The translations under genes were made by a program, and so were the position numbers. The notes under the pieces were generated by a model. That model did not search any database and was not told where the DNA came from. It saw nothing but the letters and a program-made list of their open reading frames with translations. 64,000 nucleotides of DNA, taken from Paraflavitalea sp. CAU 1676. Lineage in GTDB: Bacteria > Bacteroidota > Bacteroidia > Chitinophagales > Chitinophagaceae. Positions 1 to 64,000 of the stretch are shown piece by piece. The stretch lies in the NCBI RefSeq assembly GCF_029223285.1, contig NZ_JARHUJ010000002.1:186001-250000 (forward strand), read 5' to 3'. How positions within the stretch are numbered: the stretch's first letter is position 1; every line of letters starts with the position of its first letter.

Positions 1-2
1 CC

Positions 3-506
3 TCAGGTTTTTATCCCGGCCTTAACCTGCTGGAGCTCATCGACCTGTTTGCCGGCCTGTACAACCGCGACATCGATCCCCGCGAACTGTTGCGGAGCGT
101 GAACCTCGAAGACAAGGCAAAGAACAAGTATAAAGAGCTGAGTGGCGGCCAGAAGCAGCGTTTCTCGATCGCGACCACGCTCATCAATCAGCCCAAGATC
201 ATTTTCCTCGACGAGCCTACTACCGGGCTGGATCCCCAGGCTCGGCGCAATCTGTGGGACCTGGTTCAAAAGATCCGCGCCCAGGGTACTACTGTTATCA
301 TTACCACCCATTATATGGATGAGGCCGAAGTGTTGTGCGACCGCATCGCCATCATCGATTCGGGCAAGATCATCGCCCTGGCAACGCCCGATAAGCTGAT
401 CGATGACCTCGTGGCCACGGGTTTTGAACGGCCCAAAGAAGTGAAGAAGGCCAACCTGGAAGATGTGTTCATTCGTTTAACGGGCCACAACCTGCGGGAA
501 GAGTAA
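3..506 (+). CDS. ABC transporter ATP-binding protein, 3' part (5' end outside window)
   Basis: The reading frame is open from base 3, so the gene starts before the window. The visible 167 residues hold the C-terminal half of an ABC nucleotide-binding domain: the signature LSGGQKQR, Walker B with catalytic Glu (IIFLDEPTTGLDP), the D-loop and the H-loop (IITTHYMDEAE). The Walker A motif must lie upstream. MDEAE after the switch His is typical of ABC-2 type drug or lipid exporters (DrrA/CcmA-like subfamily), so a separate permease is expected upstream or elsewhere. It would power export across the inner membrane. An ATG-less internal start sometimes called near base 90 is not needed because the frame is open above it. 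Confidence 0.9.
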   Translation, partial: SGFYPGLNLLELIDLFAGLYNRDIDPRELLRSVNLEDKAKNKYKELSGGQKQRFSIATTLINQPKIIFLDEPTTGLDPQARRNLWDLVQKIRAQGTTVIITTHYMDEAEVLCDRIAIIDSGKIIALATPDKLIDDLVATGFERPKEVKKANLEDVFIRLTGHNLREE

Positions 507-580
507 GAGCGGAAATGCGGTGGAGTGCCCCGTGTACCAGATCGTCTTATAGCCATTCAAAAACAAATAAAATCATCCCC

Positions 581-1102
581 ATGGATCTACGCTATCCCAT
601 CGGTCAGTACGAACCGCAACCTTATTCCGACAGGCAAAAAAGGATCTGGCTGCAGGATATCCAATTTCTGCCCGGTCTGATTGAACAAGCCATCGAGAAC
701 CTCGATGAAAAGCAACTGGATACTCCTTACCGCGACGGGGGCTGGACGGTGAAGCAGGTGGTGCACCACGTGCCCGACAGTCATATGAACGCCTATACAC
801 GGTTCAAGCTGGGTCTTACAGAAGACAATCCCACCATTCGGCCGTACGACGAGGTGTTGTGGGCGAAGCAACGCGATGTAGAAGTAGTGCCCATCAATAT
901 CTCTATTACATTGCTGTATGCCCTGCATACGCGCTGGCATGCCGCCATTCGCGACCTCACCGATGAACAATGGAAGCGTACGGTGGTGCATCCCGCCGCC
1001 AATAAACAAATGACCTTGTGGTACCTGCTGGGCAGTTATGCCTGGCATGGCAAACACCACGTAGCCCATATCACCAGTCTGCGCGAAAGAAAGCGCTGGT
1101 AG
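581..1102 (+). CDS. YfiT-like DinB-superfamily metal-dependent hydrolase/transferase
   Basis: 173 residues. The length and pattern match the YfiT/bacillithiol S-transferase-like group of the DinB four-helix-bundle superfamily: N-terminal YPIGQYEP, GGWTVKQVVHHVPDSHMN in helix 2 and HGKHHVAHI near the C terminus. The three expected metal-binding histidines are visible in HHVxDSH and HGKHH. The frame is open back to 515, but the ATG at 581 gives the usual family N terminus, so that start was chosen. Known YfiT proteins are cytoplasmic and their substrate is uncertain; thiol or hydrolase activity is inference here. It lies 75 bases after the ABC gene on the same strand and may be co-transcribed. 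Confidence 0.8.
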   Translation: MDLRYPIGQYEPQPYSDRQKRIWLQDIQFLPGLIEQAIENLDEKQLDTPYRDGGWTVKQVVHHVPDSHMNAYTRFKLGLTEDNPTIRPYDEVLWAKQRDVEVVPINISITLLYALHTRWHAAIRDLTDEQWKRTVVHPAANKQMTLWYLLGSYAWHGKHHVAHITSLRERKRW

Positions 1103-1118
1103 TACTTCCCCCGATGCA

Positions 1119-1961
1119 TTAAGCGATAAACGGATCTACGATGGCGAGCACCTGCGTATCCGTCAATGGTTCATCGAAGGCCTCAGTAGCCGCATTCACC
1201 GAGATCGCCATACTGTTGATGTTGGTGATGGTAATGCCTGCCTGAACGGCCAGCTCTTCGCCATTGTAACTGGCTTGCACTGCGGCACCGATGCCGCCGG
1301 TATCCTTGCCGGTGATCCATGGTTTAATCGTTGTATTGCTCAGCAGGTTCCTGCGCATATAACGGATATGCGCGGCATGCCGGGCCTCTACGGAGTGGAT
1401 CTTTAGCGCAGCCGTCAATACATCGTTGTTGGAGATCAGCTCGGCCGCACGGCCTTTATAGGCGCGTACGCCGGTATCTTCAAAGGTTTGTGCTACTGCC
1501 AGCAACAATTGATAATTGGTGAACACATCCTTGAAAGGTCCATTGTTGGAGCCGTTACCGGCACTGAAATCGAAAGTGGGCTTGCTGATGGGCGTGGCGC
1601 CGCTGGCCGTGATGGCTGTCTTCAGGAATGCCACGTGTGCATTTTCATGATCGCGGATGGTGGTAAAGGCGCCGGTAGGAGGGCCTGCGGGTACGATACC
1701 GCTGGCAACCGCCTTGGTATAGAATTCAGCTTCGAGGTATTCCAGCGTGAGGGCATACTGAAGTACGTCGAGAACAGAGCCTGTAGTGCCACGGCCATAG
1801 GCTTTGCTGAACATACTGCCCAGCGCGATGGGCACTGCGCTTAACGCCAGTTTGCCACCCAGCTTTGCAAATTGTTGTATGACCTTGCGGCGTGGATTCA
1901 GCCGTTCATATACCTCCGGATCGGTCTTTTCTATTGTTGTAATGAGATGTTGAATATTCAT
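1119..1961 (-). CDS. Ferritin-like domain protein (downstream member of a pair)
   Basis: 280 residues. After an N-terminal stretch of about 60 residues with a hydrophobic segment (LALSAVPIALGSMF), the body has the ferritin-like pattern: LEYLEAEFY, IRDHENAHVAFL, TFEDTGVRAY and SVEARHAAHIR, which supply the Glu and His residues of a di-iron four-helix bundle. This is the exported ferritin-like family related to plant desiccation-related proteins (DUF4439-like). Iron oxidation or storage is inferred only. An upstream ATG at 1997 would overlap the preceding gene; the ATG at 1961 begins 10 bases after that gene stops and is preferred. The two genes form a likely operon on the minus strand and are paralogues. 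Confidence 0.8.
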   Translation of the reverse strand: MNIQHLITTIEKTDPEVYERLNPRRKVIQQFAKLGGKLALSAVPIALGSMFSKAYGRGTTGSVLDVLQYALTLEYLEAEFYTKAVASGIVPAGPPTGAFTTIRDHENAHVAFLKTAITASGATPISKPTFDFSAGNGSNNGPFKDVFTNYQLLLAVAQTFEDTGVRAYKGRAAELISNNDVLTAALKIHSVEARHAAHIRYMRRNLLSNTTIKPWITGKDTGGIGAAVQASYNGEELAVQAGITITNINSMAISVNAATEAFDEPLTDTQVLAIVDPFIA

Positions 1962-1971
1962 GACGCAGGTT

Positions 1972-2667
1972 TTATGAAGTTGGTAAATTGTTTGCATTCA
2001 ACTTCGACTTCAGGAACATACCGGCAGTCGCCAGTACATCTTTGGGAGCCTTGGCCAGATCGAGCCCATTGGCATCGATCACGGTGTTGTCCGCAAAGCT
2101 GCCATTGGAGATCAGGTCGCGGATGAAGCCTGCATGCCTCGCTTCCACCGAAACGATCTTGCCGGCCAATAAAAGATAGTCGGGATTGGTGATCAGTTTG
2201 CCCGCTCCATTGTAGGCCGACACACCCAGGTCTTCAAACGCTTTGGCAGTGGCCAGCACGCTATCGCGGCTGCTGAAGTTGATCGATGAAAAGTTGACTT
2301 CGAGGGCCATAATGGCTTTAGCGCCCAGTGCATTCTTGAAGAACTCGCGGTGGGCGATCTCATGATCGCGGATGTCTGTGAGCAGGGCTGTTTCAGTGGC
2401 CGATATGCCGCTGAAAGGCGACATCATTACCTGCGTATAGAAAGCTGCTTCCAGCTGTTCCAATGCATAAGCATAATTGAGAATGCCGATATCTCCGCTG
2501 CCAAGGTCGATGCCATCGTTATTCTCGTTCTTGTCTTTTTTACAGGCGCCTGCCAGGGAGGCCACTGTAACAAGACCAGCTGTTTGGGTCAGGAATTTTC
2601 TCCTGGCCAGTCCCTTTGCATCCAGGGTAGGCTGATCTGCTGAACCATGCGTACTTGTAGGTTTCAT
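1972..2667 (-). CDS. Exported ferritin-like lipoprotein (upstream member of a pair)
   Basis: 231 residues. The N terminus carries a twin-arginine-like motif RRKFL (22-26), a hydrophobic stretch and a lipobox LAGAC with Cys42, so it is likely exported folded through Tat and lipid-anchored. The ferritin-like body repeats the ligand pattern of its neighbour: ALEQLEAAFY, IRDHEIAHREFF, AFEDLGVSAY, SVEARHAGFI. A Tat route fits a protein that acquires metal before export. It is the first gene of a two-gene operon; the second begins 10 bases later. Function in iron handling or oxidative stress outside the cytoplasm is inference from fold only. Confidence 0.8.
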   Translation of the reverse strand: MKPTSTHGSADQPTLDAKGLARRKFLTQTAGLVTVASLAGACKKDKNENNDGIDLGSGDIGILNYAYALEQLEAAFYTQVMMSPFSGISATETALLTDIRDHEIAHREFFKNALGAKAIMALEVNFSSINFSSRDSVLATAKAFEDLGVSAYNGAGKLITNPDYLLLAGKIVSVEARHAGFIRDLISNGSFADNTVIDANGLDLAKAPKDVLATAGMFLKSKLNANNLPTS

Positions 2668-3302
2668 ACTTTGATTTTACAGGATGATACAATTGGTAGT
2701 CAGTGATGGTCACTGTGCATAAGAAGGCTGACACGATGCTTAAGCCGGACTTTACAGGATCAATATCAGTACAACAGGACTGAATTGTTATAACAAAAAG
2801 TAGTTGTACAATTATATACGATGTGTGGGATCTTAAAAGTTTGGTGGCGGAAATAATTTTATGAAGCTGCGGATTGTTCGGGATGCTTACCATGTATGCC
2901 GATGCAGTTGCTGTGCCGGTTTCACAATACACGAAGCTCTGCGGTGAGTGGCAAGATGCGGAGGTTTTTTAAATAAGGGAAGGCCGGCAAAAGCCAGCCC
3001 TCGTGTGAGCCTTTTAGCTCCTGGGTAACACCACATGATCGATCACAGGTGACAATATTTTTCTTGTCGTAGTTATTATTAAGCTACAGGTAGTATGAAT
3101 TTTCTTTTCGCGGGAGTCGGTTTGGCAGATGTTGATATAGATACGTAAAGTACTGGGTGGCTGGATTGCCGCTTTTTATAATTTATTTCTGAGCAGGTGG
3201 CTCCTGCCATTTTTATTGGAATATCCGTCCCGCTTCGCTCAATTATCCATCCGGGAATGTATTTTTACTTTTTTAATTACAACCCGTCATTAATTTACTA
3301 TC
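2668..3302. other. 635-base intergenic region between divergent genes
   Basis: This gap separates the minus-strand ferritin-like pair from the plus-strand EVE gene, so it should hold both promoters. No exact TAnnTTTG element was found on either strand. The sequence is AT-rich near 2750-2860 and 3050-3300, with no convincing ORF, tRNA or long hairpin. An ORF on the minus strand (2540-2932) only extends the frame of noise into this gap. Confidence 0.5.
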
Positions 3303-3713
3303 ATGGCTTATTGGCTTGTAAAATCCGAACCCTTCAAATATTCCTGGGATCAGTTTGTGAAAGACAAAGAAACTTTCTGGGATGGGGTGCGCAATTATGC
3401 CGCCCGCAATTTTATGAAGGAAATGAAAAAAGGCGATCAGGTGTTGTTTTACCACAGCAATGAAGGCCTGGAGATCGTGGGCATCGCCAAAGTAACCAAA
3501 GAGTTTTACCAGGACCCAACCACCGATGAAGATGCCTGGGTGGTGGTGAACATTGCTCCTCAAAAGAAATTAAAGAACCCCGTTAGCCTGGCGCAGATCA
3601 AAGGAGAAAAACGTCTGGCCAATATGGCCCTGGTACGCCTGAGCCGTCTTTCCGTAGGGCCTGTTACCCCCGACGAGTTCAAGGTGGTGATGGAACTGGC
3701 GGGCGAAAAATAA
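3303..3713 (+). CDS. EVE domain-containing protein
   Basis: 136 residues, the length of a single EVE (PUA-like) domain. It starts with the typical MAYWLVKSEPFKYSWDQF, followed by WDGVRNYAARNFM, KGDQVLFYHSN and GIAKV, the set of residues that forms the aromatic pocket in EVE proteins such as human THYN1. The family is known to bind modified bases in DNA or RNA and is often fused to restriction enzymes; stand-alone bacterial copies like this one are widespread and of unknown cellular role. No restriction or modification gene lies nearby, so a defence role is not supported by context. Strong terminator follows at 3790-3821. Confidence 0.9.
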   Translation: MAYWLVKSEPFKYSWDQFVKDKETFWDGVRNYAARNFMKEMKKGDQVLFYHSNEGLEIVGIAKVTKEFYQDPTTDEDAWVVVNIAPQKKLKNPVSLAQIKGEKRLANMALVRLSRLSVGPVTPDEFKVVMELAGEK

Positions 3714-3789
3714 TCTCCCTGCTTTTTAACAAATTGCCCGGGTTACCTTTTCCGGGCTTCAGATATCAATAGTCGCAGGTGTTGCGACG

Positions 3790-3822
3790 AATGGGCCTCC
3801 TGCAAGGCCCATTTTCTTTTTG
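3790..3822 (+). terminator. Rho-independent terminator after the EVE gene
   Basis: A perfect 9-bp stem (AATGGGCCT at 3790-3798 with AGGCCCATT at 3805-3813) is followed by TTCTTTTT. A second small hairpin (GCCCGG with CCGGGC near 3737-3765) precedes it. Confidence 0.75.
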
Positions 3823-3975
3823 ATCCATTGAATTTATTGGTAAGTAACGTTGATCGTACAGGTACGGTAGGGGATGTTTTGCCAGTCCTAAAAAAAGTTT
3901 GTCTTTTCTCAACCGGGCTTTGTGTAAAATCACAAATCCTGCATCTATACATCAATCACGTTTAAAACGAAAGCT

Positions 3976-5076
3976 ATGAAGGTTCATCTTCCCTGGCAGT
4001 TGCCGCTGTGCGCGGTACTGCTGCTGACTATTAATGCCTGTGAAGACCGTTCTATGGAAACGAAGGCCGATTCCACTGAGGCGCCAGTCGTGGCGATGGA
4101 GCAGATAAGTGCAGACCGTAAAAGTGAAGCGAATCTGACAACGGCCGACACCGCGATGGCGGCAGCGATGCCCGGTTTTGCCGGCGATGAATACAAGACG
4201 GAAGAGCAACAAGAGCCTTCCCCGAAAAAAATCCCCCAGCAACAACCGGGGCAGGGCCAACAACCGCCTCCTTCTCCAACCAACCAACAGGCTCCGGCAC
4301 CCAATGTAGATTGGGATAAAAAGATCATCAAACATGGCACCCTTTCTGTTGAAGTGGGCGACTATGCAAAGTTCAATGACCTGGTGCATAACGCCGTTAA
4401 ACAACTGGGCGGCTATGTGGCCAACGAAGAACAAAATGAATCGGATTATAAGATCGAGAACGCCCTTACGATCAAAGTACCGGTAGCGCAGTTCGATAAT
4501 GCCATTCAATCACTGGCGCCGGGTAAAGAAAAGATACTCGTCAAGAAGATCACCGCGCAGGATGTTACCGGCGAAGTGGTAGATACCAAATCAAGGCTCG
4601 AGGCTAAACGGGAGGTCCGTCTCCGTTACCTGGAGCTGCTGCGCCAGGCAAAAAAAATGGAAGACATTCTGCAGGTGCAGGAAGAGATCAACGAGATACA
4701 AGAGAATATAGAAGCAGCGGCAGGCCGGGTACATTACCTCACGCACTCAGCTGCCTACAGTACGATCGAGCTGAGTTATTTTCAAGTGATCGATCCCAAA
4801 GCGAAGGACAAGGAAACGCCTCCTGGTTTTGGTGAAAAGGTATTGCTGGCCTTGACAGCGGGCTTGGCCTGGGTGGGCGAATTGCTGATCGTGCTGCTTA
4901 CGCTTTGGCCTTTGTGGGCTGCTATAGCGGTACTGTGGTGGGTGTTTCGCAAATACCGTTTGTCTAAGCGCATCACAGCAGCCATCCTGCCTGCAAAGGG
5001 ACAACCGGTAGCGGTAGCCAACCCTCCGGCCTCAGCTGGCAATCAGCCTGCGCCTGGCGCGGGACAGGAAAGTTGA
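3976..5076 (+). CDS. DUF4349 domain lipoprotein
   Basis: 366 residues. The signal sequence ends in a lipobox (LTINAC), giving a lipoprotein with Cys22. A disordered region rich in Gln, Pro and Gly (about 75-112) leads to the DUF4349 body, with KKIIKHGTLSVEVGDY, GGYVANEEQNE, VPVAQFDNAIQSL and the coiled-coil stretch LEAKREVRLRYLELLRQAKKMEDILQ split over about 210-260. A transmembrane helix (about 290-320, ALTAGLAWVGELLIVLL) and a Pro/Ala-rich tail follow. DUF4349 proteins are envelope proteins of unknown function; the layout suggests attachment to both a lipid anchor and a membrane helix. Transcription probably stops at the hairpin at 5123-5153. Confidence 0.85.
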   Translation: MKVHLPWQLPLCAVLLLTINACEDRSMETKADSTEAPVVAMEQISADRKSEANLTTADTAMAAAMPGFAGDEYKTEEQQEPSPKKIPQQQPGQGQQPPPSPTNQQAPAPNVDWDKKIIKHGTLSVEVGDYAKFNDLVHNAVKQLGGYVANEEQNESDYKIENALTIKVPVAQFDNAIQSLAPGKEKILVKKITAQDVTGEVVDTKSRLEAKREVRLRYLELLRQAKKMEDILQVQEEINEIQENIEAAAGRVHYLTHSAAYSTIELSYFQVIDPKAKDKETPPGFGEKVLLALTAGLAWVGELLIVLLTLWPLWAAIAVLWWVFRKYRLSKRITAAILPAKGQPVAVANPPASAGNQPAPGAGQES

Positions 5077-5122
5077 CAATTACTACGGTTTTCATTGCTG
5101 GGTCTTTCCTATAGTTCAGAAT

Positions 5123-5165
5123 GGCGTCCTGTAACTTGGAGTTGCAGGGCGCCTTCTGTATTTTC
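5123..5165 (+). terminator. Terminator hairpin after the DUF4349 gene
   Basis: A 13-bp stem, with two G-U pairs in RNA, joins 5123-5135 to 5141-5153 around the loop TTGGA and is followed by TTCTGTATTTT. It overlaps the promoter proposed for the sirtuin gene. Confidence 0.6.
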
Positions 5166-5166
5166 G
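5136..5166 (+). promoter_or_regulatory. Bacteroidota-type promoter for the sirtuin gene
   Basis: TTG at 5136-5138, a 20-base spacer, then TATTTTCG at 5159-5166, one mismatch from TAnnTTTG. The start codon follows 22 bases later with an AAGGG stretch just before it. The -33 element sits inside the loop of the preceding terminator. Confidence 0.45.
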
Positions 5167-5188
5167 TTCAAGTATAAAAAGTAAGGGT

Positions 5189-5881
5189 ATGAATAAGAAG
5201 AATCTTGTGGTACTAACAGGCGCCGGCATCAGCGCAGAAAGTGGTTTAAAGACCTTTCGCGACAGCGATGGCCTATGGGAAGGATATGATGTAACGGAAG
5301 TGGCTACACCGCGTGGTTGGAAGAAGAATCCGCAATTGGTGCTGGAGTTCTATAATCAACGTCGCGTCAATGTACTCGAAGCACAACCCAATGCGGCGCA
5401 TGTGGGACTTGCCGAACTGGAAGCGGATTACGACGTCCAGATCATTACGCAAAATATCGACGACCTGCACGAAAGAGCAGGCTCTACTAAAACATTACAT
5501 CTCCACGGCGAGATATTCAAGATGCGCAGTGAGGAAGATGAGTCGCTCGTTTATGATATCAAGGGCGATATCAAATGGGGCGATACAGCAGAAGATGGTG
5601 CGCAGCTGCGGCCCCATATCGTTTGGTTTGAAGAGCCTGTTCCGCTTATTGAAGAAGCTGCCCGCCTGGTGCGGAAGGCTGATATCTTTGCAGTGATCGG
5701 TACTTCGCTGGTCGTATATCCGGCTGCCGGACTCATCAACTATGCTCCCTGGCCCATCCCCAAATACATCATCGATAAATCGATCCCTTATACATCGTCG
5801 ATCACCAACCTTACAGCTATACCCAGGCCGGCTACCGAAGGCGTGCAGGAACTGATCAGGATGCTGCGGGCGAAGGGGTAG
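5189..5881 (+). CDS. Class III sirtuin-like NAD-dependent deacylase without zinc cysteines
   Basis: 230 residues. NAD-binding motifs are clear: GAGIS (11-15), TQNIDDLH (87-94), catalytic His106 in LHLHGE, and GTSLVVYP. FYNQRR carries Tyr55 and Arg58 in the Y-x-x-R arrangement that in CobB and SIRT5 recognises succinyl- or malonyl-lysine, so desuccinylase/demalonylase activity is expected in the cytoplasm. The protein contains no cysteine at all, so the usual four-Cys zinc ribbon between the catalytic His and LRPHIVWF is missing; only a short acidic loop remains there. It faces the saccharopine dehydrogenase gene tail to tail, 9 bases apart. Confidence 0.9.
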   Translation: MNKKNLVVLTGAGISAESGLKTFRDSDGLWEGYDVTEVATPRGWKKNPQLVLEFYNQRRVNVLEAQPNAAHVGLAELEADYDVQIITQNIDDLHERAGSTKTLHLHGEIFKMRSEEDESLVYDIKGDIKWGDTAEDGAQLRPHIVWFEEPVPLIEEAARLVRKADIFAVIGTSLVVYPAAGLINYAPWPIPKYIIDKSIPYTSSITNLTAIPRPATEGVQELIRMLRAKG

Positions 5882-5890
5882 GGGGGGCTA

Positions 5891-7402
5891 TTACCTGCTG
5901 ATATGCTCGATAAATACGATGCCCTGTTTTCTCAAAGCTTCCAATACCGGGTCGTAGAGTTCGGGCAGTATGGGGATGTGCAGTCCACGCAGCTGAATCT
6001 TGTCGAGCAAAATAAGCTCAGCGGCAATGGCCAGCGGTAAGCCTACCGTTTTCGCCATGGCCGTGCGCAAAGTGTCTTCTCCACTTAACACCAGTGTGCT
6101 GGTAATATGGTTGGAGAGTCCGGCTTCAGTCTCAAAACCGATCTCGTGCATCATCACTACCATGTCTTTATCGTTCCTGCCGAGTGCCAGTTTCATTTCT
6201 GCGGCAAACTGCAATACATCGGCGGCGCTGCACCGGCCTTTGTTGATCAGCGTACGGTTGTCGTCCATGCCGAGGTAGATCAATTGTTTCATCGAGAGGT
6301 TGGCCTCGTGCATCTGGCCGGCCACCGCGGCGGCAGCCTGGGTTTTAATCTGGTTAAGGTTAACATCCAGTAGTTGCCCGTCGTCATTGATCATCATAAA
6401 TTCCTGCAAGGCCTTCCGGTCTGCTTCACTCACTTCCTGCTCTGCATGCAACAGGGCTTGCAGTTTCTCCAGCAATTGTTTTGTTTGTGCTACGCGTGCG
6501 GTCAACTGTCTCTCGATCCACTCCGAAAATCCATGGGTTTCGAAATGTTCCCGGAAGAACTGTTGCAAGGTCATGCCGTCGGTTTCATAGAAACTCGTTT
6601 CATCGGTTAGCTTTAGATCGATGAGATTTTTCCAGCCAAAACAGAACTCCGGGTATCTTAACGTGGTGCGGATAAAGGTGGGGGTATCTTCCAATCCATA
6701 GATGGGCATATAGCTTAGCGAGTCGCGGTTGGGATACCAGGCAAGCTGTTCGAGGCCTGGTACCTGTACCACCCGGTTGGGGTTGAACAAGGAAGCATAG
6801 GGCATGTCAATGACCTGGCCGTCCTCTTTGAATACAGCGCCTGATTTACCGGCCATGATCACATTGCGTGGGTTCCAGCTGATCTTGTAGCGCCAGGGGT
6901 TGTTGTCGGATCCGGGATCTTCCAGGCCACCGCAATGCGATTTAAAAGAGGTAATGCGGCCGCCCGATTGACGTATACGATCGATGAGTTGCATAGCGCT
7001 CATATGGTCGATGCCGGGATCGAGGCCCATTTCGCAAAGGAACAGCAGTCCTTTTTCACGGATGGCCGGGCCCAGGGCTGCCATGTTCTCATCGACATAG
7101 GAGGCGGTGAGCAGGTTGCGGCCCAAATGCACACAATCCTGCGCAACGAGTATGTGTAAAGCGGGGGGCAGGAGGGAGATCACCATATCGGATTTGGCGA
7201 TCCAGTAACGCCGGGCATCCGGGTCTTCCACTGCCAGGGCGATCGCCTCGGTGCGGGGGGCATTGGTGGTTTTGGCACGCGCGAGTGCCAGGTTGCTGTC
7301 GGCTACCGTAAGTTCCCATTGGTGTGCCTGTACGGTGCGAATGAGGTGATCGATGAGGCAGGTGGCCGATTTGCCGGCACCCAACACGAGAATATGTTTC
7401 AT
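5891..7402 (-). CDS. Saccharopine dehydrogenase family protein
   Basis: 503 residues. The N terminus is a Rossmann fold (HILVLGAGKSATCLIDHL), and the middle has the conserved GLDPGIDHMSA, a CGGLEDP stretch and the Trp-rich segment NPWRYKISWNPRNV typical of the saccharopine reductase/dehydrogenase family (LYS9-like C-terminal domain). Members reduce or oxidise saccharopine with NAD(P) in lysine metabolism, but many bacterial copies act on unknown substrates. No lysine pathway gene is next to it. The gene ends 9 bases from the end of the convergent sirtuin gene; any link between lysine metabolism and lysine deacylation is only suggestive. Confidence 0.8.
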   Translation of the reverse strand: MKHILVLGAGKSATCLIDHLIRTVQAHQWELTVADSNLALARAKTTNAPRTEAIALAVEDPDARRYWIAKSDMVISLLPPALHILVAQDCVHLGRNLLTASYVDENMAALGPAIREKGLLFLCEMGLDPGIDHMSAMQLIDRIRQSGGRITSFKSHCGGLEDPGSDNNPWRYKISWNPRNVIMAGKSGAVFKEDGQVIDMPYASLFNPNRVVQVPGLEQLAWYPNRDSLSYMPIYGLEDTPTFIRTTLRYPEFCFGWKNLIDLKLTDETSFYETDGMTLQQFFREHFETHGFSEWIERQLTARVAQTKQLLEKLQALLHAEQEVSEADRKALQEFMMINDDGQLLDVNLNQIKTQAAAAVAGQMHEANLSMKQLIYLGMDDNRTLINKGRCSAADVLQFAAEMKLALGRNDKDMVVMMHEIGFETEAGLSNHITSTLVLSGEDTLRTAMAKTVGLPLAIAAELILLDKIQLRGLHIPILPELYDPVLEALRKQGIVFIEHISR

Positions 7403-7440
7403 ACCAATCCGGATAAGGTTTGCAATATACGTACACCCTA

Positions 7441-7477
7441 CAAAAAGAAGAACCGGACTGCGGTAAGCAATCCGGTT
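7441..7477 (-). terminator. Terminator after the 103-residue exported protein gene
   Basis: On the minus strand a 7-bp stem AACCGGA/TCCGGTT (arms at 7451-7457 and 7471-7477) is followed by CTTCTTTTTG. The plus strand also runs T-rich after the stem, so it may work both ways. Confidence 0.6.
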
Positions 7478-7508
7478 TTCTTGTTTCTGAGCCGTCCTTA
7501 AAATTAGA

Positions 7509-7820
7509 TTATTGAATAAGTTTGATCTCTCCGAGCCTGGTTGTTTGTCCTTCCGTTACGTTGGCATCAATAACGGAGCTTTTGTAAGGACGTTTGGCGT
7601 CGATCCAGATTGTCCAGGTGCCTGGCGCCACGATAAAGCTGAAACCTCCGTCTGAAGGTTTGATCTTGATAGAATCTGTTCCGTTAATGGCTACTACAAC
7701 GCCTGCGGCATCTACTGGTGAAACTTTACCGGTAATGTAAGACTGTTGCATAACGCGCACTGCATGGAGACTGGCTACCGCGATCACAATAACGATAAAC
7801 GTGGCAATGGTCTTCTTCAT
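7509..7820 (-). CDS. Small exported protein with a carboxypeptidase-regulatory-like fold
   Basis: 103 residues. An N-terminal signal segment (MKKTIATFIVIVIAVASLHA) is followed by YITGKVSPVDAAGVVVAINGTDS and FSFIVAPGTWTIWIDA, the pattern of a single small beta-sandwich of the CarboxypepD_reg/Cna-B-like type, in which a short domain ends with a strand carrying G-x-W-x-I. Such domains usually decorate outer-membrane or secreted proteins; alone, the protein is probably periplasmic or surface-exposed with unknown function. It is monocistronic, with a terminator at 7441-7477 and a 257-base gap upstream. Confidence 0.65.
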   Translation of the reverse strand: MKKTIATFIVIVIAVASLHAVRVMQQSYITGKVSPVDAAGVVVAINGTDSIKIKPSDGGFSFIVAPGTWTIWIDAKRPYKSSVIDANVTEGQTTRLGEIKLIQ

Positions 7821-8077
7821 AATTCATGGTTTTAGCGATGGTACAATCATGCTCCATCCGAATAGGATAGGATGCATGCACAAGCGACGGTTATGTGTGG
7901 GAAAAGGGAGCGGATAGCAATCGCAGGTTGAACCTTATTCAATTATTATGCCATGCACACACCGCTGTTCAAACGCATTGCAAAGGAGAGCAGGCTGCGA
8001 CGAGAGCAAAGTCAAAATCGATAAGCCTTTCAGCCGATTTTGGGATACCATGAAACGTTAACCAAGTTAACAGGAAT

Positions 8078-9508
8078 TTAATGCCCCACATGGGCAAGTC
8101 CAAGGGCTTTGGAATTAATACGGGTAATAACATAATCAACTGCTACGCCACGATTGGTGCGGGGCGCCTCAATTGTTTTCTGTTCACCGGGAGCTACATC
8201 ATTAAACAACAACATTTGGGTTTTCACGATCCGTTTTTCGGGACCCAGGTAGCGAAGTTCCACTTCCACCTGATCCAGGGCATACAGGCTGTTGTTGGAG
8301 ATGGTGAGTTGCAGTTCTGAAATACCACCCAATACGCCGATCTTGTATTTATTGGCATCTACAGCCACTAATTGATGGATGTTCTTGCGTGTTTTTTCCA
8401 TGTCCGGACTGTTAGCGCCAGATCCATCTGCCTTATTGGCCACCAGAGCGGGCGTAACTTTTACGGTTTGGCGTTGCGACACATCTTTTACCGGTATCGA
8501 CTCTTTCAGAGATGATTCAGAAGCCGTTTGGGCTTTCGTTTCTTTGGCAGCGACCTGTTTCTTAGCGGCAGGCTCCTGGGAAGGGACTTGCCGTTCGGTA
8601 ATAACGGCTGGCGCTTCCTGAACGGTCTGCACGGTTTGCGTGCCGGTAGTTGCGATGTTTTGCGCCAGTTCGCGTTTTTGCCGGTCACGTTCCTGGATTT
8701 GTCTAACGAGCTGGTCGAGCGCTGCGTTGTCCTGTTGCTGGCGACTGTTGCTGATGACCAGACCGATGATAACACCGGCCAGCAGTAAACAGGCTGCCGC
8801 AATGCTGCGCATCACCAGTTTGTTGTTGCCCGGACGGCGTTGAGGCAGGTGGGCCAGCCTTTCGGAAGGCTGCGGATGATTTTGTTCAACGATCTCGGAG
8901 AAAACCGCTGCTGTGGGGGTAGCTTGCTCAATCGCCTGATTGATGACCGGCTTATCGGCCTTGCTGGCTGCCTGGCGAATCTTTTCCTCACGCAGGCGGG
9001 CAAACTTTTCATTCAGCAATTCGGCGGATGCCTGTTGTTGTGCCGCGGTTTCGTCTATAACTTCTTTGGGAAGGTCTGTTTGTTTGGTATTGACTGTGGA
9101 CGTTGTAATGATAGCTCTGTTGGATACACCGGCCGGCAGCGTTACATAGATCTTTTTGGCTGCGACGGGTTGCGTGGTAGTAACCACAACTGGTTTGTTG
9201 ACCACAATGGCTTCTACCGGCGCTTCTTCGGCAACGATGGGTTGAGCGATGGGTTGATTGACAGTTGCGATAACGGAGGTTGCGGTTGCCTGGTGCGCAG
9301 GTTTCTTTTTATAGAAACGGTCGTACGGCTGCTCTTCTACAACTGGTGCAAACGCCTTCAGTTCTTCGATCTCACTGGGGTAACGCCAGGCTGCACTTTT
9401 CCCGTCGAGCCACACTAAATCGTAGGCTTTAAGGCCTTTGCTTTTCAACTCCTCCACCGAGTAAGGCCCCGTTTGCTTGTTGTCGCGGAGTAATAAATAC
9501 TGGTTCAT
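8078..9508 (-). CDS. GYF_2 (DUF4339) domain membrane protein
   Basis: 476 residues. The first 60 residues form a GYF_2/DUF4339 module (MNQYLLLRDNKQTGPYSVEELK, then VWLDGKSAAWRYPSEI), a proposed peptide-binding domain. A long Gln/Ala/Thr-rich linker follows, one transmembrane helix near 232-252 (IAAACLLLAGVIIGLVI), a charged coiled-coil-like segment and a C-terminal beta domain of about 110 residues (YKIGVLGGISELQLTISNNS, VELRYLGPEK) resembling an FxLYD-type domain. So the N terminus is cytoplasmic and the beta domain periplasmic. Function unknown; it may sense or scaffold at the inner membrane. Start at 9508 gives the GYF module at the very N terminus. Confidence 0.75.
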   Translation of the reverse strand: MNQYLLLRDNKQTGPYSVEELKSKGLKAYDLVWLDGKSAAWRYPSEIEELKAFAPVVEEQPYDRFYKKKPAHQATATSVIATVNQPIAQPIVAEEAPVEAIVVNKPVVVTTTQPVAAKKIYVTLPAGVSNRAIITTSTVNTKQTDLPKEVIDETAAQQQASAELLNEKFARLREEKIRQAASKADKPVINQAIEQATPTAAVFSEIVEQNHPQPSERLAHLPQRRPGNNKLVMRSIAAACLLLAGVIIGLVISNSRQQQDNAALDQLVRQIQERDRQKRELAQNIATTGTQTVQTVQEAPAVITERQVPSQEPAAKKQVAAKETKAQTASESSLKESIPVKDVSQRQTVKVTPALVANKADGSGANSPDMEKTRKNIHQLVAVDANKYKIGVLGGISELQLTISNNSLYALDQVEVELRYLGPEKRIVKTQMLLFNDVAPGEQKTIEAPRTNRGVAVDYVITRINSKALGLAHVGH

Positions 9509-9719
9509 ATTTCATCGATAAGCATACACAAATGCTCAATAGCAATTGTTCAGGTACGACACTGGGTAGTTATTCAGGGGATTGGAGTTGGGAATGGAAA
9601 TTGGATGCTGAGGATTATTTCAAGAGTAATTGCAAGTTAACAACTTGCGCCCATTTATTTCAATAACCAGGCCGGATTTTATCATATATTTACAACTACT
9701 TCATTTATAGCATTTTTTT

Positions 9720-10784
9720 ATGGAAACACCAGGAGTTAGCCAGCTTTCGATCCCACTATCCTTACCCCGCCGAAATCAGGTGCCCGCCAACGGTATGACC
9801 GTGCTGGCCGGGGATATTGGCGGTACAAAAACCAACCTTGCCAGCTTCCGGGTTACCCCCGAAGGCATCCGCATGCAACAAACCGCCCGTTATGCCTCCG
9901 GCGAATACAAGTCGCTCACTTCCATCATACAGCATTTTTTGTCGGATTACGACCTGCCCCGGCCCGACCGGATCAGCCTGGGGGTAGCCGGCCCCGTGCT
10001 AAATGGTAAGGCAGACCTTACCAACCTGAGCTGGGTGCTCGACCAGACCGAAATTGGCCGGGAAACCGGCGTGAAGGAAGTGGTGCTTATCAACGACCTG
10101 GAAGCCATGGCTTATGGGCTGGCGGCGCTGCAGCCAGAAGATTTTATCACCATTCACCCCGGCAAATTGCCCGCGGTGGGTAATATGGCCATCATCGCCC
10201 CGGGTACCGGATTGGGCGAAGCCGGCCTGTACTGGAATGGCAAAGCTTATTTCCCTTTCCCCACAGAAGGGGGGCACTGCGATTTCTCGCCCCGTACCGA
10301 CCTCGATATGGAGCTCGCCAAATACCTGCAACAGGATGGTTCCGTGGTGAGCTGGGAGAAAGTGGCTGCCGGTCCGGCTGTCACGAGCATTTATACCTTC
10401 CTGCGCGACGTTAAGAAAAAAGAAGAGCCGGCCTGGCTTACCGAACAGCTGGCTACGGAAAAAGACGATTCTGCCGTGATCAGTCAGGCCGCCCTGCACA
10501 ACAAGGCGGCTATTTGTGTGGAAACCATGGACCTCTTCGTTCGCTATATCGCCCGCGAAACGTCTAACCTGGTGCTCAAGATGAAGGCAACCGGCGGGGT
10601 GTTCCTGGGCGGCGGTATTCCTCCTAAAATTGCTCCTTTGCTGCTACAAGCGTCCTTTTACCGGCACTATATGGATTGCGATCGTATGCAGCACCTCCTC
10701 GAGGGCGTGCCGATCCGGATCATCAAAAACGACAAGACAGGCCTGTTGGGGGCCGCCTGGTTTGGCGCCTTCGGCGAATGGTAA
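9720..10784 (+). CDS. glk: Glucokinase
   Basis: 354 residues. The ATP/phosphate motif LAGDIGGTKTNLA (about residues 28-40), the catalytic Asp in LINDLEAMAYGL, APGTGLGEAGLYW, TEGGH and GGVFLGGGIPPK match the bacterial Glk family (PF02685) rather than the ROK family, which would show a zinc-binding CxCGxxGC motif that is absent here. It phosphorylates glucose to glucose-6-phosphate with ATP in the cytoplasm. The first 27 residues precede the domain; an ATG at residue 27 (9798) would give the usual length, so the true start is uncertain. No sugar transporter adjoins it; it appears monocistronic. Confidence 0.88.
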   Translation: METPGVSQLSIPLSLPRRNQVPANGMTVLAGDIGGTKTNLASFRVTPEGIRMQQTARYASGEYKSLTSIIQHFLSDYDLPRPDRISLGVAGPVLNGKADLTNLSWVLDQTEIGRETGVKEVVLINDLEAMAYGLAALQPEDFITIHPGKLPAVGNMAIIAPGTGLGEAGLYWNGKAYFPFPTEGGHCDFSPRTDLDMELAKYLQQDGSVVSWEKVAAGPAVTSIYTFLRDVKKKEEPAWLTEQLATEKDDSAVISQAALHNKAAICVETMDLFVRYIARETSNLVLKMKATGGVFLGGGIPPKIAPLLLQASFYRHYMDCDRMQHLLEGVPIRIIKNDKTGLLGAAWFGAFGEW

Positions 10785-11009
10785 TAGCGGGGCTGTTCAT
10801 AAACGGGCGCCTCGGTAGCTCCTGAGGCCTGTTCAGGGACTGTTCGTTGCGTTTCGGCAACCAGCCTGGGCACGCAACTTGTTGATGAATGGAAAACAAT
10901 TACCGCTAATGTTACGTTACATTTGTCAAGGTGGTTGGGGTTGCCTGCGCTTGGGGCGCCAGCCCAAAGCCGCAACTATCCGGGATTCTAAATTCGAAAC
11001 AATTCAAGT

Positions 11010-13109
11010 ATGATTATGCGTAGTGGTTTTCAGTTGGCGATCTGTACCTGTTTGCTTTTGGTGGCTCAGTCTCCTTCCTCCTTCGCTCAGAAAAGTAAAG
11101 TGACCGAAAACGTCGATCTCGTTTTCCACAATACAACCGATATGTTGCAGCATATTCACTATGCGCCTAAAAAGCTCGATGATAAATTCTCCGCGCAGGT
11201 GTTTACTGCTTATCTCGAACAGCTCGATCCCGGCAAACGGCTGTTTCTCCGGGAAGACCTGCAGGAGTTCAAGAAATATCAATCGCAGCTTGATGATGAG
11301 ATGAAGGGCAAAGTGGTTCAGTTCTATAAGGTCGTCAATACCACCTTCCGTCAACGGTTGAAGGATGCAGAAACGACGATGGAAGAGTTGTTGAAACAGC
11401 CATTCAAATTCAATACGAACGAAGTCTATAATTCCAATACAGAGAAGCTCGATTATTGTAAATCGGTTGACGACCTGAATAAGCGCTGGCAGAATTACCT
11501 CAAATTCCAGGTGTTGGGTCAGTATGAGGACATGCTCGATATCCATGCGCGTGATACGGCCAATAAGCTAAGCGATGCGCAGATGGAAGAGAAGGCGCGC
11601 GAAACCATTCTGCGCATCGAGAAAAGGAATTTCGCCAACCTGCAGAAACTTACTACCGACGAAGAAGCTTTCAATACCTACGTCAACAGCATTACCAACC
11701 TGTACGATCCCCATTCAAACTATTTCCTGCCGGTAGATCGCCGCGAATTCCAGGAAAGCCTCAGTGGCGTGTACTATGGCATTGGCGCTTTGTTGCAGGA
11801 TATGCAGGGTAAGATCGGCATTGCCGAACTGATGATAGGTGGCCCAGCCTGGAAATCGGGCCAGGTCGAGAAAGGTGATGTTATTGTGAAAGTAGCGCAG
11901 GGCGGCGGTAAGCCGGCCGATGTGGCAGGGTTAGCCATGAGTGAGGTGATCAAGCTCACCCGTGGCCAGCAGGGTACAACGGTTACCATTACCTTCCGCA
12001 AACAGGATGGATCACTGAAAGACGTTACGCTGAAACGCGAAGCCCTGCAACTGGAAGATACCTTTGTGAAGAGTGCCATCATCGAAGACTCCGTGAAGCT
12101 GGGGTATATATCATTCCCGAAATTCTATACCGACTTCGGCGATGCCAATGGCCGCAGTTGTGCGGCCGATATGGCCCGCGAACTGGCACGTCTGCAACAA
12201 GAGAACGTTAAAGGTATTATCATCGATATCCGCGACAATATCGGCGGCAGCCTGGGAGAAGTGATCAATATGATCGGTCTCTTCATCAAGGAAGGTCCGG
12301 TGGTGCAGGTGAAGGGCCCCGTAGGCGAACCCTATGTTAGCCGCGTAAAAGGCAAAACAGCTTTGTACGACGGTCCGCTGGTAGTACTGGTGAATGAAAT
12401 GAGTGCTTCTGCGGCAGAGATATTTGCAGCTGCTATCCAGGATTATCACCGGGGCATCATCATCGGCAGCAGTTCTACCTATGGCAAGGGGTCCGTACAA
12501 CGTCCCTTCGGCATCGGTGACAACCGCGTAGGCGGTGGCAACCCCAATACCGACCTGGGTACCTTGCATGTTACTTTGCAAAAATATTACCGGATCACCG
12601 GCGCAGCAACGCAGTTGAAGGGTATTGAACCCGATATCAAACTGCCTGGTATCTACGAGCCATACAAGATGCAGGAAAAGAACAATCCTACCGCGCTGGC
12701 CTGGGATACCATTCAGGCCGTGCCCTTCGAAACCCTGGATGGCCAGGGCGTGATCAGTAAAACGGTAGCGATGGCCGGTCCGCGTATGCAGCAGGATACT
12801 ACCTTGCTTTCGTTAAGTAAAAACCTGCACTGGATGCAGAGCAGGAACGGCATTTATGCCCTCCAGCTCGATAAATACCGCACCCAGGAGAAGGAAGTGC
12901 AAACCAAGGTAGGCGAAATCAGGAAACAACTGGTATCGGCCAAACCAATGGGCGTAAAGAATACGACCGATATGGAAGAGTCGCTGAAGAGCAAGGAGCA
13001 GTTCAAGAACGAGAGCAATAAGGCCTGGATCAATTCATTGAAACGTGACCTGTTCCTGTCGGAGGCGGTGTACGTCATGTACGATTTCCTCAAGCTCGCG
13101 AATAGCTAA
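11010..13109 (+). CDS. prc: Carboxy-terminal processing peptidase (tail-specific protease)
   Basis: 699 residues, the length of the long Prc type. A signal peptide (ending near SFAQ) sends it to the periplasm. A helical N-terminal domain (about 30-230) precedes a PDZ domain (about 235-340: SLSGVYYGIGALLQ, GGPAWKSGQVEKGDVIVKV), then the S41 catalytic core. By spacing with E. coli Prc the catalytic pair is Ser467 (in EMSASAAE) and Lys493 (in TYGKGSVQ), one residue further apart than in E. coli. The C-terminal helical DUF3340-like part completes it. Prc trims or degrades periplasmic proteins and lipoproteins and affects cell-wall enzymes. An alternative start at the second Met (11016) is possible. 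A strong terminator follows. Confidence 0.92.
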   Translation: MIMRSGFQLAICTCLLLVAQSPSSFAQKSKVTENVDLVFHNTTDMLQHIHYAPKKLDDKFSAQVFTAYLEQLDPGKRLFLREDLQEFKKYQSQLDDEMKGKVVQFYKVVNTTFRQRLKDAETTMEELLKQPFKFNTNEVYNSNTEKLDYCKSVDDLNKRWQNYLKFQVLGQYEDMLDIHARDTANKLSDAQMEEKARETILRIEKRNFANLQKLTTDEEAFNTYVNSITNLYDPHSNYFLPVDRREFQESLSGVYYGIGALLQDMQGKIGIAELMIGGPAWKSGQVEKGDVIVKVAQGGGKPADVAGLAMSEVIKLTRGQQGTTVTITFRKQDGSLKDVTLKREALQLEDTFVKSAIIEDSVKLGYISFPKFYTDFGDANGRSCAADMARELARLQQENVKGIIIDIRDNIGGSLGEVINMIGLFIKEGPVVQVKGPVGEPYVSRVKGKTALYDGPLVVLVNEMSASAAEIFAAAIQDYHRGIIIGSSSTYGKGSVQRPFGIGDNRVGGGNPNTDLGTLHVTLQKYYRITGAATQLKGIEPDIKLPGIYEPYKMQEKNNPTALAWDTIQAVPFETLDGQGVISKTVAMAGPRMQQDTTLLSLSKNLHWMQSRNGIYALQLDKYRTQEKEVQTKVGEIRKQLVSAKPMGVKNTTDMEESLKSKEQFKNESNKAWINSLKRDLFLSEAVYVMYDFLKLANS

Positions 13110-13134
13110 GCGAAAGAACGCATACAACATAATC

Positions 13135-13172
13135 AAAGAGCCGGGAAGCTGATCCCCGGCTCTTTGCATTTT
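13135..13172 (+). terminator. Strong terminator after prc
   Basis: Perfect 11-bp stem AAAGAGCCGGG (13135-13145) with CCCGGCTCTTT (13155-13165), 9-base loop, then GCATTTT. The A-rich left arm could also serve the minus strand. Confidence 0.85.
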
Positions 13173-13267
13173 ACCGGCTGCTGGGTATGCTGCAACCGGG
13201 AGGCAACAGGTGTTTACCGCTACAATCGGTGCTTTAACCGGTATTTACCGGCGTCTGCCTAAACCCG

Positions 13268-13299
13268 CTTGCATCGCGGCGTTTGTGATCGTAGTTTTG
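13268..13299 (+). promoter_or_regulatory. Intergenic Bacteroidota promoter match with no gene behind it
   Basis: CTTG at 13268-13271, 20-base spacer, TAGTTTTG at 13292-13299: an exact -7 element at the right distance from a -33 element. There is no plus-strand ORF downstream before the convergent DUF983 gene; instead a hairpin-rich segment follows. Confidence 0.5.
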
Positions 13300-13343
13300 T
13301 TATGCCATGAAGCAATAATCACTAATAACTAATTACTCTTTTC

Positions 13344-13416
13344 CCGGTAGGTATAAAGGTGCACCCACGAGAGGTCGTCTGCTGAATGAAACATTCAGGA
13401 GAGGGCCTCTTACCGG
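13344..13416 (+). ncRNA. Candidate structured RNA or double-ended hairpin element
   Basis: Three nested helices: CCGGTA (13344-13349) with TACCGG (13411-13416); AGAGGTC (13370-13376) with GGCCTCT (13404-13410); TCT/AGA; and CTGAATG (13382-13388) with CATTCAG (13392-13398) closing an AAA loop. The inner three helices make one 17-bp rod with two G-G mismatches, stacked directly on the outer helix. A promoter match lies 45 bases upstream on the plus strand, and TTTT follows the structure. It may be a small RNA or a transcription stop for the minus-strand DUF983 gene, whose stop codon is at 13419-13421. No known RNA family was recognised. Confidence 0.4.
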
Positions 13417-13418
13417 TT

Positions 13419-13901
13419 TTACCAGGCATTCATGTGATCTTTATTGATGCGTTCGGGTTGCTCGGGCGCAATATTCTTCCAGTTGGGATCAAACCGTACG
13501 AAGAAGGCGATCCATATTGAGCGTGCGAGGCGCATGAGTATGGGTTGCAGACCAATGAGGATGATACCATTGACGGCCATCCAGTAAAAGAAACGGTTGT
13601 CCTGGGTGCTGAAACCGATCAGTACCCACCAGGCTACCAGGGTAGTTACGCTGATGGCGATCGATAAACCATAGCTTACATAACTGGAGCCGTAATAGAA
13701 TCCAACCTCCAGGTCGAAGGGCTGGGCACACACCGGGCAGGTTTGGTGCATCTTCATCGTCTTTTTCAGTTTGTAGGGATTGGCTTCTACAAACATGTTG
13801 CCGGTGCGGCAGCGTGGACATTTGCATTTGAATACATTCAACACGCTGGGATGTGATTCGCCGGAAGTATTGGCCATAACGGGCATATTTAAGTTGTCCA
13901 T
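13419..13901 (-). CDS. DUF983 family membrane protein with zinc ribbon
   Basis: 160 residues from the ATG at 13901. An N-terminal four-cysteine motif (CKCPRCRTGNMF, later TCPVCAQPFDLE) forms a likely zinc ribbon, followed by two hydrophobic helices (YGLSIAISVTTLVAWWVLIGF and MAVNGIILIGLQPILM). This is the DUF983 family, inner-membrane proteins of unknown function common in Bacteroidota. A longer start at 13943 would overlap the upstream AraC gene; the shorter start lies 14 bases after its stop. It probably forms an operon with that AraC gene. Confidence 0.82.
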   Translation of the reverse strand: MDNLNMPVMANTSGESHPSVLNVFKCKCPRCRTGNMFVEANPYKLKKTMKMHQTCPVCAQPFDLEVGFYYGSSYVSYGLSIAISVTTLVAWWVLIGFSTQDNRFFYWMAVNGIILIGLQPILMRLARSIWIAFFVRFDPNWKNIAPEQPERINKDHMNAW

Positions 13902-13914
13902 GATCGGATCATTT

Positions 13915-14799
13915 TCAATGAGAAAATTGTTTTCGGAACTCATCGGGCGTTGTGCCCGTATATTTTTTAAAGAACCGGTTGAAATAAGAGTTGTCCTGGA
14001 AGTTCAGGTTGTACGCCACTTCGGTAACCGTGAGGCTGGCATTTGTCAGCAATCTTTTCGCTTCGAGCAATACCCGGTCACGGATGATCTCGCCGGCTGT
14101 TTTACCCAGCAGGTCCTGGCACAGGGCATTGAGGTGATTGGGCGTTACATACAGCAGGTCGGCGTATTCTTTGGGCAAACGCATGGTGCGGTAATGTGTA
14201 TCGATGAGTCGCCTGAAACCTCTTAACAGCACCAGCTTTTGCTGCGGAATGCCTTTGTTGCTTTGCGCAGCGGCAGCCTCATCGACCAGCATGAACAGTT
14301 GCAGCAGCAATACGCGCACCAGGTCGGCCGCTTGTCTCCATTCGAGCGAAGCGTTGTGCAGCAGCGATTCGAACAGGGTAGCAGCCTCTTTATGAACAGT
14401 GGCCGGCAAGGGGCATACGCCCTCTTCGCTGATACCACTGAAGAAGGGAAACCTTTCAATGTATTGCGGATTCAACAGGAAGGGCTTGAAGAAGCTCTCC
14501 GAAAAGTTGATGATATACCCGTCGGCTTTTCCTTCAAAATGCCAGCTGTGCACCTGGCCGGGCGTCATGAAATACACCTGGTAAGGCTGTACGTCAAAAT
14601 TGGTGAAGTCGATGGAGTGACTGCCCTTACCCTTTGTGAACATGACCAGGTGATAGAAGGAATGCCGGTGGGGGAAATGCAGTTTGGCATAGTACTTATC
14701 CAGGTACAGCGACAGCCTGTCGGCCAGGAACTCCTCATTGGCGTCTTTTTCCTGGCTGATGCTGCAGATATCGTACACGGGTATCGGTTCCCTGGGCAT
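13915..14799 (-). CDS. AraC family transcriptional regulator
   Basis: 294 residues. The N-terminal half is a cupin-type ligand-binding domain (HFPHRHSFYHLVMFTKGKGSHSIDF, MTPGQVHSWHF), the C-terminal 100 residues are the AraC double helix-turn-helix (PKEYADLLYVTPNHLNALCQ and LTVTEVAYNLNFQDNSYFNRFFKKYTGTTPDEFR split over the end). Start at 14799 was chosen because an exact minus-strand -7 element (14817-14824) lies just upstream, inside the longer frame that begins at 14859. It is followed by the DUF983 gene 14 bases later. Its inducer and targets are unknown. Confidence 0.88.
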   Translation of the reverse strand: MPREPIPVYDICSISQEKDANEEFLADRLSLYLDKYYAKLHFPHRHSFYHLVMFTKGKGSHSIDFTNFDVQPYQVYFMTPGQVHSWHFEGKADGYIINFSESFFKPFLLNPQYIERFPFFSGISEEGVCPLPATVHKEAATLFESLLHNASLEWRQAADLVRVLLLQLFMLVDEAAAAQSNKGIPQQKLVLLRGFRRLIDTHYRTMRLPKEYADLLYVTPNHLNALCQDLLGKTAGEIIRDRVLLEAKRLLTNASLTVTEVAYNLNFQDNSYFNRFFKKYTGTTPDEFRKQFSH

Positions 14800-14816
14800 G
14801 CTGATGAATTGTAGCG

Positions 14817-14824
14817 CAAAGCTA
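14817..14824 (-). promoter_or_regulatory. -7 promoter element of the AraC/DUF983 operon
   Basis: On the minus strand this reads TAGCTTTG, an exact TAnnTTTG, 17 bases before the ATG at 14799. No clear -33 element at 19-21 bases was found. Confidence 0.4.
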
Positions 14825-15056
14825 CACTTGAAAAGTGCAATAATTATGGCATCATTCAAAGGATTGATGGTACTATTTACTGATTGAGGGTACGGGACGG
14901 GCGGAGCGCAGACATTGATGGCTGGGCAGGGGAGGGTTCGTCAGAACGGATCTGGTGCAGTGCAGTTTCAGTAGTCTTTTCTATTCGAGATTAGTAATGG
15001 CGCTGAGTATTACAAAGTTGTGAACAAAGGTCGGAATTGTTTTAAATTAGGGAAAA

Positions 15057-16133
15057 ATGCAAGTGAGAGATTTTTCTGAGGTGTTTTGGTATGGGGGTAG
15101 AGAGCCGGAGCCGAGAAGTCTCCAGTTAACTTGGTTACTGGAATTTGCTCGAAAATATTTGAATGTTTATCAAAATGTAAAGCCAGGTTGCCCCACCGTT
15201 GAATTGGATATTGTCAATAATTCGAAGTTTGAGGCTGCTGCTGCATCACGAGATGGTCGGTATTTTATTGGAATTAATAAGGGGGTACTAGAAATCGCAA
15301 GCAACATTTTTAACCGGATGCTTGCGAGTAATAAGCTATTTATTGACATAGGGGACCCCACTTTGGAAAGCGAAACAGTTAAAACGGTTTCGACTATTAC
15401 AGACTCAAAAGAGCTTGATAAAAAAGAATTTGTTGTTCCGAAAGACGGGTTAAGGAAGAAGTTTGCCGACGAACTATGTCGTCAACTTTTTAATTTTATT
15501 GTGTTTCATGAATATGGTCATATTTGTCACGGTCATAGTGATTTTATAAATGCATTGAATCAGGGAGAGGGGGTGATATATGATATGTTCGAAAGTGGCC
15601 AAATTGACTATCTGGATTGGCAAACAACGGAGATGGATGCGGACAGTTTTGCAACAAATGCTGGGGTGTATTTTTTGAGGGCTGTAACAAAAATGCCAGG
15701 GTTGGCCGCTCAAGAATTTAATCGGTTTTATGGCGATCTCAAATCTGCAATTAGAATCTGGATTTTCGCTGTCTATACATTTAATCGGATGTTTATTTTG
15801 AGGAATAATCAAAAGTCCCTTTTTCAAGAACATCCTCCACACAGTGTTCGAAATATGCTCATTATGAACAATGTTGTTGTAATTGCTAAGTTGTTTTATG
15901 GGGAGGAGTTTTCCAAAGAAATTGCAAAAGTTTGTTGGGATTCTGCTGTTGAGGTAGAAAAGGCTTTTGGTGAAATATCACAAGATGGAATCAATTGGTG
16001 GTCAATTAGATTTGCCTTGCAACCTGATCCTAACGATTTAAACAAGCTAATAAGGCACAATTGGAATAAGGTAAGGCCTTTGCTTGAGCCATTTGCTATG
16101 GTTCCTCTCCCCGCACTTGTTAATGAACAATAA
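15057..16133 (+). CDS. AT-rich putative zinc metallopeptidase, unknown family
   Basis: 358 residues, no signal peptide. The zincin motif HEYGH lies at 151-155 (followed by ICHGH, 156-160), and E192-M-D-A-D-S-F-A looks like the third zinc ligand segment of M78/M48-like peptidases. A second half rich in aromatic residues has no recognised domain; HPPHSVRN (near 262-269) is conserved-looking. The gene is visibly richer in A and T, and in codons such as ttt, aat and gaa, than both neighbours, and it stands alone between unrelated genes, which suggests horizontal transfer. Similar lone cytoplasmic HExxH proteins include the phage-exclusion protease Lit (U49) and ImmA/IrrE-type regulators; which, if either, is not decidable by eye. 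Confidence 0.65.
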   Translation: MQVRDFSEVFWYGGREPEPRSLQLTWLLEFARKYLNVYQNVKPGCPTVELDIVNNSKFEAAAASRDGRYFIGINKGVLEIASNIFNRMLASNKLFIDIGDPTLESETVKTVSTITDSKELDKKEFVVPKDGLRKKFADELCRQLFNFIVFHEYGHICHGHSDFINALNQGEGVIYDMFESGQIDYLDWQTTEMDADSFATNAGVYFLRAVTKMPGLAAQEFNRFYGDLKSAIRIWIFAVYTFNRMFILRNNQKSLFQEHPPHSVRNMLIMNNVVVIAKLFYGEEFSKEIAKVCWDSAVEVEKAFGEISQDGINWWSIRFALQPDPNDLNKLIRHNWNKVRPLLEPFAMVPLPALVNEQ

Positions 16134-16231
16134 ATAGGATAGAACGGACTGCCGCTGATGCCGGTTTCTGCCGGTAAATATTGCTGTGCGTTAATCGATT
16201 ATGTAGTAAATTCCCAAATCAATACTAACCC

Positions 16232-18652
16232 ATGATCCGCAACATCCTGCTTGTTACCTGGCGCAACCTGGTGCGTCATAAAGTCTATTCTTCCATCAAC
16301 ATCCTTGGTCTGGCTTTGGGCATTGCCGCCTTCCTGCTTTTGGGGGCTTATGTAGCCTTTGAAAATAGTTATGACCAGGAGCCGGCCGATGCGCAGCATA
16401 TCTACCGGGTGGAAAGCCAATTTTACAAAGGCAACGAACTTACCGACGACTGGGCTACCAGTACCAATGGCTATGCCCGCGCCATGTATGAGAACCTGCC
16501 GGGCATTGCCTCCTATACGCGTATCGACTGGCATAGCTCCGAAAGGGTAGTGCGTTACCAGGACATCAAATTCCGGGAAGAGCGGGTCGCGATGGCCGAC
16601 AGCAATTTTCTCACCTTCTTCGGTTATCCGATGCTGCAGGGCGATGCGGCTACAGCCCTCCAGGGGGTAAACAGCCTGGTGATCTCCGAATCGGCGGCCC
16701 GCAAGTACTTTGGCGCTGCCGATCCCATGGGTAAGATACTGGAAGTGTCTACGCAATCGCATATCTATCCCTGTATAGTAAAAGGCGTGTTCAAGGATCT
16801 TCCCAAAAACTCCACCCTGCAGGTCAATTTCCTGATCTCCTGGGCAACCTCCAGCAAATGGACCCGTGAGTTTTGGTACCAGCATGGCAGCTATACCTAC
16901 CTGAAATTGCAACCTGGTACGAATGCTGCCGTTGTGGAAAGCGGTTTCCCGGCACTGGCAGAGCGTTATAAGACCGGCCCTGCCCTCAAAGACCTCAAGT
17001 GGGGCGTGCACCTGGTGCCGCTGCAGGACATTCACCTCAATGCGGCCAAATTATATGAAATAGAGCCCAAGGGCAATCGCTTCTTTGTGGGCTTCCTGAG
17101 TGTGATTGCTTATGTGATCCTGCTCATCGCTTACATCAACTATATCAACCTGGCTACCACCAAGTCGCTCGATCGGGCTAAAGAAGTCGGTATCCGTAAA
17201 GTGAGTGGGGCGCCGGTGGCGCAGCTGGTATTCCAATTCCTGCTGGAGTCGATATTGTTGAACGGGCTGGCCCTGGTCATGGCCATTGGGCTGGTACTGG
17301 CTTCGCTTTCCTGGCTGCCGGGCTTCCTCAATGCCAATGAACTAGGCGGACTCCTGTTCAACACGGCGATCATAGGCCGCACTGCTCTTGTATTTGTAGT
17401 GTGTACCTTGTTATCGGGCATTTATCCGGCGATGGTATTGGTGAAATTGAAGCCTATATCGGTATTGAAAGGTAAGTTCTCGTTCTCTAAAAAAGGGATA
17501 TTGCTGCGCAAGGGCATGGTGGCTTTCCAATTTGTGGCTTCCATATTACTCATTGCCGGTACGATTGCCGTTTACCGACAGGTCGATTATATGACCAGTC
17601 AGCAAACGGGTGTCAACATTGATCAAACCATAGTGATAAAAACGCCGGTTAAAACGGCTAACTATAAAGAAAAGTTCGGCAGCCTGCGCGAAGCGTTGCG
17701 CAGTACTGCCGGTGTGCAGGCTGTTACTGCGTCGGGCGCAGTGCCCGGTAAGGCCGTAGGGATGTCATTGGCCAACCGCCGCTTTGGCGCTTCGGCAGCC
17801 GAAGAACGTACCTATGAGATGTTGAAGGTGGATCATGAATTTATCAGCCTGTATGGCCTGCAACTGGTGGCAGGGCGCGCTTTCGACAAAGCACGGCCGG
17901 CAGATTCCACCGGACTGGTGATGAACGAATCGGCCGTGAAGCAATTCGGCTTTGCTTCGCCGGAGGCGGCGATCGGCCAAAAGGTATGGCTAGAAACCCT
18001 TACCGAAAAACCCAATGAGGTCATCGGCGTTATTAAAGATTATCACCAGCAATCACTGCAGCAAAGCTTCACCCCTTTCATCCTGTTCATGGACAGGAAG
18101 CTGGACTGGATACCATTCGAACACTTCTCGGTAAAGGTCAATGCCACGAACATGCGCGACAAAGTGGCTTCCCTGGAAAAAACCTGGAATCAGTTCTTCC
18201 CCGAGTCTTCCTTCGACTATTTCTTCCTCGATGACTTCTATGGCCGCCAGTACCAGCAGGAATTGCACTTCAGCCGTAATTTCCTGGTATTCTCTTCGCT
18301 GGCGATCTTCATTACCTGCCTGGGGTTGTTGGGGCTTACTGCTTATGCTACGGCACGGCGTATCAAGGAGATCGGTATCCGGAAAGTATTGGGTGCTTCT
18401 GTGCAAAATATCGTTCTGCTGCTCAGCGCCGATGTAATACGCCTGATATTGGTGTGCAGCCTGATCGCATTACCGGCCGCGTGGCTCCTCATTGGCAAGT
18501 GGATAGAGGGATATGCTTTCAGGGCTTCGCTTACCTGGTGGCAATTTGTATTGCCGGTGCTGGTACTCGTAGTCATTGCGCTGGTTACTACCGCTTCGCT
18601 GACGGTTAAAGCGGCCCTGGCGAACCCGACGAAATCCCTGCGGGACGAATAA
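16232..18652 (+). CDS. FtsX/MacB-type ABC transporter permease
   Basis: 806 residues. It has the eight-helix two-repeat layout of Bacteroidota FtsX-domain permeases: N-terminal helix (INILGLALGIAAFLLLGAYVAF), a large periplasmic MacB-PCD domain (about 45-275), three helices with FtsX motif SLDRAKEVGIRKVSGAP, a further helix starting a second periplasmic domain (about 425-660) and a final FtsX block (TARRIKEIGIRKVLGASV). Such proteins work with a separate ATPase in export, lipoprotein release or antimicrobial-peptide sensing. No ATPase gene is adjacent; the ABC ATPase at 1-506 belongs to another subfamily. Monocistronic. Confidence 0.88.
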   Translation: MIRNILLVTWRNLVRHKVYSSINILGLALGIAAFLLLGAYVAFENSYDQEPADAQHIYRVESQFYKGNELTDDWATSTNGYARAMYENLPGIASYTRIDWHSSERVVRYQDIKFREERVAMADSNFLTFFGYPMLQGDAATALQGVNSLVISESAARKYFGAADPMGKILEVSTQSHIYPCIVKGVFKDLPKNSTLQVNFLISWATSSKWTREFWYQHGSYTYLKLQPGTNAAVVESGFPALAERYKTGPALKDLKWGVHLVPLQDIHLNAAKLYEIEPKGNRFFVGFLSVIAYVILLIAYINYINLATTKSLDRAKEVGIRKVSGAPVAQLVFQFLLESILLNGLALVMAIGLVLASLSWLPGFLNANELGGLLFNTAIIGRTALVFVVCTLLSGIYPAMVLVKLKPISVLKGKFSFSKKGILLRKGMVAFQFVASILLIAGTIAVYRQVDYMTSQQTGVNIDQTIVIKTPVKTANYKEKFGSLREALRSTAGVQAVTASGAVPGKAVGMSLANRRFGASAAEERTYEMLKVDHEFISLYGLQLVAGRAFDKARPADSTGLVMNESAVKQFGFASPEAAIGQKVWLETLTEKPNEVIGVIKDYHQQSLQQSFTPFILFMDRKLDWIPFEHFSVKVNATNMRDKVASLEKTWNQFFPESSFDYFFLDDFYGRQYQQELHFSRNFLVFSSLAIFITCLGLLGLTAYATARRIKEIGIRKVLGASVQNIVLLLSADVIRLILVCSLIALPAAWLLIGKWIEGYAFRASLTWWQFVLPVLVLVVIALVTTASLTVKAALANPTKSLRDE

Positions 18653-18733
18653 AGGCGGTACCTCTTTTTATAATTGTCAATATAACAAGTAAAGATACTC
18701 CTATAACAGGTTAATATCTGGTAGGTCATATTT

Positions 18734-18803
18734 GGGATGCCTTTGTACATTTAGTACTGGTAACTTCTCTCCACTTACTCCTTCCTTTTGCAAAGGGCAT
18801 CCC
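18734..18803 (+). repeat. Long-range inverted repeat ahead of the secreted metalloprotein gene
   Basis: GGGATGCCTTTG (18734-18745) pairs with CAAAGGGCATCCC (18791-18803) with one bulged G, enclosing about 45 bases. CATATTTG, one base off the -7 promoter consensus, overlaps the left arm at 18727-18734. It lies 110 bases before the start codon and may fold the mRNA leader. Confidence 0.4.
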
Positions 18804-18913
18804 TACCCATTTTACTGCGCAGTAAACAGGCGATCCATGCCCCGTGGCTATCATAGTCAACCGGGCAACGGACTCCGCTATGCATTTTTATTGCTCATAT
18901 TAAACCTCGTTTT

Positions 18914-21235
18914 ATGAATTTGGTAAAACTGTATCTATCTACTTGCTGTATTTTTTTATGTATCTCCTTAACGCAGGCGCAAACCAATGTAGCGCCGCTC
19001 GCCACTGCTACCACTTCGTATGTATCCTCCTGGGAAACGATTGCCGCTTTGAATGATAACTTCACACCCGCCAATTCGAACGACAAATCGCATGGCGCTT
19101 ATGGCAACTGGAACAATCCCAACTCCCTGCAATGGGTGCAGTACGATTGGTCGCAAACCTATGCCGTTACGGCTATCCAGGTATATTGGTTTGATGACGC
19201 CGGTGGGGTGCTGACGCCCACGACCGCTTATGCCGAATACTGGAATGGATCGGCCTGGGTAAACCTGGGCAATGTGCCGCTCGTTAAAAATGCCTTCAAT
19301 ACGCTCAGCTTTGCATCGGTCAACCTGTCGCGCATACGCGTTACGATGCGCAACACGACGCAATCGACGGGATTGCTCGAATGGCGGGTGATGGGCACAG
19401 CCACCGGTGGAGGCGGTACCGGCAATCCGTATTCCTGGCCTTCGTACTCGCCCAATATCAGCTACAATTTCCGCGATGAGTTTCCTTCACTGCCCACGCC
19501 TGCCAATGTGCTCAATGATTGTCCGCAGGTAGTAGGCACCCAATCCTCACAATGGTGGTGTTTCCGTTGGGGACCCAATAAAAATTCATTGGTGACCACA
19601 GCGGCCATTACGCCCATGCTGGCGCGCATGAATACCGATTTCGCGTACTTCCGCGACCAGATGGGCTGGCCGCCCGACTTGCGTGCGAAGAATGGTTACC
19701 GCAGCGCGGTGTATCTCTATGGCTCCGGATTGTGTACCGACAATGCCCCCAATACAGCTTTAGGTGGCTGGCAGAGCGCCATTACCTACAATGGCACCAG
19801 CTGGCCCATGGTGCTGGCCTCTTATTATCCCATTTACAGTTTTGATCCGGCCTGTACTTATTCCGACCGGTTGTCTCAACAGGGCGCCATGGTGCACGAG
19901 GGCATTCACTCGCTACTGGCCGATCTGCCGGGTGTTAAACAATCGGCCTGGTTTCACGAAGGCGGCAATGTATGGCTGCAGCAAACAGCCGATGCGCGGC
20001 GCACGAACAACTTCAGTTCGATGGGCGACCTGAGCGGTACCGACTTCATTGCACCCTTTATGCCGATCGAATGTTATTCGGGCTGGTTGCAGGACGGCAG
20101 TTTCGGCGGGCCTTCTGCCGAAGGCGTGAACCGTTACAATTCGAGCGGACAGCAACTATGTACCTGGCGCACCTATTTGGGTGGTCACCAGTACAGCAGT
20201 TCGTTCCCCACCTTCCTTGGTAACGCCCTGGGCGATGGGGCAGTACCCTGGATATGGCGTAATTCGCCCACCCGTGTGCTCGCGGGCATAGCATCTGGTA
20301 TTGGTACGGCGCAAACGCGGCGACTGATCACGGAGTACCGGGCCAAGCAGGCTTTGGTTGATTTTGGTCCGTGGAAGAATGCGATCCTGGCTTTGTTGAA
20401 TGCACATTTCGGCCAGTCGATCGGCGCCGAATGGCAACCCTCGTGGATGAACCCGGCTGTTTGGACAGCCACACCGTATGTGGCTACTACTAATAGCAGC
20501 GGCCTGTTGACACCGGAGGCGCGTACCTTACCGGGCTGGTCGGGCGCCAACCAGATACCACTCAACGTAACGGGCAATATGGTAACGGTGAACTTTGAAC
20601 CGATTGGTGCTAACATGACCTGTCAGCTCGTATACCGCACCACCACGGGTGTTCCGGTATACAGTCAGTGGGTATCCTCGGGCCAGGTAAGCCTGCGGCT
20701 CGACCAGGCGCCTGCCAATGGGGTGGTGATCGCGGTGATCACCAATACGGATCATATCTACAATGGCGAGAGCACTCGTACGGCTAAGTTCGATTACCGC
20801 CTGCGCCTGGTAACAGGCGTTACAGGTACTGCGAGTATCAACACCAAGTGGTACAACTCGGCCACGCTGGCTTCTTCGCGCATTGCCGGTAGCGCACAAG
20901 CGGGCGAAGTGGGCATCGATATGTCGAAGTACTGTAGCCATGCTTACCACAACACCCGCGAAGTGGTGGGGGTAAAGAAGATCATCAGTCCGAACAGGTT
21001 CCAGATGTATCCCAACCCCATAGCGGCGAACAATAAGTTGTGGCTGGAGTTCATTAACCCGGCCAGCGAGAAAACGGTCATCACCATTGTGAACCTGCAA
21101 GGCGTAAAGGTGTTTGAAACGCAAACGACCGGCAACAACTACGTGGTAGACCCGAAGCGCTTGTTGAGTGGCACTTATATCGTGCAGGTGAAGAATTCGA
21201 CGGGCAGCACGACGCAGAAATTATTGGTGAAATAG
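18914..21235 (+). CDS. Secreted discoidin-plus-metallopeptidase-like protein with T9SS sorting domain
   Basis: 773 residues. Order: signal peptide (ends near LTQAQ); an F5/8 type C (discoidin) carbohydrate-binding-like domain (about 25-160, GAYGNWNNPNSLQWVQYDWS region); a central domain resembling DUF6055/basic secretory protease types, with HEGIH at 328-332 and Glu349 in WFHEGGN as a possible third zinc ligand; a beta-rich segment; and a C-terminal T9SS type A sorting domain (YPNPIAANNK, GTYIVQVKNSTGSTTQKLLVK). It should cross the outer membrane by T9SS and stay on the surface or be released, acting on glycoprotein or polysaccharide-bound substrate. The peptidase call is inference from HExxH and context. 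Confidence 0.75.
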   Translation: MNLVKLYLSTCCIFLCISLTQAQTNVAPLATATTSYVSSWETIAALNDNFTPANSNDKSHGAYGNWNNPNSLQWVQYDWSQTYAVTAIQVYWFDDAGGVLTPTTAYAEYWNGSAWVNLGNVPLVKNAFNTLSFASVNLSRIRVTMRNTTQSTGLLEWRVMGTATGGGGTGNPYSWPSYSPNISYNFRDEFPSLPTPANVLNDCPQVVGTQSSQWWCFRWGPNKNSLVTTAAITPMLARMNTDFAYFRDQMGWPPDLRAKNGYRSAVYLYGSGLCTDNAPNTALGGWQSAITYNGTSWPMVLASYYPIYSFDPACTYSDRLSQQGAMVHEGIHSLLADLPGVKQSAWFHEGGNVWLQQTADARRTNNFSSMGDLSGTDFIAPFMPIECYSGWLQDGSFGGPSAEGVNRYNSSGQQLCTWRTYLGGHQYSSSFPTFLGNALGDGAVPWIWRNSPTRVLAGIASGIGTAQTRRLITEYRAKQALVDFGPWKNAILALLNAHFGQSIGAEWQPSWMNPAVWTATPYVATTNSSGLLTPEARTLPGWSGANQIPLNVTGNMVTVNFEPIGANMTCQLVYRTTTGVPVYSQWVSSGQVSLRLDQAPANGVVIAVITNTDHIYNGESTRTAKFDYRLRLVTGVTGTASINTKWYNSATLASSRIAGSAQAGEVGIDMSKYCSHAYHNTREVVGVKKIISPNRFQMYPNPIAANNKLWLEFINPASEKTVITIVNLQGVKVFETQTTGNNYVVDPKRLLSGTYIVQVKNSTGSTTQKLLVK

Positions 21236-21259
21236 AACTTCACTTTTTTCAATGGGTCT

Positions 21260-21296
21260 CAGCCGGGTGAATAAGGGCACCCGGCTGTTCATAGGT
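21260..21296 (+). terminator. Terminator after the T9SS metalloprotein gene
   Basis: 10-bp stem CAGCCGGGTG (21260-21269) with CACCCGGCTG (21278-21287), then TTCATAGGTTT. Confidence 0.7.
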
Positions 21297-21318
21297 TTAC
21301 ATTTTCCGGCCCTCTTCC

Positions 21319-21355
21319 AAGGCTGCCTCGAGTAATATGGAGGCAGCCTTCTTTA
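21319..21355 (+). terminator. Second hairpin terminator before the AraC gene
   Basis: Perfect 11-bp stem AAGGCTGCCTC (21319-21329) with GAGGCAGCCTT (21340-21350), followed by CTTTATGG. Two stops in tandem insulate the AraC gene; this hairpin spans the alternative ATG at 21337, which argues against that start. Confidence 0.6.
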
Positions 21356-21373
21356 TGGAGTCCGGCGAATTAG

Positions 21374-21404
21374 TTGCCCCGTATCGCCTTTCACCCCATA
21401 TTTG
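21374..21404 (+). promoter_or_regulatory. Promoter match abutting the AraC start codon
   Basis: TTG at 21374-21376, 20-base spacer, CATATTTG at 21397-21404 (one mismatch to TAnnTTTG). The ATG at 21409 is only 4 bases away, so the transcript would have almost no leader. Confidence 0.4.
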
Positions 21405-21408
21405 TGGG

Positions 21409-22269
21409 ATGAAGTACAAGTACAGTGATGAGGCTACGGCCGGGCACCTGCTGTTGTTTGAAGGGGAGGAAGGATTTGACCGGCATTATTTCAGCCGCGA
21501 CCGTGGCAATAAGTATTTTACGATCGCCTGGAACACGGGACCTGCGCAGTCGATCACGATCGATGGCGCGGAGCATGCGTTTCAGTCCAATAGCCTGGTA
21601 ACGCTCTTGTTTGACCAGAGCTTTACCTTCGAGAAAGCGGAAGATATCCTGGCCTGGCAGTTCAACCGGGAGTTCTATTGCATCATCGATCATGACCATG
21701 AAGTGAGCTGTGTGGGATTCCTGTTTGGATCGACGGAGCATTTGTTCATCAACCTCGACGACGAGGCGGTGCATAAACTGAAATTGCTACGGGATATGTT
21801 CAAGGCGGAATTGAAGACCACCGACAATATTCAACACGAAATGCTGCAGGTACTGTTGAAACGGATGATCAGTTATGCGACGAGGCTGGCCCGGTCGGAG
21901 TTTGTGCCGGAGAAAAAGATCAAAGAAGACAAATACCACCTGCTGCGCCAGTTCAACCTGCTGGTAGAAACCCATTTCCGCCAGGAGCATTCGGTGAGCT
22001 TTTATGCTGATAAGCTGCATAAATCGCCCAAAACACTTTCAAACCTCTTTGCTACCTATAACCAGAAATCGCCTTCGCAGGTGATCCAGGAGCGGGTGTT
22101 GGTGGAGGCAAAACGGTTGCTGGCTTATACGCCCCGGTCAATCAAAGAGATTGCCTACGAACTGGGATTCGAAGATGCCGCCTATTTCTCCAATTTCTTC
22201 AAGAAACATACCCAGTCATCCCCCCTGGATTTCCGCAATCCGGCCCCCATTGCCAAAGTCGGGAAATAA
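21409..22269 (+). CDS. AraC family transcriptional regulator
   Basis: 286 residues from the ATG at 21409. The N-terminal part is a cupin-like sensor (FTIAWNTGPAQSITIDGAEH, FQSNSLVTLLFDQSF), the C-terminal third the AraC DNA-binding domain (VSFYADKLHKSPKTLSNLF, then IKEIAYELGFEDAAYFSNFFKKHTQSSPLDFR split). A longer frame from 21337 is rejected because a terminator hairpin and a promoter lie inside it. It is followed 100 bases later by the exported alpha/beta hydrolase gene on the same strand, its probable target. Confidence 0.88.
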   Translation: MKYKYSDEATAGHLLLFEGEEGFDRHYFSRDRGNKYFTIAWNTGPAQSITIDGAEHAFQSNSLVTLLFDQSFTFEKAEDILAWQFNREFYCIIDHDHEVSCVGFLFGSTEHLFINLDDEAVHKLKLLRDMFKAELKTTDNIQHEMLQVLLKRMISYATRLARSEFVPEKKIKEDKYHLLRQFNLLVETHFRQEHSVSFYADKLHKSPKTLSNLFATYNQKSPSQVIQERVLVEAKRLLAYTPRSIKEIAYELGFEDAAYFSNFFKKHTQSSPLDFRNPAPIAKVGK

Positions 22270-22369
22270 TTACAACCCGACGGGAAATCATTGCAAGTTC
22301 GCCCGCCCCTTTCCATGCCATCTTTGTGTCGTTGATAACAAACACAAAAAAACTTCAACAACAAATATC

Positions 22370-23149
22370 ATGGAAAAGAAAAGCTTTAAGAACATCGTTT
22401 TGGCCGCTACCATCGCATTGACAGCAACAGCTACCAGCGTACAGCAGGCCTCCGCCCAGGAAATAAAGAATGTAGTATTGGTACATGGCGCATTTGCCGA
22501 TGGTTCGGGTTACAAGGGCGTGTACAATGCCCTTACTAAAAAAGGATACAATGTGACCGTGGTGCAAAATCCCCTTAGCTCACTCGAGGATGATGTAGCA
22601 GCTACCAAAAGAGCGCTCGACCGGCAGGATGGCCCTGTAATTCTCGTAGGTCATAGCTGGGGCGGTGTGGTGATCACCGAAGCCGGCAATCACCCCAAAG
22701 TAGCGGGCCTCGTGTATATAGCCGCCTTCCAGCCCGACAAAGGCGAATCTGGTTTGCAATGGATACAAAGTGCGCCCGCTGCTCCGGAAAATGGCATCCA
22801 GGCGCCCGATGAAAATGGCGTAGTGTACTTTTCCAAAGAGAAATTTCATGCAGGTTTTGCAGCCGACATTCCCAAAGCTGAAGCCGACTTCATGTATGCT
22901 TCGCAAGGACCCTTCTTTGCCAAAGCATTTGGTACCCCTGTAACCGAAGCCGCCTGGAAAAACAAACCCTCCTTTGCGATCGTAGCCACCGATGACAAAG
23001 CCATCGTTCCCGAAATACAAAGGAATATGTACAAAAGATCGAACAGTAAGGTGACCGAGATCAAAGGAAGCCATGTGGTGTTCATCTCTCAACCCGAAAA
23101 AGTAGCCGCCGTGATCGTGGAAGCTGCTAAGGCGGTGAGTAAGCAATAA
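22370..23149 (+). CDS. Exported alpha/beta hydrolase
   Basis: 259 residues. A signal peptide (MEKKSFKNIVLAATIALTAT, cut near ASAQ) precedes an alpha/beta hydrolase fold: VVLVHGAFADGSGY oxyanion region (His-Gly), nucleophile elbow GHSWGG, acid around ATDDKAIVP and catalytic His in KGSHVVFISQP. It belongs to the esterase/salicylate-binding-protein-like group that is common next to AraC regulators. It should be a soluble periplasmic or secreted esterase; the substrate is unknown. The upstream frame to 22151 overlaps the AraC gene and is not used. CATCTTTG at 22319-22326 may be its -7 element. Confidence 0.85.
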   Translation: MEKKSFKNIVLAATIALTATATSVQQASAQEIKNVVLVHGAFADGSGYKGVYNALTKKGYNVTVVQNPLSSLEDDVAATKRALDRQDGPVILVGHSWGGVVITEAGNHPKVAGLVYIAAFQPDKGESGLQWIQSAPAAPENGIQAPDENGVVYFSKEKFHAGFAADIPKAEADFMYASQGPFFAKAFGTPVTEAAWKNKPSFAIVATDDKAIVPEIQRNMYKRSNSKVTEIKGSHVVFISQPEKVAAVIVEAAKAVSKQ

Positions 23150-23168
23150 CCAAAGGATATAAGAAAGG

Positions 23169-23214
23169 CACGCGCCGCATCGCCGAGGGTTGATGCGGCG
23201 CGTGTTTGTTTTTG
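23169..23214 (+). terminator. Strong terminator after the hydrolase gene
   Basis: Perfect 13-bp stem CACGCGCCGCATC (23169-23181) with GATGCGGCGCGTG (23192-23204), followed by TTTGTTTTTG. Confidence 0.9.
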
Positions 23215-23305
23215 TGTGCGGGCATTGAGGGTGATGCTTTGTTGTTGAGAGACGCCGTGTCAGGATACAGCCTGTTTTGTTTAATTTGCCTGCTTTCTTA
23301 CAGCC

Positions 23306-24064
23306 ATGACCAGCCATCAATTCGATTATAAAGTAATGCCGCCGCCTCCGGACCTGGCTCCGTTTGTGGAAAGCTATTGGATGCTGATCAACCAGGCCGA
23401 TGAGCCTCGCGCCATCACTGTATTGCCCGACGGGCGTATTGACCTCATCATTTCCCGTTCGGCTACTGATCCTTTTCATATTGCATTGCTGGGGTTGGAA
23501 ATAGGGCCCGCACCAACGATGCTGGCGCCGCAAACCATCATGTTTGCCACAAGCTTCCGGTTATTGGCTGTAGAATACCTGCTTAAGACCAGTGTGGCCG
23601 GATTGCTCAATGAAGGGCTCATGCTGCCGGCTGATCACTGGGGGTTATCAGAAAATGACCTGCGGGATTTTGACGGGTTCTGCGCTACCATGAATGCTAT
23701 AATACGCGAGCGGATTACCGGCGAGCCCGATGGCCGCAAGGTGCAGTTGTTCGAACTGATCTATGCTTCGCAGGGAGAGATGCCGGTGAAAGAGCTGGCT
23801 GATAAAGTATATTGGAGCAGACGGCAGATCAACCGTTACTTTACCCAGCAGTTTGGACTATCCCTCAAATCATACTGCAGTATCCTCCGTTTCCGGGCAG
23901 CCTTTCCGCAGATCAAAGAAGGCAAATTGTTCCCGGAACTCAACTTCACCGATCAGGCCCATTTTATCCGGGAAGTAAAGAAGTTTGCCGGCGTTACGCC
24001 CCGTGCTTTACACAAGAATCAAGACGGCCGATTTATACAATTTACCACGCTGCCGCCGGAATAG
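23306..24064 (+). CDS. Helix-turn-helix AraC-type regulator with DUF6597-like sensor
   Basis: 252 residues. The N terminus (PPPPDLAPFVESYWMLINQ, TVLPDGRIDLII) is the DUF6597-like domain found in many short AraC regulators; the C terminus has MPVKELADKVYWSRRQINRYFTQQFG broken by the second helix set and FTDQAHFIREVKKFAGVTPRAL. It ends 25 bases before the Tet(X)-like monooxygenase gene on the same strand, so the two are probably one transcript and the regulator likely controls that enzyme. Confidence 0.85.
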   Translation: MTSHQFDYKVMPPPPDLAPFVESYWMLINQADEPRAITVLPDGRIDLIISRSATDPFHIALLGLEIGPAPTMLAPQTIMFATSFRLLAVEYLLKTSVAGLLNEGLMLPADHWGLSENDLRDFDGFCATMNAIIRERITGEPDGRKVQLFELIYASQGEMPVKELADKVYWSRRQINRYFTQQFGLSLKSYCSILRFRAAFPQIKEGKLFPELNFTDQAHFIREVKKFAGVTPRALHKNQDGRFIQFTTLPPE

Positions 24065-24089
24065 CTTTGCATCATAAATCGTACATAAG

Positions 24090-25277
24090 ATGATGACGAA
24101 CATACTGACAGGGGCGGGCGTTTCGGCGGCTGCACAGGTAGCTATTATTGGTGGCGGTCCGGGTGGATTGACCCTTGCCCGCCTGCTGCAAATGAAAGGC
24201 GTTTCTGTGAAAGTGTATGAGCGCGATGCGGGTCCGCAGGTGCGCGTACAGGGCGCTACACTTGATCTGCACCATGAATCGGGCCTGCGTGCGTTGGAAG
24301 CGGCCGGTTTGCTCGAGGCTTTTAAAACCCACTACCGGCCAGGTGCGGACCATATGCGCATAACCGATCTGCACGGTACTATATTACTCGATGATCATAA
24401 CGATTCAATTGATTCTACGTTCGGCGATGAGCATTTTCGTCCGGAAATAGATCGTGGTCCGCTGAGAAACCTGCTATTGGATTCCCTGGCGCCGGGTACG
24501 GTGGTGTGGGATAGTCAAATCACCGGCCTGGAAGCGCTCGACAATGGCTGGCTGCTGCAGTTTAGGGACGGGTCGCCAGTGTATGCAGACCTGGTGATCG
24601 GCGCCGATGGGGCCAATAGCAAGATCCGTCCGCATGTTACTCCAATAGGCCCTGTTTATGCTGGTATTACTGTTGTGGAGGGTACGGTATACGATGCTGC
24701 ACAAACGACGCCCTTTTTGCATTTGCTGGTGAATGGCGGAAAAGTATTTGCCCTGGGCAATGGGCAATCGCTTATCCTGAGTGCGAAAGGGGATGGGAGT
24801 TTATCGTTCTATACCGGTTGCCGCCTGGCGGAAGATTGGGTGCACAGCAGCGGTATCGATTTTAAGCAGCCAGCGCAGGTGCTGGCCTGGTTCAAAGAGG
24901 CCTTTGCCGGCTGGGACCCGGTATGGCAAACCTTGCTCGACAATGACAAGGTATCTCTGGTGCCGCGTCCGCAATATTGTATGCCGGTGGATCAGCATTG
25001 GGAGGCTAAGCCGAATATTACCCTGCTGGGCGATGCGGCGCATGTGATGCCTCCCTATGCAGGCGAAGGGGTGAACATGGCCATGCTCGATGCGCTGGAG
25101 CTGAGTGAATGCCTAACGAGTAGCGCGTTTGATACGCTGCAGGCCGCAATCGCTCATTATGAAACGAACATGCGGTCGAGGGCATCGGTGGTGGCGCAGG
25201 TCACGCTCGACCAAACGGACGCCCTGCACCGGGAGGGGGCGCTGGAATACCTGCTGGAGATGATGAACGGGCACTAG
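24090..25277 (+). CDS. Tet(X)-like FAD-dependent monooxygenase
   Basis: 395 residues, close to Tet(X) (388). FAD motifs: GGGPGG (21-26), YERD (Glu44, Arg45), GADGAN and GDAAH (314-318). Stretches such as GATLDLHHESG, ALEAAGLL, MPPYAGEGVN and DALELSECL align closely by eye with Tet(X), the tetracycline-inactivating hydroxylase. However, Tet(X) residues that contact tetracycline (Gln192, Arg213, His234) seem replaced here (Glu, Lys and Ser in my hand alignment), so another aromatic substrate is likelier. Cytoplasmic, NADPH-using by family knowledge. It follows an AraC-type gene by 25 bases and runs convergent to the 25342 gene. Confidence 0.85.
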   Translation: MMTNILTGAGVSAAAQVAIIGGGPGGLTLARLLQMKGVSVKVYERDAGPQVRVQGATLDLHHESGLRALEAAGLLEAFKTHYRPGADHMRITDLHGTILLDDHNDSIDSTFGDEHFRPEIDRGPLRNLLLDSLAPGTVVWDSQITGLEALDNGWLLQFRDGSPVYADLVIGADGANSKIRPHVTPIGPVYAGITVVEGTVYDAAQTTPFLHLLVNGGKVFALGNGQSLILSAKGDGSLSFYTGCRLAEDWVHSSGIDFKQPAQVLAWFKEAFAGWDPVWQTLLDNDKVSLVPRPQYCMPVDQHWEAKPNITLLGDAAHVMPPYAGEGVNMAMLDALELSECLTSSAFDTLQAAIAHYETNMRSRASVVAQVTLDQTDALHREGALEYLLEMMNGH

Positions 25278-25341
25278 TTCAAACGACTATGGTTTCTAAC
25301 GACGGCCTGCTGCGGGTGACCAGGATCTTTGACGAGGGTGT

Positions 25342-26037
25342 TTATGGCTGAATCATACTCATGTCGGGCCGGTATCTCCAGAGTTCACTGCTGATGGGGC
25401 CGAAGAGAGTAGCTTTCAGAGAACTGGCTGCCTTTAGCAGATCGTCGGTAATGTTTTCGGTAATGCCCATCGCGGCAAAGCTTTCGCTGCCGATCAACAG
25501 TAGGAGCTCGGGAATAGTGCCGCCGTCGACCATATCGTATACCATCAGGTTGGTGGCGCCTTTAGACCGGTACTGCGCTACGACTTTTCCAATCGCGGCC
25601 AGGGCTTGTTCCTTATTGGTAACATGAATGGTAATAAAGCGGAGGAATTTGGATTGCAAGCTATTTACAGCGTATTGACTGAATAATGGTAAGAATTTGA
25701 CCTTAAAGGCCTGTCGGAAATCACCAAAGGGCTCGGTATGAAGCCCATTGTCGGCCGCATCACCCGCAGGGTTAACCGGCTTGTCGAAATCGGCCCATTG
25801 GTGGTTGAAGGTGGCATCGATGAAATAACCAGCTCTTGCTCCGGAGATCACATACCAGCCATACCAGCTCCAGCTGTCCTTATGGGTGGCATGCCATTGC
25901 AGGTGCTGTTTGTAACCGGTTTCAAATTGATTTTCCATCCCTGGCTTTGGTTGCCAAACGGAGAAGTGGGCGATACCGTCTTGCGCAAGCGCCTGCAGCG
26001 TCAGGATCGGTAAAACGAAGAACAGGATATGTTTCAT
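25342..26037 (-). CDS. Exported hypothetical protein, two-repeat layout
   Basis: 231 residues with a signal peptide (MKHILFFVLPILTLQALAQ). The mature part begins GIAHFSVWQPKPGMENQFETGY and later has LRFITIHVTNKEQALAAIGK, which look like two copies of a small ferredoxin-like (Abm-type) fold, each with an initial beta strand and a Glu/Gln-rich helix. Trp and Tyr residues are frequent (SWSWYGWYVISGARAGYF). No family name is recognised. Probably periplasmic. It converges with the Tet(X)-like gene and starts about 215 bases from the divergent dihydrofolate-reductase-like gene. Confidence 0.65.
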   Translation of the reverse strand: MKHILFFVLPILTLQALAQDGIAHFSVWQPKPGMENQFETGYKQHLQWHATHKDSWSWYGWYVISGARAGYFIDATFNHQWADFDKPVNPAGDAADNGLHTEPFGDFRQAFKVKFLPLFSQYAVNSLQSKFLRFITIHVTNKEQALAAIGKVVAQYRSKGATNLMVYDMVDGGTIPELLLLIGSESFAAMGITENITDDLLKAASSLKATLFGPISSELWRYRPDMSMIQP

Positions 26038-26222
26038 GGCTTTATATTGAGGGCTGTATGCCAGCCGGCTACCCGATCAGGTAACACAAGATTCCCTGAT
26101 TTTTTGGCATCGGTTATATCCTTTCGACAGAAGCCGGGCATTTTTCGCCGCTTTGAGGTCTCCGCCGCAATCGCCCCCGCAGATTGTCCCGTCCGGGTAC
26201 CTGAAATGCCCGGGAACTCACG

Positions 26223-26230
26223 TAGGTTTG
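26223..26230 (+). promoter_or_regulatory. -7 promoter element of the first RibD-C-like gene
   Basis: TAGGTTTG, an exact TAnnTTTG, 22 bases before the ATG at 26253. No -33 element at the usual spacing was seen. The same octamer precedes the OmpA-family gene at 31002. Confidence 0.4.
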
Positions 26231-26252
26231 CTAAAACTTCAAACCAACGACT

Positions 26253-26819
26253 ATGAGAAAGCTGAAACTCCAGGTGACGATGACGCTCGACGGATTTGTA
26301 GGCGGCCCCAACGGCGAATTGGATTGGATGACCTGTCCCTGGACGGACGACATCAACCAATACGTGGGCGGCATAGTGAAGGACGTTGATACCATTCTGT
26401 TGGGAAGAAAGCTGGCCGAGGGATTTATTCCTTACTGGGCCGACGTGGCGAAGGAGCCGGAGCATCCGGAATACGACGGCGGCCGGATCTTTACGGATAC
26501 GCCGAAAGTGGTGTTCTCTACAACGATCCAGGAGTCGCCCTGGGCCAATACAGTGATCGCTTCCGGGGATTTGGTGGAAGAGGTCAATCAGCTTAAAAAA
26601 CAGCCAGGAAAGGATATATATACCTGTGGCGGCGCGCAGTTCGTATCGGGACTGGTTGCACACAACCTGATCGACGAGTACTTCCTGCTCGTGAACCCGG
26701 CCGTCATCGGCCAGGGATTAACCATATTCGCCAGCGTTGGCGGCCGCCAGGTACTCCGCCTGGTGGAGGCCGTTCCATTCGAATGCGGCATTGTGGCGAT
26801 GCATTACCGGCCCCAATAG
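26253..26819 (+). CDS. Dihydrofolate reductase-like (RibD C-terminal fold) protein
   Basis: 188 residues. MRKLKLQVTMTLDGFVGGPNGELDWM, DTILLGRKLAEGFIPYW, VVFSTT and DIYTCGGAQFVSGLVAHNLIDEYFLLVNPAVIGQG (split) are the standard pattern of the DHFR/RibD-C family (YyaP/YwjB type). These are NADPH-binding reductases whose substrates are mostly unknown and are not true folate enzymes. A paralogue lies at 29067. Twenty bases after its stop codon the 11-base periodic array begins. Confidence 0.85.
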   Translation: MRKLKLQVTMTLDGFVGGPNGELDWMTCPWTDDINQYVGGIVKDVDTILLGRKLAEGFIPYWADVAKEPEHPEYDGGRIFTDTPKVVFSTTIQESPWANTVIASGDLVEEVNQLKKQPGKDIYTCGGAQFVSGLVAHNLIDEYFLLVNPAVIGQGLTIFASVGGRQVLRLVEAVPFECGIVAMHYRPQ

Positions 26820-26839
26820 CCAATTTCCCGCAAAATAAA

Positions 26840-27026
26840 GCCTGCTTATTGCCTGCACACTGCCTGCATATTGCCTGCGCTCTCTATGTAGAGGTACCGT
26901 ATTTAGGCAAGTGGCGGGCAAGTTCCAGTGAAGTTCCAGACAAGTGGCGGTACATGTAAGACGGACTTCATGCCTGTTTGGGGTCAAGTGGAACAAGTAA
27001 ACCCAGGTCCGGACAAGTCGGATGGG
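26840..27026 (+). repeat. Degenerate tandem array with an 11-base period, left arm
   Basis: Read in 11-base steps from 26840 the units are GCCTGCTTATT, GCCTGCACACT, GCCTGCATATT, GCCTGCGCTCT, CTATGTAGAGG, TACCGTATTTA, GGCAAGTGGCG, GGCAAGTTCCA, GTGAAGTTCCA, GACAAGTGGCG, GTACATGTAAG, ACGGACTTCAT, GCCTGTTTGGG, GTCAAGTGGAA. GCCTG units (26840, 26851, 26862, 26873, 26972) and CAAGT-type units (26906-26949, 26983) stay in the same phase over more than 140 bases. No ORF of coding quality covers it. The phase slips after about 26993. Confidence 0.7.
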
Positions 27027-27038
27027 CGGCCCCAAGCG

Positions 27039-27192
27039 GCAGGGTGGTAGCTAATAGTTAGTAGAATGGCAGTGGACCTCTCAAAGAATGGTACGCGACC
27101 TGTACAGGACCCCTACGGAACCCTTAGTGCCTTAGACCAGTCTCAGACCACCCTTAGGCCAGTCCCAGGCAATACCCCGACAGGTCCGCACC
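27039..27192 (-). repeat. Degenerate tandem array with an 11-base period, right arm (opposite strand)
   Basis: Read on the minus strand from 27170 downwards the units are GCCTGGGACTG, GCCTAAGGGTG, GTCTGAGACTG, GTCTAAGGCAC, TAAGGGTTCCG, TAGGGGTCCTG, TACAGGTCGCG, TACCATTCTTT, GAGAGGTCCAC, TGCCATTCTAC, TAACTATTAGC, TACCACCCTGC. Like the left arm it opens with four GYCT units and later has TACC units, but on the other strand, so the two arms face each other. Some units also recur at twice the period (22 bases). An 85-residue ORF across it (27066-27323) looks non-coding. Confidence 0.6.
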
Positions 27193-27426
27193 AACCCGGC
27201 ACCCATATCGCTAGTCAGCATATAGTATTACAGGTGCCAAAAACGGCCATTGAACCGGAAATCCCGCACTGGCTATTGCCGAGAACTTTGGCGAACCGTA
27301 TATTGGTTCCCGTAAATCATTGAAAATTATCACAAATTAGGGTTAGGCGGGTGCGCGACTGTCAATTCCTGCTTTTATTTGAATACATTGAAGCAACGTT
27401 TTTAACGCTTAAAAGCTGATAGTCAG

Positions 27427-27861
27427 ATGGTAGAAGTATACGATAAGGCCAAATGGCACTTTGAGGGCGATTTTCCGGAGGGACTGGATCCCTTTCAGGG
27501 ATATATTCATACGGGCATGTTCCTGGGATGGCTGATAGACAATGGGTTGGTGAGCGACGACTTCAAAAAAGACCTGCATGCGGAGATCCATGAGTTCAAG
27601 AAAAAGGAGCTTACCGGAGCGCAATTGTTTCAGCGTTGTTGCGACGGCACCTTACTTCCGGAAGACCTGAGCGATGCTGGCAACCGGTTTGCGATGGATT
27701 ATTTCGAATTTGAACACGGACAATACCTGCCCGATTATGGGGAGGTGCTGGGGGCTGACCTGGCCAGCATTTATCATGTTGCCGATACCTGGGAGAATTA
27801 TGAAAAGATAAAGCAGGTCGTCGACCGGCGGTATGCGGAATGGAAGCAAACGCATGCGTGA
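27427..27861 (+). CDS. DUF7832-like hypothetical protein
   Basis: 144 residues, no signal peptide. MVEVYDKAKWHFEGDFPEGL followed by GYIHTGMFLGWLIDNGLV is the pattern I associate with the DUF7832 family, small acidic cytoplasmic proteins that often occur among polymorphic-toxin immunity genes. The protein is rich in Asp, Glu and aromatic residues. No toxin gene is visible nearby. The gene ends about 50 bases before a lipoprotein gene on the same strand. Confidence 0.7.
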   Translation: MVEVYDKAKWHFEGDFPEGLDPFQGYIHTGMFLGWLIDNGLVSDDFKKDLHAEIHEFKKKELTGAQLFQRCCDGTLLPEDLSDAGNRFAMDYFEFEHGQYLPDYGEVLGADLASIYHVADTWENYEKIKQVVDRRYAEWKQTHA

Positions 27862-27911
27862 ATGCTCCTGCCATAGAGAACCGATTATCCTTGAAAACCT
27901 CTACACCCGAT

Positions 27912-28724
27912 ATGAAAAGAACTACCTGGTTCATGTACACTGCGTGTTTATTCTTGGCCTCCTGTGCCTCCAGTAGCAGCACTTCGGAAGCAAAGGACCC
28001 CCAGACTTCGGCGCCCCCTGAACTAAGGGCCCAGGAAATGGAACTGGAACTGGTGAATGCACGTAATCGATTGACGAATGCGTTGGGTGAACATTATGAT
28101 ACCGTGGGCCGCTATTCCAGCCAATTCGACTCGGTGATGGAAGCGGTGATCACCACGAAGCCTGCCTCGCTCAATTATCCATTTCAGCAGTTACAAGACA
28201 GCACCGATTGCACCATAGCGACCTCATCAGATAAGCTGTTCAGGATCTATAGCTGGGATACGTGGACGGGCGGTACCATGCATTTCTTCAATGCGCTGAT
28301 GCAATGGAAAGGCGTGAAGGGCGCCTTTGTGAGCAAACCAGTACTGGAAGAAGGCGACCCGGGTGGCTGGTGTACCGAAATTTTCACTGTAAATATGAAG
28401 GATAAGATCTACTACCTGGCTGTGTTCAATGCCGTTTATTCTACTAAAGACAAGGCGCAATACATACAGGCCTATGCGATCGATAACGACCGGCTGTTGG
28501 ATACCGTTAAGTTGTTTAAGACACCGGGAGGAGCCTATAGCCGCATCGATATCGACTTCGATATGGCGAGTGTGATGGACCGGCCCGAGCGGCCGCTAAA
28601 GCTGATCCGTTATGATGCCGGTAAACTGTATATTCCGTTTGTGAAGAAAGGCGGGTGGTTAACCGCTACCAACCTGGTGTATCAGCAAAAAGATGATAGC
28701 TTCGAGTATGCAGGCATTGAATAA
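27912..28724 (+). CDS. Hypothetical lipoprotein
   Basis: 270 residues from the ATG at 27912. A signal peptide with lipobox FLASC (Cys18) is followed by a Ser/Thr-rich linker, a short helical region (EMELELVNARNRLTNALGEHY) and a mixed body with many aromatic residues (FRIYSWDTWTGGTMHFF, GGWCTEIFTVNMKDKIYYLAVF). No known domain was recognised. It would be anchored to the inner or outer membrane. It follows the DUF7832-like gene closely and may be co-transcribed. Confidence 0.65.
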   Translation: MKRTTWFMYTACLFLASCASSSSTSEAKDPQTSAPPELRAQEMELELVNARNRLTNALGEHYDTVGRYSSQFDSVMEAVITTKPASLNYPFQQLQDSTDCTIATSSDKLFRIYSWDTWTGGTMHFFNALMQWKGVKGAFVSKPVLEEGDPGGWCTEIFTVNMKDKIYYLAVFNAVYSTKDKAQYIQAYAIDNDRLLDTVKLFKTPGGAYSRIDIDFDMASVMDRPERPLKLIRYDAGKLYIPFVKKGGWLTATNLVYQQKDDSFEYAGIE

Positions 28725-28779
28725 CGACTGATGATCCTACCCTCGTAAAACCGAGGTTTCAAAAAGCCTAACCCCTTTT

Positions 28780-28899
28780 ATGAGATCAATCCTGCTGGTT
28801 TGGTTACTTCTTACTATGACGCCTGTGTTTGCGCAGGTGGTTGTTGACACGTCATTGTCTAATGAATTGCGGGCTGTAAAGGCCTGGACGGGCCAGTAG
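28780..28899 (+). pseudogene. Short exported peptide ORF, probably a truncated gene
   Basis: 39 codons: a complete signal peptide (MRSILLVWLLLTMTPVFAQ) followed by only about 20 residues and a TAG. It starts 55 bases after the lipoprotein gene. The good signal peptide with almost no mature chain suggests the remnant of a longer secreted protein that lost its 3' part; no continuation in other frames was found. A tiny secreted peptide is the alternative. Confidence 0.35.
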
Positions 28900-29066
28900 C
28901 GTCGTATCTTCATTCAGGCTGATAGAATGTATGCAGACTATCTCCGCACCAGATTACCATAAGCGCCTGCCGTTGTTTGATAAAGTCCGAAATGCCACTT
29001 TCTAAAGTCCAGATAGCCCTCGTTGTCACCATGTAGATGCAGTAATTTTCGGTCAAATCATTTGAT

Positions 29067-29636
29067 ATGCGAAAGATCATTGTATCGGAATGGATTTCCG
29101 TTGATGGGCATGTGTCGGACAAAGCCGGGAGCCTGGATTTTTTTGCCCGGTTGGTGCAGTCTACCTATGAAGAGCCCGACCAGGTGACTTTTCTTCGCGA
29201 CATTGACACGATCTTGCTGGGTCGTACATCGTATGAGCTGTTCGCAAGTCATTGGCCCGAAAGGATGGGGCAGGAGGCGCTCACAGAGACGATGAACAAA
29301 GCCAGGAAGGTTGTTTTCTCCCATACTTTGCAGCATGCTCCCTGGGGCAATTGGCCAAAAGCTGAAATTGCAGCAGGCGATGCGATCACTCATATCCGAC
29401 AGCTCCAATCAATACCCGGAGGGGCTATGGTCGTATGGGCGAGTATATCGTTGGCTCAAACACTGATGCGTGAAGGGCTCGTTGATGAATACCAGCTATT
29501 TATTTGTCCGGTCCTCACCGGTGGTGGCCGAAAGCTGTTTGATGTGGATGAACAACTACGACCATTGGTACTTTTATCGGCGACGCAATATAAGTCGGGC
29601 GTTGTTTGCCTGCATTATTTGGTGCCTTCTCCATAA
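29067..29636 (+). CDS. Dihydrofolate reductase-like (RibD C-terminal fold) protein, second copy
   Basis: 189 residues. MRKIIVSEWISVDGHVSDKAGSLDF (split by a variable loop), DTILLGRTSYELFASHWPE, KVVFSHTL and a C-terminal LVDEYQLFICPVLTGGGRKLF are the DHFR/RibD-C pattern. It is only distantly similar to the copy at 26253 (different loops, ITHIRQLQSIPGG in place of a Lys-rich segment), so the two probably act on different substrates. The last 22 bases overlap the convergent gene at 29615. Confidence 0.85.
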   Translation: MRKIIVSEWISVDGHVSDKAGSLDFFARLVQSTYEEPDQVTFLRDIDTILLGRTSYELFASHWPERMGQEALTETMNKARKVVFSHTLQHAPWGNWPKAEIAAGDAITHIRQLQSIPGGAMVVWASISLAQTLMREGLVDEYQLFICPVLTGGGRKLFDVDEQLRPLVLLSATQYKSGVVCLHYLVPSP

Positions 29637-30226
29637 CAGAATTCGAGGAAAGTTGTTTTCACTTTCCTGCTGGTAATTGCCTTCAGTTCATGGGTGAACT
29701 CCCGTTTAATTTTCGACAGGCTGGTATCGGGGTCGGTTTTTCCTCCCTTGATCTCATGGTCAAGGTCATTTATTCCCGTAACGTATTTCTTCTTCAAGAC
29801 AATCCCTTTAGCGGAGAGCGTTTGTGCCAGTTCCTTTAGCGCCAGCATGCATTCATAACGAGCCAGGTATCTTACGATTTGGGCCGTTTCTTCGATGTCC
29901 GGGTGATCGTCTTCGAAACGTGCTGTAAAGCGTTCGAACAGGCTATTCATTTGCAGGTCTGATACGGTGTATAACCCCTTGGTGGAAACACGCAACAAAG
30001 AAATTTCAGCCTCGAACAGGGTTGTTCCGTCATCAGCCAACAGAGAAAAGCTGAAGGGTAATATTGGTTCGAGCTCGGTTTCCTCAAATGTAAATTGTAG
30101 TTGGGCGACGGGATGCGATAACTTTTTTTGCTGCGCAACAACCTTCGGGATGATCAGCGTGCAAATTTGCTGAATCTTTTGCGTGATGTGGATAGACTGG
30201 ATTTTGTTGCTGGTGGCGTTTTTCAT
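29615..30226 (-). CDS. Hypothetical cytoplasmic protein
   Basis: 203 residues, no signal peptide, rich in Glu, Lys and Thr. The C-terminal half (about 115-185) is strongly helical with alternating charge (ETAQIVRYLARYECMLALKELAQTL). The first 110 residues look like a beta domain (LQFTFEETELEPILPFSFSLL). No family recognised. Its 3' end overlaps the second RibD-C-like gene by 22 bases, tail to tail. Confidence 0.6.
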   Translation of the reverse strand: MKNATSNKIQSIHITQKIQQICTLIIPKVVAQQKKLSHPVAQLQFTFEETELEPILPFSFSLLADDGTTLFEAEISLLRVSTKGLYTVSDLQMNSLFERFTARFEDDHPDIEETAQIVRYLARYECMLALKELAQTLSAKGIVLKKKYVTGINDLDHEIKGGKTDPDTSLSKIKREFTHELKAITSRKVKTTFLEFCYGEGTK

Positions 30227-30344
30227 ACTACAAGAAATATAAACTATTCCTTGTTTCGCTATGAATGTGCCTGGAGTGACAGATTTGCGTACAGAACAGA
30301 CTTGAACGCTGTCTGGGATTTATGGATGGCGGACCTGATCGCAA

Positions 30345-30785
30345 TCAGAAATTGTTTGTGGTAAGCACGATCGGGAAGCCGGGTTGCGTGACGGTGGATT
30401 CCGTTTCAGCAGTGATGAATACCTTTTTGGGTTTTGACGGTACCACGGCTGTCAATGAACCTTTAAGGGTGCTCGATAAAAAGCGGCTGGAGCTCTTGAT
30501 GATGCCGAGGTTCCGGGTGTTGGCATCGCTCAGCTCAGCCCATACGATATAGAATTTTCTCGAGGTGGCCAATTTATCAGGAGGGGCCAGGTGTCTGATG
30601 CTGACTTCCACCTTATAATTGGCATTTTGCTCTTTTTTGATCTTCACCTCTCCCGTTGCAGCTGGCGCTATCTGTGAGGTTTGGAAATTGACCTTTTTAG
30701 CGCAGCCCTGCGCAGCCATAATGACTAAGATAATTGAAAAGAAGATTCCTGCCTGTAGTAACCTTTGTTTTGCCATGGACTTCAT
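30345..30785 (-). CDS. Hypothetical lipoprotein
   Basis: 146 residues (137 to 143 from alternative internal Met codons, e.g. 30776). Signal sequence with lipobox MAAQGC, then a beta-sandwich-like body (VKIKKEQNANYKVEVSIRHL, FYIVWAELSD, VFITAETES) ending with FPIVLTTNNF. The length and strand pattern resemble a single Ig-like domain. No family recognised; likely faces the periplasm or surface. Confidence 0.65.
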   Translation of the reverse strand: MKSMAKQRLLQAGIFFSIILVIMAAQGCAKKVNFQTSQIAPAATGEVKIKKEQNANYKVEVSIRHLAPPDKLATSRKFYIVWAELSDANTRNLGIIKSSSRFLSSTLKGSLTAVVPSKPKKVFITAETESTVTQPGFPIVLTTNNF

Positions 30786-30959
30786 AACGGATGGTTTTGG
30801 TGTATGAAACAGCGGTTAGGTGCTGCTATGAGATCTCCACGGTTGAAAGGGGGGATGGGCTATATCTTACGGAAAGATAACATTTTCGTTGCAGTCCGGG
30901 ATCTAATTACCTCAAAAAGAGGCATACTGCCGGGTAACCCGGTGCCCGTTGAACATCGG

Positions 30960-30989
30960 TCCACTACATGATGATGTAGTGGATTTTTT
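30960..30989 (+). terminator. Perfect terminator with no plus-strand gene in front
   Basis: 10-bp perfect stem TCCACTACAT (30960-30969) with ATGTAGTGGA (30974-30983), GATG loop, then six T. The nearest upstream gene is on the minus strand, so this either ends a small transcript from 30790-30950 or shields the OmpA-family gene. Confidence 0.7.
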
Positions 30990-31001
30990 GCGCGGGTAGA
31001 G

Positions 31002-31009
31002 TAGGTTTG
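31002..31009 (+). promoter_or_regulatory. -7 promoter element of the OmpA-family gene
   Basis: TAGGTTTG, exact TAnnTTTG, 18 bases before the ATG at 31028. No -33 element at 19-21 bases. Confidence 0.4.
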
Positions 31010-31027
31010 GGCCAAATACCCAACACC

Positions 31028-32404
31028 ATGAAACGCATCACCACCCTCTTTTTATTGTTAATTCCGTTCCTGGCGCTGCATGCCCAGACGCCGGTTCCCA
31101 AAAGAGTAGAACAAAGAGCCAAGGATAAGGCCAATAACCGCGTAGATCACTCGATCGATAGGGGCCTTGATTCTGCCTTTGATAAAACAGGGCGGGCTAT
31201 CGGCAGCATTTTCAATAAAAAGAACAAGAATGCCGGCAGCCAGGAGAGATCGGGTACCAACGGCAATGACAATACCGGCGGTAGCGGAAATAGTGGCGTC
31301 ACCAGTGCCGGAGCCAGTGGCAACGGCGCAGGCAATAAAACAACGGGATCTGTTCCGGGGGGTAATACAGGTACAAAAACTGCCGGTGCCTTAGGTGGAG
31401 ACAGTGATTTTGTGCCGGGAACCAAGGTGATCTTCGAAGATCGTTTTGAAAAAGATGGCCTCGGAGATTTTCCAGCGCATTGGAATACCAATGGAAGCGG
31501 CAAAGTGGTCACAGTTGGTGGAGAGGCGGGCAGGTGGCTCGATGTAGTCCATAACTGCATCATCGTTCCGGATATGAAAAGCCCGCTGCCGGAGAACTGT
31601 ACGATCGAGTTCGATTTGCTGCTGCGCTCGGAAGGTGGCAGAAGTACACCGTTCATTCAATTTGGCCTCAGCCAGGTAAAAAATATCCTGAAGGAAGACC
31701 TGTTCTATAAGGATCGCTTCTTTATCAATTTACATCGTTATACAGAAGATGACGGTAAAACGCTGGAGTATGGATTGGGCAATGATATCATTGGCAATAA
31801 GAGCAATTTCCCGCTCACTTCCTACGTCAATAAAGTATTGCATGTAGCCATCGCGGTGAACAAATCGCGCATACGGCTATATCTGGACAACAATAAGATC
31901 ATCGACCTGCCTAAGGCGCTCAGTGATGGAATGCGCAATACCTTTTTCCTGAATAACAATGCTATTATTCCTGCCTCCGAGACCGGGATGTTCGTTAGTA
32001 ATATTCGCATAGCTTCTGCCGAAACCGACGCACGTAGCCTGCTGGTGAAGCAACTGCTGGAAGAGGGCAGGGCAGTGACCAACGATATTTTGTTTGATGT
32101 AAACAGTGATCTGATCAAGAAGGAGTCTTTCTCCATCATCAACCAGATCGGTGATGCTTTGCAGCAAAACGCCTCGTTAAAGATCAGGATCGTTGGTCAT
32201 ACGGATAGTGATGGCGAAGACGCAAAGAACCTTAGTTTGTCGCAAAAGCGGGCCGCCGCCGTGAAGACCTATATCACCGAAAATTATGCGGTGGCCGGTA
32301 ACAGGATTCAAACGGATGGCAAAGGCGAATCGCAACCGGTATCAAGCAACACAAGTGCAGAAGGAAAGGCTAAGAATCGCCGGGTAGAATTTGTAAAACT
32401 GTAA
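31028..32404 (+). CDS. OmpA family protein with a long Gly/Asn linker
   Basis: 458 residues. Signal peptide (ends near LHAQ), a charged stretch, then a low-complexity linker of Gly, Asn, Ser and Thr (about 65-130). The middle (about 140-335) is a concanavalin/LamG-like beta domain (FVPGTKVIFEDRF, GKVVTVGGEAGRWLDVV). The C terminus (about 345-458) is an OmpA peptidoglycan-binding domain with RIVGHTDSDG, NLSLSQKRAAAVKTY and AKNRRVEF. So it ties the outer membrane or surface to peptidoglycan. The next gene begins 10 bases later, so they form an operon. Confidence 0.85.
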   Translation: MKRITTLFLLLIPFLALHAQTPVPKRVEQRAKDKANNRVDHSIDRGLDSAFDKTGRAIGSIFNKKNKNAGSQERSGTNGNDNTGGSGNSGVTSAGASGNGAGNKTTGSVPGGNTGTKTAGALGGDSDFVPGTKVIFEDRFEKDGLGDFPAHWNTNGSGKVVTVGGEAGRWLDVVHNCIIVPDMKSPLPENCTIEFDLLLRSEGGRSTPFIQFGLSQVKNILKEDLFYKDRFFINLHRYTEDDGKTLEYGLGNDIIGNKSNFPLTSYVNKVLHVAIAVNKSRIRLYLDNNKIIDLPKALSDGMRNTFFLNNNAIIPASETGMFVSNIRIASAETDARSLLVKQLLEEGRAVTNDILFDVNSDLIKKESFSIINQIGDALQQNASLKIRIVGHTDSDGEDAKNLSLSQKRAAAVKTYITENYAVAGNRIQTDGKGESQPVSSNTSAEGKAKNRRVEFVKL

Positions 32405-32414
32405 ACCCTTATCC

Positions 32415-33644
32415 ATGAAAAAGATATTATTGAGCGCTCTGATCCTTGTATCGATGACGGAACTCTCCCTTGCCCAACCGGGCGCAACGAGGGATAGTAC
32501 TGCCATATTCCGGTGGCGATCGGCCGTGCGACGGGCCCCTGTATTGACCGGGGGAGCAAGCCCTGTACATATAATGCCGCGCGAACGGCTCTGCTTCAAT
32601 ATGGAATTTGACCTGAAGATCACTATGCCGTCGAAGATGGTGGAGCAATGTATGTTCGTAAATCATACAACGGGAGTGGTCGGTATGTTGCCACCGCATG
32701 AAGACGGGTTGGTGAACATGCTGTTTCCCGAGCTGGTCGATTTCTCGTTCCAGGTAATGAGTATGACCGGCAATACGTATCACTATCACAATAACAAAGG
32801 GAAGAACAATACGATCGAGAAGTGGGTGACGACCGGCAATTCTGAGCAGAACCCTTACAGTCAAATGGCGGGGATGTTCACGGGGGCGGTTGATCTGCAA
32901 CGCAAGAATACCACTGAGGTATATTGTAACGGAAGGATGCGGGCGATGGCTTATCGATTTTCGACGAGTCCGGATATGACCTGGTATTTATATGGAGACC
33001 GGTTTCCGGAAAAGATACATCCACAGAAGTTTTTGGGCAACCAGGGCGTAGGGTATCTGCAAGCCAATGAGGGGTTATATGTGATCACTGAGTTTCGTAC
33101 TACAGGTTATAGTGTCCGGGTTACGAATATCGAGGTTTCGAATGCCTGTCTCGAAACAAGTCAGTTTATGATGCAGGAAGCTGAGTTTCAAAGGCAGCAA
33201 AATGCCAATATCGTAAAGGAAAAGGTGAGCCTGGACAAGGCTGCCCGGAATGTGAGCGGGGCTTGTGCCGGCGAGCGCCTCTTGCTTATTAATTTCAAGA
33301 AGGAGCAGGCGAACAAACGGGAGCTGGCCTTACGACAGATTAATGAGGGTAATACGAATCAGTCGAACAGCAATGCGCAACGCAATATGGCCGCCCTGAT
33401 GGACCCCGTTGTAGTGACACAGCAGAATATTCTGGAGACCAAGCTGGAGATCTGTAAAGCCCAGAACGGGAGTGAAAAAGCGCGGCGGAACTTAGGGTGT
33501 TTGAATACGCAGTTGGGGCAGCTGATGCGGCTGGAGGAAGAACTCCGTGCACTCGACGACCGCCATAGAAATGAGCCCGGACGAGCTTTGGGCGAAAAAA
33601 GCAAGCTGTATATGCGGGACAAGCCGAGAGGCTGTGCGTTGTAG
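32415..33644 (+). CDS. Exported hypothetical protein, partner of the OmpA-family gene
   Basis: 409 residues with a signal peptide (MKKILLSALILVSMTELSLA). The N-terminal half (about 55-230) is a beta-rich domain (LCFNMEFDLKITM, MTWYLYGDRFPEKI); the C-terminal half is a long charged helical region (about 235-395, ELALRQINEGNTNQ) probably forming a coiled coil, with paired cysteines. No family recognised. It follows the OmpA-family gene by 10 bases, so the two likely form a complex at the envelope. Confidence 0.65.
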   Translation: MKKILLSALILVSMTELSLAQPGATRDSTAIFRWRSAVRRAPVLTGGASPVHIMPRERLCFNMEFDLKITMPSKMVEQCMFVNHTTGVVGMLPPHEDGLVNMLFPELVDFSFQVMSMTGNTYHYHNNKGKNNTIEKWVTTGNSEQNPYSQMAGMFTGAVDLQRKNTTEVYCNGRMRAMAYRFSTSPDMTWYLYGDRFPEKIHPQKFLGNQGVGYLQANEGLYVITEFRTTGYSVRVTNIEVSNACLETSQFMMQEAEFQRQQNANIVKEKVSLDKAARNVSGACAGERLLLINFKKEQANKRELALRQINEGNTNQSNSNAQRNMAALMDPVVVTQQNILETKLEICKAQNGSEKARRNLGCLNTQLGQLMRLEEELRALDDRHRNEPGRALGEKSKLYMRDKPRGCAL

Positions 33645-33742
33645 TGGCATTACCTCCCTGTGTCGCATTATTGGCCGCCTGGCATAGAAATCTTAATTGT
33701 TGATTACCTTAAATCTGTTCTGATTCGGAATTTTGAGTTATA

Positions 33743-34291
33743 ATGCAGTTAATGAAAAAGCAATCGATTCTGTTGTTAGTATTCTTGGCATTTGTTTCCG
33801 GTTCGTACTGTCAGTCATTTGAAGTGAATACCCTGAGAAATTGCCAGGGTGAAATGCGAACCTTTACTTTTCAAAGTCAGGTAAAAATAATTTGGAAATG
33901 TGTAGCCAAGTGGACAACCCTTCGCGAACAAAGAATTCTAAATTTTTCTCCGGAGTATAAACTTGATAGCGCTTATTTTGACAATCAGATCTTAAAAATA
34001 AGAAAAGCGTTGCCTGTCAACTTTTTCAAGGATCCAACAAAAGTGTCTTTCTTCTGGCATAATAATGTGCCGGATGAAAAAGCGATCTGGTTTATCGAAT
34101 TGTTTATGCAGAAAGATAGCAAGGGGAAATATATAGTATATGCGGCTGTTAAGGTGGAATTTGATGGCACCGATGCAAAGGTTGACCGCCAACGAAGCGA
34201 TCCGAAAATAAAAGCACTCACGTTCATTCTTGACAGGAATGAGTTGGACGAGCTGGGAAAAAAGTTAAAGGCTAGTCCCGAAGCGTTATAG
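33743..34291 (+). CDS. Exported hypothetical protein
   Basis: 182 residues (179 from the second ATG at 33752, which gives a more usual signal peptide MKKQSILLLVFLAFVSG). The gene is richer in A and T than its neighbours. The mature part has a Cys-containing start (LRNCQGEMRTFTFQSQVKIIW) and ends with FILDRNELDELGKKLKA. No domain recognised. Monocistronic and possibly acquired. Confidence 0.6.
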   Translation: MQLMKKQSILLLVFLAFVSGSYCQSFEVNTLRNCQGEMRTFTFQSQVKIIWKCVAKWTTLREQRILNFSPEYKLDSAYFDNQILKIRKALPVNFFKDPTKVSFFWHNNVPDEKAIWFIELFMQKDSKGKYIVYAAVKVEFDGTDAKVDRQRSDPKIKALTFILDRNELDELGKKLKASPEAL

Positions 34292-34360
34292 CTCTCATTG
34301 CTCCTGAAGGTTTGCAAATGTGACCTTTTATACTTTTTTTAGTAGGTATGAGGAATCAGG

Positions 34361-34876
34361 TTATTTAAGCGTTTTGATGAGCTCCTGAATAACATTTGTA
34401 TGATGATCATCGTGCTCCACGGTGAAATAGATGATGTCGATCAGGCGCATCGGCTGCTGCAGGCGGGGATGCAGACTGGTATGTTGATGCTCCTGGATAT
34501 CGATGCTGCCAAGCAGTGATAATGTCTTTCGCCTTTCTTCCACAAATTGCTGAAACAGGTCGGTGATGGCATAGTTATTAAAGCCGGCTTCTGTCGTTGC
34601 TTTATTGTCCAGGTCGGTAGGGGTGAGTATGGGCTTCTTCTCCACGATGTCGTGCATACGGGTGCGCCACAGAGGCTCCAGTATGGAAAGGTGCCCTATG
34701 TGCTCCTTGATAGACCATTTACCGGCCGGTTGATAGGCGAGTACATGATCGGACATGTCGATGAGTACCGACGCCAGGATGTCTGGCCCATGTTGCAGTC
34801 TTTGGTACAGTGCGGTATATTCATCGGTACCGAAGCTGAAATTAAACTTCCTGTCGAACCATTTTGAGGCGTTCAT
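34361..34876 (-). CDS. DinB family protein
   Basis: 171 residues from the ATG at 34876. The DinB four-helix pattern is clear: AGKWSIKEHIGHLSILEPLW in helix 2 with His, and IYFTVEHDDHHTNVI in the C-terminal helix supply the three metal-binding His. Such proteins are metal-dependent transferases or hydrolases, often of thiols. The start codon overlaps the stop of the aminotransferase gene (ATGA), so the two are translationally coupled. The frame continues upstream to 35110 but inside the other gene. Confidence 0.82.
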   Translation of the reverse strand: MNASKWFDRKFNFSFGTDEYTALYQRLQHGPDILASVLIDMSDHVLAYQPAGKWSIKEHIGHLSILEPLWRTRMHDIVEKKPILTPTDLDNKATTEAGFNNYAITDLFQQFVEERRKTLSLLGSIDIQEHQHTSLHPRLQQPMRLIDIIYFTVEHDDHHTNVIQELIKTLK

Positions 34877-36084
34877 AATTGAGTTTTTACTAAGCAAAGT
34901 GTGCTTAATTCCCGGCACACCAGTTCTATTTCTTCCTCCGTGTTGTAATAATGAACAGACGCGCGTACGATGCCGTCGAGTCCCTTGCGGTTCATATAGT
35001 ACAGCGTAGATTTGGCGAAGCCGATATTTACATTGATGTTCTTGGCCGCCAGTGCAGTTCTGATCTCTGCTGCAGATATACCCGACATGGAGAAGGTCAC
35101 AATACCGCAAAGCTCATCGCCCTGGTCATGCACCACAACGCCCTCCAACTCCCGAAGGCGTTGCCGCAGTAACGTCGATAGATGCTGTATCCGTTGCCAG
35201 ATACGTTCTATGCCAATGTTCAATGCATACTCAACTGCTTTTTGAAGTCCTAATATGATGGCGGGATTCTTTTCGTACCACTCAAATCGGCGGGCATCTT
35301 TACGGACGGTAAAATCCTGCTGATCTACACTGGTCACTGTTCGCCCATCAAAGAAAGATAATTTCAACTTATCCAGGATATTCCTGCGCACATACAAAAA
35401 GCCCGATCCACGCGGGCCGCGGAGGTATTTGCGCCCGGTGGCCGCCAGCATGTCGCAACCGATGGCTTGCACATCGAGGGGAATTTGTCCTGCCGACTGA
35501 CAGGCATCCAACAAATACAATATACCGTGTTTACGCGCTATTTCGCCTATAGCAGCGGCGGGCAATATATTGCCCGCGGTTGAGGGGATATGCGTTACGG
35601 CGATCAACCTGGTGCGAGGGGTAATGGCTGCTTCCAAGGCCTGCAGGGGAAAATTGCCTGCTGCATCGTTGGGGATCATCTTAATGATAATCCCATATTG
35701 CTTTTGCGCATTCAGCAGGCCCAGCACATTCGATACATATTCCATCTCGGAAGTGATCACTTCGTCGCCTTCCTGAAACGCTATTCCGTTAAAGCCAATC
35801 TCCCAGGCGCCGCTGGCATTTTCTACCAGTGCTATCTCATCGGGGTCTGCATGAATAAGTTGTGCGATCAGGGTATGCGTGTGATCCAGCTGTGCGCGGT
35901 ATTTGGCTTCTGTTTCATAACCACCGCGCAATGCTTCCTCATGCAGGTAGTTGACAATGGTATCTACCACGATGTCCGGCGGCAGGGATGCGCCTGCGTT
36001 GTTGAGGTGAATGCGTTCGGCAGTGCCGGCTGTTGCTGCCCTGAATGCTTGTATCTCAGTATTGCTAAAAGGTTGTACTTGCAT
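34873..36084 (-). CDS. Class V aminotransferase (cysteine desulfurase/isopenicillin N epimerase-like)
   Basis: 403 residues from the ATG at 36084 (an ATG at 36123 would add 13 residues with no conserved feature). PLP enzyme fold type I: HLNNAGASLPP at the N terminus, VENASGAWEIGFNGIAF, Asp in LLDACQSAGQIP and the Schiff-base Lys in ATGRKYLRGPRGSGFLYV near residue 220. This matches the aminotransferase class V group that includes cysteine desulfurase and isopenicillin N epimerase-like enzymes. The substrate is unknown. Coupling to a DinB protein suggests they serve one pathway. Cytoplasmic. Confidence 0.85.
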   Translation of the reverse strand: MQVQPFSNTEIQAFRAATAGTAERIHLNNAGASLPPDIVVDTIVNYLHEEALRGGYETEAKYRAQLDHTHTLIAQLIHADPDEIALVENASGAWEIGFNGIAFQEGDEVITSEMEYVSNVLGLLNAQKQYGIIIKMIPNDAAGNFPLQALEAAITPRTRLIAVTHIPSTAGNILPAAAIGEIARKHGILYLLDACQSAGQIPLDVQAIGCDMLAATGRKYLRGPRGSGFLYVRRNILDKLKLSFFDGRTVTSVDQQDFTVRKDARRFEWYEKNPAIILGLQKAVEYALNIGIERIWQRIQHLSTLLRQRLRELEGVVVHDQGDELCGIVTFSMSGISAAEIRTALAAKNINVNIGFAKSTLYYMNRKGLDGIVRASVHYYNTEEEIELVCRELSTLCLVKTQL

Positions 36085-36182
36085 AGACGAGCTTGTTGGT
36101 GTACATATGCAAAGCAACGGCATTTAACCATGCGAAAACAGATGCAGATTTGAGAATATTTACCATATCAGATGGTGGCCTG

Positions 36183-36214
36183 TTTGCTCAACTTGATCGT
36201 CTTACCTACCTTTG
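36183..36214 (+). promoter_or_regulatory. Full-consensus Bacteroidota promoter for the alcohol dehydrogenase gene
   Basis: TTTG at 36183-36186, 20-base spacer, TACCTTTG at 36207-36214: both elements exact. The gene begins 142 bases further on, so a leader of about 135 bases is expected. Confidence 0.65.
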
Positions 36215-36356
36215 CGGGCATACCCCACACGTCGACTACTACCGCTATTCAGGCATATTTTAATTTCCCCTTTTCCTGAACTGAAGATTGAAGCCGCTGC
36301 CGCGGCAAAGCCGGTGCTTATGACTATAGGCTGATCTATTACAAAAAGTCAATTAT

Positions 36357-37382
36357 ATGAAAGCAGTTCGTTATTTCGGGCTAAAGGATGTTCGCGTCGT
36401 CAATGATCTGGAAAAGCCAGTGCCTTCCGGTGATGAAGTGTTGATCAAAGTGGGAGGAGCCGGTGTTTGTCATTCGGACCTTCATATCATCGATGAAGGT
36501 ACGGTGCCCGGCGCCCAATTCACCCTCGGCCATGAGAACGCAGGATGGGTGGAAGAAGTGGGAACCAGCGTAAAAGGTTATAAGATGGGGGATGCGGTGT
36601 TGGTCTATGGCCCCTGGGGTTGCGGCCATTGTAAACCCTGCCAGCAATCGAGTGAAAACTACTGTGATCATCAATCGGAACAGGCTTATGGCGGAGGATT
36701 AGGTTTGAATGGCGGGATGGCCGACTACATGCTGGTGCCGTCTTCGCGGCTTTTGGTACCGATATTCGACCTTGATCCGGTAATAGCTGCGCCGCTTACG
36801 GATGCTGCGCTGACGCCTTATGCGGCCATCAAGCGCTCGCTCGAAAAATTAATGCCCGACGAATACGTGGTGGTGATCGGAATTGGCGGGCTTGGTCACG
36901 TGGCTATTCAGATACTGAACGAAATGACTGGTTCGGCGATCATTGCGTGTGATATTACTCCGGAGCGACTGGCTTTCGCCAAAGAGCTGGGGGCCTCCCA
37001 TACGGTGAACTCCAAAGACGCCGATGCCGCAGACCAGATCCGCCGTATAACCGGCATTAAAAAAGCCAAGGTGGTGCTGGATTTTGTGGGAGCATCTTCC
37101 ACAATAGAGCTGGGCGCAAAAACGGTTGCGCTTGATGGTGATCTCACTATTGTCGGCCTTGGTGGTGGACGCTTTCAATACAATATGATGGGATTGCCAT
37201 TTGGCGTGCGGCTCACCAATCCCTATTGGGGATCGCGTACCGAGCTCATGGAAGTTGTAGGACTGGCCCGTCAAAAAAAGATACACATCGAGATTGAACG
37301 GTTCAAACTCGATCAGGCCGTTGAAGTATATGATAAACTTCGCAACGGTCAGATCAAGGGGCGGGCAGTACTGATCCCATAA
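36357..37382 (+). CDS. Zinc-dependent NAD(P) alcohol dehydrogenase
   Basis: 341 residues, MDR family length. Catalytic zinc ligands: Cys in GAGVCHSDLH, GHENAGWVEEVG; structural zinc lobe GPWGCGHCKPCQQSSENYC; cofactor-binding VVIGIGGLGHVAIQI. Substrate-proximal Trp and Tyr are present in YGPWG and NPYWG. It oxidises alcohols or reduces aldehydes. A leader of about 135 bases from a near-perfect promoter could hold regulation, but no conserved structure was recognised in it. Monocistronic. Confidence 0.9.
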   Translation: MKAVRYFGLKDVRVVNDLEKPVPSGDEVLIKVGGAGVCHSDLHIIDEGTVPGAQFTLGHENAGWVEEVGTSVKGYKMGDAVLVYGPWGCGHCKPCQQSSENYCDHQSEQAYGGGLGLNGGMADYMLVPSSRLLVPIFDLDPVIAAPLTDAALTPYAAIKRSLEKLMPDEYVVVIGIGGLGHVAIQILNEMTGSAIIACDITPERLAFAKELGASHTVNSKDADAADQIRRITGIKKAKVVLDFVGASSTIELGAKTVALDGDLTIVGLGGGRFQYNMMGLPFGVRLTNPYWGSRTELMEVVGLARQKKIHIEIERFKLDQAVEVYDKLRNGQIKGRAVLIP

Positions 37383-37516
37383 TTCAAGGGGCCTGACTTT
37401 ATTGGGGCCTTTGCCTACGTGCTCGCCAGGGCAGGGAGGGCGCTAAAAGGGCCGAAATAGTTGATTTGTCCATCAAAACCGTGGAAACGGGGTACAAAAC
37501 CGGGGCCGGGCCGGTG

Positions 37517-37524
37517 TAATTTTG
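37517..37524 (+). promoter_or_regulatory. -7 promoter element of the efflux-linked AraC gene
   Basis: TAATTTTG, exact TAnnTTTG, 23 bases before the ATG at 37548; no -33 TTG at 19-21 bases. Confidence 0.4.
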
Positions 37525-37547
37525 TATTGTGATCAAAGCAGTACAAG

Positions 37548-38432
37548 ATGAAGGACCAGATTCCCATTTTACCATTAAAAGAAAATATAGCAGGTGTGCG
37601 CATCGACCGCATCAGTGATAGCTTTATCGCTGCCCGGTTTGAGGATATTGGTCAGCCCCATCGCAACGACCATTATGTGGTGATACTCCTGACTGCCGGT
37701 AATGCAGAACTACAGGTTGATTTCAGGAAGGTGGAGGTGGTGCGCAATTCCCTGCTATTATTGTTGCCCGGGAATATCCAACGGGCGGTTCGCTTCAACG
37801 ACAACAGCAGCGGTTACATCCTGTTCTTAGATGCCAAACTGATCGATGAACCGGCGGGGTTTATGATCGAAAGTTCGTTGTTCAATGGTCCCTTGGTTCC
37901 TTTATCGGGTCCCGATCTCGAATGGTTTACGCAGTATTTTGAGTTATTGCTCCGTACCTACCACGACTATTCATTAGGCAGTCTGCACCGGGGTGCTGTG
38001 AATGCCTTTGCTACCCCCGGTATCTATAAAATGGCCGCCGGCTTCCAGGCCAATGCAAAACATGCAGCGCGGCAGCATTCTCCCAGAAGTATCGAAGTTA
38101 CGCGGCGTTTCAAGCAACTGGTGCGAAAGCATTATAAAGAATTGAAGAAACCAAGCGACTATGCACAATTGATGCGCTTCTCGATGAGCTACCTGAGTGA
38201 TACGATCAAAGCGGTTACGGGCTTTACCGCTTCGTATTTTATCCAACAGGATATGCTGCGGGAAGCGCAACGGTTGCTATGTTACACCAACCTCAGTATA
38301 AAGGAAATTGCTTCTCATGTAGGTTACGACGACGCGCGATATTTCAACCGTCTCTTCAGTAAACTGGCCCATGAATCGCCCGGCCAGTTCAGGGAGCATT
38401 TCAAATCGGGTATTACGCCCGCACTCACTTAA
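37548..38432 (+). CDS. AraC family transcriptional regulator of the efflux set
   Basis: 294 residues. N-terminal cupin-like sensor (HYVVILLTAGNAELQVDF, LLLLLPGNIQRAVRF), C-terminal AraC domain (PSDYAQLMRFSMSYLSDTI, then SIKEIASHVGYDDARYFNRLFSK). It lies 141 bases before the TolC-HlyD-MFS operon on the same strand, the classic layout of a drug-responsive activator and its efflux pump. Confidence 0.88.
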   Translation: MKDQIPILPLKENIAGVRIDRISDSFIAARFEDIGQPHRNDHYVVILLTAGNAELQVDFRKVEVVRNSLLLLLPGNIQRAVRFNDNSSGYILFLDAKLIDEPAGFMIESSLFNGPLVPLSGPDLEWFTQYFELLLRTYHDYSLGSLHRGAVNAFATPGIYKMAAGFQANAKHAARQHSPRSIEVTRRFKQLVRKHYKELKKPSDYAQLMRFSMSYLSDTIKAVTGFTASYFIQQDMLREAQRLLCYTNLSIKEIASHVGYDDARYFNRLFSKLAHESPGQFREHFKSGITPALT

Positions 38433-38573
38433 TCCGAGCCAATAAGTCTTTGATGCTATGGACCGGCGCATGCCGGGGCCCACACGGCTTGTCATGCCCG
38501 AACGAAAGCGGCCGCAACTGCCAAACGCAGATGCCCGGCAGTACCAATTTGTTAATCTATTGAATTGTAGAAG

Positions 38574-39920
38574 ATGAAAGCATGCAGACCAGTATTATTC
38601 CTGAAGACCGGCTTTTATGCGGTGCTGCTGGGAGCATCGGCGGGCAGCGCTATCGCGCAGCCCACCGATAGCACCATTGTGAAACTGTCGTTGGAGGAAG
38701 CGATGCGGCGTGCCAGGAGTGCCAACACCTCGGTGCGGGCATTCAAGACCGAGGAAGATGCCTCCCGGCTAGAGTTGGAAGACGCGAAGATGGGCGTATT
38801 GCCAAGAGTACATGCCAATGCCATTTATCAACGGTATACCAAAGTGACCCTGTATGATGGCGTGGTCGGCAACCCGCATGAGATACCCAAACCGCCCAGC
38901 GCCAATGCAGGCGCCCTGGCGCTGGGGTCATCGTTCAACCTCTATGCCGGCGGGCGGCAAAAAGCCCTGGTCACCGATAGCAGGCGCAGGCATGAACTGG
39001 CTGGCATCAATACAAAGGAGCAGGAAGCAGCGATCGGCCTGCAGGTAGTGCTGCAATACCTCGAGATGGTGCGGTACCATTATCAGGAGCGGCTGATCAG
39101 GGATCAGGTGAACCGGGCGCAGACCCGGTACAAGAACATCAGTACCTTCTACGCTAATGGCAAGGTTACAAAAAGCGATCTGCTGCGTGCTGAAGTGCAA
39201 CTGGCCAATGCACAATTGAGTGCCACAGCCAACAGAAATGACAACCTCATCAGCAACCAGCGGCTGAACACCTTGCTGAACATCGATGAAAATACGCGGA
39301 TCGTGCCGGTCGATACGGCCTCTCTGCCCTTGAAGGACAGTTTGACCCTGGACGCATTGCTCCATGATCAATCGGGTAACTATGCGTTGCAAAAAGTACA
39401 AAAGCAGCTCGAGTTGCAGGAGAATCGAACAAGATTGGCCAGGTCCTTCAATCATCCCACGATCAGCTTATTTGGCGGATATGGCTTCAATTATCCCAAC
39501 AATTTCATGTTTCCCCCGGTCGCTCAAACGATTGGCGTTGGGACTCTCGGCGTTAAGGTTTCTTACGACATCTCCTCCCTGTACCAGAACAAAGACAGGG
39601 TGAAGGCAGCGCACCTGCGCGAAACTGCACTGATGGGGCAAAAACGGTGGCTGGCCGACAATGTGCGGCAGGAGGCGCAGGCGCTGGTTATCAAGTACCA
39701 CGAGGCTGTGCACCGACTGCAGGTAATAAGAAGGTCCATCGAACAGGCAGAAACGAACCTGCATATCCAAACCACGAAATATGCCAACCAGCTGTCGTTG
39801 CTGACCGACCTGTTGGAGGCCGATAATCTTTACCAGGAAACGAGGTTCAATTATCTACAGGCAAATATTGCCGCCTATTCCATTTACTATCGTTTACTAT
39901 TCATTACCGGAAATCTTTAA
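38574..39920 (+). CDS. TolC family outer-membrane efflux channel
   Basis: 448 residues. Signal peptide (ends near SAIAQ). Two structural repeats of the TolC family: coiled-coil helices (LSLEEAMRRARSANTSVRAF, ADNVRQEAQALVIKYHEAVHRLQ split) and beta strands (SSFNLYAGGRQKALVTDS, LGVKVSYDISSLYQNKDRV). It forms the outer-membrane duct of a tripartite pump with the following HlyD and MFS proteins. HlyD starts 11 bases downstream. Confidence 0.88.
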   Translation: MKACRPVLFLKTGFYAVLLGASAGSAIAQPTDSTIVKLSLEEAMRRARSANTSVRAFKTEEDASRLELEDAKMGVLPRVHANAIYQRYTKVTLYDGVVGNPHEIPKPPSANAGALALGSSFNLYAGGRQKALVTDSRRRHELAGINTKEQEAAIGLQVVLQYLEMVRYHYQERLIRDQVNRAQTRYKNISTFYANGKVTKSDLLRAEVQLANAQLSATANRNDNLISNQRLNTLLNIDENTRIVPVDTASLPLKDSLTLDALLHDQSGNYALQKVQKQLELQENRTRLARSFNHPTISLFGGYGFNYPNNFMFPPVAQTIGVGTLGVKVSYDISSLYQNKDRVKAAHLRETALMGQKRWLADNVRQEAQALVIKYHEAVHRLQVIRRSIEQAETNLHIQTTKYANQLSLLTDLLEADNLYQETRFNYLQANIAAYSIYYRLLFITGNL

Positions 39921-39931
39921 ATCACCACCAC

Positions 39932-40972
39932 ATGGAACCTACAAGAAAAAGTTTTGTCAATGTGCTCATCAAACTGATCGCTGTAACGGTCGTGGTGGTG
40001 GCATTGATCTACCTGGTAAAGTATCTCAGTTATGCCAGCCAATACGAATCTACTAACGATGCCCAGGTTGATGCTTATATCAACCCGGTATCGGCACGGG
40101 CCGGCGGCTTCATTAAAGAAGTATTATTCAACGAACACCAGGCCGTACAGCAGGGTGACACGCTGGTTATACTGGACAACCGGGAGTATTTGCAGAAGGT
40201 GAAGGAAGCTGAGTCGTTGCTGGAAGATACGAGGGCTCAACAAGAGATACATGGCGCTGCTATCAATGCGGCGCAAACCGCTACGCTGGTCAACAAAGAT
40301 CAGATCAATTCGGCCAAAGCCCGTTTATGGCAGCAGGAGCAGGATGTAAAGCGTTTCCAAAACCTGTTGAAAGAAGAAGCCGTCACCCTGTCGGATTTTG
40401 AACAGGTGCAAACGAAATACGACATTTCCCAAAGCGACTACAGTGCAGCACAAAACAGTTTAAAGACCGGCGATAGCAAAGTGCGGGAGTTACAATCCAG
40501 GTACAACTCTTTGTTTGCGGCCCAAAAGCGGGCAGAAGCCTTGCTCGACCTGGCAAGGCTTAACCTGAGTTACACGGTGATCGTGTCGCCTTATACCGGG
40601 TTTACCGGAAGGAAGAACATCCTGGAGGGGCAGCAGGTACAGGCTGGTCAGCCCCTGGTATCGATCGTGAACACCCGTAACAAATGGGTGATCGCCAATT
40701 TCAAGGAAACGCAGGTGCATGACATGTACATTGGTCAGGTGGTGGAAATAACGGCCGATGCCATCCCCGGCAAATCGTTTGCCGGTAAGATCGATGCCAT
40801 TGCCGCGTCTACGGGTTCGAAATTCTCGTTGTTGCCGGCCGACAATTCAACGGGCAATTTTGTGAAGATCGTTCAACGGGTTCCGGTTAAGATCGTGTTT
40901 GCCGATACTGCAGGCTATGTGTTGAAAGCAGGGATGAACGTAAAGATCAGTGTTAAAAAAGCCGCTAACTAA
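39932..40972 (+). CDS. HlyD/EmrA family membrane fusion protein
   Basis: 346 residues. One N-terminal transmembrane helix (LIKLIAVTVVVVALIYLVKYL), then the biotinyl-lipoyl-like motif ESTNDAQVDAYINPVSARAGGFI, a long coiled-coil hairpin (about 85-215), and the second lipoyl half (SPYTGFTGRKNILEGQQVQAG). The N-terminal helix and DAQVDAYI motif place it with EmrA-type adaptors of MFS pumps. It links the MFS and TolC proteins of this operon in the periplasm. Confidence 0.9.
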   Translation: MEPTRKSFVNVLIKLIAVTVVVVALIYLVKYLSYASQYESTNDAQVDAYINPVSARAGGFIKEVLFNEHQAVQQGDTLVILDNREYLQKVKEAESLLEDTRAQQEIHGAAINAAQTATLVNKDQINSAKARLWQQEQDVKRFQNLLKEEAVTLSDFEQVQTKYDISQSDYSAAQNSLKTGDSKVRELQSRYNSLFAAQKRAEALLDLARLNLSYTVIVSPYTGFTGRKNILEGQQVQAGQPLVSIVNTRNKWVIANFKETQVHDMYIGQVVEITADAIPGKSFAGKIDAIAASTGSKFSLLPADNSTGNFVKIVQRVPVKIVFADTAGYVLKAGMNVKISVKKAAN

Positions 40973-40978
40973 AACAAG

Positions 40979-42580
40979 ATGCAATCGATCTATTTTTACG
41001 ACCGGTGGGGTAGGCACATGGGGCTTGTGCGGGGGATACTGTTACTGATCCTGTTTGCCGCCATCGCCCAGTTTGCCTCCTTTGGCATTATCCAGGCACA
41101 TGTGGTTTCCTTTTACGGCGCACAGCCCGAGGATATTTCCTTTGCTTTCCAGGCAGCCTATGTAGGCATCATTTCGATATTGCCGGTCATGTTCCGGCTA
41201 ATCAGGTTCTTCAATACCCGAACCTATTTGCTCACCGTTTTTCTCGCTGGCATCGCACTCAATATAGGTTGCTTTTATGTACAAGATCTGCTTGTCTTTG
41301 CGATACTCCGTTTTTTTATCGGCATTTGTACCGGTCTGATTGCAGGATGTATACTGGTGGTTACGTTCTCTACACTACCCCCGGCTAAAAGTATACTCGT
41401 GGGCGTATCGCTCTTCTTCTCGCTGATACTTACGGCTGGGTTGATCATCGGGATTGCGGGATCGCGGGTCATCCTTACCAGCGATTGGACGGTCTTGTAC
41501 AATGCCTTGATCGGATTGCAGGTGATGGCCCTGGTGCTTTGCTTGCTGATCTTTAAAGCGAGGCCCGCCAGGCGATCCTATCCCTTGTACCAGATCGACT
41601 GGATTGGTTTTTTGTTTTTTGTATTTGGTGCAACGGCAGCCGCTTATGTGATGATCTATGGTCCCAAAGTGTATTGGTTCGAAAGCCGGGCCATCACTTA
41701 TACAGCTTTGTTTGGATTGATCATGATCGGACTATTCCTCTATCGCCAGTCCACCCTGAAAAGGCCGCTGATCGAACTGAACGTTTTCCGTTCGGGCAAG
41801 TTCCTGTATGGATTGGTATTGATGTTGTTGTTTTATGGAATACGTGATACGATCAACCTTTTATATGGCTATGCCGTAGTCGTGCTCAACTGGAGTGCGG
41901 CCGACGTGGTGAATGCGGGCCTGTATAATGTATTGGGAGTTATCATCGCCACTTTTGTCGTGGTGAAAGCAGTGGCTGCCAACAAGCTGCACCTGCCCAA
42001 ACTGTTGCTGGCCGGTTTTGCGGTATTGTTCGGGTATCATTGGTGGGTATATCAGCATTTGACACCCGATCTGTCATTTGCTCAAATGTGTATACCCATT
42101 TTCCTGCAAGGGCTGGCCTGCGGACTGCTATTTGTACCTGTTACCATCCTTTGCCTGGCATCTATACCGCAAAGCAGCAATACCACGGGTATTGTGATCT
42201 GTACCTATGCCCGGTTTATTGCCGTGCTAAATTCCATTGCCGGCTTTTACTCTCTGCAACTATATTTTAACCAGCACTACAAGCAAGGCTTTCTGGGCAA
42301 GCTCACGCCAGGAGCCGAAGTATTGGTGCAACAGCAAGAAGCCTATGCGGGCTTGCTGACGTCGAAAGGGTTTACGTTGAGCGAAGCTACCGGCATCGGC
42401 ACTGCGCTGATCGCGAAGGCATCCGGTATACAAAGCCAGTTATTGACGATCAGGGCAATCTTTTTGATAGGCGCCTGGCTATCCGTAGCGGCCTTTGCGA
42501 GTTTGGTCGTGTTTGGGGTGATCAATAAAGTAAAAACGGGTCGGCGTTCCGCTCCTACGATAGTTGGGGTTGCTTCCTGA
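40979..42580 (+). CDS. MFS transporter, DHA2/EmrB type (14 helices)
   Basis: 533 residues with about 14 hydrophobic helices. Segments GIIQAHVVSFYGAQPEDISF and LRFFIGICTGLIAGCI resemble the DHA2 drug:H+ antiporter helices; the conserved motif A is weak (PVMFRLIRFFNTRTYL). It starts 6 bases after the HlyD gene, so the three genes form one tripartite export operon. Substrate unknown; toxic organic compounds are the family norm. Confidence 0.88.
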   Translation: MQSIYFYDRWGRHMGLVRGILLLILFAAIAQFASFGIIQAHVVSFYGAQPEDISFAFQAAYVGIISILPVMFRLIRFFNTRTYLLTVFLAGIALNIGCFYVQDLLVFAILRFFIGICTGLIAGCILVVTFSTLPPAKSILVGVSLFFSLILTAGLIIGIAGSRVILTSDWTVLYNALIGLQVMALVLCLLIFKARPARRSYPLYQIDWIGFLFFVFGATAAAYVMIYGPKVYWFESRAITYTALFGLIMIGLFLYRQSTLKRPLIELNVFRSGKFLYGLVLMLLFYGIRDTINLLYGYAVVVLNWSAADVVNAGLYNVLGVIIATFVVVKAVAANKLHLPKLLLAGFAVLFGYHWWVYQHLTPDLSFAQMCIPIFLQGLACGLLFVPVTILCLASIPQSSNTTGIVICTYARFIAVLNSIAGFYSLQLYFNQHYKQGFLGKLTPGAEVLVQQQEAYAGLLTSKGFTLSEATGIGTALIAKASGIQSQLLTIRAIFLIGAWLSVAAFASLVVFGVINKVKTGRRSAPTIVGVAS

Positions 42581-42739
42581 AGTAAAAACTGGGCAGCGCA
42601 GCCGGCCGTTGGGACGTCATTTTGGGTTGTTGGATGTTCGTTTTTTCTGGTTCATGCAGATTGTGTTTGAATGTTAAACGCTCCATGTTATTTTGGAAAA
42701 CACTTAAACCTCATCAACCTACACCAAACAACAAACGTC

Positions 42740-43132
42740 ATGACATTCATTATTGTAATTTACCTGGCTATCCTTGTATTGTTGATTGCTTCTCAATGGA
42801 AGATTTTTGAAAAAGCGGGGCAACCTGGCTGGGCTTGCCTGGTGCCGTTCTACAACCTTTATATTTTATTGAAGATCGTGGGGAAGCCAACCTGGTGGAT
42901 GATCATGTTTTTTATCCCGATCATTAATATCATTTTCCTCATTTGGGCCACCAACATGCTCTCCAAGAGCTTCGGGAAAGATGAAGGGTTCACGGCAGGC
43001 TTAATATTGCTTGGAATTGTTTTTTATCCCATGCTTGGTTTTGGGTCTGCTGTCTACAAGGGTCCCTTTGGTGACCCAAAGGCGTTTGAACTTGCACAAA
43101 AACCCCAGTTCGATTTTGAGCAGAACCGCTAA
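42740..43132 (+). CDS. DUF5684 membrane protein
   Basis: 130 residues from the ATG at 42740 (the frame is open back to 42671). Three helices: MTFIIVIYLAILVLLIASQW, WWMIMFFIPIINIIFLIWAT and AGLILLGIVFYPMLGFG, with the family signature KAGQPGWACLVPFYNLYI and KSFGKDEGFTAGL. DUF5684 proteins are small inner-membrane proteins, often related to signal peptidase-neighbour proteins; function unknown. A strong terminator follows at 43197. Confidence 0.88.
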   Translation: MTFIIVIYLAILVLLIASQWKIFEKAGQPGWACLVPFYNLYILLKIVGKPTWWMIMFFIPIINIIFLIWATNMLSKSFGKDEGFTAGLILLGIVFYPMLGFGSAVYKGPFGDPKAFELAQKPQFDFEQNR

Positions 43133-43196
43133 AGTACATGTAGTCTATTAGACGGAAGGGCCATTTGATGTGCCCTCAAAAAGTAATACTTTTTTT

Positions 43197-43244
43197 AACG
43201 GCTTGAGTTGGGTGTTGCACCTGGTCAAGCCGTTTAGTTTTATT
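43197..43244 (+). terminator. Terminator after the DUF5684 gene
   Basis: 10-bp perfect stem AACGGCTTGA (43197-43206) with TCAAGCCGTT (43225-43234), with an inner GGTG/CACC helix, then TAGTTTTATT. Confidence 0.85.
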
Positions 43245-43688
43245 AAGGGAGCGAACAGAATTTAGGCATTGTTTGCTGAATCATTGTCACGTTAGCCGAC
43301 CTCCATCAACTCAAAAGGGGGGGATGTGATGGGGTGTACGGTATCAAATCTCAAACTAACGGCGGATTTGGCGCAATTAACGGCGCCGGCATCGATTATT
43401 ACACCTCCATTATGGTGATTGTTGTGTGACTCTAGCTGTTCTAGTTTTGCGCTATTATCCGGGCAAAAAAAGCCCCACGTGTTTGTAGGGCTGCGCCTAA
43501 GGTCCGTCCTATCGGTTGAACGTTACCGCAACGCTTACACATTATTTCCTTAAAAACGGTCTTTGGCTTGGAAATGCCTACCGGGTGTCTGTTTAAATAG
43601 ACAGTCCGTCCCAACATCCTATTGTCCTTACTGAATCAATCCTGTCCTTAAAAGCCTGCCCCTTTTTATTAACCAAAAGCTGTCTCTC
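43235..43688. other. 454-base gap before the ELWxxDGT gene
   Basis: Besides the minus-strand terminator at 43461-43492 it holds a small hairpin TGTCT/AGACA near 43597-43615 and no ORF or tRNA. It must include the leader of the 1069-residue gene. No exact -7 element was found. Confidence 0.5.
43461..43492 (-). terminator. Minus-strand terminator with no minus gene nearby
   Basis: On the minus strand the stem AGCCC...GGGCT (arms 43488-43492 and 43471-43475) is followed by seven T. The nearest minus gene upstream is more than 4 kb away, so the transcript it ends must start inside 43493-43690. Confidence 0.55.
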
Positions 43689-46600
43689 ATGAGAAATTCT
43701 ACCTTGTTGTTATTGCTTGTTTTCCTTATTGTAACTGCGCAGGAGAGTTTTGCGCAGGTATTTTCATTATTAAAAGATATCAACGAGGTTAAACCTGCCA
43801 GTAGCGCGTTGGGATCGAATCCCAAAGGTATGCTCGAAATAAATGGGGTCACTTATTTTACGGCCACGATGAAAACAACAGGGACTGAACTTTGGAAAAC
43901 GGATGGCACTGCAGCCGGTACCATGCTGGTGAGGGATATTTTTCCTGGAATTCCTACTAGCGTACCGAGTCATTTCGTCAATAAGGACGGTGTATTGTAC
44001 TTTCAGGCGAACGATGGTGTACACGGCGCAGAATTGTGGAAGAGCGATGGTACGGCAGCCGGCACTGTCATGGTAAAGGATATCTTTCCCGGACCTGGTG
44101 ACGGCAAAGCCGCCTATATAACGAATGTAAACGGGACTTTATATTTCGCCGCATCGAATGGAACTAATGGTGCTGAATTGTGGAAAAGCGATGGAACTGC
44201 TGCCGGGACCGTGATGGTGAAAGATATCCTTCCGGAAGGAGCCAGCAGTGCACCTCAGTTTTTGATCAATGTTAAAGGAACGCTGTATTTCGGCGCCAGC
44301 ACGACAGGTTATGACACTGAGCTTTGGAAAAGTGACGGCACTGCCCCCGGCACCGTCATGATGAAGGAGAATTCGTTGTATCGCATACTAAATCCGCGTA
44401 GTCTGATCAATGTGAGCGGTACTTTGTATTGCGTTTCAGCCACTACCAGCGGTCAGGGTATTTATAAAACGGATGGTACAGCTGCCGGAGCAATGCTGGT
44501 AAAGTATTTCTTTTTTCCTGAAACCATTAATATCGTCAATGTAAATGGTGTGTTGTTCTTTGCCGGTACCGATGCGGTAAATGGAACTGAACTTTGGAAA
44601 AGCGATGGCACGATGGCGGGTACTGTGTTGGTGAAGGATATTCGCCCCGGTATAGGTGATGGCGCATTGACTTCGCTAACTGCCGTGAATAATACGTTGT
44701 ATTTTTATGCAGACGATGGCACGAATGGTCCTGAACTCTGGAAAAGTGATGGAACCGGCGGCGGCACACAAATGGTAAAGGATATTGTTGCCGGTGCTGC
44801 AGGAAGCGCTCCGTCCAACCTTGTCAACACCAATGGTACCCTGCTATTTTGTGCCACTACTTCAGCGGGCAGGGAGCTTTGGAAAAGCGATGGTACAGCT
44901 GCCGGCACGGTGATGGTGAAAGATTGTAATCCGGGCAGCGGCCATGGTATGACGGTGGGCAATGAGTATGTCGGTACGCTAAAGAACCAGTTATTGTTTA
45001 CCGCCGATAATGGCATTGATGGCGCCGAACTCTGGATGAGTAACGGAACGGAGGCTGGTACCGCAATGGTAAAAAACCTTAATCCGCTTGCCAGCGTGAG
45101 TGGGTTCGAATCTTATACGGGGTTGTATCCTTTAAACGGTGTTATGTATTTTGTTGGCGACGACGGTATTCATGGCACTGAATTGTGGAAGTCTGATGGT
45201 ACTGCAGCCGGGACTAAGATGGTGAAAGATATCAATTCGGGAGCAAATGGGAGCGGTCCTTCTTCCATTGTCATTTGGAATGGCTTTCTGTATTTTGCTG
45301 CATACGATGTGGTGAACGGACAGGAACTATGGAAGAGTGATGGTACGGAAGCCGGAACAGTATTGGTAAAGGATATATATCCAGGTTTGTCAGGCTCCTT
45401 TCCAGGGTCTATAACAGTTATGGGCAATGCGATCTATTTTAACGCCACCAACGGTAATACAGCCAATGGTACAGAGTTGTGGAAGAGTGATGGCACCGCT
45501 ACCGGCACGGTGATGGTGAAAGATATCTATCCCGGTACCAATTCGGGATCGCCGGGTTACCTGACTGTGATAAACAATACCTTATATTTTGCCGCTACAG
45601 ACGCCAATGGCAAGGAACTTTGGAAAAGCAACGGCACCGCTGCAGGAACGGTGATGGTAAAGGATATCTATCCCGGCGGAAGCAGTTCGCCCAAATACCT
45701 GGCCAATGTCAATAACCGCCTTTATTTTAATGCCACCACCGCTGCTGCGGGCAGTGAGCTTTGGTCGAGCGACGGCACTGCAGCGGGTACCAATATGCAG
45801 GTGGATCTTTGTCCGGGTACCTGTTCGGGCGATCCTCGTTATATAATTGAGCTGTTTAGTTTTCCCTTCTATGTAGGATACCACCCTTCTCAGGGCTATG
45901 AATTCCGTACGATCACTTCCTTTGAAAATGGTATCCTTCGGGATATTAATCCTGGTGCCGCCGGCAGCGATCCTGAAGACTTCATCAAGATTGGCAATAC
46001 CATCTATTTTACGGCAGAAGATGGAGCCAATGGCCGGGGATTGTGGAAGCATGATGCCGTTACGGGCATTTCGCTGGTGAAAAACATTGCACCGAATCTT
46101 ACTGGCGGGCCCAGTGCTTTATTTGATATCCAGGGGCGCGTCTTCTTTGCCGGTAGTGGCGGAGCTGCAGGTCCGGAGCCCTGGCGCAGCGACGGCACAG
46201 AGGCTGGAACAATTATGCTACAGGATGTGACTGCGAATGGAGGAAGCGACCCGGTGTCCTTTGCTGAGGCCAATGGGAAGTTATTTTCGATCATGACGGA
46301 TGAAGCCCATGGTACCGAATTGTGGGTCGCCGATTTGATGGCTGCGCTTCCTGTATCGTTGCTGGAATTTAATGGCCGGCTTGTGCAGGATGATGCTTTG
46401 TTGCACTGGAAGACCACTGGCGAAGTAGGTACGCATTCTTTCGAGATCGAACGAAGCACCGATGGCAGGAGCTATTCGACAGTGGGGAGTGTAGCGGCCG
46501 CCAACAGTCCCGGTATTCATACCTATGCGTATGACGACCGCCACATTAACCTGCCTGGGGTAACCAAGCTTTATTATCGCCTGAAGCAAATAGATATTGA

Positions 46601-46898
46601 TGGCCGTTTTACCTATTCGGGCATAGTGATGCTTTCCTTGACCAATACTCAGCCTACTGTATTGCTGTATCCGAATCCTGTTGTTAATGAACTCCGTGTC
46701 ACCATTTCGGTGAACAGACCTGAAAAGATACAGGCGCGGGTTGTAGACAATGTTGGAAAGACGTTGATGCTGCAACAATGGAATTCTGATGCCGGGGCTA
46801 CTTTGCGCTCGCTGGATATGAGTAAGCTGCCCAAAGGGGTTTATTTCCTGGAGCTGAAAGGGGAAACGATCAATGAAGTGAGGAAGGTGGTGAAGTAG
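43689..46898 (+). CDS. Giant secreted ELWxxDGT-repeat protein with T9SS domain
   Basis: 1069 residues. After a signal peptide (ends near SFAQ) there are about 17 copies of the ELWxxDGTxxGTxxVKDIxPG repeat from about residue 60 to 890; two units near the C-terminal end (FRTITSFENGILRDINPG and GLWKHDAVTGISLVKNIAP) have lost the motif. The repeats resemble beta-propeller blades. The tail carries ALPVSLLEFNGRLVQDDALL (T9SS neighbour domain) and a type A sorting domain (LLYPNPVVNELRVTISV, LPKGVYFLELKGETINEVRK). Surface protein of unknown ligand, perhaps adhesion. Monocistronic. Confidence 0.88.
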   Translation: MRNSTLLLLLVFLIVTAQESFAQVFSLLKDINEVKPASSALGSNPKGMLEINGVTYFTATMKTTGTELWKTDGTAAGTMLVRDIFPGIPTSVPSHFVNKDGVLYFQANDGVHGAELWKSDGTAAGTVMVKDIFPGPGDGKAAYITNVNGTLYFAASNGTNGAELWKSDGTAAGTVMVKDILPEGASSAPQFLINVKGTLYFGASTTGYDTELWKSDGTAPGTVMMKENSLYRILNPRSLINVSGTLYCVSATTSGQGIYKTDGTAAGAMLVKYFFFPETINIVNVNGVLFFAGTDAVNGTELWKSDGTMAGTVLVKDIRPGIGDGALTSLTAVNNTLYFYADDGTNGPELWKSDGTGGGTQMVKDIVAGAAGSAPSNLVNTNGTLLFCATTSAGRELWKSDGTAAGTVMVKDCNPGSGHGMTVGNEYVGTLKNQLLFTADNGIDGAELWMSNGTEAGTAMVKNLNPLASVSGFESYTGLYPLNGVMYFVGDDGIHGTELWKSDGTAAGTKMVKDINSGANGSGPSSIVIWNGFLYFAAYDVVNGQELWKSDGTEAGTVLVKDIYPGLSGSFPGSITVMGNAIYFNATNGNTANGTELWKSDGTATGTVMVKDIYPGTNSGSPGYLTVINNTLYFAATDANGKELWKSNGTAAGTVMVKDIYPGGSSSPKYLANVNNRLYFNATTAAAGSELWSSDGTAAGTNMQVDLCPGTCSGDPRYIIELFSFPFYVGYHPSQGYEFRTITSFENGILRDINPGAAGSDPEDFIKIGNTIYFTAEDGANGRGLWKHDAVTGISLVKNIAPNLTGGPSALFDIQGRVFFAGSGGAAGPEPWRSDGTEAGTIMLQDVTANGGSDPVSFAEANGKLFSIMTDEAHGTELWVADLMAALPVSLLEFNGRLVQDDALLHWKTTGEVGTHSFEIERSTDGRSYSTVGSVAAANSPGIHTYAYDDRHINLPGVTKLYYRLKQIDIDGRFTYSGIVMLSLTNTQPTVLLYPNPVVNELRVTISVNRPEKIQARVVDNVGKTLMLQQWNSDAGATLRSLDMSKLPKGVYFLELKGETINEVRKVVK

Positions 46899-46978
46899 GG
46901 GAGTGATTACCTGGGAGTGGACAATTATGGTCAATGGATATGTGATGTGTAATTGTTGTATTTATAAAAATCAATATT

Positions 46979-47845
46979 ATGTCTGAAGCTATTCCTCAAT
47001 TTGATCCTGTTAAGTATAAAAATACCACACACGACCAATGGCAGGCGGCAGCAGAAGCGTGGTATCGCTGGAGCCCAACGCTCAAGCAATGGCTGGGTAA
47101 AGCAACGGATAAAATGCTTGACATGGCAACGGTTAAACCCGGAGACCAGGTACTCGATATTGCTGCCGGAGCAGGTGAGCAGTCGATCACTGCTGCGCAT
47201 AAAGTGGGAACTTCGGGGTATGTGCTTGCTACAGATATTTCTTCCAATATCCTGGAATTTGCAAAGCAAATGGCGCAAGAGGCCGGTGTAAAGAATATAG
47301 AAACGAAGGTAATGGACGGCGAAGATCTTACATTGGAGAATGAAACATTCGATGCTGTTATATCAAGGGTTGGGCTGATCTATTTTCCTGATCAGCAGAA
47401 AGCGTTAAAAGAAATGCTGCGTGTGCTCAAGCCGGGTGGCAAAGTGGCGGCTATTGTTTACTCTATGCCCGAGCATAATAAATTCTTCTCTCTACCTGTT
47501 TCTATTATCCGCAACCGGGCAAAACTTCCACCTCCATTGCCGGGGCAGCCTGGCCCATTCAGTTTGGGTGCGGAAGGTGTTATTGAAAAAGCGTTTACAC
47601 AGGCCGGCTTCGTCAACGTGCAGTCCGAGCGAATCAACTCTCCTTTACAGCTTCCATCCGCCAAAGAGTGTGTTTTGTTTGAAAAAGAATCTTTCGGTGC
47701 TTTACATCAGATGATGAGCAGTTTATCCGATCCGGAGAAAGCTGCTGTATGGCAGGAGATTGAAAGCGAACTTAAACAGTTTGAGACAGCAGATGGTTTT
47801 ACGGGTCCCTGCGAAATGGTGGTGGCTGTTGGAGAAAAACCATGA
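46979..47845 (+). CDS. Class I SAM-dependent methyltransferase
   Basis: 288 residues. SAM-binding motif I VLDIAAGAGEQSITAA (about 58-73), motif II VLATDISSNILEFAKQMA and motif post-II (EDLTLENETFDAVISRVGLIYFPDQQKAL, split) are clear, the Ubie/Coq5 type of arrangement. It should methylate a small molecule; the substrate is unknown. Monocistronic, convergent with the M23 peptidase gene. Confidence 0.85.
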   Translation: MSEAIPQFDPVKYKNTTHDQWQAAAEAWYRWSPTLKQWLGKATDKMLDMATVKPGDQVLDIAAGAGEQSITAAHKVGTSGYVLATDISSNILEFAKQMAQEAGVKNIETKVMDGEDLTLENETFDAVISRVGLIYFPDQQKALKEMLRVLKPGGKVAAIVYSMPEHNKFFSLPVSIIRNRAKLPPPLPGQPGPFSLGAEGVIEKAFTQAGFVNVQSERINSPLQLPSAKECVLFEKESFGALHQMMSSLSDPEKAAVWQEIESELKQFETADGFTGPCEMVVAVGEKP

Positions 47846-47886
47846 GTTTTAAAAGGTTCGCATAAACTTGCTTCCTCTCGATCGTT

Positions 47887-49026
47887 CTATTCAAATATCA
47901 CTACGGTATTGGACGGCGGCATTTCGTGCCTGATCTTTTCGGGCCGGACCTTGTTGAAGGTTGCTTTTCCGAACTTGCTGAAGTCGGGATAGCGTCCAAT
48001 CAAGGTGAACGTTTCAAAGATAAAGGGTAGTCCTTCTGCACCCAGTGGTGAATTGCTGTCGGCCAGATGCAGGTGCAGGTGCGGACCAGTCGTTTGTCCG
48101 GTGAACCCGAGCAGGGCAATCACCTCGCCTTTTTTGATCTTCTGTCCGGGTTTTACCTTTATTGAGCCTGGCTTCAGGTGTTCGTAGAATACATATCTGT
48201 TAGTTGTAAGTTTTAAGGAGATATAATTACCGGTAGCCTGTTCCGATCTGTAGACCGGATGGGCAGCCAGGGTGGCACTTTCGGGAAAATCGTCCCGAAC
48301 GGAAGCTACTTCACCATCGGCAACCGCCAACACTTCTTCGGCGTAGCCAAGCCAGTTTTGTATGCTGTCTTCGTTACCTTCTGCATAATGGGCTGAGTCT
48401 ATTTTAATGAAATCGATCGCGAAGCGGCCGGGAATGCGCTGTCTACCTTTTACTTCATACACCACACGGCGGTGGCCGCGTTGCCAGGAGGGGTCATAAA
48501 CGGCCGTCCAGTTGCCTCCCTTTAGTGGATTGGCGAAGATCGTTGGCTGGGTGCTGGAGAGGGTAAGGGTATCGTGGTTCCTTTCCAGGTGATGGATAGA
48601 GTCGCCTGCTGCTTTGAAGCGAACGTGGTGAAAAATAGCCGGGAATTTACGGCGGCTTGTATTCGCCTCGATATACAAGATATGGGTAGCTGCGGGTTGT
48701 ATGATGGCGCCCTTGCCTGGGTTATTGCGGGTGGCGATGGGCTGTAGGCGACTGTTCAATGCGGTTTGATCATAGTTTAGAAGGGTATCCTTATTGGCCA
48801 GGTTCAGTATGGAAAATCCTGTTATCTCCAGGTTGAGGGAAGAGGTGTTGGTGAAATGCATTTCATAAACGAGTGTGGGTTTATGATCGATTGTAACGGG
48901 TATGGGCTTTTGTAGTAGCTGTATTTGAAGGCTGCCGGGTGTAATGGTTTGTTGACCAAAGCTATACTTGGCGAGGCTCAGTATAAAAAAGGATAACAGG
49001 ATAAAGTAGCTGCGATTCATCGCCAA
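47887..49026 (-). CDS. Exported M23 family metallopeptidase-like protein
   Basis: 379 residues with a signal peptide (ends near SFGQ). N-terminal beta domain (about 25-150) of unknown type, then a LytM/M23 fold: [36 protein letters not shown] (split) and [18 protein letters not shown] with the HxH zinc pair. The first zinc ligands (HxxxD) are not evident; the position holds [10 protein letters not shown]. In related Bacteroidota proteins this is common, so peptidoglycan cutting is uncertain. Periplasmic or surface. Confidence 0.75.
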
Positions 49027-49576
49027 TGTTACGATTGTTTTTCGGCCGGGGCAAAAACGGTAAGAATAAGCTATTGGGTTTGCCGCCCGTAAACAGCCGT
49101 ACGAATACGCATATTGCTGAATTGTGGGTGCCGGTGGATAGTTTACAGCGTCCGGCCGGCAATCCGGATATTCGCACTACGGCTGCGAATGAGGTATTGA
49201 TCAGCAATGCCACTCCATCGTACACCAATTGGTTTAATAATTACATAATTTATGCGTATTACCATACGCTTACTGGTGCTACCGATTTTCACTATCCATG
49301 GACCAGGTTAGGCTATACCTTCGATTGGGCGCCTAATGGCCATGAAGTTGGGCTCAGCGAGTATGTATTGCGCGCGAAGACCGGTTGTTGGGTCAACAAG
49401 ATGCGATCCGCCAGCAATTATTTCAAGGAGTAGAAAGCTGCCGGTACGAATTGTTGAACACTCAGCCGGGCAAGTTCCCTTTGTTGCCTTCTTGTTTCGT
49501 TGGTGTGCAGGCAGTTGAAATTACTACCGGACCTATTCATTACCCATTAGGAATGGCGGTGTATGTTTTTAGTTAA
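49026..49576 (+). pseudogene. Frameshifted gene remnant
   Basis: A 135-residue frame (49026-49433) contains [34 protein letters not shown] and PWTRLGYTFDWAPNGHEVGLSEYVL, a pattern I have seen in Bacteroidota proteins of unknown function, then ends in junk. A second frame (49385-49576, +2) goes on with RQQLFQGVESCRYELLNTQP and TTGPIHYPLGMAVYVFS, which reads as its natural C terminus. A frameshift near 49375-49390 joins them. Its 5' end runs into the start of the divergent M23 gene, so the head is also missing or unclear. Confidence 0.45.
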
Positions 49577-50021
49577 CTTCAGTTAATGTAAACGTGCCAG
49601 AGTCAGCTTTTGGTGAAGTTGTTACATAAGTTCCGTTTGTAAGAACTCCGGTTGTTGCATTATAGGTAGCCGTAAAAGTTTGTACTGCTCCAATATTAGC
49701 CGCAAGTCCGTAGACACAGGTGGTAGTGCACGTCCACGTTCCGTTTGCGAGTTTCCAGGTGCCCACGCATAGTTGGCGTGTGCCAGCAATCACATTTTCG
49801 TAGGAGGCTGTGCCATCTGGTCTGATAGACCAGCTCCAATCTTGCCCGGAAGATGCATTCTGTTGCGCGCCAAGCCATAAACCTTGTATGGTTGGTGTGC
49901 ACTTGAAAAGTGTGTCCGTTTTTGTAATTGGATCGGTGTCCTTCTTACAACTTGTTTGCGTTGTAAAGAGTATAAGGGTCAACAGCAGTGCGGAAAAGGA
50001 GCCCAATACTATTTTTTTCAT
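49569..50021 (-). CDS. Hypothetical lipoprotein with lipocalin-like fold
   Basis: 150 residues from the ATG at 50021. Signal with lipobox TQTSC (Cys25), then ITKTDTLFKCTPTIQGLWLG, SWSIRPDGTASYEN, CVGTWKLANGTWTCT and YVTTSPKADSGTFTLTEVN, the repeated strand pattern of lipocalin-like/DUF5004-type domains that begin with G-x-W. Anchored in the envelope; ligand unknown. A longer start at 50039 is possible. Confidence 0.7.
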   Translation of the reverse strand: MKKIVLGSFSALLLTLILFTTQTSCKKDTDPITKTDTLFKCTPTIQGLWLGAQQNASSGQDWSWSIRPDGTASYENVIAGTRQLCVGTWKLANGTWTCTTTCVYGLAANIGAVQTFTATYNATTGVLTNGTYVTTSPKADSGTFTLTEVN

Positions 50022-50243
50022 GTTTGTTGTTTTACCCATCCAGTCGGGGTTGGTTTCCGGATAGGCGGATGAATGAATTTGAGTGCAAGTTAAGTAAGGG
50101 CGTATTTTCTTTTTGGACGAATGAGTAAGTGTGTAAGTTTTGTCCCTTTTTGTGTCAGTTCGGGCAGTAACTGCGCATTTCAGCGTAGCTAGAAGGCGTC
50201 AAATTGCTTTTTCATGGAACTTATTATAAGTGAGTTAAAATAA

Positions 50244-50345
50244 CAAAAAACCGCAGCTTTTACTGCGGGCTGCTTGTTTCGTCGGGGATGCTGGAAAGAC
50301 TTCGAACCTGTAGATAGTGGGTGCTTACTATGCATTGATCGGGAC
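50244..50345 (-). pseudogene. tRNA relic with its terminator
   Basis: On the minus strand a tRNA-like T-loop (TTCGAA at 50301-50306) leads into CATCCCCGACGAAACAAG and then a hairpin CCGCAG...CTGCGG (50251-50268) with a T-run. The stretch GACGAAACAAG plus the GCTGCGG hairpin matches the 3' flank of the tRNA-Pro gene at 52024-52097. The rest does not fold into a cloverleaf: no acceptor pairing, an oversized T-arm. So it is a decayed copy. Confidence 0.45.
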
Positions 50346-50420
50346 ATTTGCCGGCAACTAAATCCAACGTTTTAAGGCAATCGTCGGGCCGTCGGATTGG
50401 GTTTACCTTTCAAATCGCCA

Positions 50421-50897
50421 CTATTCGACGATATACGGCCCGCCAGTTTCGCCCCATCCCCACTTAGGCATAGGCTCATGCTGTTGTATGGGATTTTCGG
50501 GCAACCGGGAGTTGATAATGGCCAGTCTGCTTCCCCATTCCAGGTAACCAACAAAGGCCGATCTGAACTCCGGATCATTGGCCAGTCCTATTTCATCAGC
50601 TGTTTCGAGCAAGAGGTTTAACCAGCGTTTACGCAATTCTTCTGTAAGCATCTTACCCACATGATGGTGAACCATCTTTGCGTGACTGCCTCCATCCCCT
50701 TCGGTATAGAGCGCACCTCCACCAAATACTTCGGATATAAAATGCGCCACATGTTGCGCATGGGCCGGCGACATGTGCCGGAATACTTCCGACAGTTTTT
50801 CGTCTGCCTGGACCTTGGCGTAGAAACGTTCGGTGAGTTGTTCAAGTTTTTCGCGGCCTCCGGCCCATTCATAAAGTGTTGGGATAGGTTTCTTCAT
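50421..50897 (-). CDS. Truncated hemoglobin (group II type)
   Basis: 158 residues from the ATG at 50897. Globin helices with TLYEWAGGREKLEQLTERFYAKV (split), Tyr B10 in RFYAKV, HMSPAHAQHVAHFISEVFGG, proximal His in KMVHHHVGKML, and Trp in RKRWLNLL at the G8 place that marks group II globins. A long C-terminal tail is family-typical. It binds oxygen or NO in the cytoplasm. It starts 6 bases after the monooxygenase gene, so they form an operon opposite to an HxlR gene. Confidence 0.88.
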   Translation of the reverse strand: MKKPIPTLYEWAGGREKLEQLTERFYAKVQADEKLSEVFRHMSPAHAQHVAHFISEVFGGGALYTEGDGGSHAKMVHHHVGKMLTEELRKRWLNLLLETADEIGLANDPEFRSAFVGYLEWGSRLAIINSRLPENPIQQHEPMPKWGWGETGGPYIVE

Positions 50898-50902
50898 GGT
50901 GT

Positions 50903-51307
50903 TTACTTTTTCCAAACGATATCCGTCTGGTCGTAATGTTTCATTTCCTCAATATTATTATAAAAAGGTTTCACCAGGTTATAGAAAGGCCCAAATTCTT
51001 TGCTTTTCCTAAATCCCTGGAGGTGTTCGTCCTTACTGGTCCAGTGAATGATAACAATGTAGTTATTTGGCTGATCATTCCCGTGCAATAGGCGGTATTC
51101 GAGGCAATAAGGAGAAGCCTGCAGGTGTTTCGCTGCTTCGGCGTAGGCTTGCTCAAAAGCAGGGCCTTTATCGGCTGGAATGTTGTACCTGATCACCTCT
51201 ACTGAAAAAGTCTTGTTGTTCATACTTTGTGTTTTATGATGCGATGCGGGCATATTCATATTGGTGCCAACTATTAGCAGCACGCTGAGTAAAGATTTCA
51301 AAAACAT
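50903..51307 (-). CDS. Abm-type (antibiotic biosynthesis monooxygenase) exported protein
   Basis: 134 residues from the ATG at 51307. An N-terminal signal-like hydrophobic segment (MFLKSLLSVLLIVGTNMNM) is followed by a dimeric ferredoxin-like Abm domain (VEVIRYNIPADKGPAFEQAY, YCLEYRLLHG, YIVIIHWTSKDEHLQGF). These domains oxidise quinones or small aromatic compounds without a cofactor. Operon with the truncated hemoglobin suggests coping with oxygen or reactive species; HxlR divergent is the probable regulator. A second in-frame Met at about 51220 (MNNKTFSVEV) would lack the signal. Confidence 0.8.
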   Translation of the reverse strand: MFLKSLLSVLLIVGTNMNMPASHHKTQSMNNKTFSVEVIRYNIPADKGPAFEQAYAEAAKHLQASPYCLEYRLLHGNDQPNNYIVIIHWTSKDEHLQGFRKSKEFGPFYNLVKPFYNNIEEMKHYDQTDIVWKK

Positions 51308-51368
51308 ATATTTATTTTTACTGGCAAATTTGAGGGGAAACGGCTGCCGTAACAATACCTTACCAAAA

Positions 51369-51388
51369 AGTAGGCTTCGCTTCCTACT
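51369..51388. promoter_or_regulatory. Perfect palindrome between the divergent HxlR and Abm genes (likely operator)
   Basis: AGTAGG (51369-51374) and CCTACT (51383-51388) with an 8-base spacer. It sits in the short intergenic region upstream of both start codons, where HxlR proteins usually bind. Confidence 0.5.
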
Positions 51389-51400
51389 AGTCCATGAATT

Positions 51401-51766
51401 ATGATACAATTAAATAATAAGACCTATACCTGTCCTGTTGATGTTACGCTTGAATTCATTAGTGGTAAGTGGAAGTTGTTGATCCTTTCTCATCTTCATC
51501 AGTTTGAGCGCAAAGGCTACAGCGCTATCCGGGAAAACCTGCCTGGCATTTCAGAAAAGATGCTGAGCCAGCAATTGAAGGAGCTTGAGAGGGACAAACT
51601 GATAGAGAAAGAAGTGCTTTCAAAAAAGCCGCTTCGGGTAGAGTACTATTTAAGTGCAGACGGGAAATCACTATCTCCGTTATATGAATTCATCAGTCAA
51701 TGGGGTATAGATTTCCTGAAAAGGCACGGAATAGACTACGTTAAGGACCAGCATTTGTACAAATGA
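51401..51766 (+). CDS. HxlR family transcriptional regulator
   Basis: 121 residues, the full length of a single HxlR winged helix domain: CPVDVTLEFISGKWKLLILS, GYSAIRENLPGISEKMLSQQL, LIEKEVLSKKPLRVEYYL, SADGKSLSPLYEFISQWG. The family responds to electrophiles and quinones through an N-terminal Cys, here Cys10 in TYTCPVDV. It is divergent from the Abm/hemoglobin operon and probably controls it and itself. Confidence 0.9.
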   Translation: MIQLNNKTYTCPVDVTLEFISGKWKLLILSHLHQFERKGYSAIRENLPGISEKMLSQQLKELERDKLIEKEVLSKKPLRVEYYLSADGKSLSPLYEFISQWGIDFLKRHGIDYVKDQHLYK

Positions 51767-51802
51767 CAGCTTGGTTGATTTCATTGCAAAGTTGCCCTCC
51801 AG

Positions 51803-51852
51803 TATTACCCAAGAAAACCCGCCCGATTTCATCGGGCAGTTTTGTTTTTTCG
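51803..51852 (+). terminator. Terminator cassette copy 1 (after HxlR)
   Basis: TATTACCCAAGAAAACCC, then stem GCCCGAT (51821-51827)/ATCGGGC (51831-51837) with TTC loop, then AGTTTTGTTTTTTCG. Shares its flanks, but not its stem, with copies 2 and 3. Confidence 0.85.
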
Positions 51853-51895
51853 TGTGGACTGCTAGATTACCGGCGGTGATCTAGTCGCCCTTAGG

Positions 51896-51947
51896 TATTA
51901 CCCAAGAAACCCTGTTTCGACTTCGTCGAAACTGTTTTGCTTTTTCG
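51896..51947 (+). terminator. Terminator cassette copy 2
   Basis: TATTACCCAAGAAACCC, then 8-bp stem GTTTCGAC (51914-51921)/GTCGAAAC (51925-51932) with TTC loop, then TGTTTTGCTTTTTCG. No plus-strand gene lies between copies 1 and 2; the space holds a CTAGAT...ATCTAG inverted repeat. Confidence 0.8.
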
Positions 51948-51978
51948 TCCACTCACCCGAGCAAGCTCGCTTCGTTGC

Positions 51979-52018
51979 CGAAAAAGCAAAACCCGCAGCT
52001 TTCGCTGCGGGTTTCTTG
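51979..52018 (-). terminator. Terminator cassette copy 3 (after tRNA-Pro)
   Basis: On the minus strand: CAAGAAACCC, stem of 11 bp (arms 51989-51999 and 52004-52014), then GTTTTGCTTTTTCG. It ends the tRNA-Pro transcript 6 bases after the tRNA. Confidence 0.85.
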
Positions 52019-52023
52019 TTTCG

Positions 52024-52097
52024 TCGGGACGACTAGATTCGAACTAGCGACCCCTTGCACCCCATGCAAGTGCGCTACCGGGCTGCGCTACGTCCCG
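52024..52097 (-). tRNA. tRNA-Pro (anticodon GGG)
   Basis: 74 bases folding into a cloverleaf: acceptor CGGGACG/CGTCCCG with discriminator A, D-arm GCGC/GCGC, anticodon stem CTTGC/GCAAG around ATGGGGT (anticodon GGG, loop positions 34-36), variable GGGTC, T-arm with TTCGAAT. No CCA is encoded. A terminator follows at 51979-52018. Confidence 0.95.
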
Positions 52098-52271
52098 AAA
52101 CCTTTTACAAAGTTACGAACTACGGGCTTCATCAGCAAGTAGTTACGATTGGGGGTGCAAATGTAATCCAATTTTTGATATTTCCCGAAAAAGGGAGGAA
52201 TTTTTGCCAGAAAAAATCCCTAATTCTCTCTACTTCAGGCTGGAAGCGATTTTTCAACAGGCAAATAAATA

Positions 52272-52838
52272 CTACTGCTTATAGCTTATTGTCTCGCCAT
52301 TGTAGTCAATCTCATACTTGCCGCCGCTGAAGTCAGTTAATTCAATGTGGGAATTGTGCATTTTAAAGGGAGTTCCTCTATCAAGGCAAACAAAAATATC
52401 TGTTCCGCTATAACTCCAAAGCAAATTGCCTTTTCTGTCGATTCTTGCAACTGATATTTCTCCATGCGTAATGTATGAATCCTGATACTTGTGAATTGAA
52501 AAACAGGTGGCCCAGTCCGCTTCTGCCATCCAAATAAGATTAAGTTCAGGAATTGATAGGCAAAACACAGTATTACAACATCTGGTAATTAAATTGTCTC
52601 CGTCAATCAGGACTGCGTCGGACGTTACTGAAGTGGCACCAGCATCAGCGAGCAGAATGGCACTCGTAGTTTTTACACTGTCACGATAAATAATGATTGC
52701 ATGTTGCGAAACTGACGTATAGCCGTTGCCAGCCCGATAAACTTTTTCGTATGACGTTGGGCTGTCTGAAGTTTCTGTGAACGAAGAATCGTCAAATACT
52801 TCAATTGTTAGATCCTTGTGTTGTAATGCCACTCTCAT
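52272..52838 (-). CDS. Hypothetical cytoplasmic protein, AT-rich
   Basis: 188 residues, no signal. A beta-rich layout with repeated hydrophobic strands (AIIIYRDSVKTTSAILLADA, LITRCCNTVFCLSIPELNLIWM, ISVARIDRKGNLLWSYSGTDIFV) that looks like a single six- or seven-strand propeller-like or WD-like domain; the last part (FSGGKYEIDYNGETI) repeats the G-x-Y pattern. The gene is AT-rich compared with its neighbours and stands next to tRNA-Pro, a usual place for acquired genes. No family recognised; some similar proteins occur among immunity proteins, but no toxin is present. Confidence 0.6.
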   Translation of the reverse strand: MRVALQHKDLTIEVFDDSSFTETSDSPTSYEKVYRAGNGYTSVSQHAIIIYRDSVKTTSAILLADAGATSVTSDAVLIDGDNLITRCCNTVFCLSIPELNLIWMAEADWATCFSIHKYQDSYITHGEISVARIDRKGNLLWSYSGTDIFVCLDRGTPFKMHNSHIELTDFSGGKYEIDYNGETISYKQ

Positions 52839-52895
52839 TCGTTCCCAATATAATGCCTACTTTATTATACTATTGTTCTTTTTTCACATTGTTGT

Positions 52896-53657
52896 TCAAT
52901 ACTTATAAAACGCTTTGATCTTACCGAGAAAGATGTCCTTTTTACGCCGGCTCACTTCCACTTCTTTATCATTGGACAGTATCACCGATCCTCCCTCACC
53001 GCGCAGGTACTCCTTTACATGCAGCAGGTTGATGAGATACGATTTGTGAATGCGCACAAACCCAGCATCCGACAGCAGCTCCTCGTATTCATGGATTGGT
53101 TTTGCAGATACCAGGTGATGCTCATCCGTGAAATAGAACCCGGTATAACTGCCCGATGCTTCGCAAAACAATATATCCTTCAACTCCACCACCTGAAATC
53201 CCTGCAAAGAGGGTATGCATAATTTCATTTCCTGCTGAGCAGGCGGTTTGTGCAGGTTGTGCAACAGCGTATGGATATTATCATTGATCGCATTGACAGA
53301 GATCCTTTTTATCGCCCTCTTTACCGCACCTATTAATAGATCTTCATCTATTGGTTTCATTAAATAATCTACCGCACTGTAGCGGAATGCCTGCAAAGTG
53401 TATTGGTTGTGCGCGGTAACGAAGATGATCTCAAATTGGATGGCTTCCAATTCGGCCAGTAAGTCAAACCCCGTTTTGCCAGCCAGGGAGATATCCAAAA
53501 ATACCAATTGAGGTTCCAGCAGCTCTATTTTCTCTTTGGCCCCCTCTGCATCGGTACATTCCGCCACTACTTTTAACTCCGGGCAATATTCGTGCAGCAA
53601 TTTGCGCAATGTATTTAATCCTCTTGGTTCGTCGTCTACCAAAATTGTTCGTATCAT
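52896..53657 (-). CDS. LytTR family response regulator
   Basis: 253 residues. Receiver domain (1-120): acidic pocket DDEP, phosphoacceptor Asp in LVFLDISLAGKTG (about residue 55), Thr in FVTAHNQYT, Lys in YLMKPID. C-terminal LytTR DNA-binding domain (about 145-250: FCEASGSYTGFYF, LLSDAGFVRIHKSYLINL, VEVSRRKKDIFLGKI). It starts 10 bases after the sensor kinase gene, so the two form a two-component system of the LytS/LytTR kind. Confidence 0.92.
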   Translation of the reverse strand: MIRTILVDDEPRGLNTLRKLLHEYCPELKVVAECTDAEGAKEKIELLEPQLVFLDISLAGKTGFDLLAELEAIQFEIIFVTAHNQYTLQAFRYSAVDYLMKPIDEDLLIGAVKRAIKRISVNAINDNIHTLLHNLHKPPAQQEMKLCIPSLQGFQVVELKDILFCEASGSYTGFYFTDEHHLVSAKPIHEYEELLSDAGFVRIHKSYLINLLHVKEYLRGEGGSVILSNDKEVEVSRRKKDIFLGKIKAFYKY

Positions 53658-53667
53658 CGTGAACAGG

Positions 53668-56600
53668 TTAAAGGTTGAATTTCAAAATGGCAATGGTGCC
53701 GCTTTCGTTGCTTCCCGGGCTATCGGATCTATCTATCATTGAAAGTGATGCATTCATTTTATACTTTTCGTTGAGCACCGCCAGCCTCTCCTGTATATTG
53801 GCGATGCCCAGTGAACGATGGGCAGAAAGGTTGACTGTCTTTTTTTTCAGTGATTGCAGGTAACCCACGCCATTGTCCTCAATTTCGCAAATCAGCATAC
53901 CGCCCGATCTATAGAAACGAATTGCTAGTTTTTTGTCGCCTTGTATTGGACGCACTCCATGCCAGATGGCATTTTCCACCAATGGCTGCACCAGCATCGG
54001 AGGCATTTGAACATGGTCGGGTATGTTGTTACTGGCATCGATGGTGTAGGAAAAATCAGCAAACCGCAGTTGCTCCATCTCCAGGTATTGCTGCAGGTGG
54101 TTGATACATTGGTTTACCGAGATGAATGTTTGCTGTGATTGTTCGAGATTGGTCCTGATCAATTGTGCAAATTTGCTGAGGTAGCGGCTGGCGTTTTGCT
54201 TTTCGTCGTCCAGTATCATTTCCTTGATACTGTTGAGCGAATTAAAGATGAAATGCGGGTTCATTTGGGCATGAAGCGCCTTTATCTCCAGTTCGGCCAT
54301 CTGCGTATTGATCCGCGCTTTTTGCCGGATATCGTTGATCCTTTTTTTGTAAGCGAGCCATAGGGCCAACCCGGCCAGCGATGCAACAACAGCTAAAAAC
54401 CACGCATTTTGCCAGAAAGGCGGACGGATGTACAAGTCTATTTCCCGTACCTGTGAGGGCCAACTGTTGTTATTGATAGCAACTTTTACCTGCAAGCGGT
54501 GTAAGCCCGGTGTAAGGTTGCTGATGATGATGCTTTGCTGTGAGCCTGTTTCATGCCACTCTCCGAACCTGTCCCGATCGGCGTCATTGTCGGCAAAGCG
54601 ATAGGCGAACTGTTGCTGATAGGCATCGGTAAAATTGATGGCTGCCAGGTTTACGACTATACTGTTTTGGTTGTGGGATAGTTCTATTTTATTGCCAGGG
54701 TGGTGTATTATATCTCCTCCATGCGTGTCTATGCTTTCAATAAAGAAAGCCGGCGGCGCATTATTTTTGACGAGGCTGTCGGGATTGAACCGGACAATCG
54801 TATTATTGAATCCGCCATACAGTTGCCGATGGAGTGTATCGTAATAAAAGGAATAAGCGGTAAAGGCGCCTTCGGGCATATCATCGGCTATGCCAAATAC
54901 TTCTATGTGTTTAGAGCGGATGTCATAACTGGCGAGCCCGCTTTCCGTGCCCAGCCATAGCTTGTTGCCGTGCAGGTGTACAGCTCTTATGGTATTATCG
55001 GGCAGTCCCTTGCTGCGGGTAATGTGCTCAATGATCTTTTGCGAAGGATCGTATATGGCCAGGCCGTTCCCGGCAGTAGCGATATATATGTTGCCACGCC
55101 CGTCAAAAGCCATCGCATTCACTTCTTTTCTGGCCGTCCTTATCTTCGGTAGTGTATCGATCAATGCATCAAATTGGGCTGTCCCTGCATTATACCGGCT
55201 GGCTCCATGGCCTGCGAACCAGATATTACCCCCGGGATCTTCGGTTATATACATTGGCGCAAGGATATTGAACAACCTATTGCCACTGTAATCGGCTTCG
55301 GTAAAGGTTTGCTCACCGGCCTTGCGGACATAAAATCGGTTATTCTTGTTGGCTGTTACATACCAGGTGCCGTTTGAACCATATAGTTGCCAGCTCACCC
55401 AGTTGTGGGCCATATCCCAATCCGGCAGGTTGACCTTTTTGTGTTGATAGTTATGGGTATTGATGCCGATCAGCGGACCGTACGTGCCTGCATATACACT
55501 ATCGCCCCGCAACGACAGCAGATTAAAAACGATATTGGCATCATTGCCATATTGTGACAGGTCTATTCTTTGCACCGATTGCCCGCTACGCCGGTCGAAC
55601 ACATATACACCTTCGCCGGAAGAGGTGGCGAATATTTTATCATTGGCGATGGTCAGCATGCGTATCGCCGTATTGCTGCCGGCCGTTCGTTGATCGCGTT
55701 GGATGGCTATCTTTTCAATACTGCCGGTATTCTTTTTCTGCTGAAGCAAGCCATTATCGGTTCCAATCCATAAGCGGCCCTGCCTGTCGGTCAACATGGC
55801 TGTGCAGCGATATCCGGGTAAATACAATGCAGGAAGGATGGTGTAGGCGCTTGTCTTTTTATCGTAGTGCAAGCCGTAAAAACCTTTTTGTAAACCTGTA
55901 ATGATCTGTGTTGAATCTGTAAGGCGGGTGATCTTGCTGCGCCAGCCAAAAAGTTTGTTTAACCCTGATAAGGCAGTTTGTATAGGGTGTTTTTTCTTAT
56001 CCCGATGATCGAACCAGGCTAATTCGGTTGCCTGCTCTGCGATAACGCTAAATGCGTTGTTATCGCTGTGCATAAAATGCACCAATTGTTTTGCCGAACC
56101 GATCTGCTGGTATAAGGGGCTGTCTTTTTCTCCGATTGGGTGCCAGTCTTTTTTTGAAACATAGTAAATATAGGGCCCGGCTATGGTGGCTATTAATAAC
56201 ACTCCGGACTGTGGCGTAATGATACCGTCGCTGCGGCCAAATGGGGCATCCAGTTTTTCTGCGTCTTCCGGTTTGAAATGATCATACCGAAATACCAGTA
56301 GCCCGTTCTTATCAAAATGGTAGAAGCCTGAGGATGTGAGCACGAAGGTGTTGCCGGCCTCATCACCCGCGGTGCCGTAAACGTGGTTTTCAATATAAGG
56401 CCGGTTCAAAGGACCCGGGGGCACGATGAGGTTTCGTTGCTGCAGGGTCGTGGTATTAATGATGTGCAGGCCATTGCGGGTGGCCGCTGCCAGTTGATGG
56501 GGGCCTGTCCATTTCAGTTGCTTTACCTCATCGGCAGGCAGGCTATGCCGGCCGCTATCGGAATAGAATTTTAAGAAGTGGTTGCCATCAAAACGGTTCA

Positions 56601-56781
56601 ATCCTTTCAGGGTTGCTATCCAGATGTATCCGTACGCATCCTGCGTAATGCCCAGTATGCGGTTGTCGCTGAGTCCGTCTTTGACTGTATAGCGGGTAAA
56701 GTCTTCTTCTTCAAAAGACTGCGCCTGCAATGAATTGCCTCCATACAACAGGATGAATAATATGATGATAAGACTGCGCAA
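53668..56781 (-). CDS. Sensor kinase with two-component propeller repeats (LytS type)
   Basis: 1037 residues. Signal peptide (ends near SLQAQ), about 14 two-component regulator propeller (Reg_prop) repeats to about residue 680 (DAYGYIWIATLKGLNRFDG, DRQGRLWIGTDNGLLQ, DGRGNIYIATAGNGL), a Y_Y_Y domain (about 690-770), a transmembrane helix near 780-800 and a LytS-type kinase: NPHFIFNSLNSIKEMI with phosphoacceptor His, LQPLVENAIWHG N-box, IEDNGVGY. The kinase probably senses a polysaccharide or fragment in the periplasm and passes phosphate to the LytTR protein. It is divergent from the T9SS/fibre gene pair. Confidence 0.88.
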   Translation of the reverse strand: MRSLIIILFILLYGGNSLQAQSFEEEDFTRYTVKDGLSDNRILGITQDAYGYIWIATLKGLNRFDGNHFLKFYSDSGRHSLPADEVKQLKWTGPHQLAAATRNGLHIINTTTLQQRNLIVPPGPLNRPYIENHVYGTAGDEAGNTFVLTSSGFYHFDKNGLLVFRYDHFKPEDAEKLDAPFGRSDGIITPQSGVLLIATIAGPYIYYVSKKDWHPIGEKDSPLYQQIGSAKQLVHFMHSDNNAFSVIAEQATELAWFDHRDKKKHPIQTALSGLNKLFGWRSKITRLTDSTQIITGLQKGFYGLHYDKKTSAYTILPALYLPGYRCTAMLTDRQGRLWIGTDNGLLQQKKNTGSIEKIAIQRDQRTAGSNTAIRMLTIANDKIFATSSGEGVYVFDRRSGQSVQRIDLSQYGNDANIVFNLLSLRGDSVYAGTYGPLIGINTHNYQHKKVNLPDWDMAHNWVSWQLYGSNGTWYVTANKNNRFYVRKAGEQTFTEADYSGNRLFNILAPMYITEDPGGNIWFAGHGASRYNAGTAQFDALIDTLPKIRTARKEVNAMAFDGRGNIYIATAGNGLAIYDPSQKIIEHITRSKGLPDNTIRAVHLHGNKLWLGTESGLASYDIRSKHIEVFGIADDMPEGAFTAYSFYYDTLHRQLYGGFNNTIVRFNPDSLVKNNAPPAFFIESIDTHGGDIIHHPGNKIELSHNQNSIVVNLAAINFTDAYQQQFAYRFADNDADRDRFGEWHETGSQQSIIISNLTPGLHRLQVKVAINNNSWPSQVREIDLYIRPPFWQNAWFLAVVASLAGLALWLAYKKRINDIRQKARINTQMAELEIKALHAQMNPHFIFNSLNSIKEMILDDEKQNASRYLSKFAQLIRTNLEQSQQTFISVNQCINHLQQYLEMEQLRFADFSYTIDASNNIPDHVQMPPMLVQPLVENAIWHGVRPIQGDKKLAIRFYRSGGMLICEIEDNGVGYLQSLKKKTVNLSAHRSLGIANIQERLAVLNEKYKMNASLSMIDRSDSPGSNESGTIAILKFNL

Positions 56782-56985
56782 GTTAGTTTAGTGGGGTGTC
56801 ACCAATTGTGTCCTTAAATGTAGCCCGTTACCGGCAATCCTAAAACATTAAAAGGCCGTTTGCCGAAGAAAAAATGAAAGCCGCCGATGGTAAGATGGCG
56901 CGTTTTGCCCGGCTGGTTATACCATAGTTTTATTGGTATAGTCCCGTCCCTGCCATTATCAGCTAACTGTAAACCCTGCTTCACG

Positions 56986-58362
56986 ATGCGTGTTGTTTTT
57001 GTTACCGACAAAAGGTCAATCGCCTGGCGGCTTGCCCTAACCGGAGTTCTCCTGGCAATTTCCCTGTTGTGTGCGGGCCAATTATATATAGGCCCCGGCG
57101 CGCAGTTGCAGGTTACCGGTAATGCGAGCCTTACGCTGAAGGATATGGACTTAGTTAATAACGGCCAGTTTTTGGCCGGGAACGGCACCTTCTATTTTTC
57201 AGGAGCAGGGAACTTTTCAGTTCGGGGTACGCAACCTGTACAATTTTATTCGATCCAGATCAATAAAGACCCAGGTGCCCGCGTCCTACTTCAGCGGCCC
57301 ATTGGCATTTCCAGCCAGGTATTGTTTTCCCAAGGGCTGGTTGACCTCAATGGGTACGACCTTGACCTGGGCAGTACGGGACAGCTTGTGGGTGAATCGG
57401 AGAACAGTCGCCTTATTGGTGCCGCCGGAGGTGAAGTGTTGTTCACTACCACGCTCAATGCCCCGGCCAATAGCAACCCCGGCAATCTGGGTGCCCTCAT
57501 CAGCAGCTCCAGGAACCTGGGCAGTGTACTGGTTAAAAGAGGCCACAAAGCTCAAAACCTCACCGGAAGTAGTTTACTACGTTATTATCATATAACCCCG
57601 ACCAATAACAGCAACCTGGGCGCCACGCTCAGGTTCTCTTATTTTGATGGCGAGCTCAACAATCTTCCCGAAAACGACCTGGTTCTGTGGCGCAGCGTGG
57701 ATGGCCTCAGTTGGCTTGATCAGCGGCGTACTGGTTTCAACGTTGCGCAGAACTATGTAGAAAAGACCGGCATCGATGCCTTTTCCATATGGACGCTGGC
57801 CGTTGCTTCGGTTTCGCTGCCGGTGGTTTTTACGGGCTTTCATGTTCAGTGCGACGATGGCCGGGCCCTCCTGCACTGGAAGACGGCGCAGGAAAGCAAT
57901 AGCAGTCACTTTATTATTGAAAGAAACAGCGGTGCGGGGTGGATGGGGCTCGGTCAGCTTGTAGCAGCGGGTAATAGCAGTGTAGAAAAAAGCTATGCCT
58001 TTGCCGATCTTAACCCGGTGGAAAAAGCACAATACCGTATCGCGCAGTACGACCTGGACGGCCGGGTGACCTACACTTCGGCCGTTATTTTCAATTGTGC
58101 CTTGGCGGAAGTTTGCCAGGTTGGACCTAATCCCTTCCTACAGACATTTACCCTGCGCATCCAAAGTAGTCGCAACGACCAGGCCTATATAAAGGTGATG
58201 GACGCCAGGGGAGTGGTGGTAGTGAAGAGGTCGGTCAATTTGCTAAGGGGCGTCAATCAATTTGACGTGGACCTGCATCAAGCTGCTTCCGGAGCCTACC
58301 TGCTTACGATAGAATGGGTAAACGACCGGCAGTTAAAAACCATTCGCCTTGTAAAACAGTAA
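56986..58362 (+). CDS. Secreted T9SS cargo protein of unknown function
   Basis: 458 residues from the ATG at 56986 (frame open to 56887). A long signal region (hydrophobic ALTGVLLAISLLCAGQ) is followed by a beta-helix-like part (about 40-130), RPIGISSQVLFSQGLVDLNGY and a T9SS neighbour-domain motif LPVVFTGFHVQCDDGRALLH, and ends with a type A sorting domain (VGPNPFLQTFTLRI, GAYLLTIEWVNDRQLKTIRLV). Next to the fibre gene (29 bases downstream) it may assist or carry the fibre at the surface. Confidence 0.7.
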   Translation: MRVVFVTDKRSIAWRLALTGVLLAISLLCAGQLYIGPGAQLQVTGNASLTLKDMDLVNNGQFLAGNGTFYFSGAGNFSVRGTQPVQFYSIQINKDPGARVLLQRPIGISSQVLFSQGLVDLNGYDLDLGSTGQLVGESENSRLIGAAGGEVLFTTTLNAPANSNPGNLGALISSSRNLGSVLVKRGHKAQNLTGSSLLRYYHITPTNNSNLGATLRFSYFDGELNNLPENDLVLWRSVDGLSWLDQRRTGFNVAQNYVEKTGIDAFSIWTLAVASVSLPVVFTGFHVQCDDGRALLHWKTAQESNSSHFIIERNSGAGWMGLGQLVAAGNSSVEKSYAFADLNPVEKAQYRIAQYDLDGRVTYTSAVIFNCALAEVCQVGPNPFLQTFTLRIQSSRNDQAYIKVMDARGVVVVKRSVNLLRGVNQFDVDLHQAASGAYLLTIEWVNDRQLKTIRLVKQ

Positions 58363-58391
58363 TAAAACAACCAAGACCAAAACCCGGAGAT

Positions 58392-60389
58392 ATGAACAGA
58401 ATACTGCTAGTGATGATGCTGACTATCGTTTCGACAGCAGGCATTGCCCAAAACGTTGGCATTGGTACAACCACCCCACATGCCAGCGCTGCCCTGGATA
58501 TCAAAAGTACCGTAAAAGGATTGTTGATACCCACTATGACCGAAACGCAGCGCAACGCCATTCCTTTACCAGCCACCGGCCTGCTTATTTTTCAAACGGA
58601 TGGCACCGCGGGTTTCTATTATAACAGCGGTTCTACGGCTACGCCCAGCTGGACAGGGTTCGGAGCTACCGGCAGCGGGTGGCAGATGACCGGTAACAGC
58701 GGCACCAACCCCACGATGAACTTTATCGGTACGACTGATCTGCAGCCACTTCGTTTCCGCATACAAAATGTGAATGCCGGCATTATCGACAGCGCTTCCA
58801 ATAATACAGCCATTGGTTTCCGCTCGCTGGATTCCATTAGCACAGGCGTTCACAATACCGCTATCGGTATCAGCAGCCTGATCAGCAATGCTGTCGGCAG
58901 CTACAATACCGGACTTGGTAGCTTTTCATTGCGGTTCAATACCACCGGCGCCTATAATACCGCCAATGGTTATGTGGCTTTGCGTTCCAATACGACGGGT
59001 AGTTACAATACTGCGATGGGTGCTTTGGCACTTTATGCCGTTACAACGGGAGAATACAATAGCGCCAGTGGCTTTTCGGCGCTGCGGAATAACAGCACCG
59101 GCAGGGAGAATACGGGAACCGGCGCTTTTGCGCTTACCCAAAATACAACCGGCTACGGTAACACGGCCCTGGGGTATGGTGCATTGAGTGCCAATACCAG
59201 CGGCGCCAACAACACAGGCATAGGATCGTATGCGCTTTTTTACAACCAAACGGGCATCAATAATCTGGCTGCGGGCAGCAGGGCTCTTTTTGTCAATACG
59301 ACCGGAAGTTCAAACTCTTCTTTCGGGAACTTTTCATTGATGTCCAACACAACAGGCGAGGGGAATATAGCGGTTGGCATATCGGCTTTAATGAACAATA
59401 CGACCGGCAATAGAAATGTGGTCATTGGCAGCTATGCGGCCACTAATGGCAATGGCGACCTACGCGTGGCCATCGGCGATTCGTCGTTGTACAGCAATAC
59501 TGCGGGTGCCAATGTTGCCATCGGCGCCCAAACTGCGCCGTATAATATCAACGGATCAGGAAATATTTTCCTGGGCTTCCGCTCTGGCTATGAAAGCACC
59601 GGTGGCATTGGTAATATTTTTGTTGGCAGTTATTCAGGACAGAAGGCCGGTTCCAGTGCAGCCTACAATGTAGCTATTGGACACCAGTCGTTGCAAAACA
59701 ATACGGGCGGATATTACAATACCGTGGTGGGTAATGGTGCCGGACAAAATGTTTCAAGTGGCAATTCTAACACGATCATTGGAGACGGTGCCGGCAATGC
59801 TAATACCACCGGTAGTTTCAACACGTTCATCGGGCAGGGCGCTAATGTAAGTGATGGCAGTTATACCAACGCTACTGCCATTGGTGCACAGGCTACGATA
59901 ACGGCGAGTAATTCCATGCGCCTTGGCAAAGCTAATATTGCTGTGTATTGTACCAGCCTGTTCCAAACCAGCGATGGACGGTTCAAGAAGAATGTTACCG
60001 AAGATGTGCCTGGTCTGGATTTCATCATGGGACTGCGGCCTGTTGCGTATCAATATAAAGCTTTTGAATTGGACAGATTTGCCTTACAAAAGAGCCCCGC
60101 CCGCCAGGCAAACCTGGTATCATCCGATTACACCGATGCAGAAAGGGTGGTACATACCGGCTTTATAGCCCAGGAGGTAGAAAAGCTCATCAACGATAAG
60201 CATATCAATTCGGGCATGGTGCACAAACCTGCCAGCGAGAATGATAGTTACAGCATTGCCTATGGACAATTGATAGCTCCTTTGGTTAAAGCCGTGCAGG
60301 AGCAGCAGCAGGTGATCGATCTATTGCAAAAGGAAAATGAAGCGCTGAAAAAGCGACTTGAGAAGATTGAAGCGCTGCTCCTGAAATAA
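58392..60389 (+). CDS. Exported repeat fibre with self-cleaving S74 chaperone domain
   Basis: 665 residues. Signal peptide (ends near AGIAQ); an N-terminal NVGIGTTTPHASAALDI motif typical of tail-fibre-like surface proteins; about 16 YadA-head-like repeats of the form NTAxGxxAL...NTTGxYNT (about 135-510); then an S74 intramolecular chaperone starting at Ser527. The SDGRFK pattern puts Ser527 and Lys532 at the spacing of the catalytic pair of the endosialidase S74 domain (Ser911, Lys916). The C-terminal part ends in a coiled coil (QQQVIDLLQKENEALKKRL). By family knowledge it would trimerise, then cut itself before Ser527. Cut loss of the C terminus would also exclude a T9SS signal there. Confidence 0.82.
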   Translation: MNRILLVMMLTIVSTAGIAQNVGIGTTTPHASAALDIKSTVKGLLIPTMTETQRNAIPLPATGLLIFQTDGTAGFYYNSGSTATPSWTGFGATGSGWQMTGNSGTNPTMNFIGTTDLQPLRFRIQNVNAGIIDSASNNTAIGFRSLDSISTGVHNTAIGISSLISNAVGSYNTGLGSFSLRFNTTGAYNTANGYVALRSNTTGSYNTAMGALALYAVTTGEYNSASGFSALRNNSTGRENTGTGAFALTQNTTGYGNTALGYGALSANTSGANNTGIGSYALFYNQTGINNLAAGSRALFVNTTGSSNSSFGNFSLMSNTTGEGNIAVGISALMNNTTGNRNVVIGSYAATNGNGDLRVAIGDSSLYSNTAGANVAIGAQTAPYNINGSGNIFLGFRSGYESTGGIGNIFVGSYSGQKAGSSAAYNVAIGHQSLQNNTGGYYNTVVGNGAGQNVSSGNSNTIIGDGAGNANTTGSFNTFIGQGANVSDGSYTNATAIGAQATITASNSMRLGKANIAVYCTSLFQTSDGRFKKNVTEDVPGLDFIMGLRPVAYQYKAFELDRFALQKSPARQANLVSSDYTDAERVVHTGFIAQEVEKLINDKHINSGMVHKPASENDSYSIAYGQLIAPLVKAVQEQQQVIDLLQKENEALKKRLEKIEALLLK

Positions 60390-60404
60390 AAAAGGGACCT
60401 GCAT

Positions 60405-61238
60405 TCATGTTGTTTCCCGGGTGACCTCTCTGAAGTTTTTGCCGGCTACTTTCTTAAAGTACTTGCTGAAATGCGATTTGTCTTGAAACCCCAGGTCGTC
60501 GGCAACTTCTTTCAGGCTTGCGCCTGACAGCTTCGCTTTTTTTACAGCTTCCATTACAATTCTTTGCCTGATGAGCGTGCTGACCGATTTGCCGGTTTCC
60601 TGCTTGATCGTATTGTTCAGGTAATTAGGCGATATACAGAGCAGGGCTGCATAATCCGCTACTTTTTTGTTAGTCTTGTAGTGTTGCTCCAGCAAGAGAT
60701 TGAATTTATGGAGGAGTGAAAAACGAGGTGATTGGAAGATGTTGAAAAAGCTGTCGCCAAGGCATCGTAGCAAGTAAAGCAGGAATACGTTCAGGAAGGC
60801 TCCTAATATTTCCATTCTTAAATGATGCTCGCGTCTGAACTCCTGCAACATCATCTCGCAAAGTCTGTTGCCTTCCTGTAAGAATGTGTCGCCGATCTGA
60901 ACGGCCTTTTCGGCAAGGCTGCGGGAATGGAACACTGAAAACCAGGCGAAATTGAAATCTGCATTGGTTCCACACAACAAGGCCCGGTTGAAATGGATCG
61001 CATATCCCTTAGCGCCTGCTTTGATGCTTACCCGACGGTTTTCATTCAGATCGTTACAGTAGAGACTGTTGGGACCAACCAATACCCGACTTCCCCCGGC
61101 CTGGATTTCGACTTCACCATTCAATAGCAGGTACAATCCAAATACCTCATCTTTTGAGTCATTAGTATACAAAAGGGCGGTTTCCGTGAGGGTATCAATC
61201 CTGAAAAAGGCGCGTTGGTTTATAATCAATACTGACAT
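60405..61238 (-). CDS. AraC family transcriptional regulator
   Basis: 277 residues. Cupin-like sensor (ALLYTNDSKDEVFGLYLLLNG, VRVGPNSLYCNDLN-like segment) and C-terminal AraC domain (KKVADYAALLCISPNYLNNTIKQ, then GASLKEVADDLGFQDKSHFSKYFKKVAG split). Its start overlaps the LysR gene end by 13 bases, so the two are cotranscribed. It converges with the fibre gene, 16 bases from its end. Confidence 0.86.
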   Translation of the reverse strand: MSVLIINQRAFFRIDTLTETALLYTNDSKDEVFGLYLLLNGEVEIQAGGSRVLVGPNSLYCNDLNENRRVSIKAGAKGYAIHFNRALLCGTNADFNFAWFSVFHSRSLAEKAVQIGDTFLQEGNRLCEMMLQEFRREHHLRMEILGAFLNVFLLYLLRCLGDSFFNIFQSPRFSLLHKFNLLLEQHYKTNKKVADYAALLCISPNYLNNTIKQETGKSVSTLIRQRIVMEAVKKAKLSGASLKEVADDLGFQDKSHFSKYFKKVAGKNFREVTRETT

Positions 61239-62161
61239 GGCACAAGATTTACTCCATCTGTTTTGGAAAACCAGTTCTGTATCAGGATTTGTTCAAGCTG
61301 CTTGATCTCTCTGGCGTGAACCGACCTGTTCCGTTTGCTGCAATACAGCGTATTTTCAACATAAGGGCTTCCTTCCCAAGCGAGTTTGATGTGCTTGGTT
61401 TCGATCGCGTGCCGGCAAATGAAGTCGGGCATGACGGCAAATCCATGGCCATTGCGAAGGCAACGGAGAATTGATCCAAAATTAGGTACGATATAATTGG
61501 GCCTGAAATCGGGCTGGCATTCGAAATTGGCCAGCCAAAAATCCCGCAAATAACCCATATCCGCACCGGCCGTAAACCAAACCTGTTCTCTGAGCCATTG
61601 CCTTACATCCGCCCTCTTACCGGTAGATATCAGTACCTGCAATCCTTCGATGTCAGTGTCGGTATTACAAACGAGGACGACACGCTCTTTTGCAAAAGGA
61701 GTGTATTCAAGAGTGGATTGGTGCCCCTTTTGAGGTGTCAATACAAGATCGAGTGCACCGGTTTCCAGCGCGTGCAGCAGCTGTTCATATTCACCAAATT
61801 TCAAGATGAGGTTGAAGGGTAATTTAGCGATATGTTCTTCCAGTGTGTGGCCAAATGCATCAAATCCCATACCGATGCCGATAGTCGGTTTGTCTTCTTT
61901 AGAGTTTCTGCAGAATACCTGTTCTGCCTGCACGAGGTTGTTTAGCGATTCGATGATGTAATTGTACAGGATGGTCGCACGTTCGGTTGGTATCATCTTC
62001 CTGGTGTCGCGCTCAAACAGTCGATGGCCGGTATAAGTTTCAAGCGATCTTAAGTGCAGGCTTACGCCAGGTTGGGAAATGAAAAGTTCCTGCGCTGCTG
62101 CAGACAAGTTACCGGTTTCGTAAATAGCTTTAAAAGTTCTAAACCATTCGAGGTTCAACAT
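61226..62161 (-). CDS. LysR family transcriptional regulator
   Basis: 311 residues. N-terminal winged helix (MLNLEWFRTFKAIYETGNLSAAAQELF split, then ISQPGVSLHLRSLE, LFERDTRK) and a PBP2-like inducer-binding domain (about 95-300, IGIGMGFDAFGHTLEEHIA, LHALETGALDLVLTPQK). It is followed by the AraC gene with a 13-base overlap, an unusual pairing of two regulator types in one transcript. Confidence 0.9.
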   Translation of the reverse strand: MLNLEWFRTFKAIYETGNLSAAAQELFISQPGVSLHLRSLETYTGHRLFERDTRKMIPTERATILYNYIIESLNNLVQAEQVFCRNSKEDKPTIGIGMGFDAFGHTLEEHIAKLPFNLILKFGEYEQLLHALETGALDLVLTPQKGHQSTLEYTPFAKERVVLVCNTDTDIEGLQVLISTGKRADVRQWLREQVWFTAGADMGYLRDFWLANFECQPDFRPNYIVPNFGSILRCLRNGHGFAVMPDFICRHAIETKHIKLAWEGSPYVENTLYCSKRNRSVHAREIKQLEQILIQNWFSKTDGVNLVPCQY

Positions 62162-62339
62162 AAATAAGCGTTTTAATGATCGATACCAGCTCTGATGTCA
62201 GGCGGTTAACAGCGTCTGCTATTGCTATGCCAGGGAAGATATTTCTGGAGTGTATTCGCGAAGAAATTTGCAATTGCTTGATATATAAATAATTCTGCGA
62301 CCCGCTAGTAGACAAGGAGGGATGAGGCAGGAATTGAAA

Positions 62340-62356
62340 CTCCAAAAGGATTGGAG
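62340..62356 (-). terminator. Weak hairpin after the sigma-54 regulator gene
   Basis: Stem CTCCAA/TTGGAG (arms 62340-62345 and 62351-62356), read on the minus strand and followed by TTTCAATT. Only 6 bp. Confidence 0.35.
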
Positions 62357-62400
62357 CACGAAGTGTAGTAGCGTCCAATCTTGTTGGAGCTTGATGCCAA

Positions 62401-64000
62401 TTACTGATTGGTAAATTCGTTTCTTTGTATGTTAAGCTTATGTATCCTGGCTTCCAGTGTAGTAGGTTTAAGGTTTAACAAGGCTGCTGCCCCGTTTGCA
62501 CCGCGGATACGCCCGGCTGTCCTTTTGAGAATGGAAATAATATATTCTCTTTCCGATTCGATTTGAATACGTTTTATATCGTCAAGTGATTGAACATCCG
62601 CTTTCGGGGTTGATTCCCTGGCAGATCCCGTAAGACTTCGCTTCAGTTCCAATGCAGCGTTGCCGTCAGAAAGTATGATCGCCTGTTCTATGACGTTCTC
62701 CAGTTCACGGATGTTGCCCGGCCAGTCGTAAGCAATCATTTCTTCCATCATAGTTGCGGCGAAACCGTTGAATCTTTTATTGAACGCAGAGCAATTCTTT
62801 TGGGCAAAGTAGATTGCCAGGGCTTTTATATCACTTTTCCGGTCGCGCAGCGATGGTAATGTTATAGGGAAGACATTCAATCTGTAATATAGGTCGAGCC
62901 GGAAATTGCCTGCCGCTACTTCCTGCTCGAGGTTTCGATTGGTGGCTGCTATGATACGAACATCGACCTTGACAGGGGCCATGCCGCCCACGTATTCAAT
63001 TTCCTTTTCCTGCAGAACACGCAACAACTTTACCTGCATGTCGAGGGGAAGTTCTCCAATCTCATCCAGGAAAAGAGTACCTCCTGCAGCCAGCTCGAAC
63101 CGGCCCTTGCGTTTTTCTGTAGCGCCGGTGAATGCGCCTTTTTCATGACCAAACAATTCCGATTCGATGAGGGTAGGGGGGATTGCCCCGCAATTTAATT
63201 TTATAAAGGGGCCAGCCTTCCGGGAAGAAAGCAGGTGTATGGATTGTGCTACCTTTTCCTTGCCCGTACCGCTTTCTCCAAGTAGTAAAACCGATGTGTT
63301 GTAGGGGGCCACCTGGATGGCAAGATCCAATGCGGCCAGCAAGAGATGGTGTTTCCCGATGATATGGTGAAACTCCGGTCGCTCGGCAGCCTGCGTGAGT
63401 GACCCTGCTGTAGCGCCCGATGAGATATTGGAAGCCTGGTTACTTCCTTCCGTAAGCGCTTCAGCGGTTTTTGTAATACACGTTCCTAAACGGTTCAGCA
63501 AGGCAATATGATTATCAGTATATATACCTTGCTGGCGGCTGTAGAAAAAGTAATGGAACGATAACCCATTACCCATACTTACCGGGAATACCAGAAAGGA
63601 CTTTATCTGAAAGGTATCGATCAGGGTTTTCTGCAGCGAAGGTACAGGTAGCTTCCCACTGTCTGTTTGCTCCTGGTAGATAACCGGCCTGGGGTCTGTA
63701 TGGCTGTTGGCAAGTATGACAGAAAGGGCCGTCCTTTTTAGATTAGCAATGGTTAACAGTTCGTCTTCTCCGATAAATTGATATTCATTTAATCCAATAC
63801 GCAGCCAGGCTTTGTCATTGAATGGCCCCATACTAAGCGGCCTAAGGCCGCTGGCGATGAGGTCGAATGGGATATAAGCCTGAAAGATCCTTGCAATCTC
63901 CAACATTTTCTGCTGGCTGTTCTGGCCCGCCTGGCTCGTCGCCAGGAGCTGTTGTTGCAACAGGTTTTCTTGTTGTGACTTTGCTTCGAGGCTTTGATAA
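62401..64000 (-). CDS. Sigma-54-dependent transcriptional regulator with GAF-like sensor, 5' end outside window
   Basis: The frame is open to the window edge; the codon at 63960 is TTG, not ATG, so the real start lies outside. Visible order: coiled-coil linker (KSQQENLLQQQLLATS), a GAF-like sensor (about 20-190 of the visible chain), a AAA+ domain with Walker A GESGTGKE, the GAFTGA motif that contacts sigma-54, Walker B GGTLFLDEIGELP, and a Fis-type C-terminal helix-turn-helix (IRGANGAAALLNLKPTTLEARI). It activates sigma-54 promoters; the upstream coiled coil suggests a longer sensory part. No sigma-54 promoter was found near it. Confidence 0.9.
   Translation of the reverse strand, partial: YQSLEAKSQQENLLQQQLLATSQAGQNSQQKMLEIARIFQAYIPFDLIASGLRPLSMGPFNDKAWLRIGLNEYQFIGEDELLTIANLKRTALSVILANSHTDPRPVIYQEQTDSGKLPVPSLQKTLIDTFQIKSFLVFPVSMGNGLSFHYFFYSRQQGIYTDNHIALLNRLGTCITKTAEALTEGSNQASNISSGATAGSLTQAAERPEFHHIIGKHHLLLAALDLAIQVAPYNTSVLLLGESGTGKEKVAQSIHLLSSRKAGPFIKLNCGAIPPTLIESELFGHEKGAFTGATEKRKGRFELAAGGTLFLDEIGELPLDMQVKLLRVLQEKEIEYVGGMAPVKVDVRIIAATNRNLEQEVAAGNFRLDLYYRLNVFPITLPSLRDRKSDIKALAIYFAQKNCSAFNKRFNGFAATMMEEMIAYDWPGNIRELENVIEQAIILSDGNAALELKRSLTGSARESTPKADVQSLDDIKRIQIESEREYIISILKRTAGRIRGANGAAALLNLKPTTLEARIHKLNIQRNEFTNQ

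Follow-up and report, generated by a model that had tools for sequence, protein, structure and literature searches.

The element at positions 26840–27214 of the window, by which is meant the whole stretch of 64,000 nucleotides analysed here (Paraflavitalea sp. CAU 1676, contig NZ_JARHUJ010000002.1, positions 186,001 to 250,000), is a 'solo' array pair, one without a gene, within a genome-wide two-part system. The first part of this system is a protein family, mostly of about 180–300 amino acids, with many paralogues per genome in the genus; the second part comprises arrays of 11-bp units, differing in their words, which precede many family genes and are matched by solo arrays between genes. 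In the genus, family genes and arrays are paired, gene-linked and solo arrays have words in common, and the 11-bp phase is kept. On the strength of these sequence relationships, we give a probability of about one half to the reading that the window element is a solo pair in a gene-array system whose protein would bind its own array once per helical turn.

The element consists of two non-coding modules of degenerate 11-bp units that are joined through a short linker (Table 1). The array starts 20 bases past the upstream stop codon, whose end is at 26819; the gene that ends there encodes a product that we take to resemble a dihydrofolate reductase family protein. GCCTGC recurs at 26840, 26851, 26862 and 26873, and the CAAGT/GAAGT units at 26906–26949 keep the 11-base phase of these words. 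On the minus strand, a quartet of GYCT units (GCCTG, GCCTA, GTCTG and GTCTA) lies at 27126–27169, beyond which the 11-base units continue to about 27039. The sequence-only reading had described these words and their phase, and it was also right that no good open reading frame covers the array (there are only short ones, 26718–27035 on the minus strand with 105 aa and 27066–27323 on the plus strand with 85 aa). The right end that it had set at 27192 was too short, as similarity to the best copy (L004) reaches 27214.

Table 1. Window coordinates of the array pair, its parts and the adjoining genes.
Feature	Position	Strand	Description
Left module	26840..26951	+	Four GCCTGCNNANT units, CTCTATGTAGAG centre, then CAAGT/GAAGT units in phase
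Four exact-phase GCCTGC units	26840..26883	+	Unit listing, TRF
Linker between modules	26986..27023 (about)		1-base differences in copies L004, L009
Right module	27039..27214	-	11-base units, GYCTNAG.. and TANGGGTCCNG
Gene before array	26253..26819	+	188 aa ORF
Gene after array	27427..27861	+	144 aa ORF; outside array-linked protein family

Autocorrelation of 26840–27214, the check that had been proposed, gave a match of 0.42 (z 7.5) at lag 11 and of 0.414 (z 7.2) at lag 22, with none of 500 dinucleotide shuffles as high at either lag. At lags 33, 44, 55 and 66, z was 3.4, 1.9, 0.9 and 2.6, respectively; the series from lag 77 to lag 99 was without signal, and lag 84, which is no multiple of 11, also had a z of 3.7. 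Since z drops from lag 11 to lag 55, units resemble their near neighbours more than distant ones. The right module alone (27030–27200) reached z 5.7 at lag 11 and 6.0 at lag 22, and the 206 bases after 27214 gave no lag-11 signal (z -0.7). TRF called period 11 at 26840–26878, 26919–26945 and 27134–27168. The array-linked family described below has no gene in the window (both family profiles, E 1e-3), which makes the window element a solo pair. Phages gave no blastn match to 26820–27420, and no inverted ends are evident by eye at the ends of the 375-bp copy (26840 and 27214).

A search of 59 genomes (the own genome and 58 relatives) revealed at least nine further places in the own 8.84 Mb genome that resemble the window element, and weaker matches in two of the four same-genus genomes. 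The best copy, L004 in the own genome, is 84% identical over the whole element, its match spanning 26840 to 27214. Partial copies of the left module occur in the own genome (L008, L010, L013 and L014) and in the same-genus genome G001 (L003 and L006), and copies of the right module occur in the own genome at L004, L007, L009, L011 and L012. Ten copies (L003, L004 and L006–L013) are separated from the window modules by 255 substitutions, a count that leaves out L002 and L005, which come from other species and have gapped alignments with net shifts of +12 and +1. Within the arrays of these ten copies, the single net phase change found in local alignments, which tend to end at phase loss and may thus hide some shifts, is an insertion of exactly 11 bases in L010; one-base net shifts sit in the linker (L004 and L009), and the remaining gaps cancel within a few bases. 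Conserved positions are bunched within the unit (mean circular lag-1 0.050 versus -0.102, sd 0.056, with 1 of 300 permutations as high, in 28 modules that had been selected for similarity). Agreement with TCGCT across 15 elements of this type in the genus weakens outward, yet exceeds the off-phase level as far as about unit 10 (2.3 versus 1.1 of 5); that the opening three units are perfect is partly a product of how these elements were located, namely by that word.

In the stretches of the own genome that were scanned, one unit length prevails, with many words. In a scan of periods 5–30, counting segments that score at least 18 and have less than 30% ORF cover, 864 kb of the own genome (G000) held 11 intergenic arrays of period 11, five of period 22 and zero to one of every other period; simple scaling suggests approximately 110 such arrays in this genome. 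In G003 (600 kb), periods 11, 22, 7 and 14 were represented by 7, 5, 13 and 8 arrays, respectively; in G001 (400 kb), there were three arrays of period 11, excluding one of four hits that is a run of N, and two of period 8; in G004 (200 kb), there were four of period 11 and two of period 7. In a total of 400 kb from five further genera of the family, there was no array of period 11, and there were six of period 7. The array words clearly differ among the arrays printed, and the same word is found at many unrelated loci, also in Niastella and Desertivirga. A general 11-bp excess in the phylum was considered and rejected: the flanks of 43 named Bacteroidota loci contain two period-11 and nine period-7 arrays, in a scan for one TCGCT pattern for which, among the matches listed, some are coding and some belong to other phyla. 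Clustering of TCGCT arrays near the terminus of G003 was likewise dropped, since the positions fit poorly with dnaA at 7.47 Mb.

These data bear on the possibility that repair or replication in the genus is biased towards 11-bp duplication, so that the arrays would be drifting minisatellites and the gene family would merely carry them. Such a bias would accord with the likeness of neighbouring units, with the copy that differs by exactly +11 and with a preferred period that depends on the lineage (11 in G000, 7 and 11 in G003, and 7 in other genera). Nonetheless, it is quite improbable in view of the 255 substitutions accompanied by no net phase change other than 11 inside the arrays (allowing for those that local alignments may hide), of the recurrence of one word at unrelated loci and in other genera, and of the enrichment of arrays at one gene family.

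Several further arrays were encountered in the course of this comparison. Many intergenic arrays of 7-bp units are present in L080, L081 and L082 (G013) and in the G003 stretches; the period-7 arrays of G003 and G013 were rejected as part of the same family, as no family gene adjoins them in the stretches examined. An 11-bp array in a Flavihumibacter MAG (L138:2099-2310) has arms that are, by eye, perfectly complementary over several units and form a long hairpin. In Capnocytophaga (L145, L148, L149, L157 and L163), repeated 11-bp arrays of the GCGAAGGATAA type adjoin a recurring segment around GTCGGCGAGCTGG. An intergenic array of Aeromonas tecta (L144:4535-4781) has at least 17 units of the TCGCTTTGATA type, and Paenibacillus plantiphilus (L136) carries two intergenic 11-bp arrays, separated by approximately 2 kb, whose words differ.

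The protein partner was recognised as a recurrent protein of approximately 230 aa that, at 9 of 35 TCGCT/TCTCT-type elements from five genomes, is encoded downstream on the A side with the same orientation. A genus search with one family member returned 22 matches in five genomes. An 11-bp array lies upstream in 21 of these, ending 45–131 bp before the gene, with an AT-rich leader between array and gene, and the remaining match (L332) is a broken remnant; a downstream array within 700 bp was found for none of the 21 array-bearing genes. Array words follow the protein clades (TCGCTATAAGG, TCTCTATAAGG, TCTCG/TCGCGATAAGG and CCGTATAAGG, with GTTCTCTGAAG in one remote member). A wider profile, A2, gave 32 match rows in G000, 53 in G004, 23 each in G001 and G003, and 18 in G002, some of the rows being partial or on a common ORF. 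Among 20 further own-genome members from the 32 rows, 13 have arrays scoring at least 15, compared with 8 of 493 ORFs in a null set that still includes any family genes (Fisher 6e-16), and seven score below 15; with the lower cut-off of 13, arrays precede 16 of the 20. Inside the examined stretches, an upstream array accompanies three of four members in G000 (at -260 to -610), the single member in G004, neither of two in G001 and not the one in G010. The longest next ORFs of family genes are mostly unlike each other, although those of L317 and L319 look alike.

Array-word similarity correlates with protein similarity (Mantel r 0.69, 0/2000); the leader, however, tracks protein similarity nearly as well (r 0.63, 0/2000), so common descent suffices for the correlation, and word-protein co-evolution was discarded as proof of binding. 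Of the 26 TCGCT/TCTCT-type elements that lack a family gene, 8 have an A-side neighbour pointing away from the array and 18 have one pointing toward it, which does not support a simple operator role of solo arrays. An apparent orientation bias of the B-side flanking genes (16/20 by a crude ORF caller) was also discarded, as a hexamer caller gave 16 minus and 15 plus for the 31 of 35 loci that have a left gene.

Solo and gene-linked arrays can be matched directly. The left module resembles the array upstream of C12:901344-902003 (L363) with a best E of 3e-7, in alignments that are inverted over 31/35 and 31/37 bases and direct over 59/90; the right module matches, more weakly, the array upstream of C21:375535-376194 (L362; 29/38 bases, E 7e-4), and in G002 a family gene is immediately preceded by a right-type array (L002). 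Further matches join L016 and L022 to L364, L038 to L376 and L039 to L371. Overall, of 17 own-genome arrays used as queries, 13 have a counterpart at E <=0.01 among 20 family upstream regions. Five of the 17 are related queries that belong to the window family (L004, L008, L010 and two from the window), and two are themselves gene-linked (L026 and L043). The corresponding controls gave a mean of 0.7 and a maximum of 3/17 for unit-permuted arrays (40 runs) and 1/17 for reversed ones. The four queries that found no upstream counterpart were L026, both L045 arrays and L054:166-249.

Such an excess of solo over gene-linked copies of one word recalls mobile satellites: the family protein or another enzyme might copy or move the arrays, in which case the window element would be a non-autonomous copy of gene-linked ones. 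The 84% copy, whose match starts and stops with the arrays, points in this direction, as does the scarcity of gene remnants (a family ORF lies within 1.8 kb in 4 of 36 array entries). This possibility is nevertheless rather doubtful, given that similarity among TCGCT copies fades outward with no sharp end, that the far side of the family gene carries no array, and that no transposase model was matched at E 0.1 by A1 (16 members; Pfam and NCBIfam), A2 (8 members; PHROGs and NCBIfam) or, in Pfam, two further sets of five and six members.

The family extends beyond the genus. Within the taxonomic family, the first profile had matches in 13 of 127 genomes, and within the phylum, A2 had matches in 27 of 296, the own genome included in both cases. 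Among new loci outside the genus or more distant, an 11-bp array lies upstream in 10 of 16 and is absent in six; in Niastella vici (L194) and Niastella sp. OAS944 (L217), the family gene stands directly behind TCGCTATAAGG arrays. For 20 distant members, an array scoring at least 18 was present within 500 bp upstream in nine (period 7 or 14, 8 or 11) and absent at that score in 11, compared with 17 of 240 ORFs from other genera; another null (59 of 199 ORFs with an array, from the named loci) was set aside, since those loci had been chosen for their arrays. Distant members at L380, L382, L384, L387, L390 and L399 lie behind arrays of 7-bp or 8-bp units, e.g., ATTCCCA and CTCAATTC. An 11-bp array is present at the KGTIGN-type member L348 and absent at three others of this type, L343, L347 and L352; a DUF5675 gene follows a KGTIGN-type member in L400 (Marivirga plasmid, annotated) and in L352 (by resemblance).

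An array before each of many paralogues, with an AT-rich leader between array and gene and with 7- and 8-bp arrays before some distant members, might also be read as a device for expression switching, in which changes in unit number tune promoters as at phase-variable loci. This is very unlikely: many units are too diverged for ready slippage, no signal peptide is evident by eye, and switching leaves the solo arrays unexplained. A wider proposal is that a phylum-wide superfamily makes or maintains its own tandem arrays, with a unit fixed by lineage (11 bp in the genus, and 7 or 8 bp upstream of certain distant members), words proper to each paralogue, and dozens of self-recognising pairs plus satellites per genome; this speculation appears unlikely at present.

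In Pfam (which was also run on five and six further members), NCBIfam, PHROGs and PADLOC, nothing aligns with the family part at an E better than 0.01, and PDB sequences give no match better than E 0.6. With regard to anti-phage defence, PADLOC returned no family for eight members at E 0.1. In one protein (L043:4577-5977), the family part is fused to a SUKH (SMI1/KNR4) domain, which is common among immunity proteins. A phage or plasmid origin was considered and rejected: one distant family protein matched nothing in phages or in viral contigs and had one match in plasmids, and P0001 had a single locus in viral contigs, with a 29-residue match. The model of P0001 (16 sequences, mean pLDDT 83) predicts three strands, two long helices and a C-terminal beta sandwich; the three strands and the long helix at its start bear basic residues, in a part where confidence is low to middling (residues 1–10 below 50, and blocks of residues 11–40 at 58–71). 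A second family model (8 sequences, pLDDT 76) has a similar outline, with residues 1–35 below 50. Foldseek returned weak matches to the family models, mostly sandwich domains and no trustworthy DNA-binding protein, and viral models gave no match at E 0.001.

Many elements consist of two facing arrays, which raises the question of a structured RNA built from repeated helices. The facing arrays are partly inverted repeats, with a mean inverted excess of 0.060 versus 0.051 after permutation of unit positions (0 of 200 unit-permuted sets as high, n=20), and 7 of the 20 single arrays show this relation at p <=0.05. By folding (z from mononucleotide shuffles), 6 of 20 arrays reach z <=-2 and four of them (L027, L039, L058 and L072) z <=-4 on at least one strand, whereas 13 remain within z +-2 on both strands. 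The window element itself folds with z -1.6 and 0.0 (-2.2 and 0.1 for a longer stretch against dinucleotide shuffles), its inverted excess has p 0.145, and Rfam at gathering score matches no model to the array and finds nothing in the whole window but one tRNA (52024–52097). Of the options that the sequence-only reading had offered, a putative protein-binding array fits best, RNA helices find no support as the general answer although some arrays do fold strongly, and a plain fossil of slippage is disfavoured. A structured RNA is, in our estimation, the least probable of the alternatives. The binding array is preferred because the phase is kept, conserved positions are bunched and the arrays have an owning protein family. 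A conserved protein in one frame of the array, which might have explained the period, was not found; what is conserved is the family downstream of cognate arrays elsewhere.

The earlier remark that no family of this kind is known agrees with the open-access literature on a limited set of topics. Among known repeats, cyanobacterial STRR sequences occur as numerous intergenic arrays in which the unit length is fixed. The same is described for the TAACTGA heptamers of marine Beggiatoaceae (PMC4679880). Both have 7-bp units and one word, whereas the units here are degenerate, 11 bp long, of many words and accompanied by gene partners. The BrickBuilt MITE of Porphyromonas gingivalis is also intergenic and dispersed, with imperfect tandem units that have conserved and variable parts (PMC4596501). 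However, its unit is 23 bp, it has a leader and a tail with small inverted-repeat ends and 0–6% indels, and its description, in the sections drawn on here, contains no linked gene family such as accompanies the present arrays (PMC4596501). Bacterial genomes show an overall periodicity of approximately 11 bp, which is likewise close to one helical turn and in E. coli is most pronounced in intergenic DNA (PMC516772, PMC4132750). That periodicity is a statistical signal of A/T content linked with supercoiling, in contrast to the discrete units and words common to loci found here.

Two systems come closer. In the ParMRC system of plasmid R1, ParR needs at least two of the 11-bp repeats of parC (PMC9426499), and direct repeats upstream of a gene are bound by an adaptor protein. 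However, ParMRC serves plasmid partition with ParM and a usually ribbon-helix-helix ParR, whereas the arrays described here lie on chromosome-sized contigs, have many words and are linked to a protein without a Pfam match better than E 0.01. REPtrons combine a tnpA-REP gene with cognate REP palindromes dispersed through the genome, and some genomes host several (PMC8266576); a gene beside cognate repeats and many solo repeats elsewhere are found here too. REPs are palindromes of 20–40 bp (PMC3733652). They bear a GTAG motif, and the REPtron protein is an HuH recombinase; here, there are arrays of 11-bp direct units, no HuH/Y1 transposase match at E 0.1 and 18–53 family match rows per genome. 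The REPtron logic is thus the closest, but no transposase was detected by any model tested, and the system is therefore filed under no known family.

If the binding reading holds, the family protein (or an oligomer of it) would bind its own array along one face of the DNA, reading a short word at each helical turn. Binding at the array of its own gene would set the expression of that gene, and solo arrays such as the window element would be further binding sites, serving as remote operators, as decoys that titrate the protein or as anchoring points of the chromosome. The family, large and uncharacterised, would thereby gain a partner and a function, and a cause would be offered for the puzzle of why some genomes contain many intergenic tandem arrays of fixed unit length. 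Moreover, the many paralogous pairs with differing words in one genome would constitute a natural series for studying how a DNA word is read once per helical turn.
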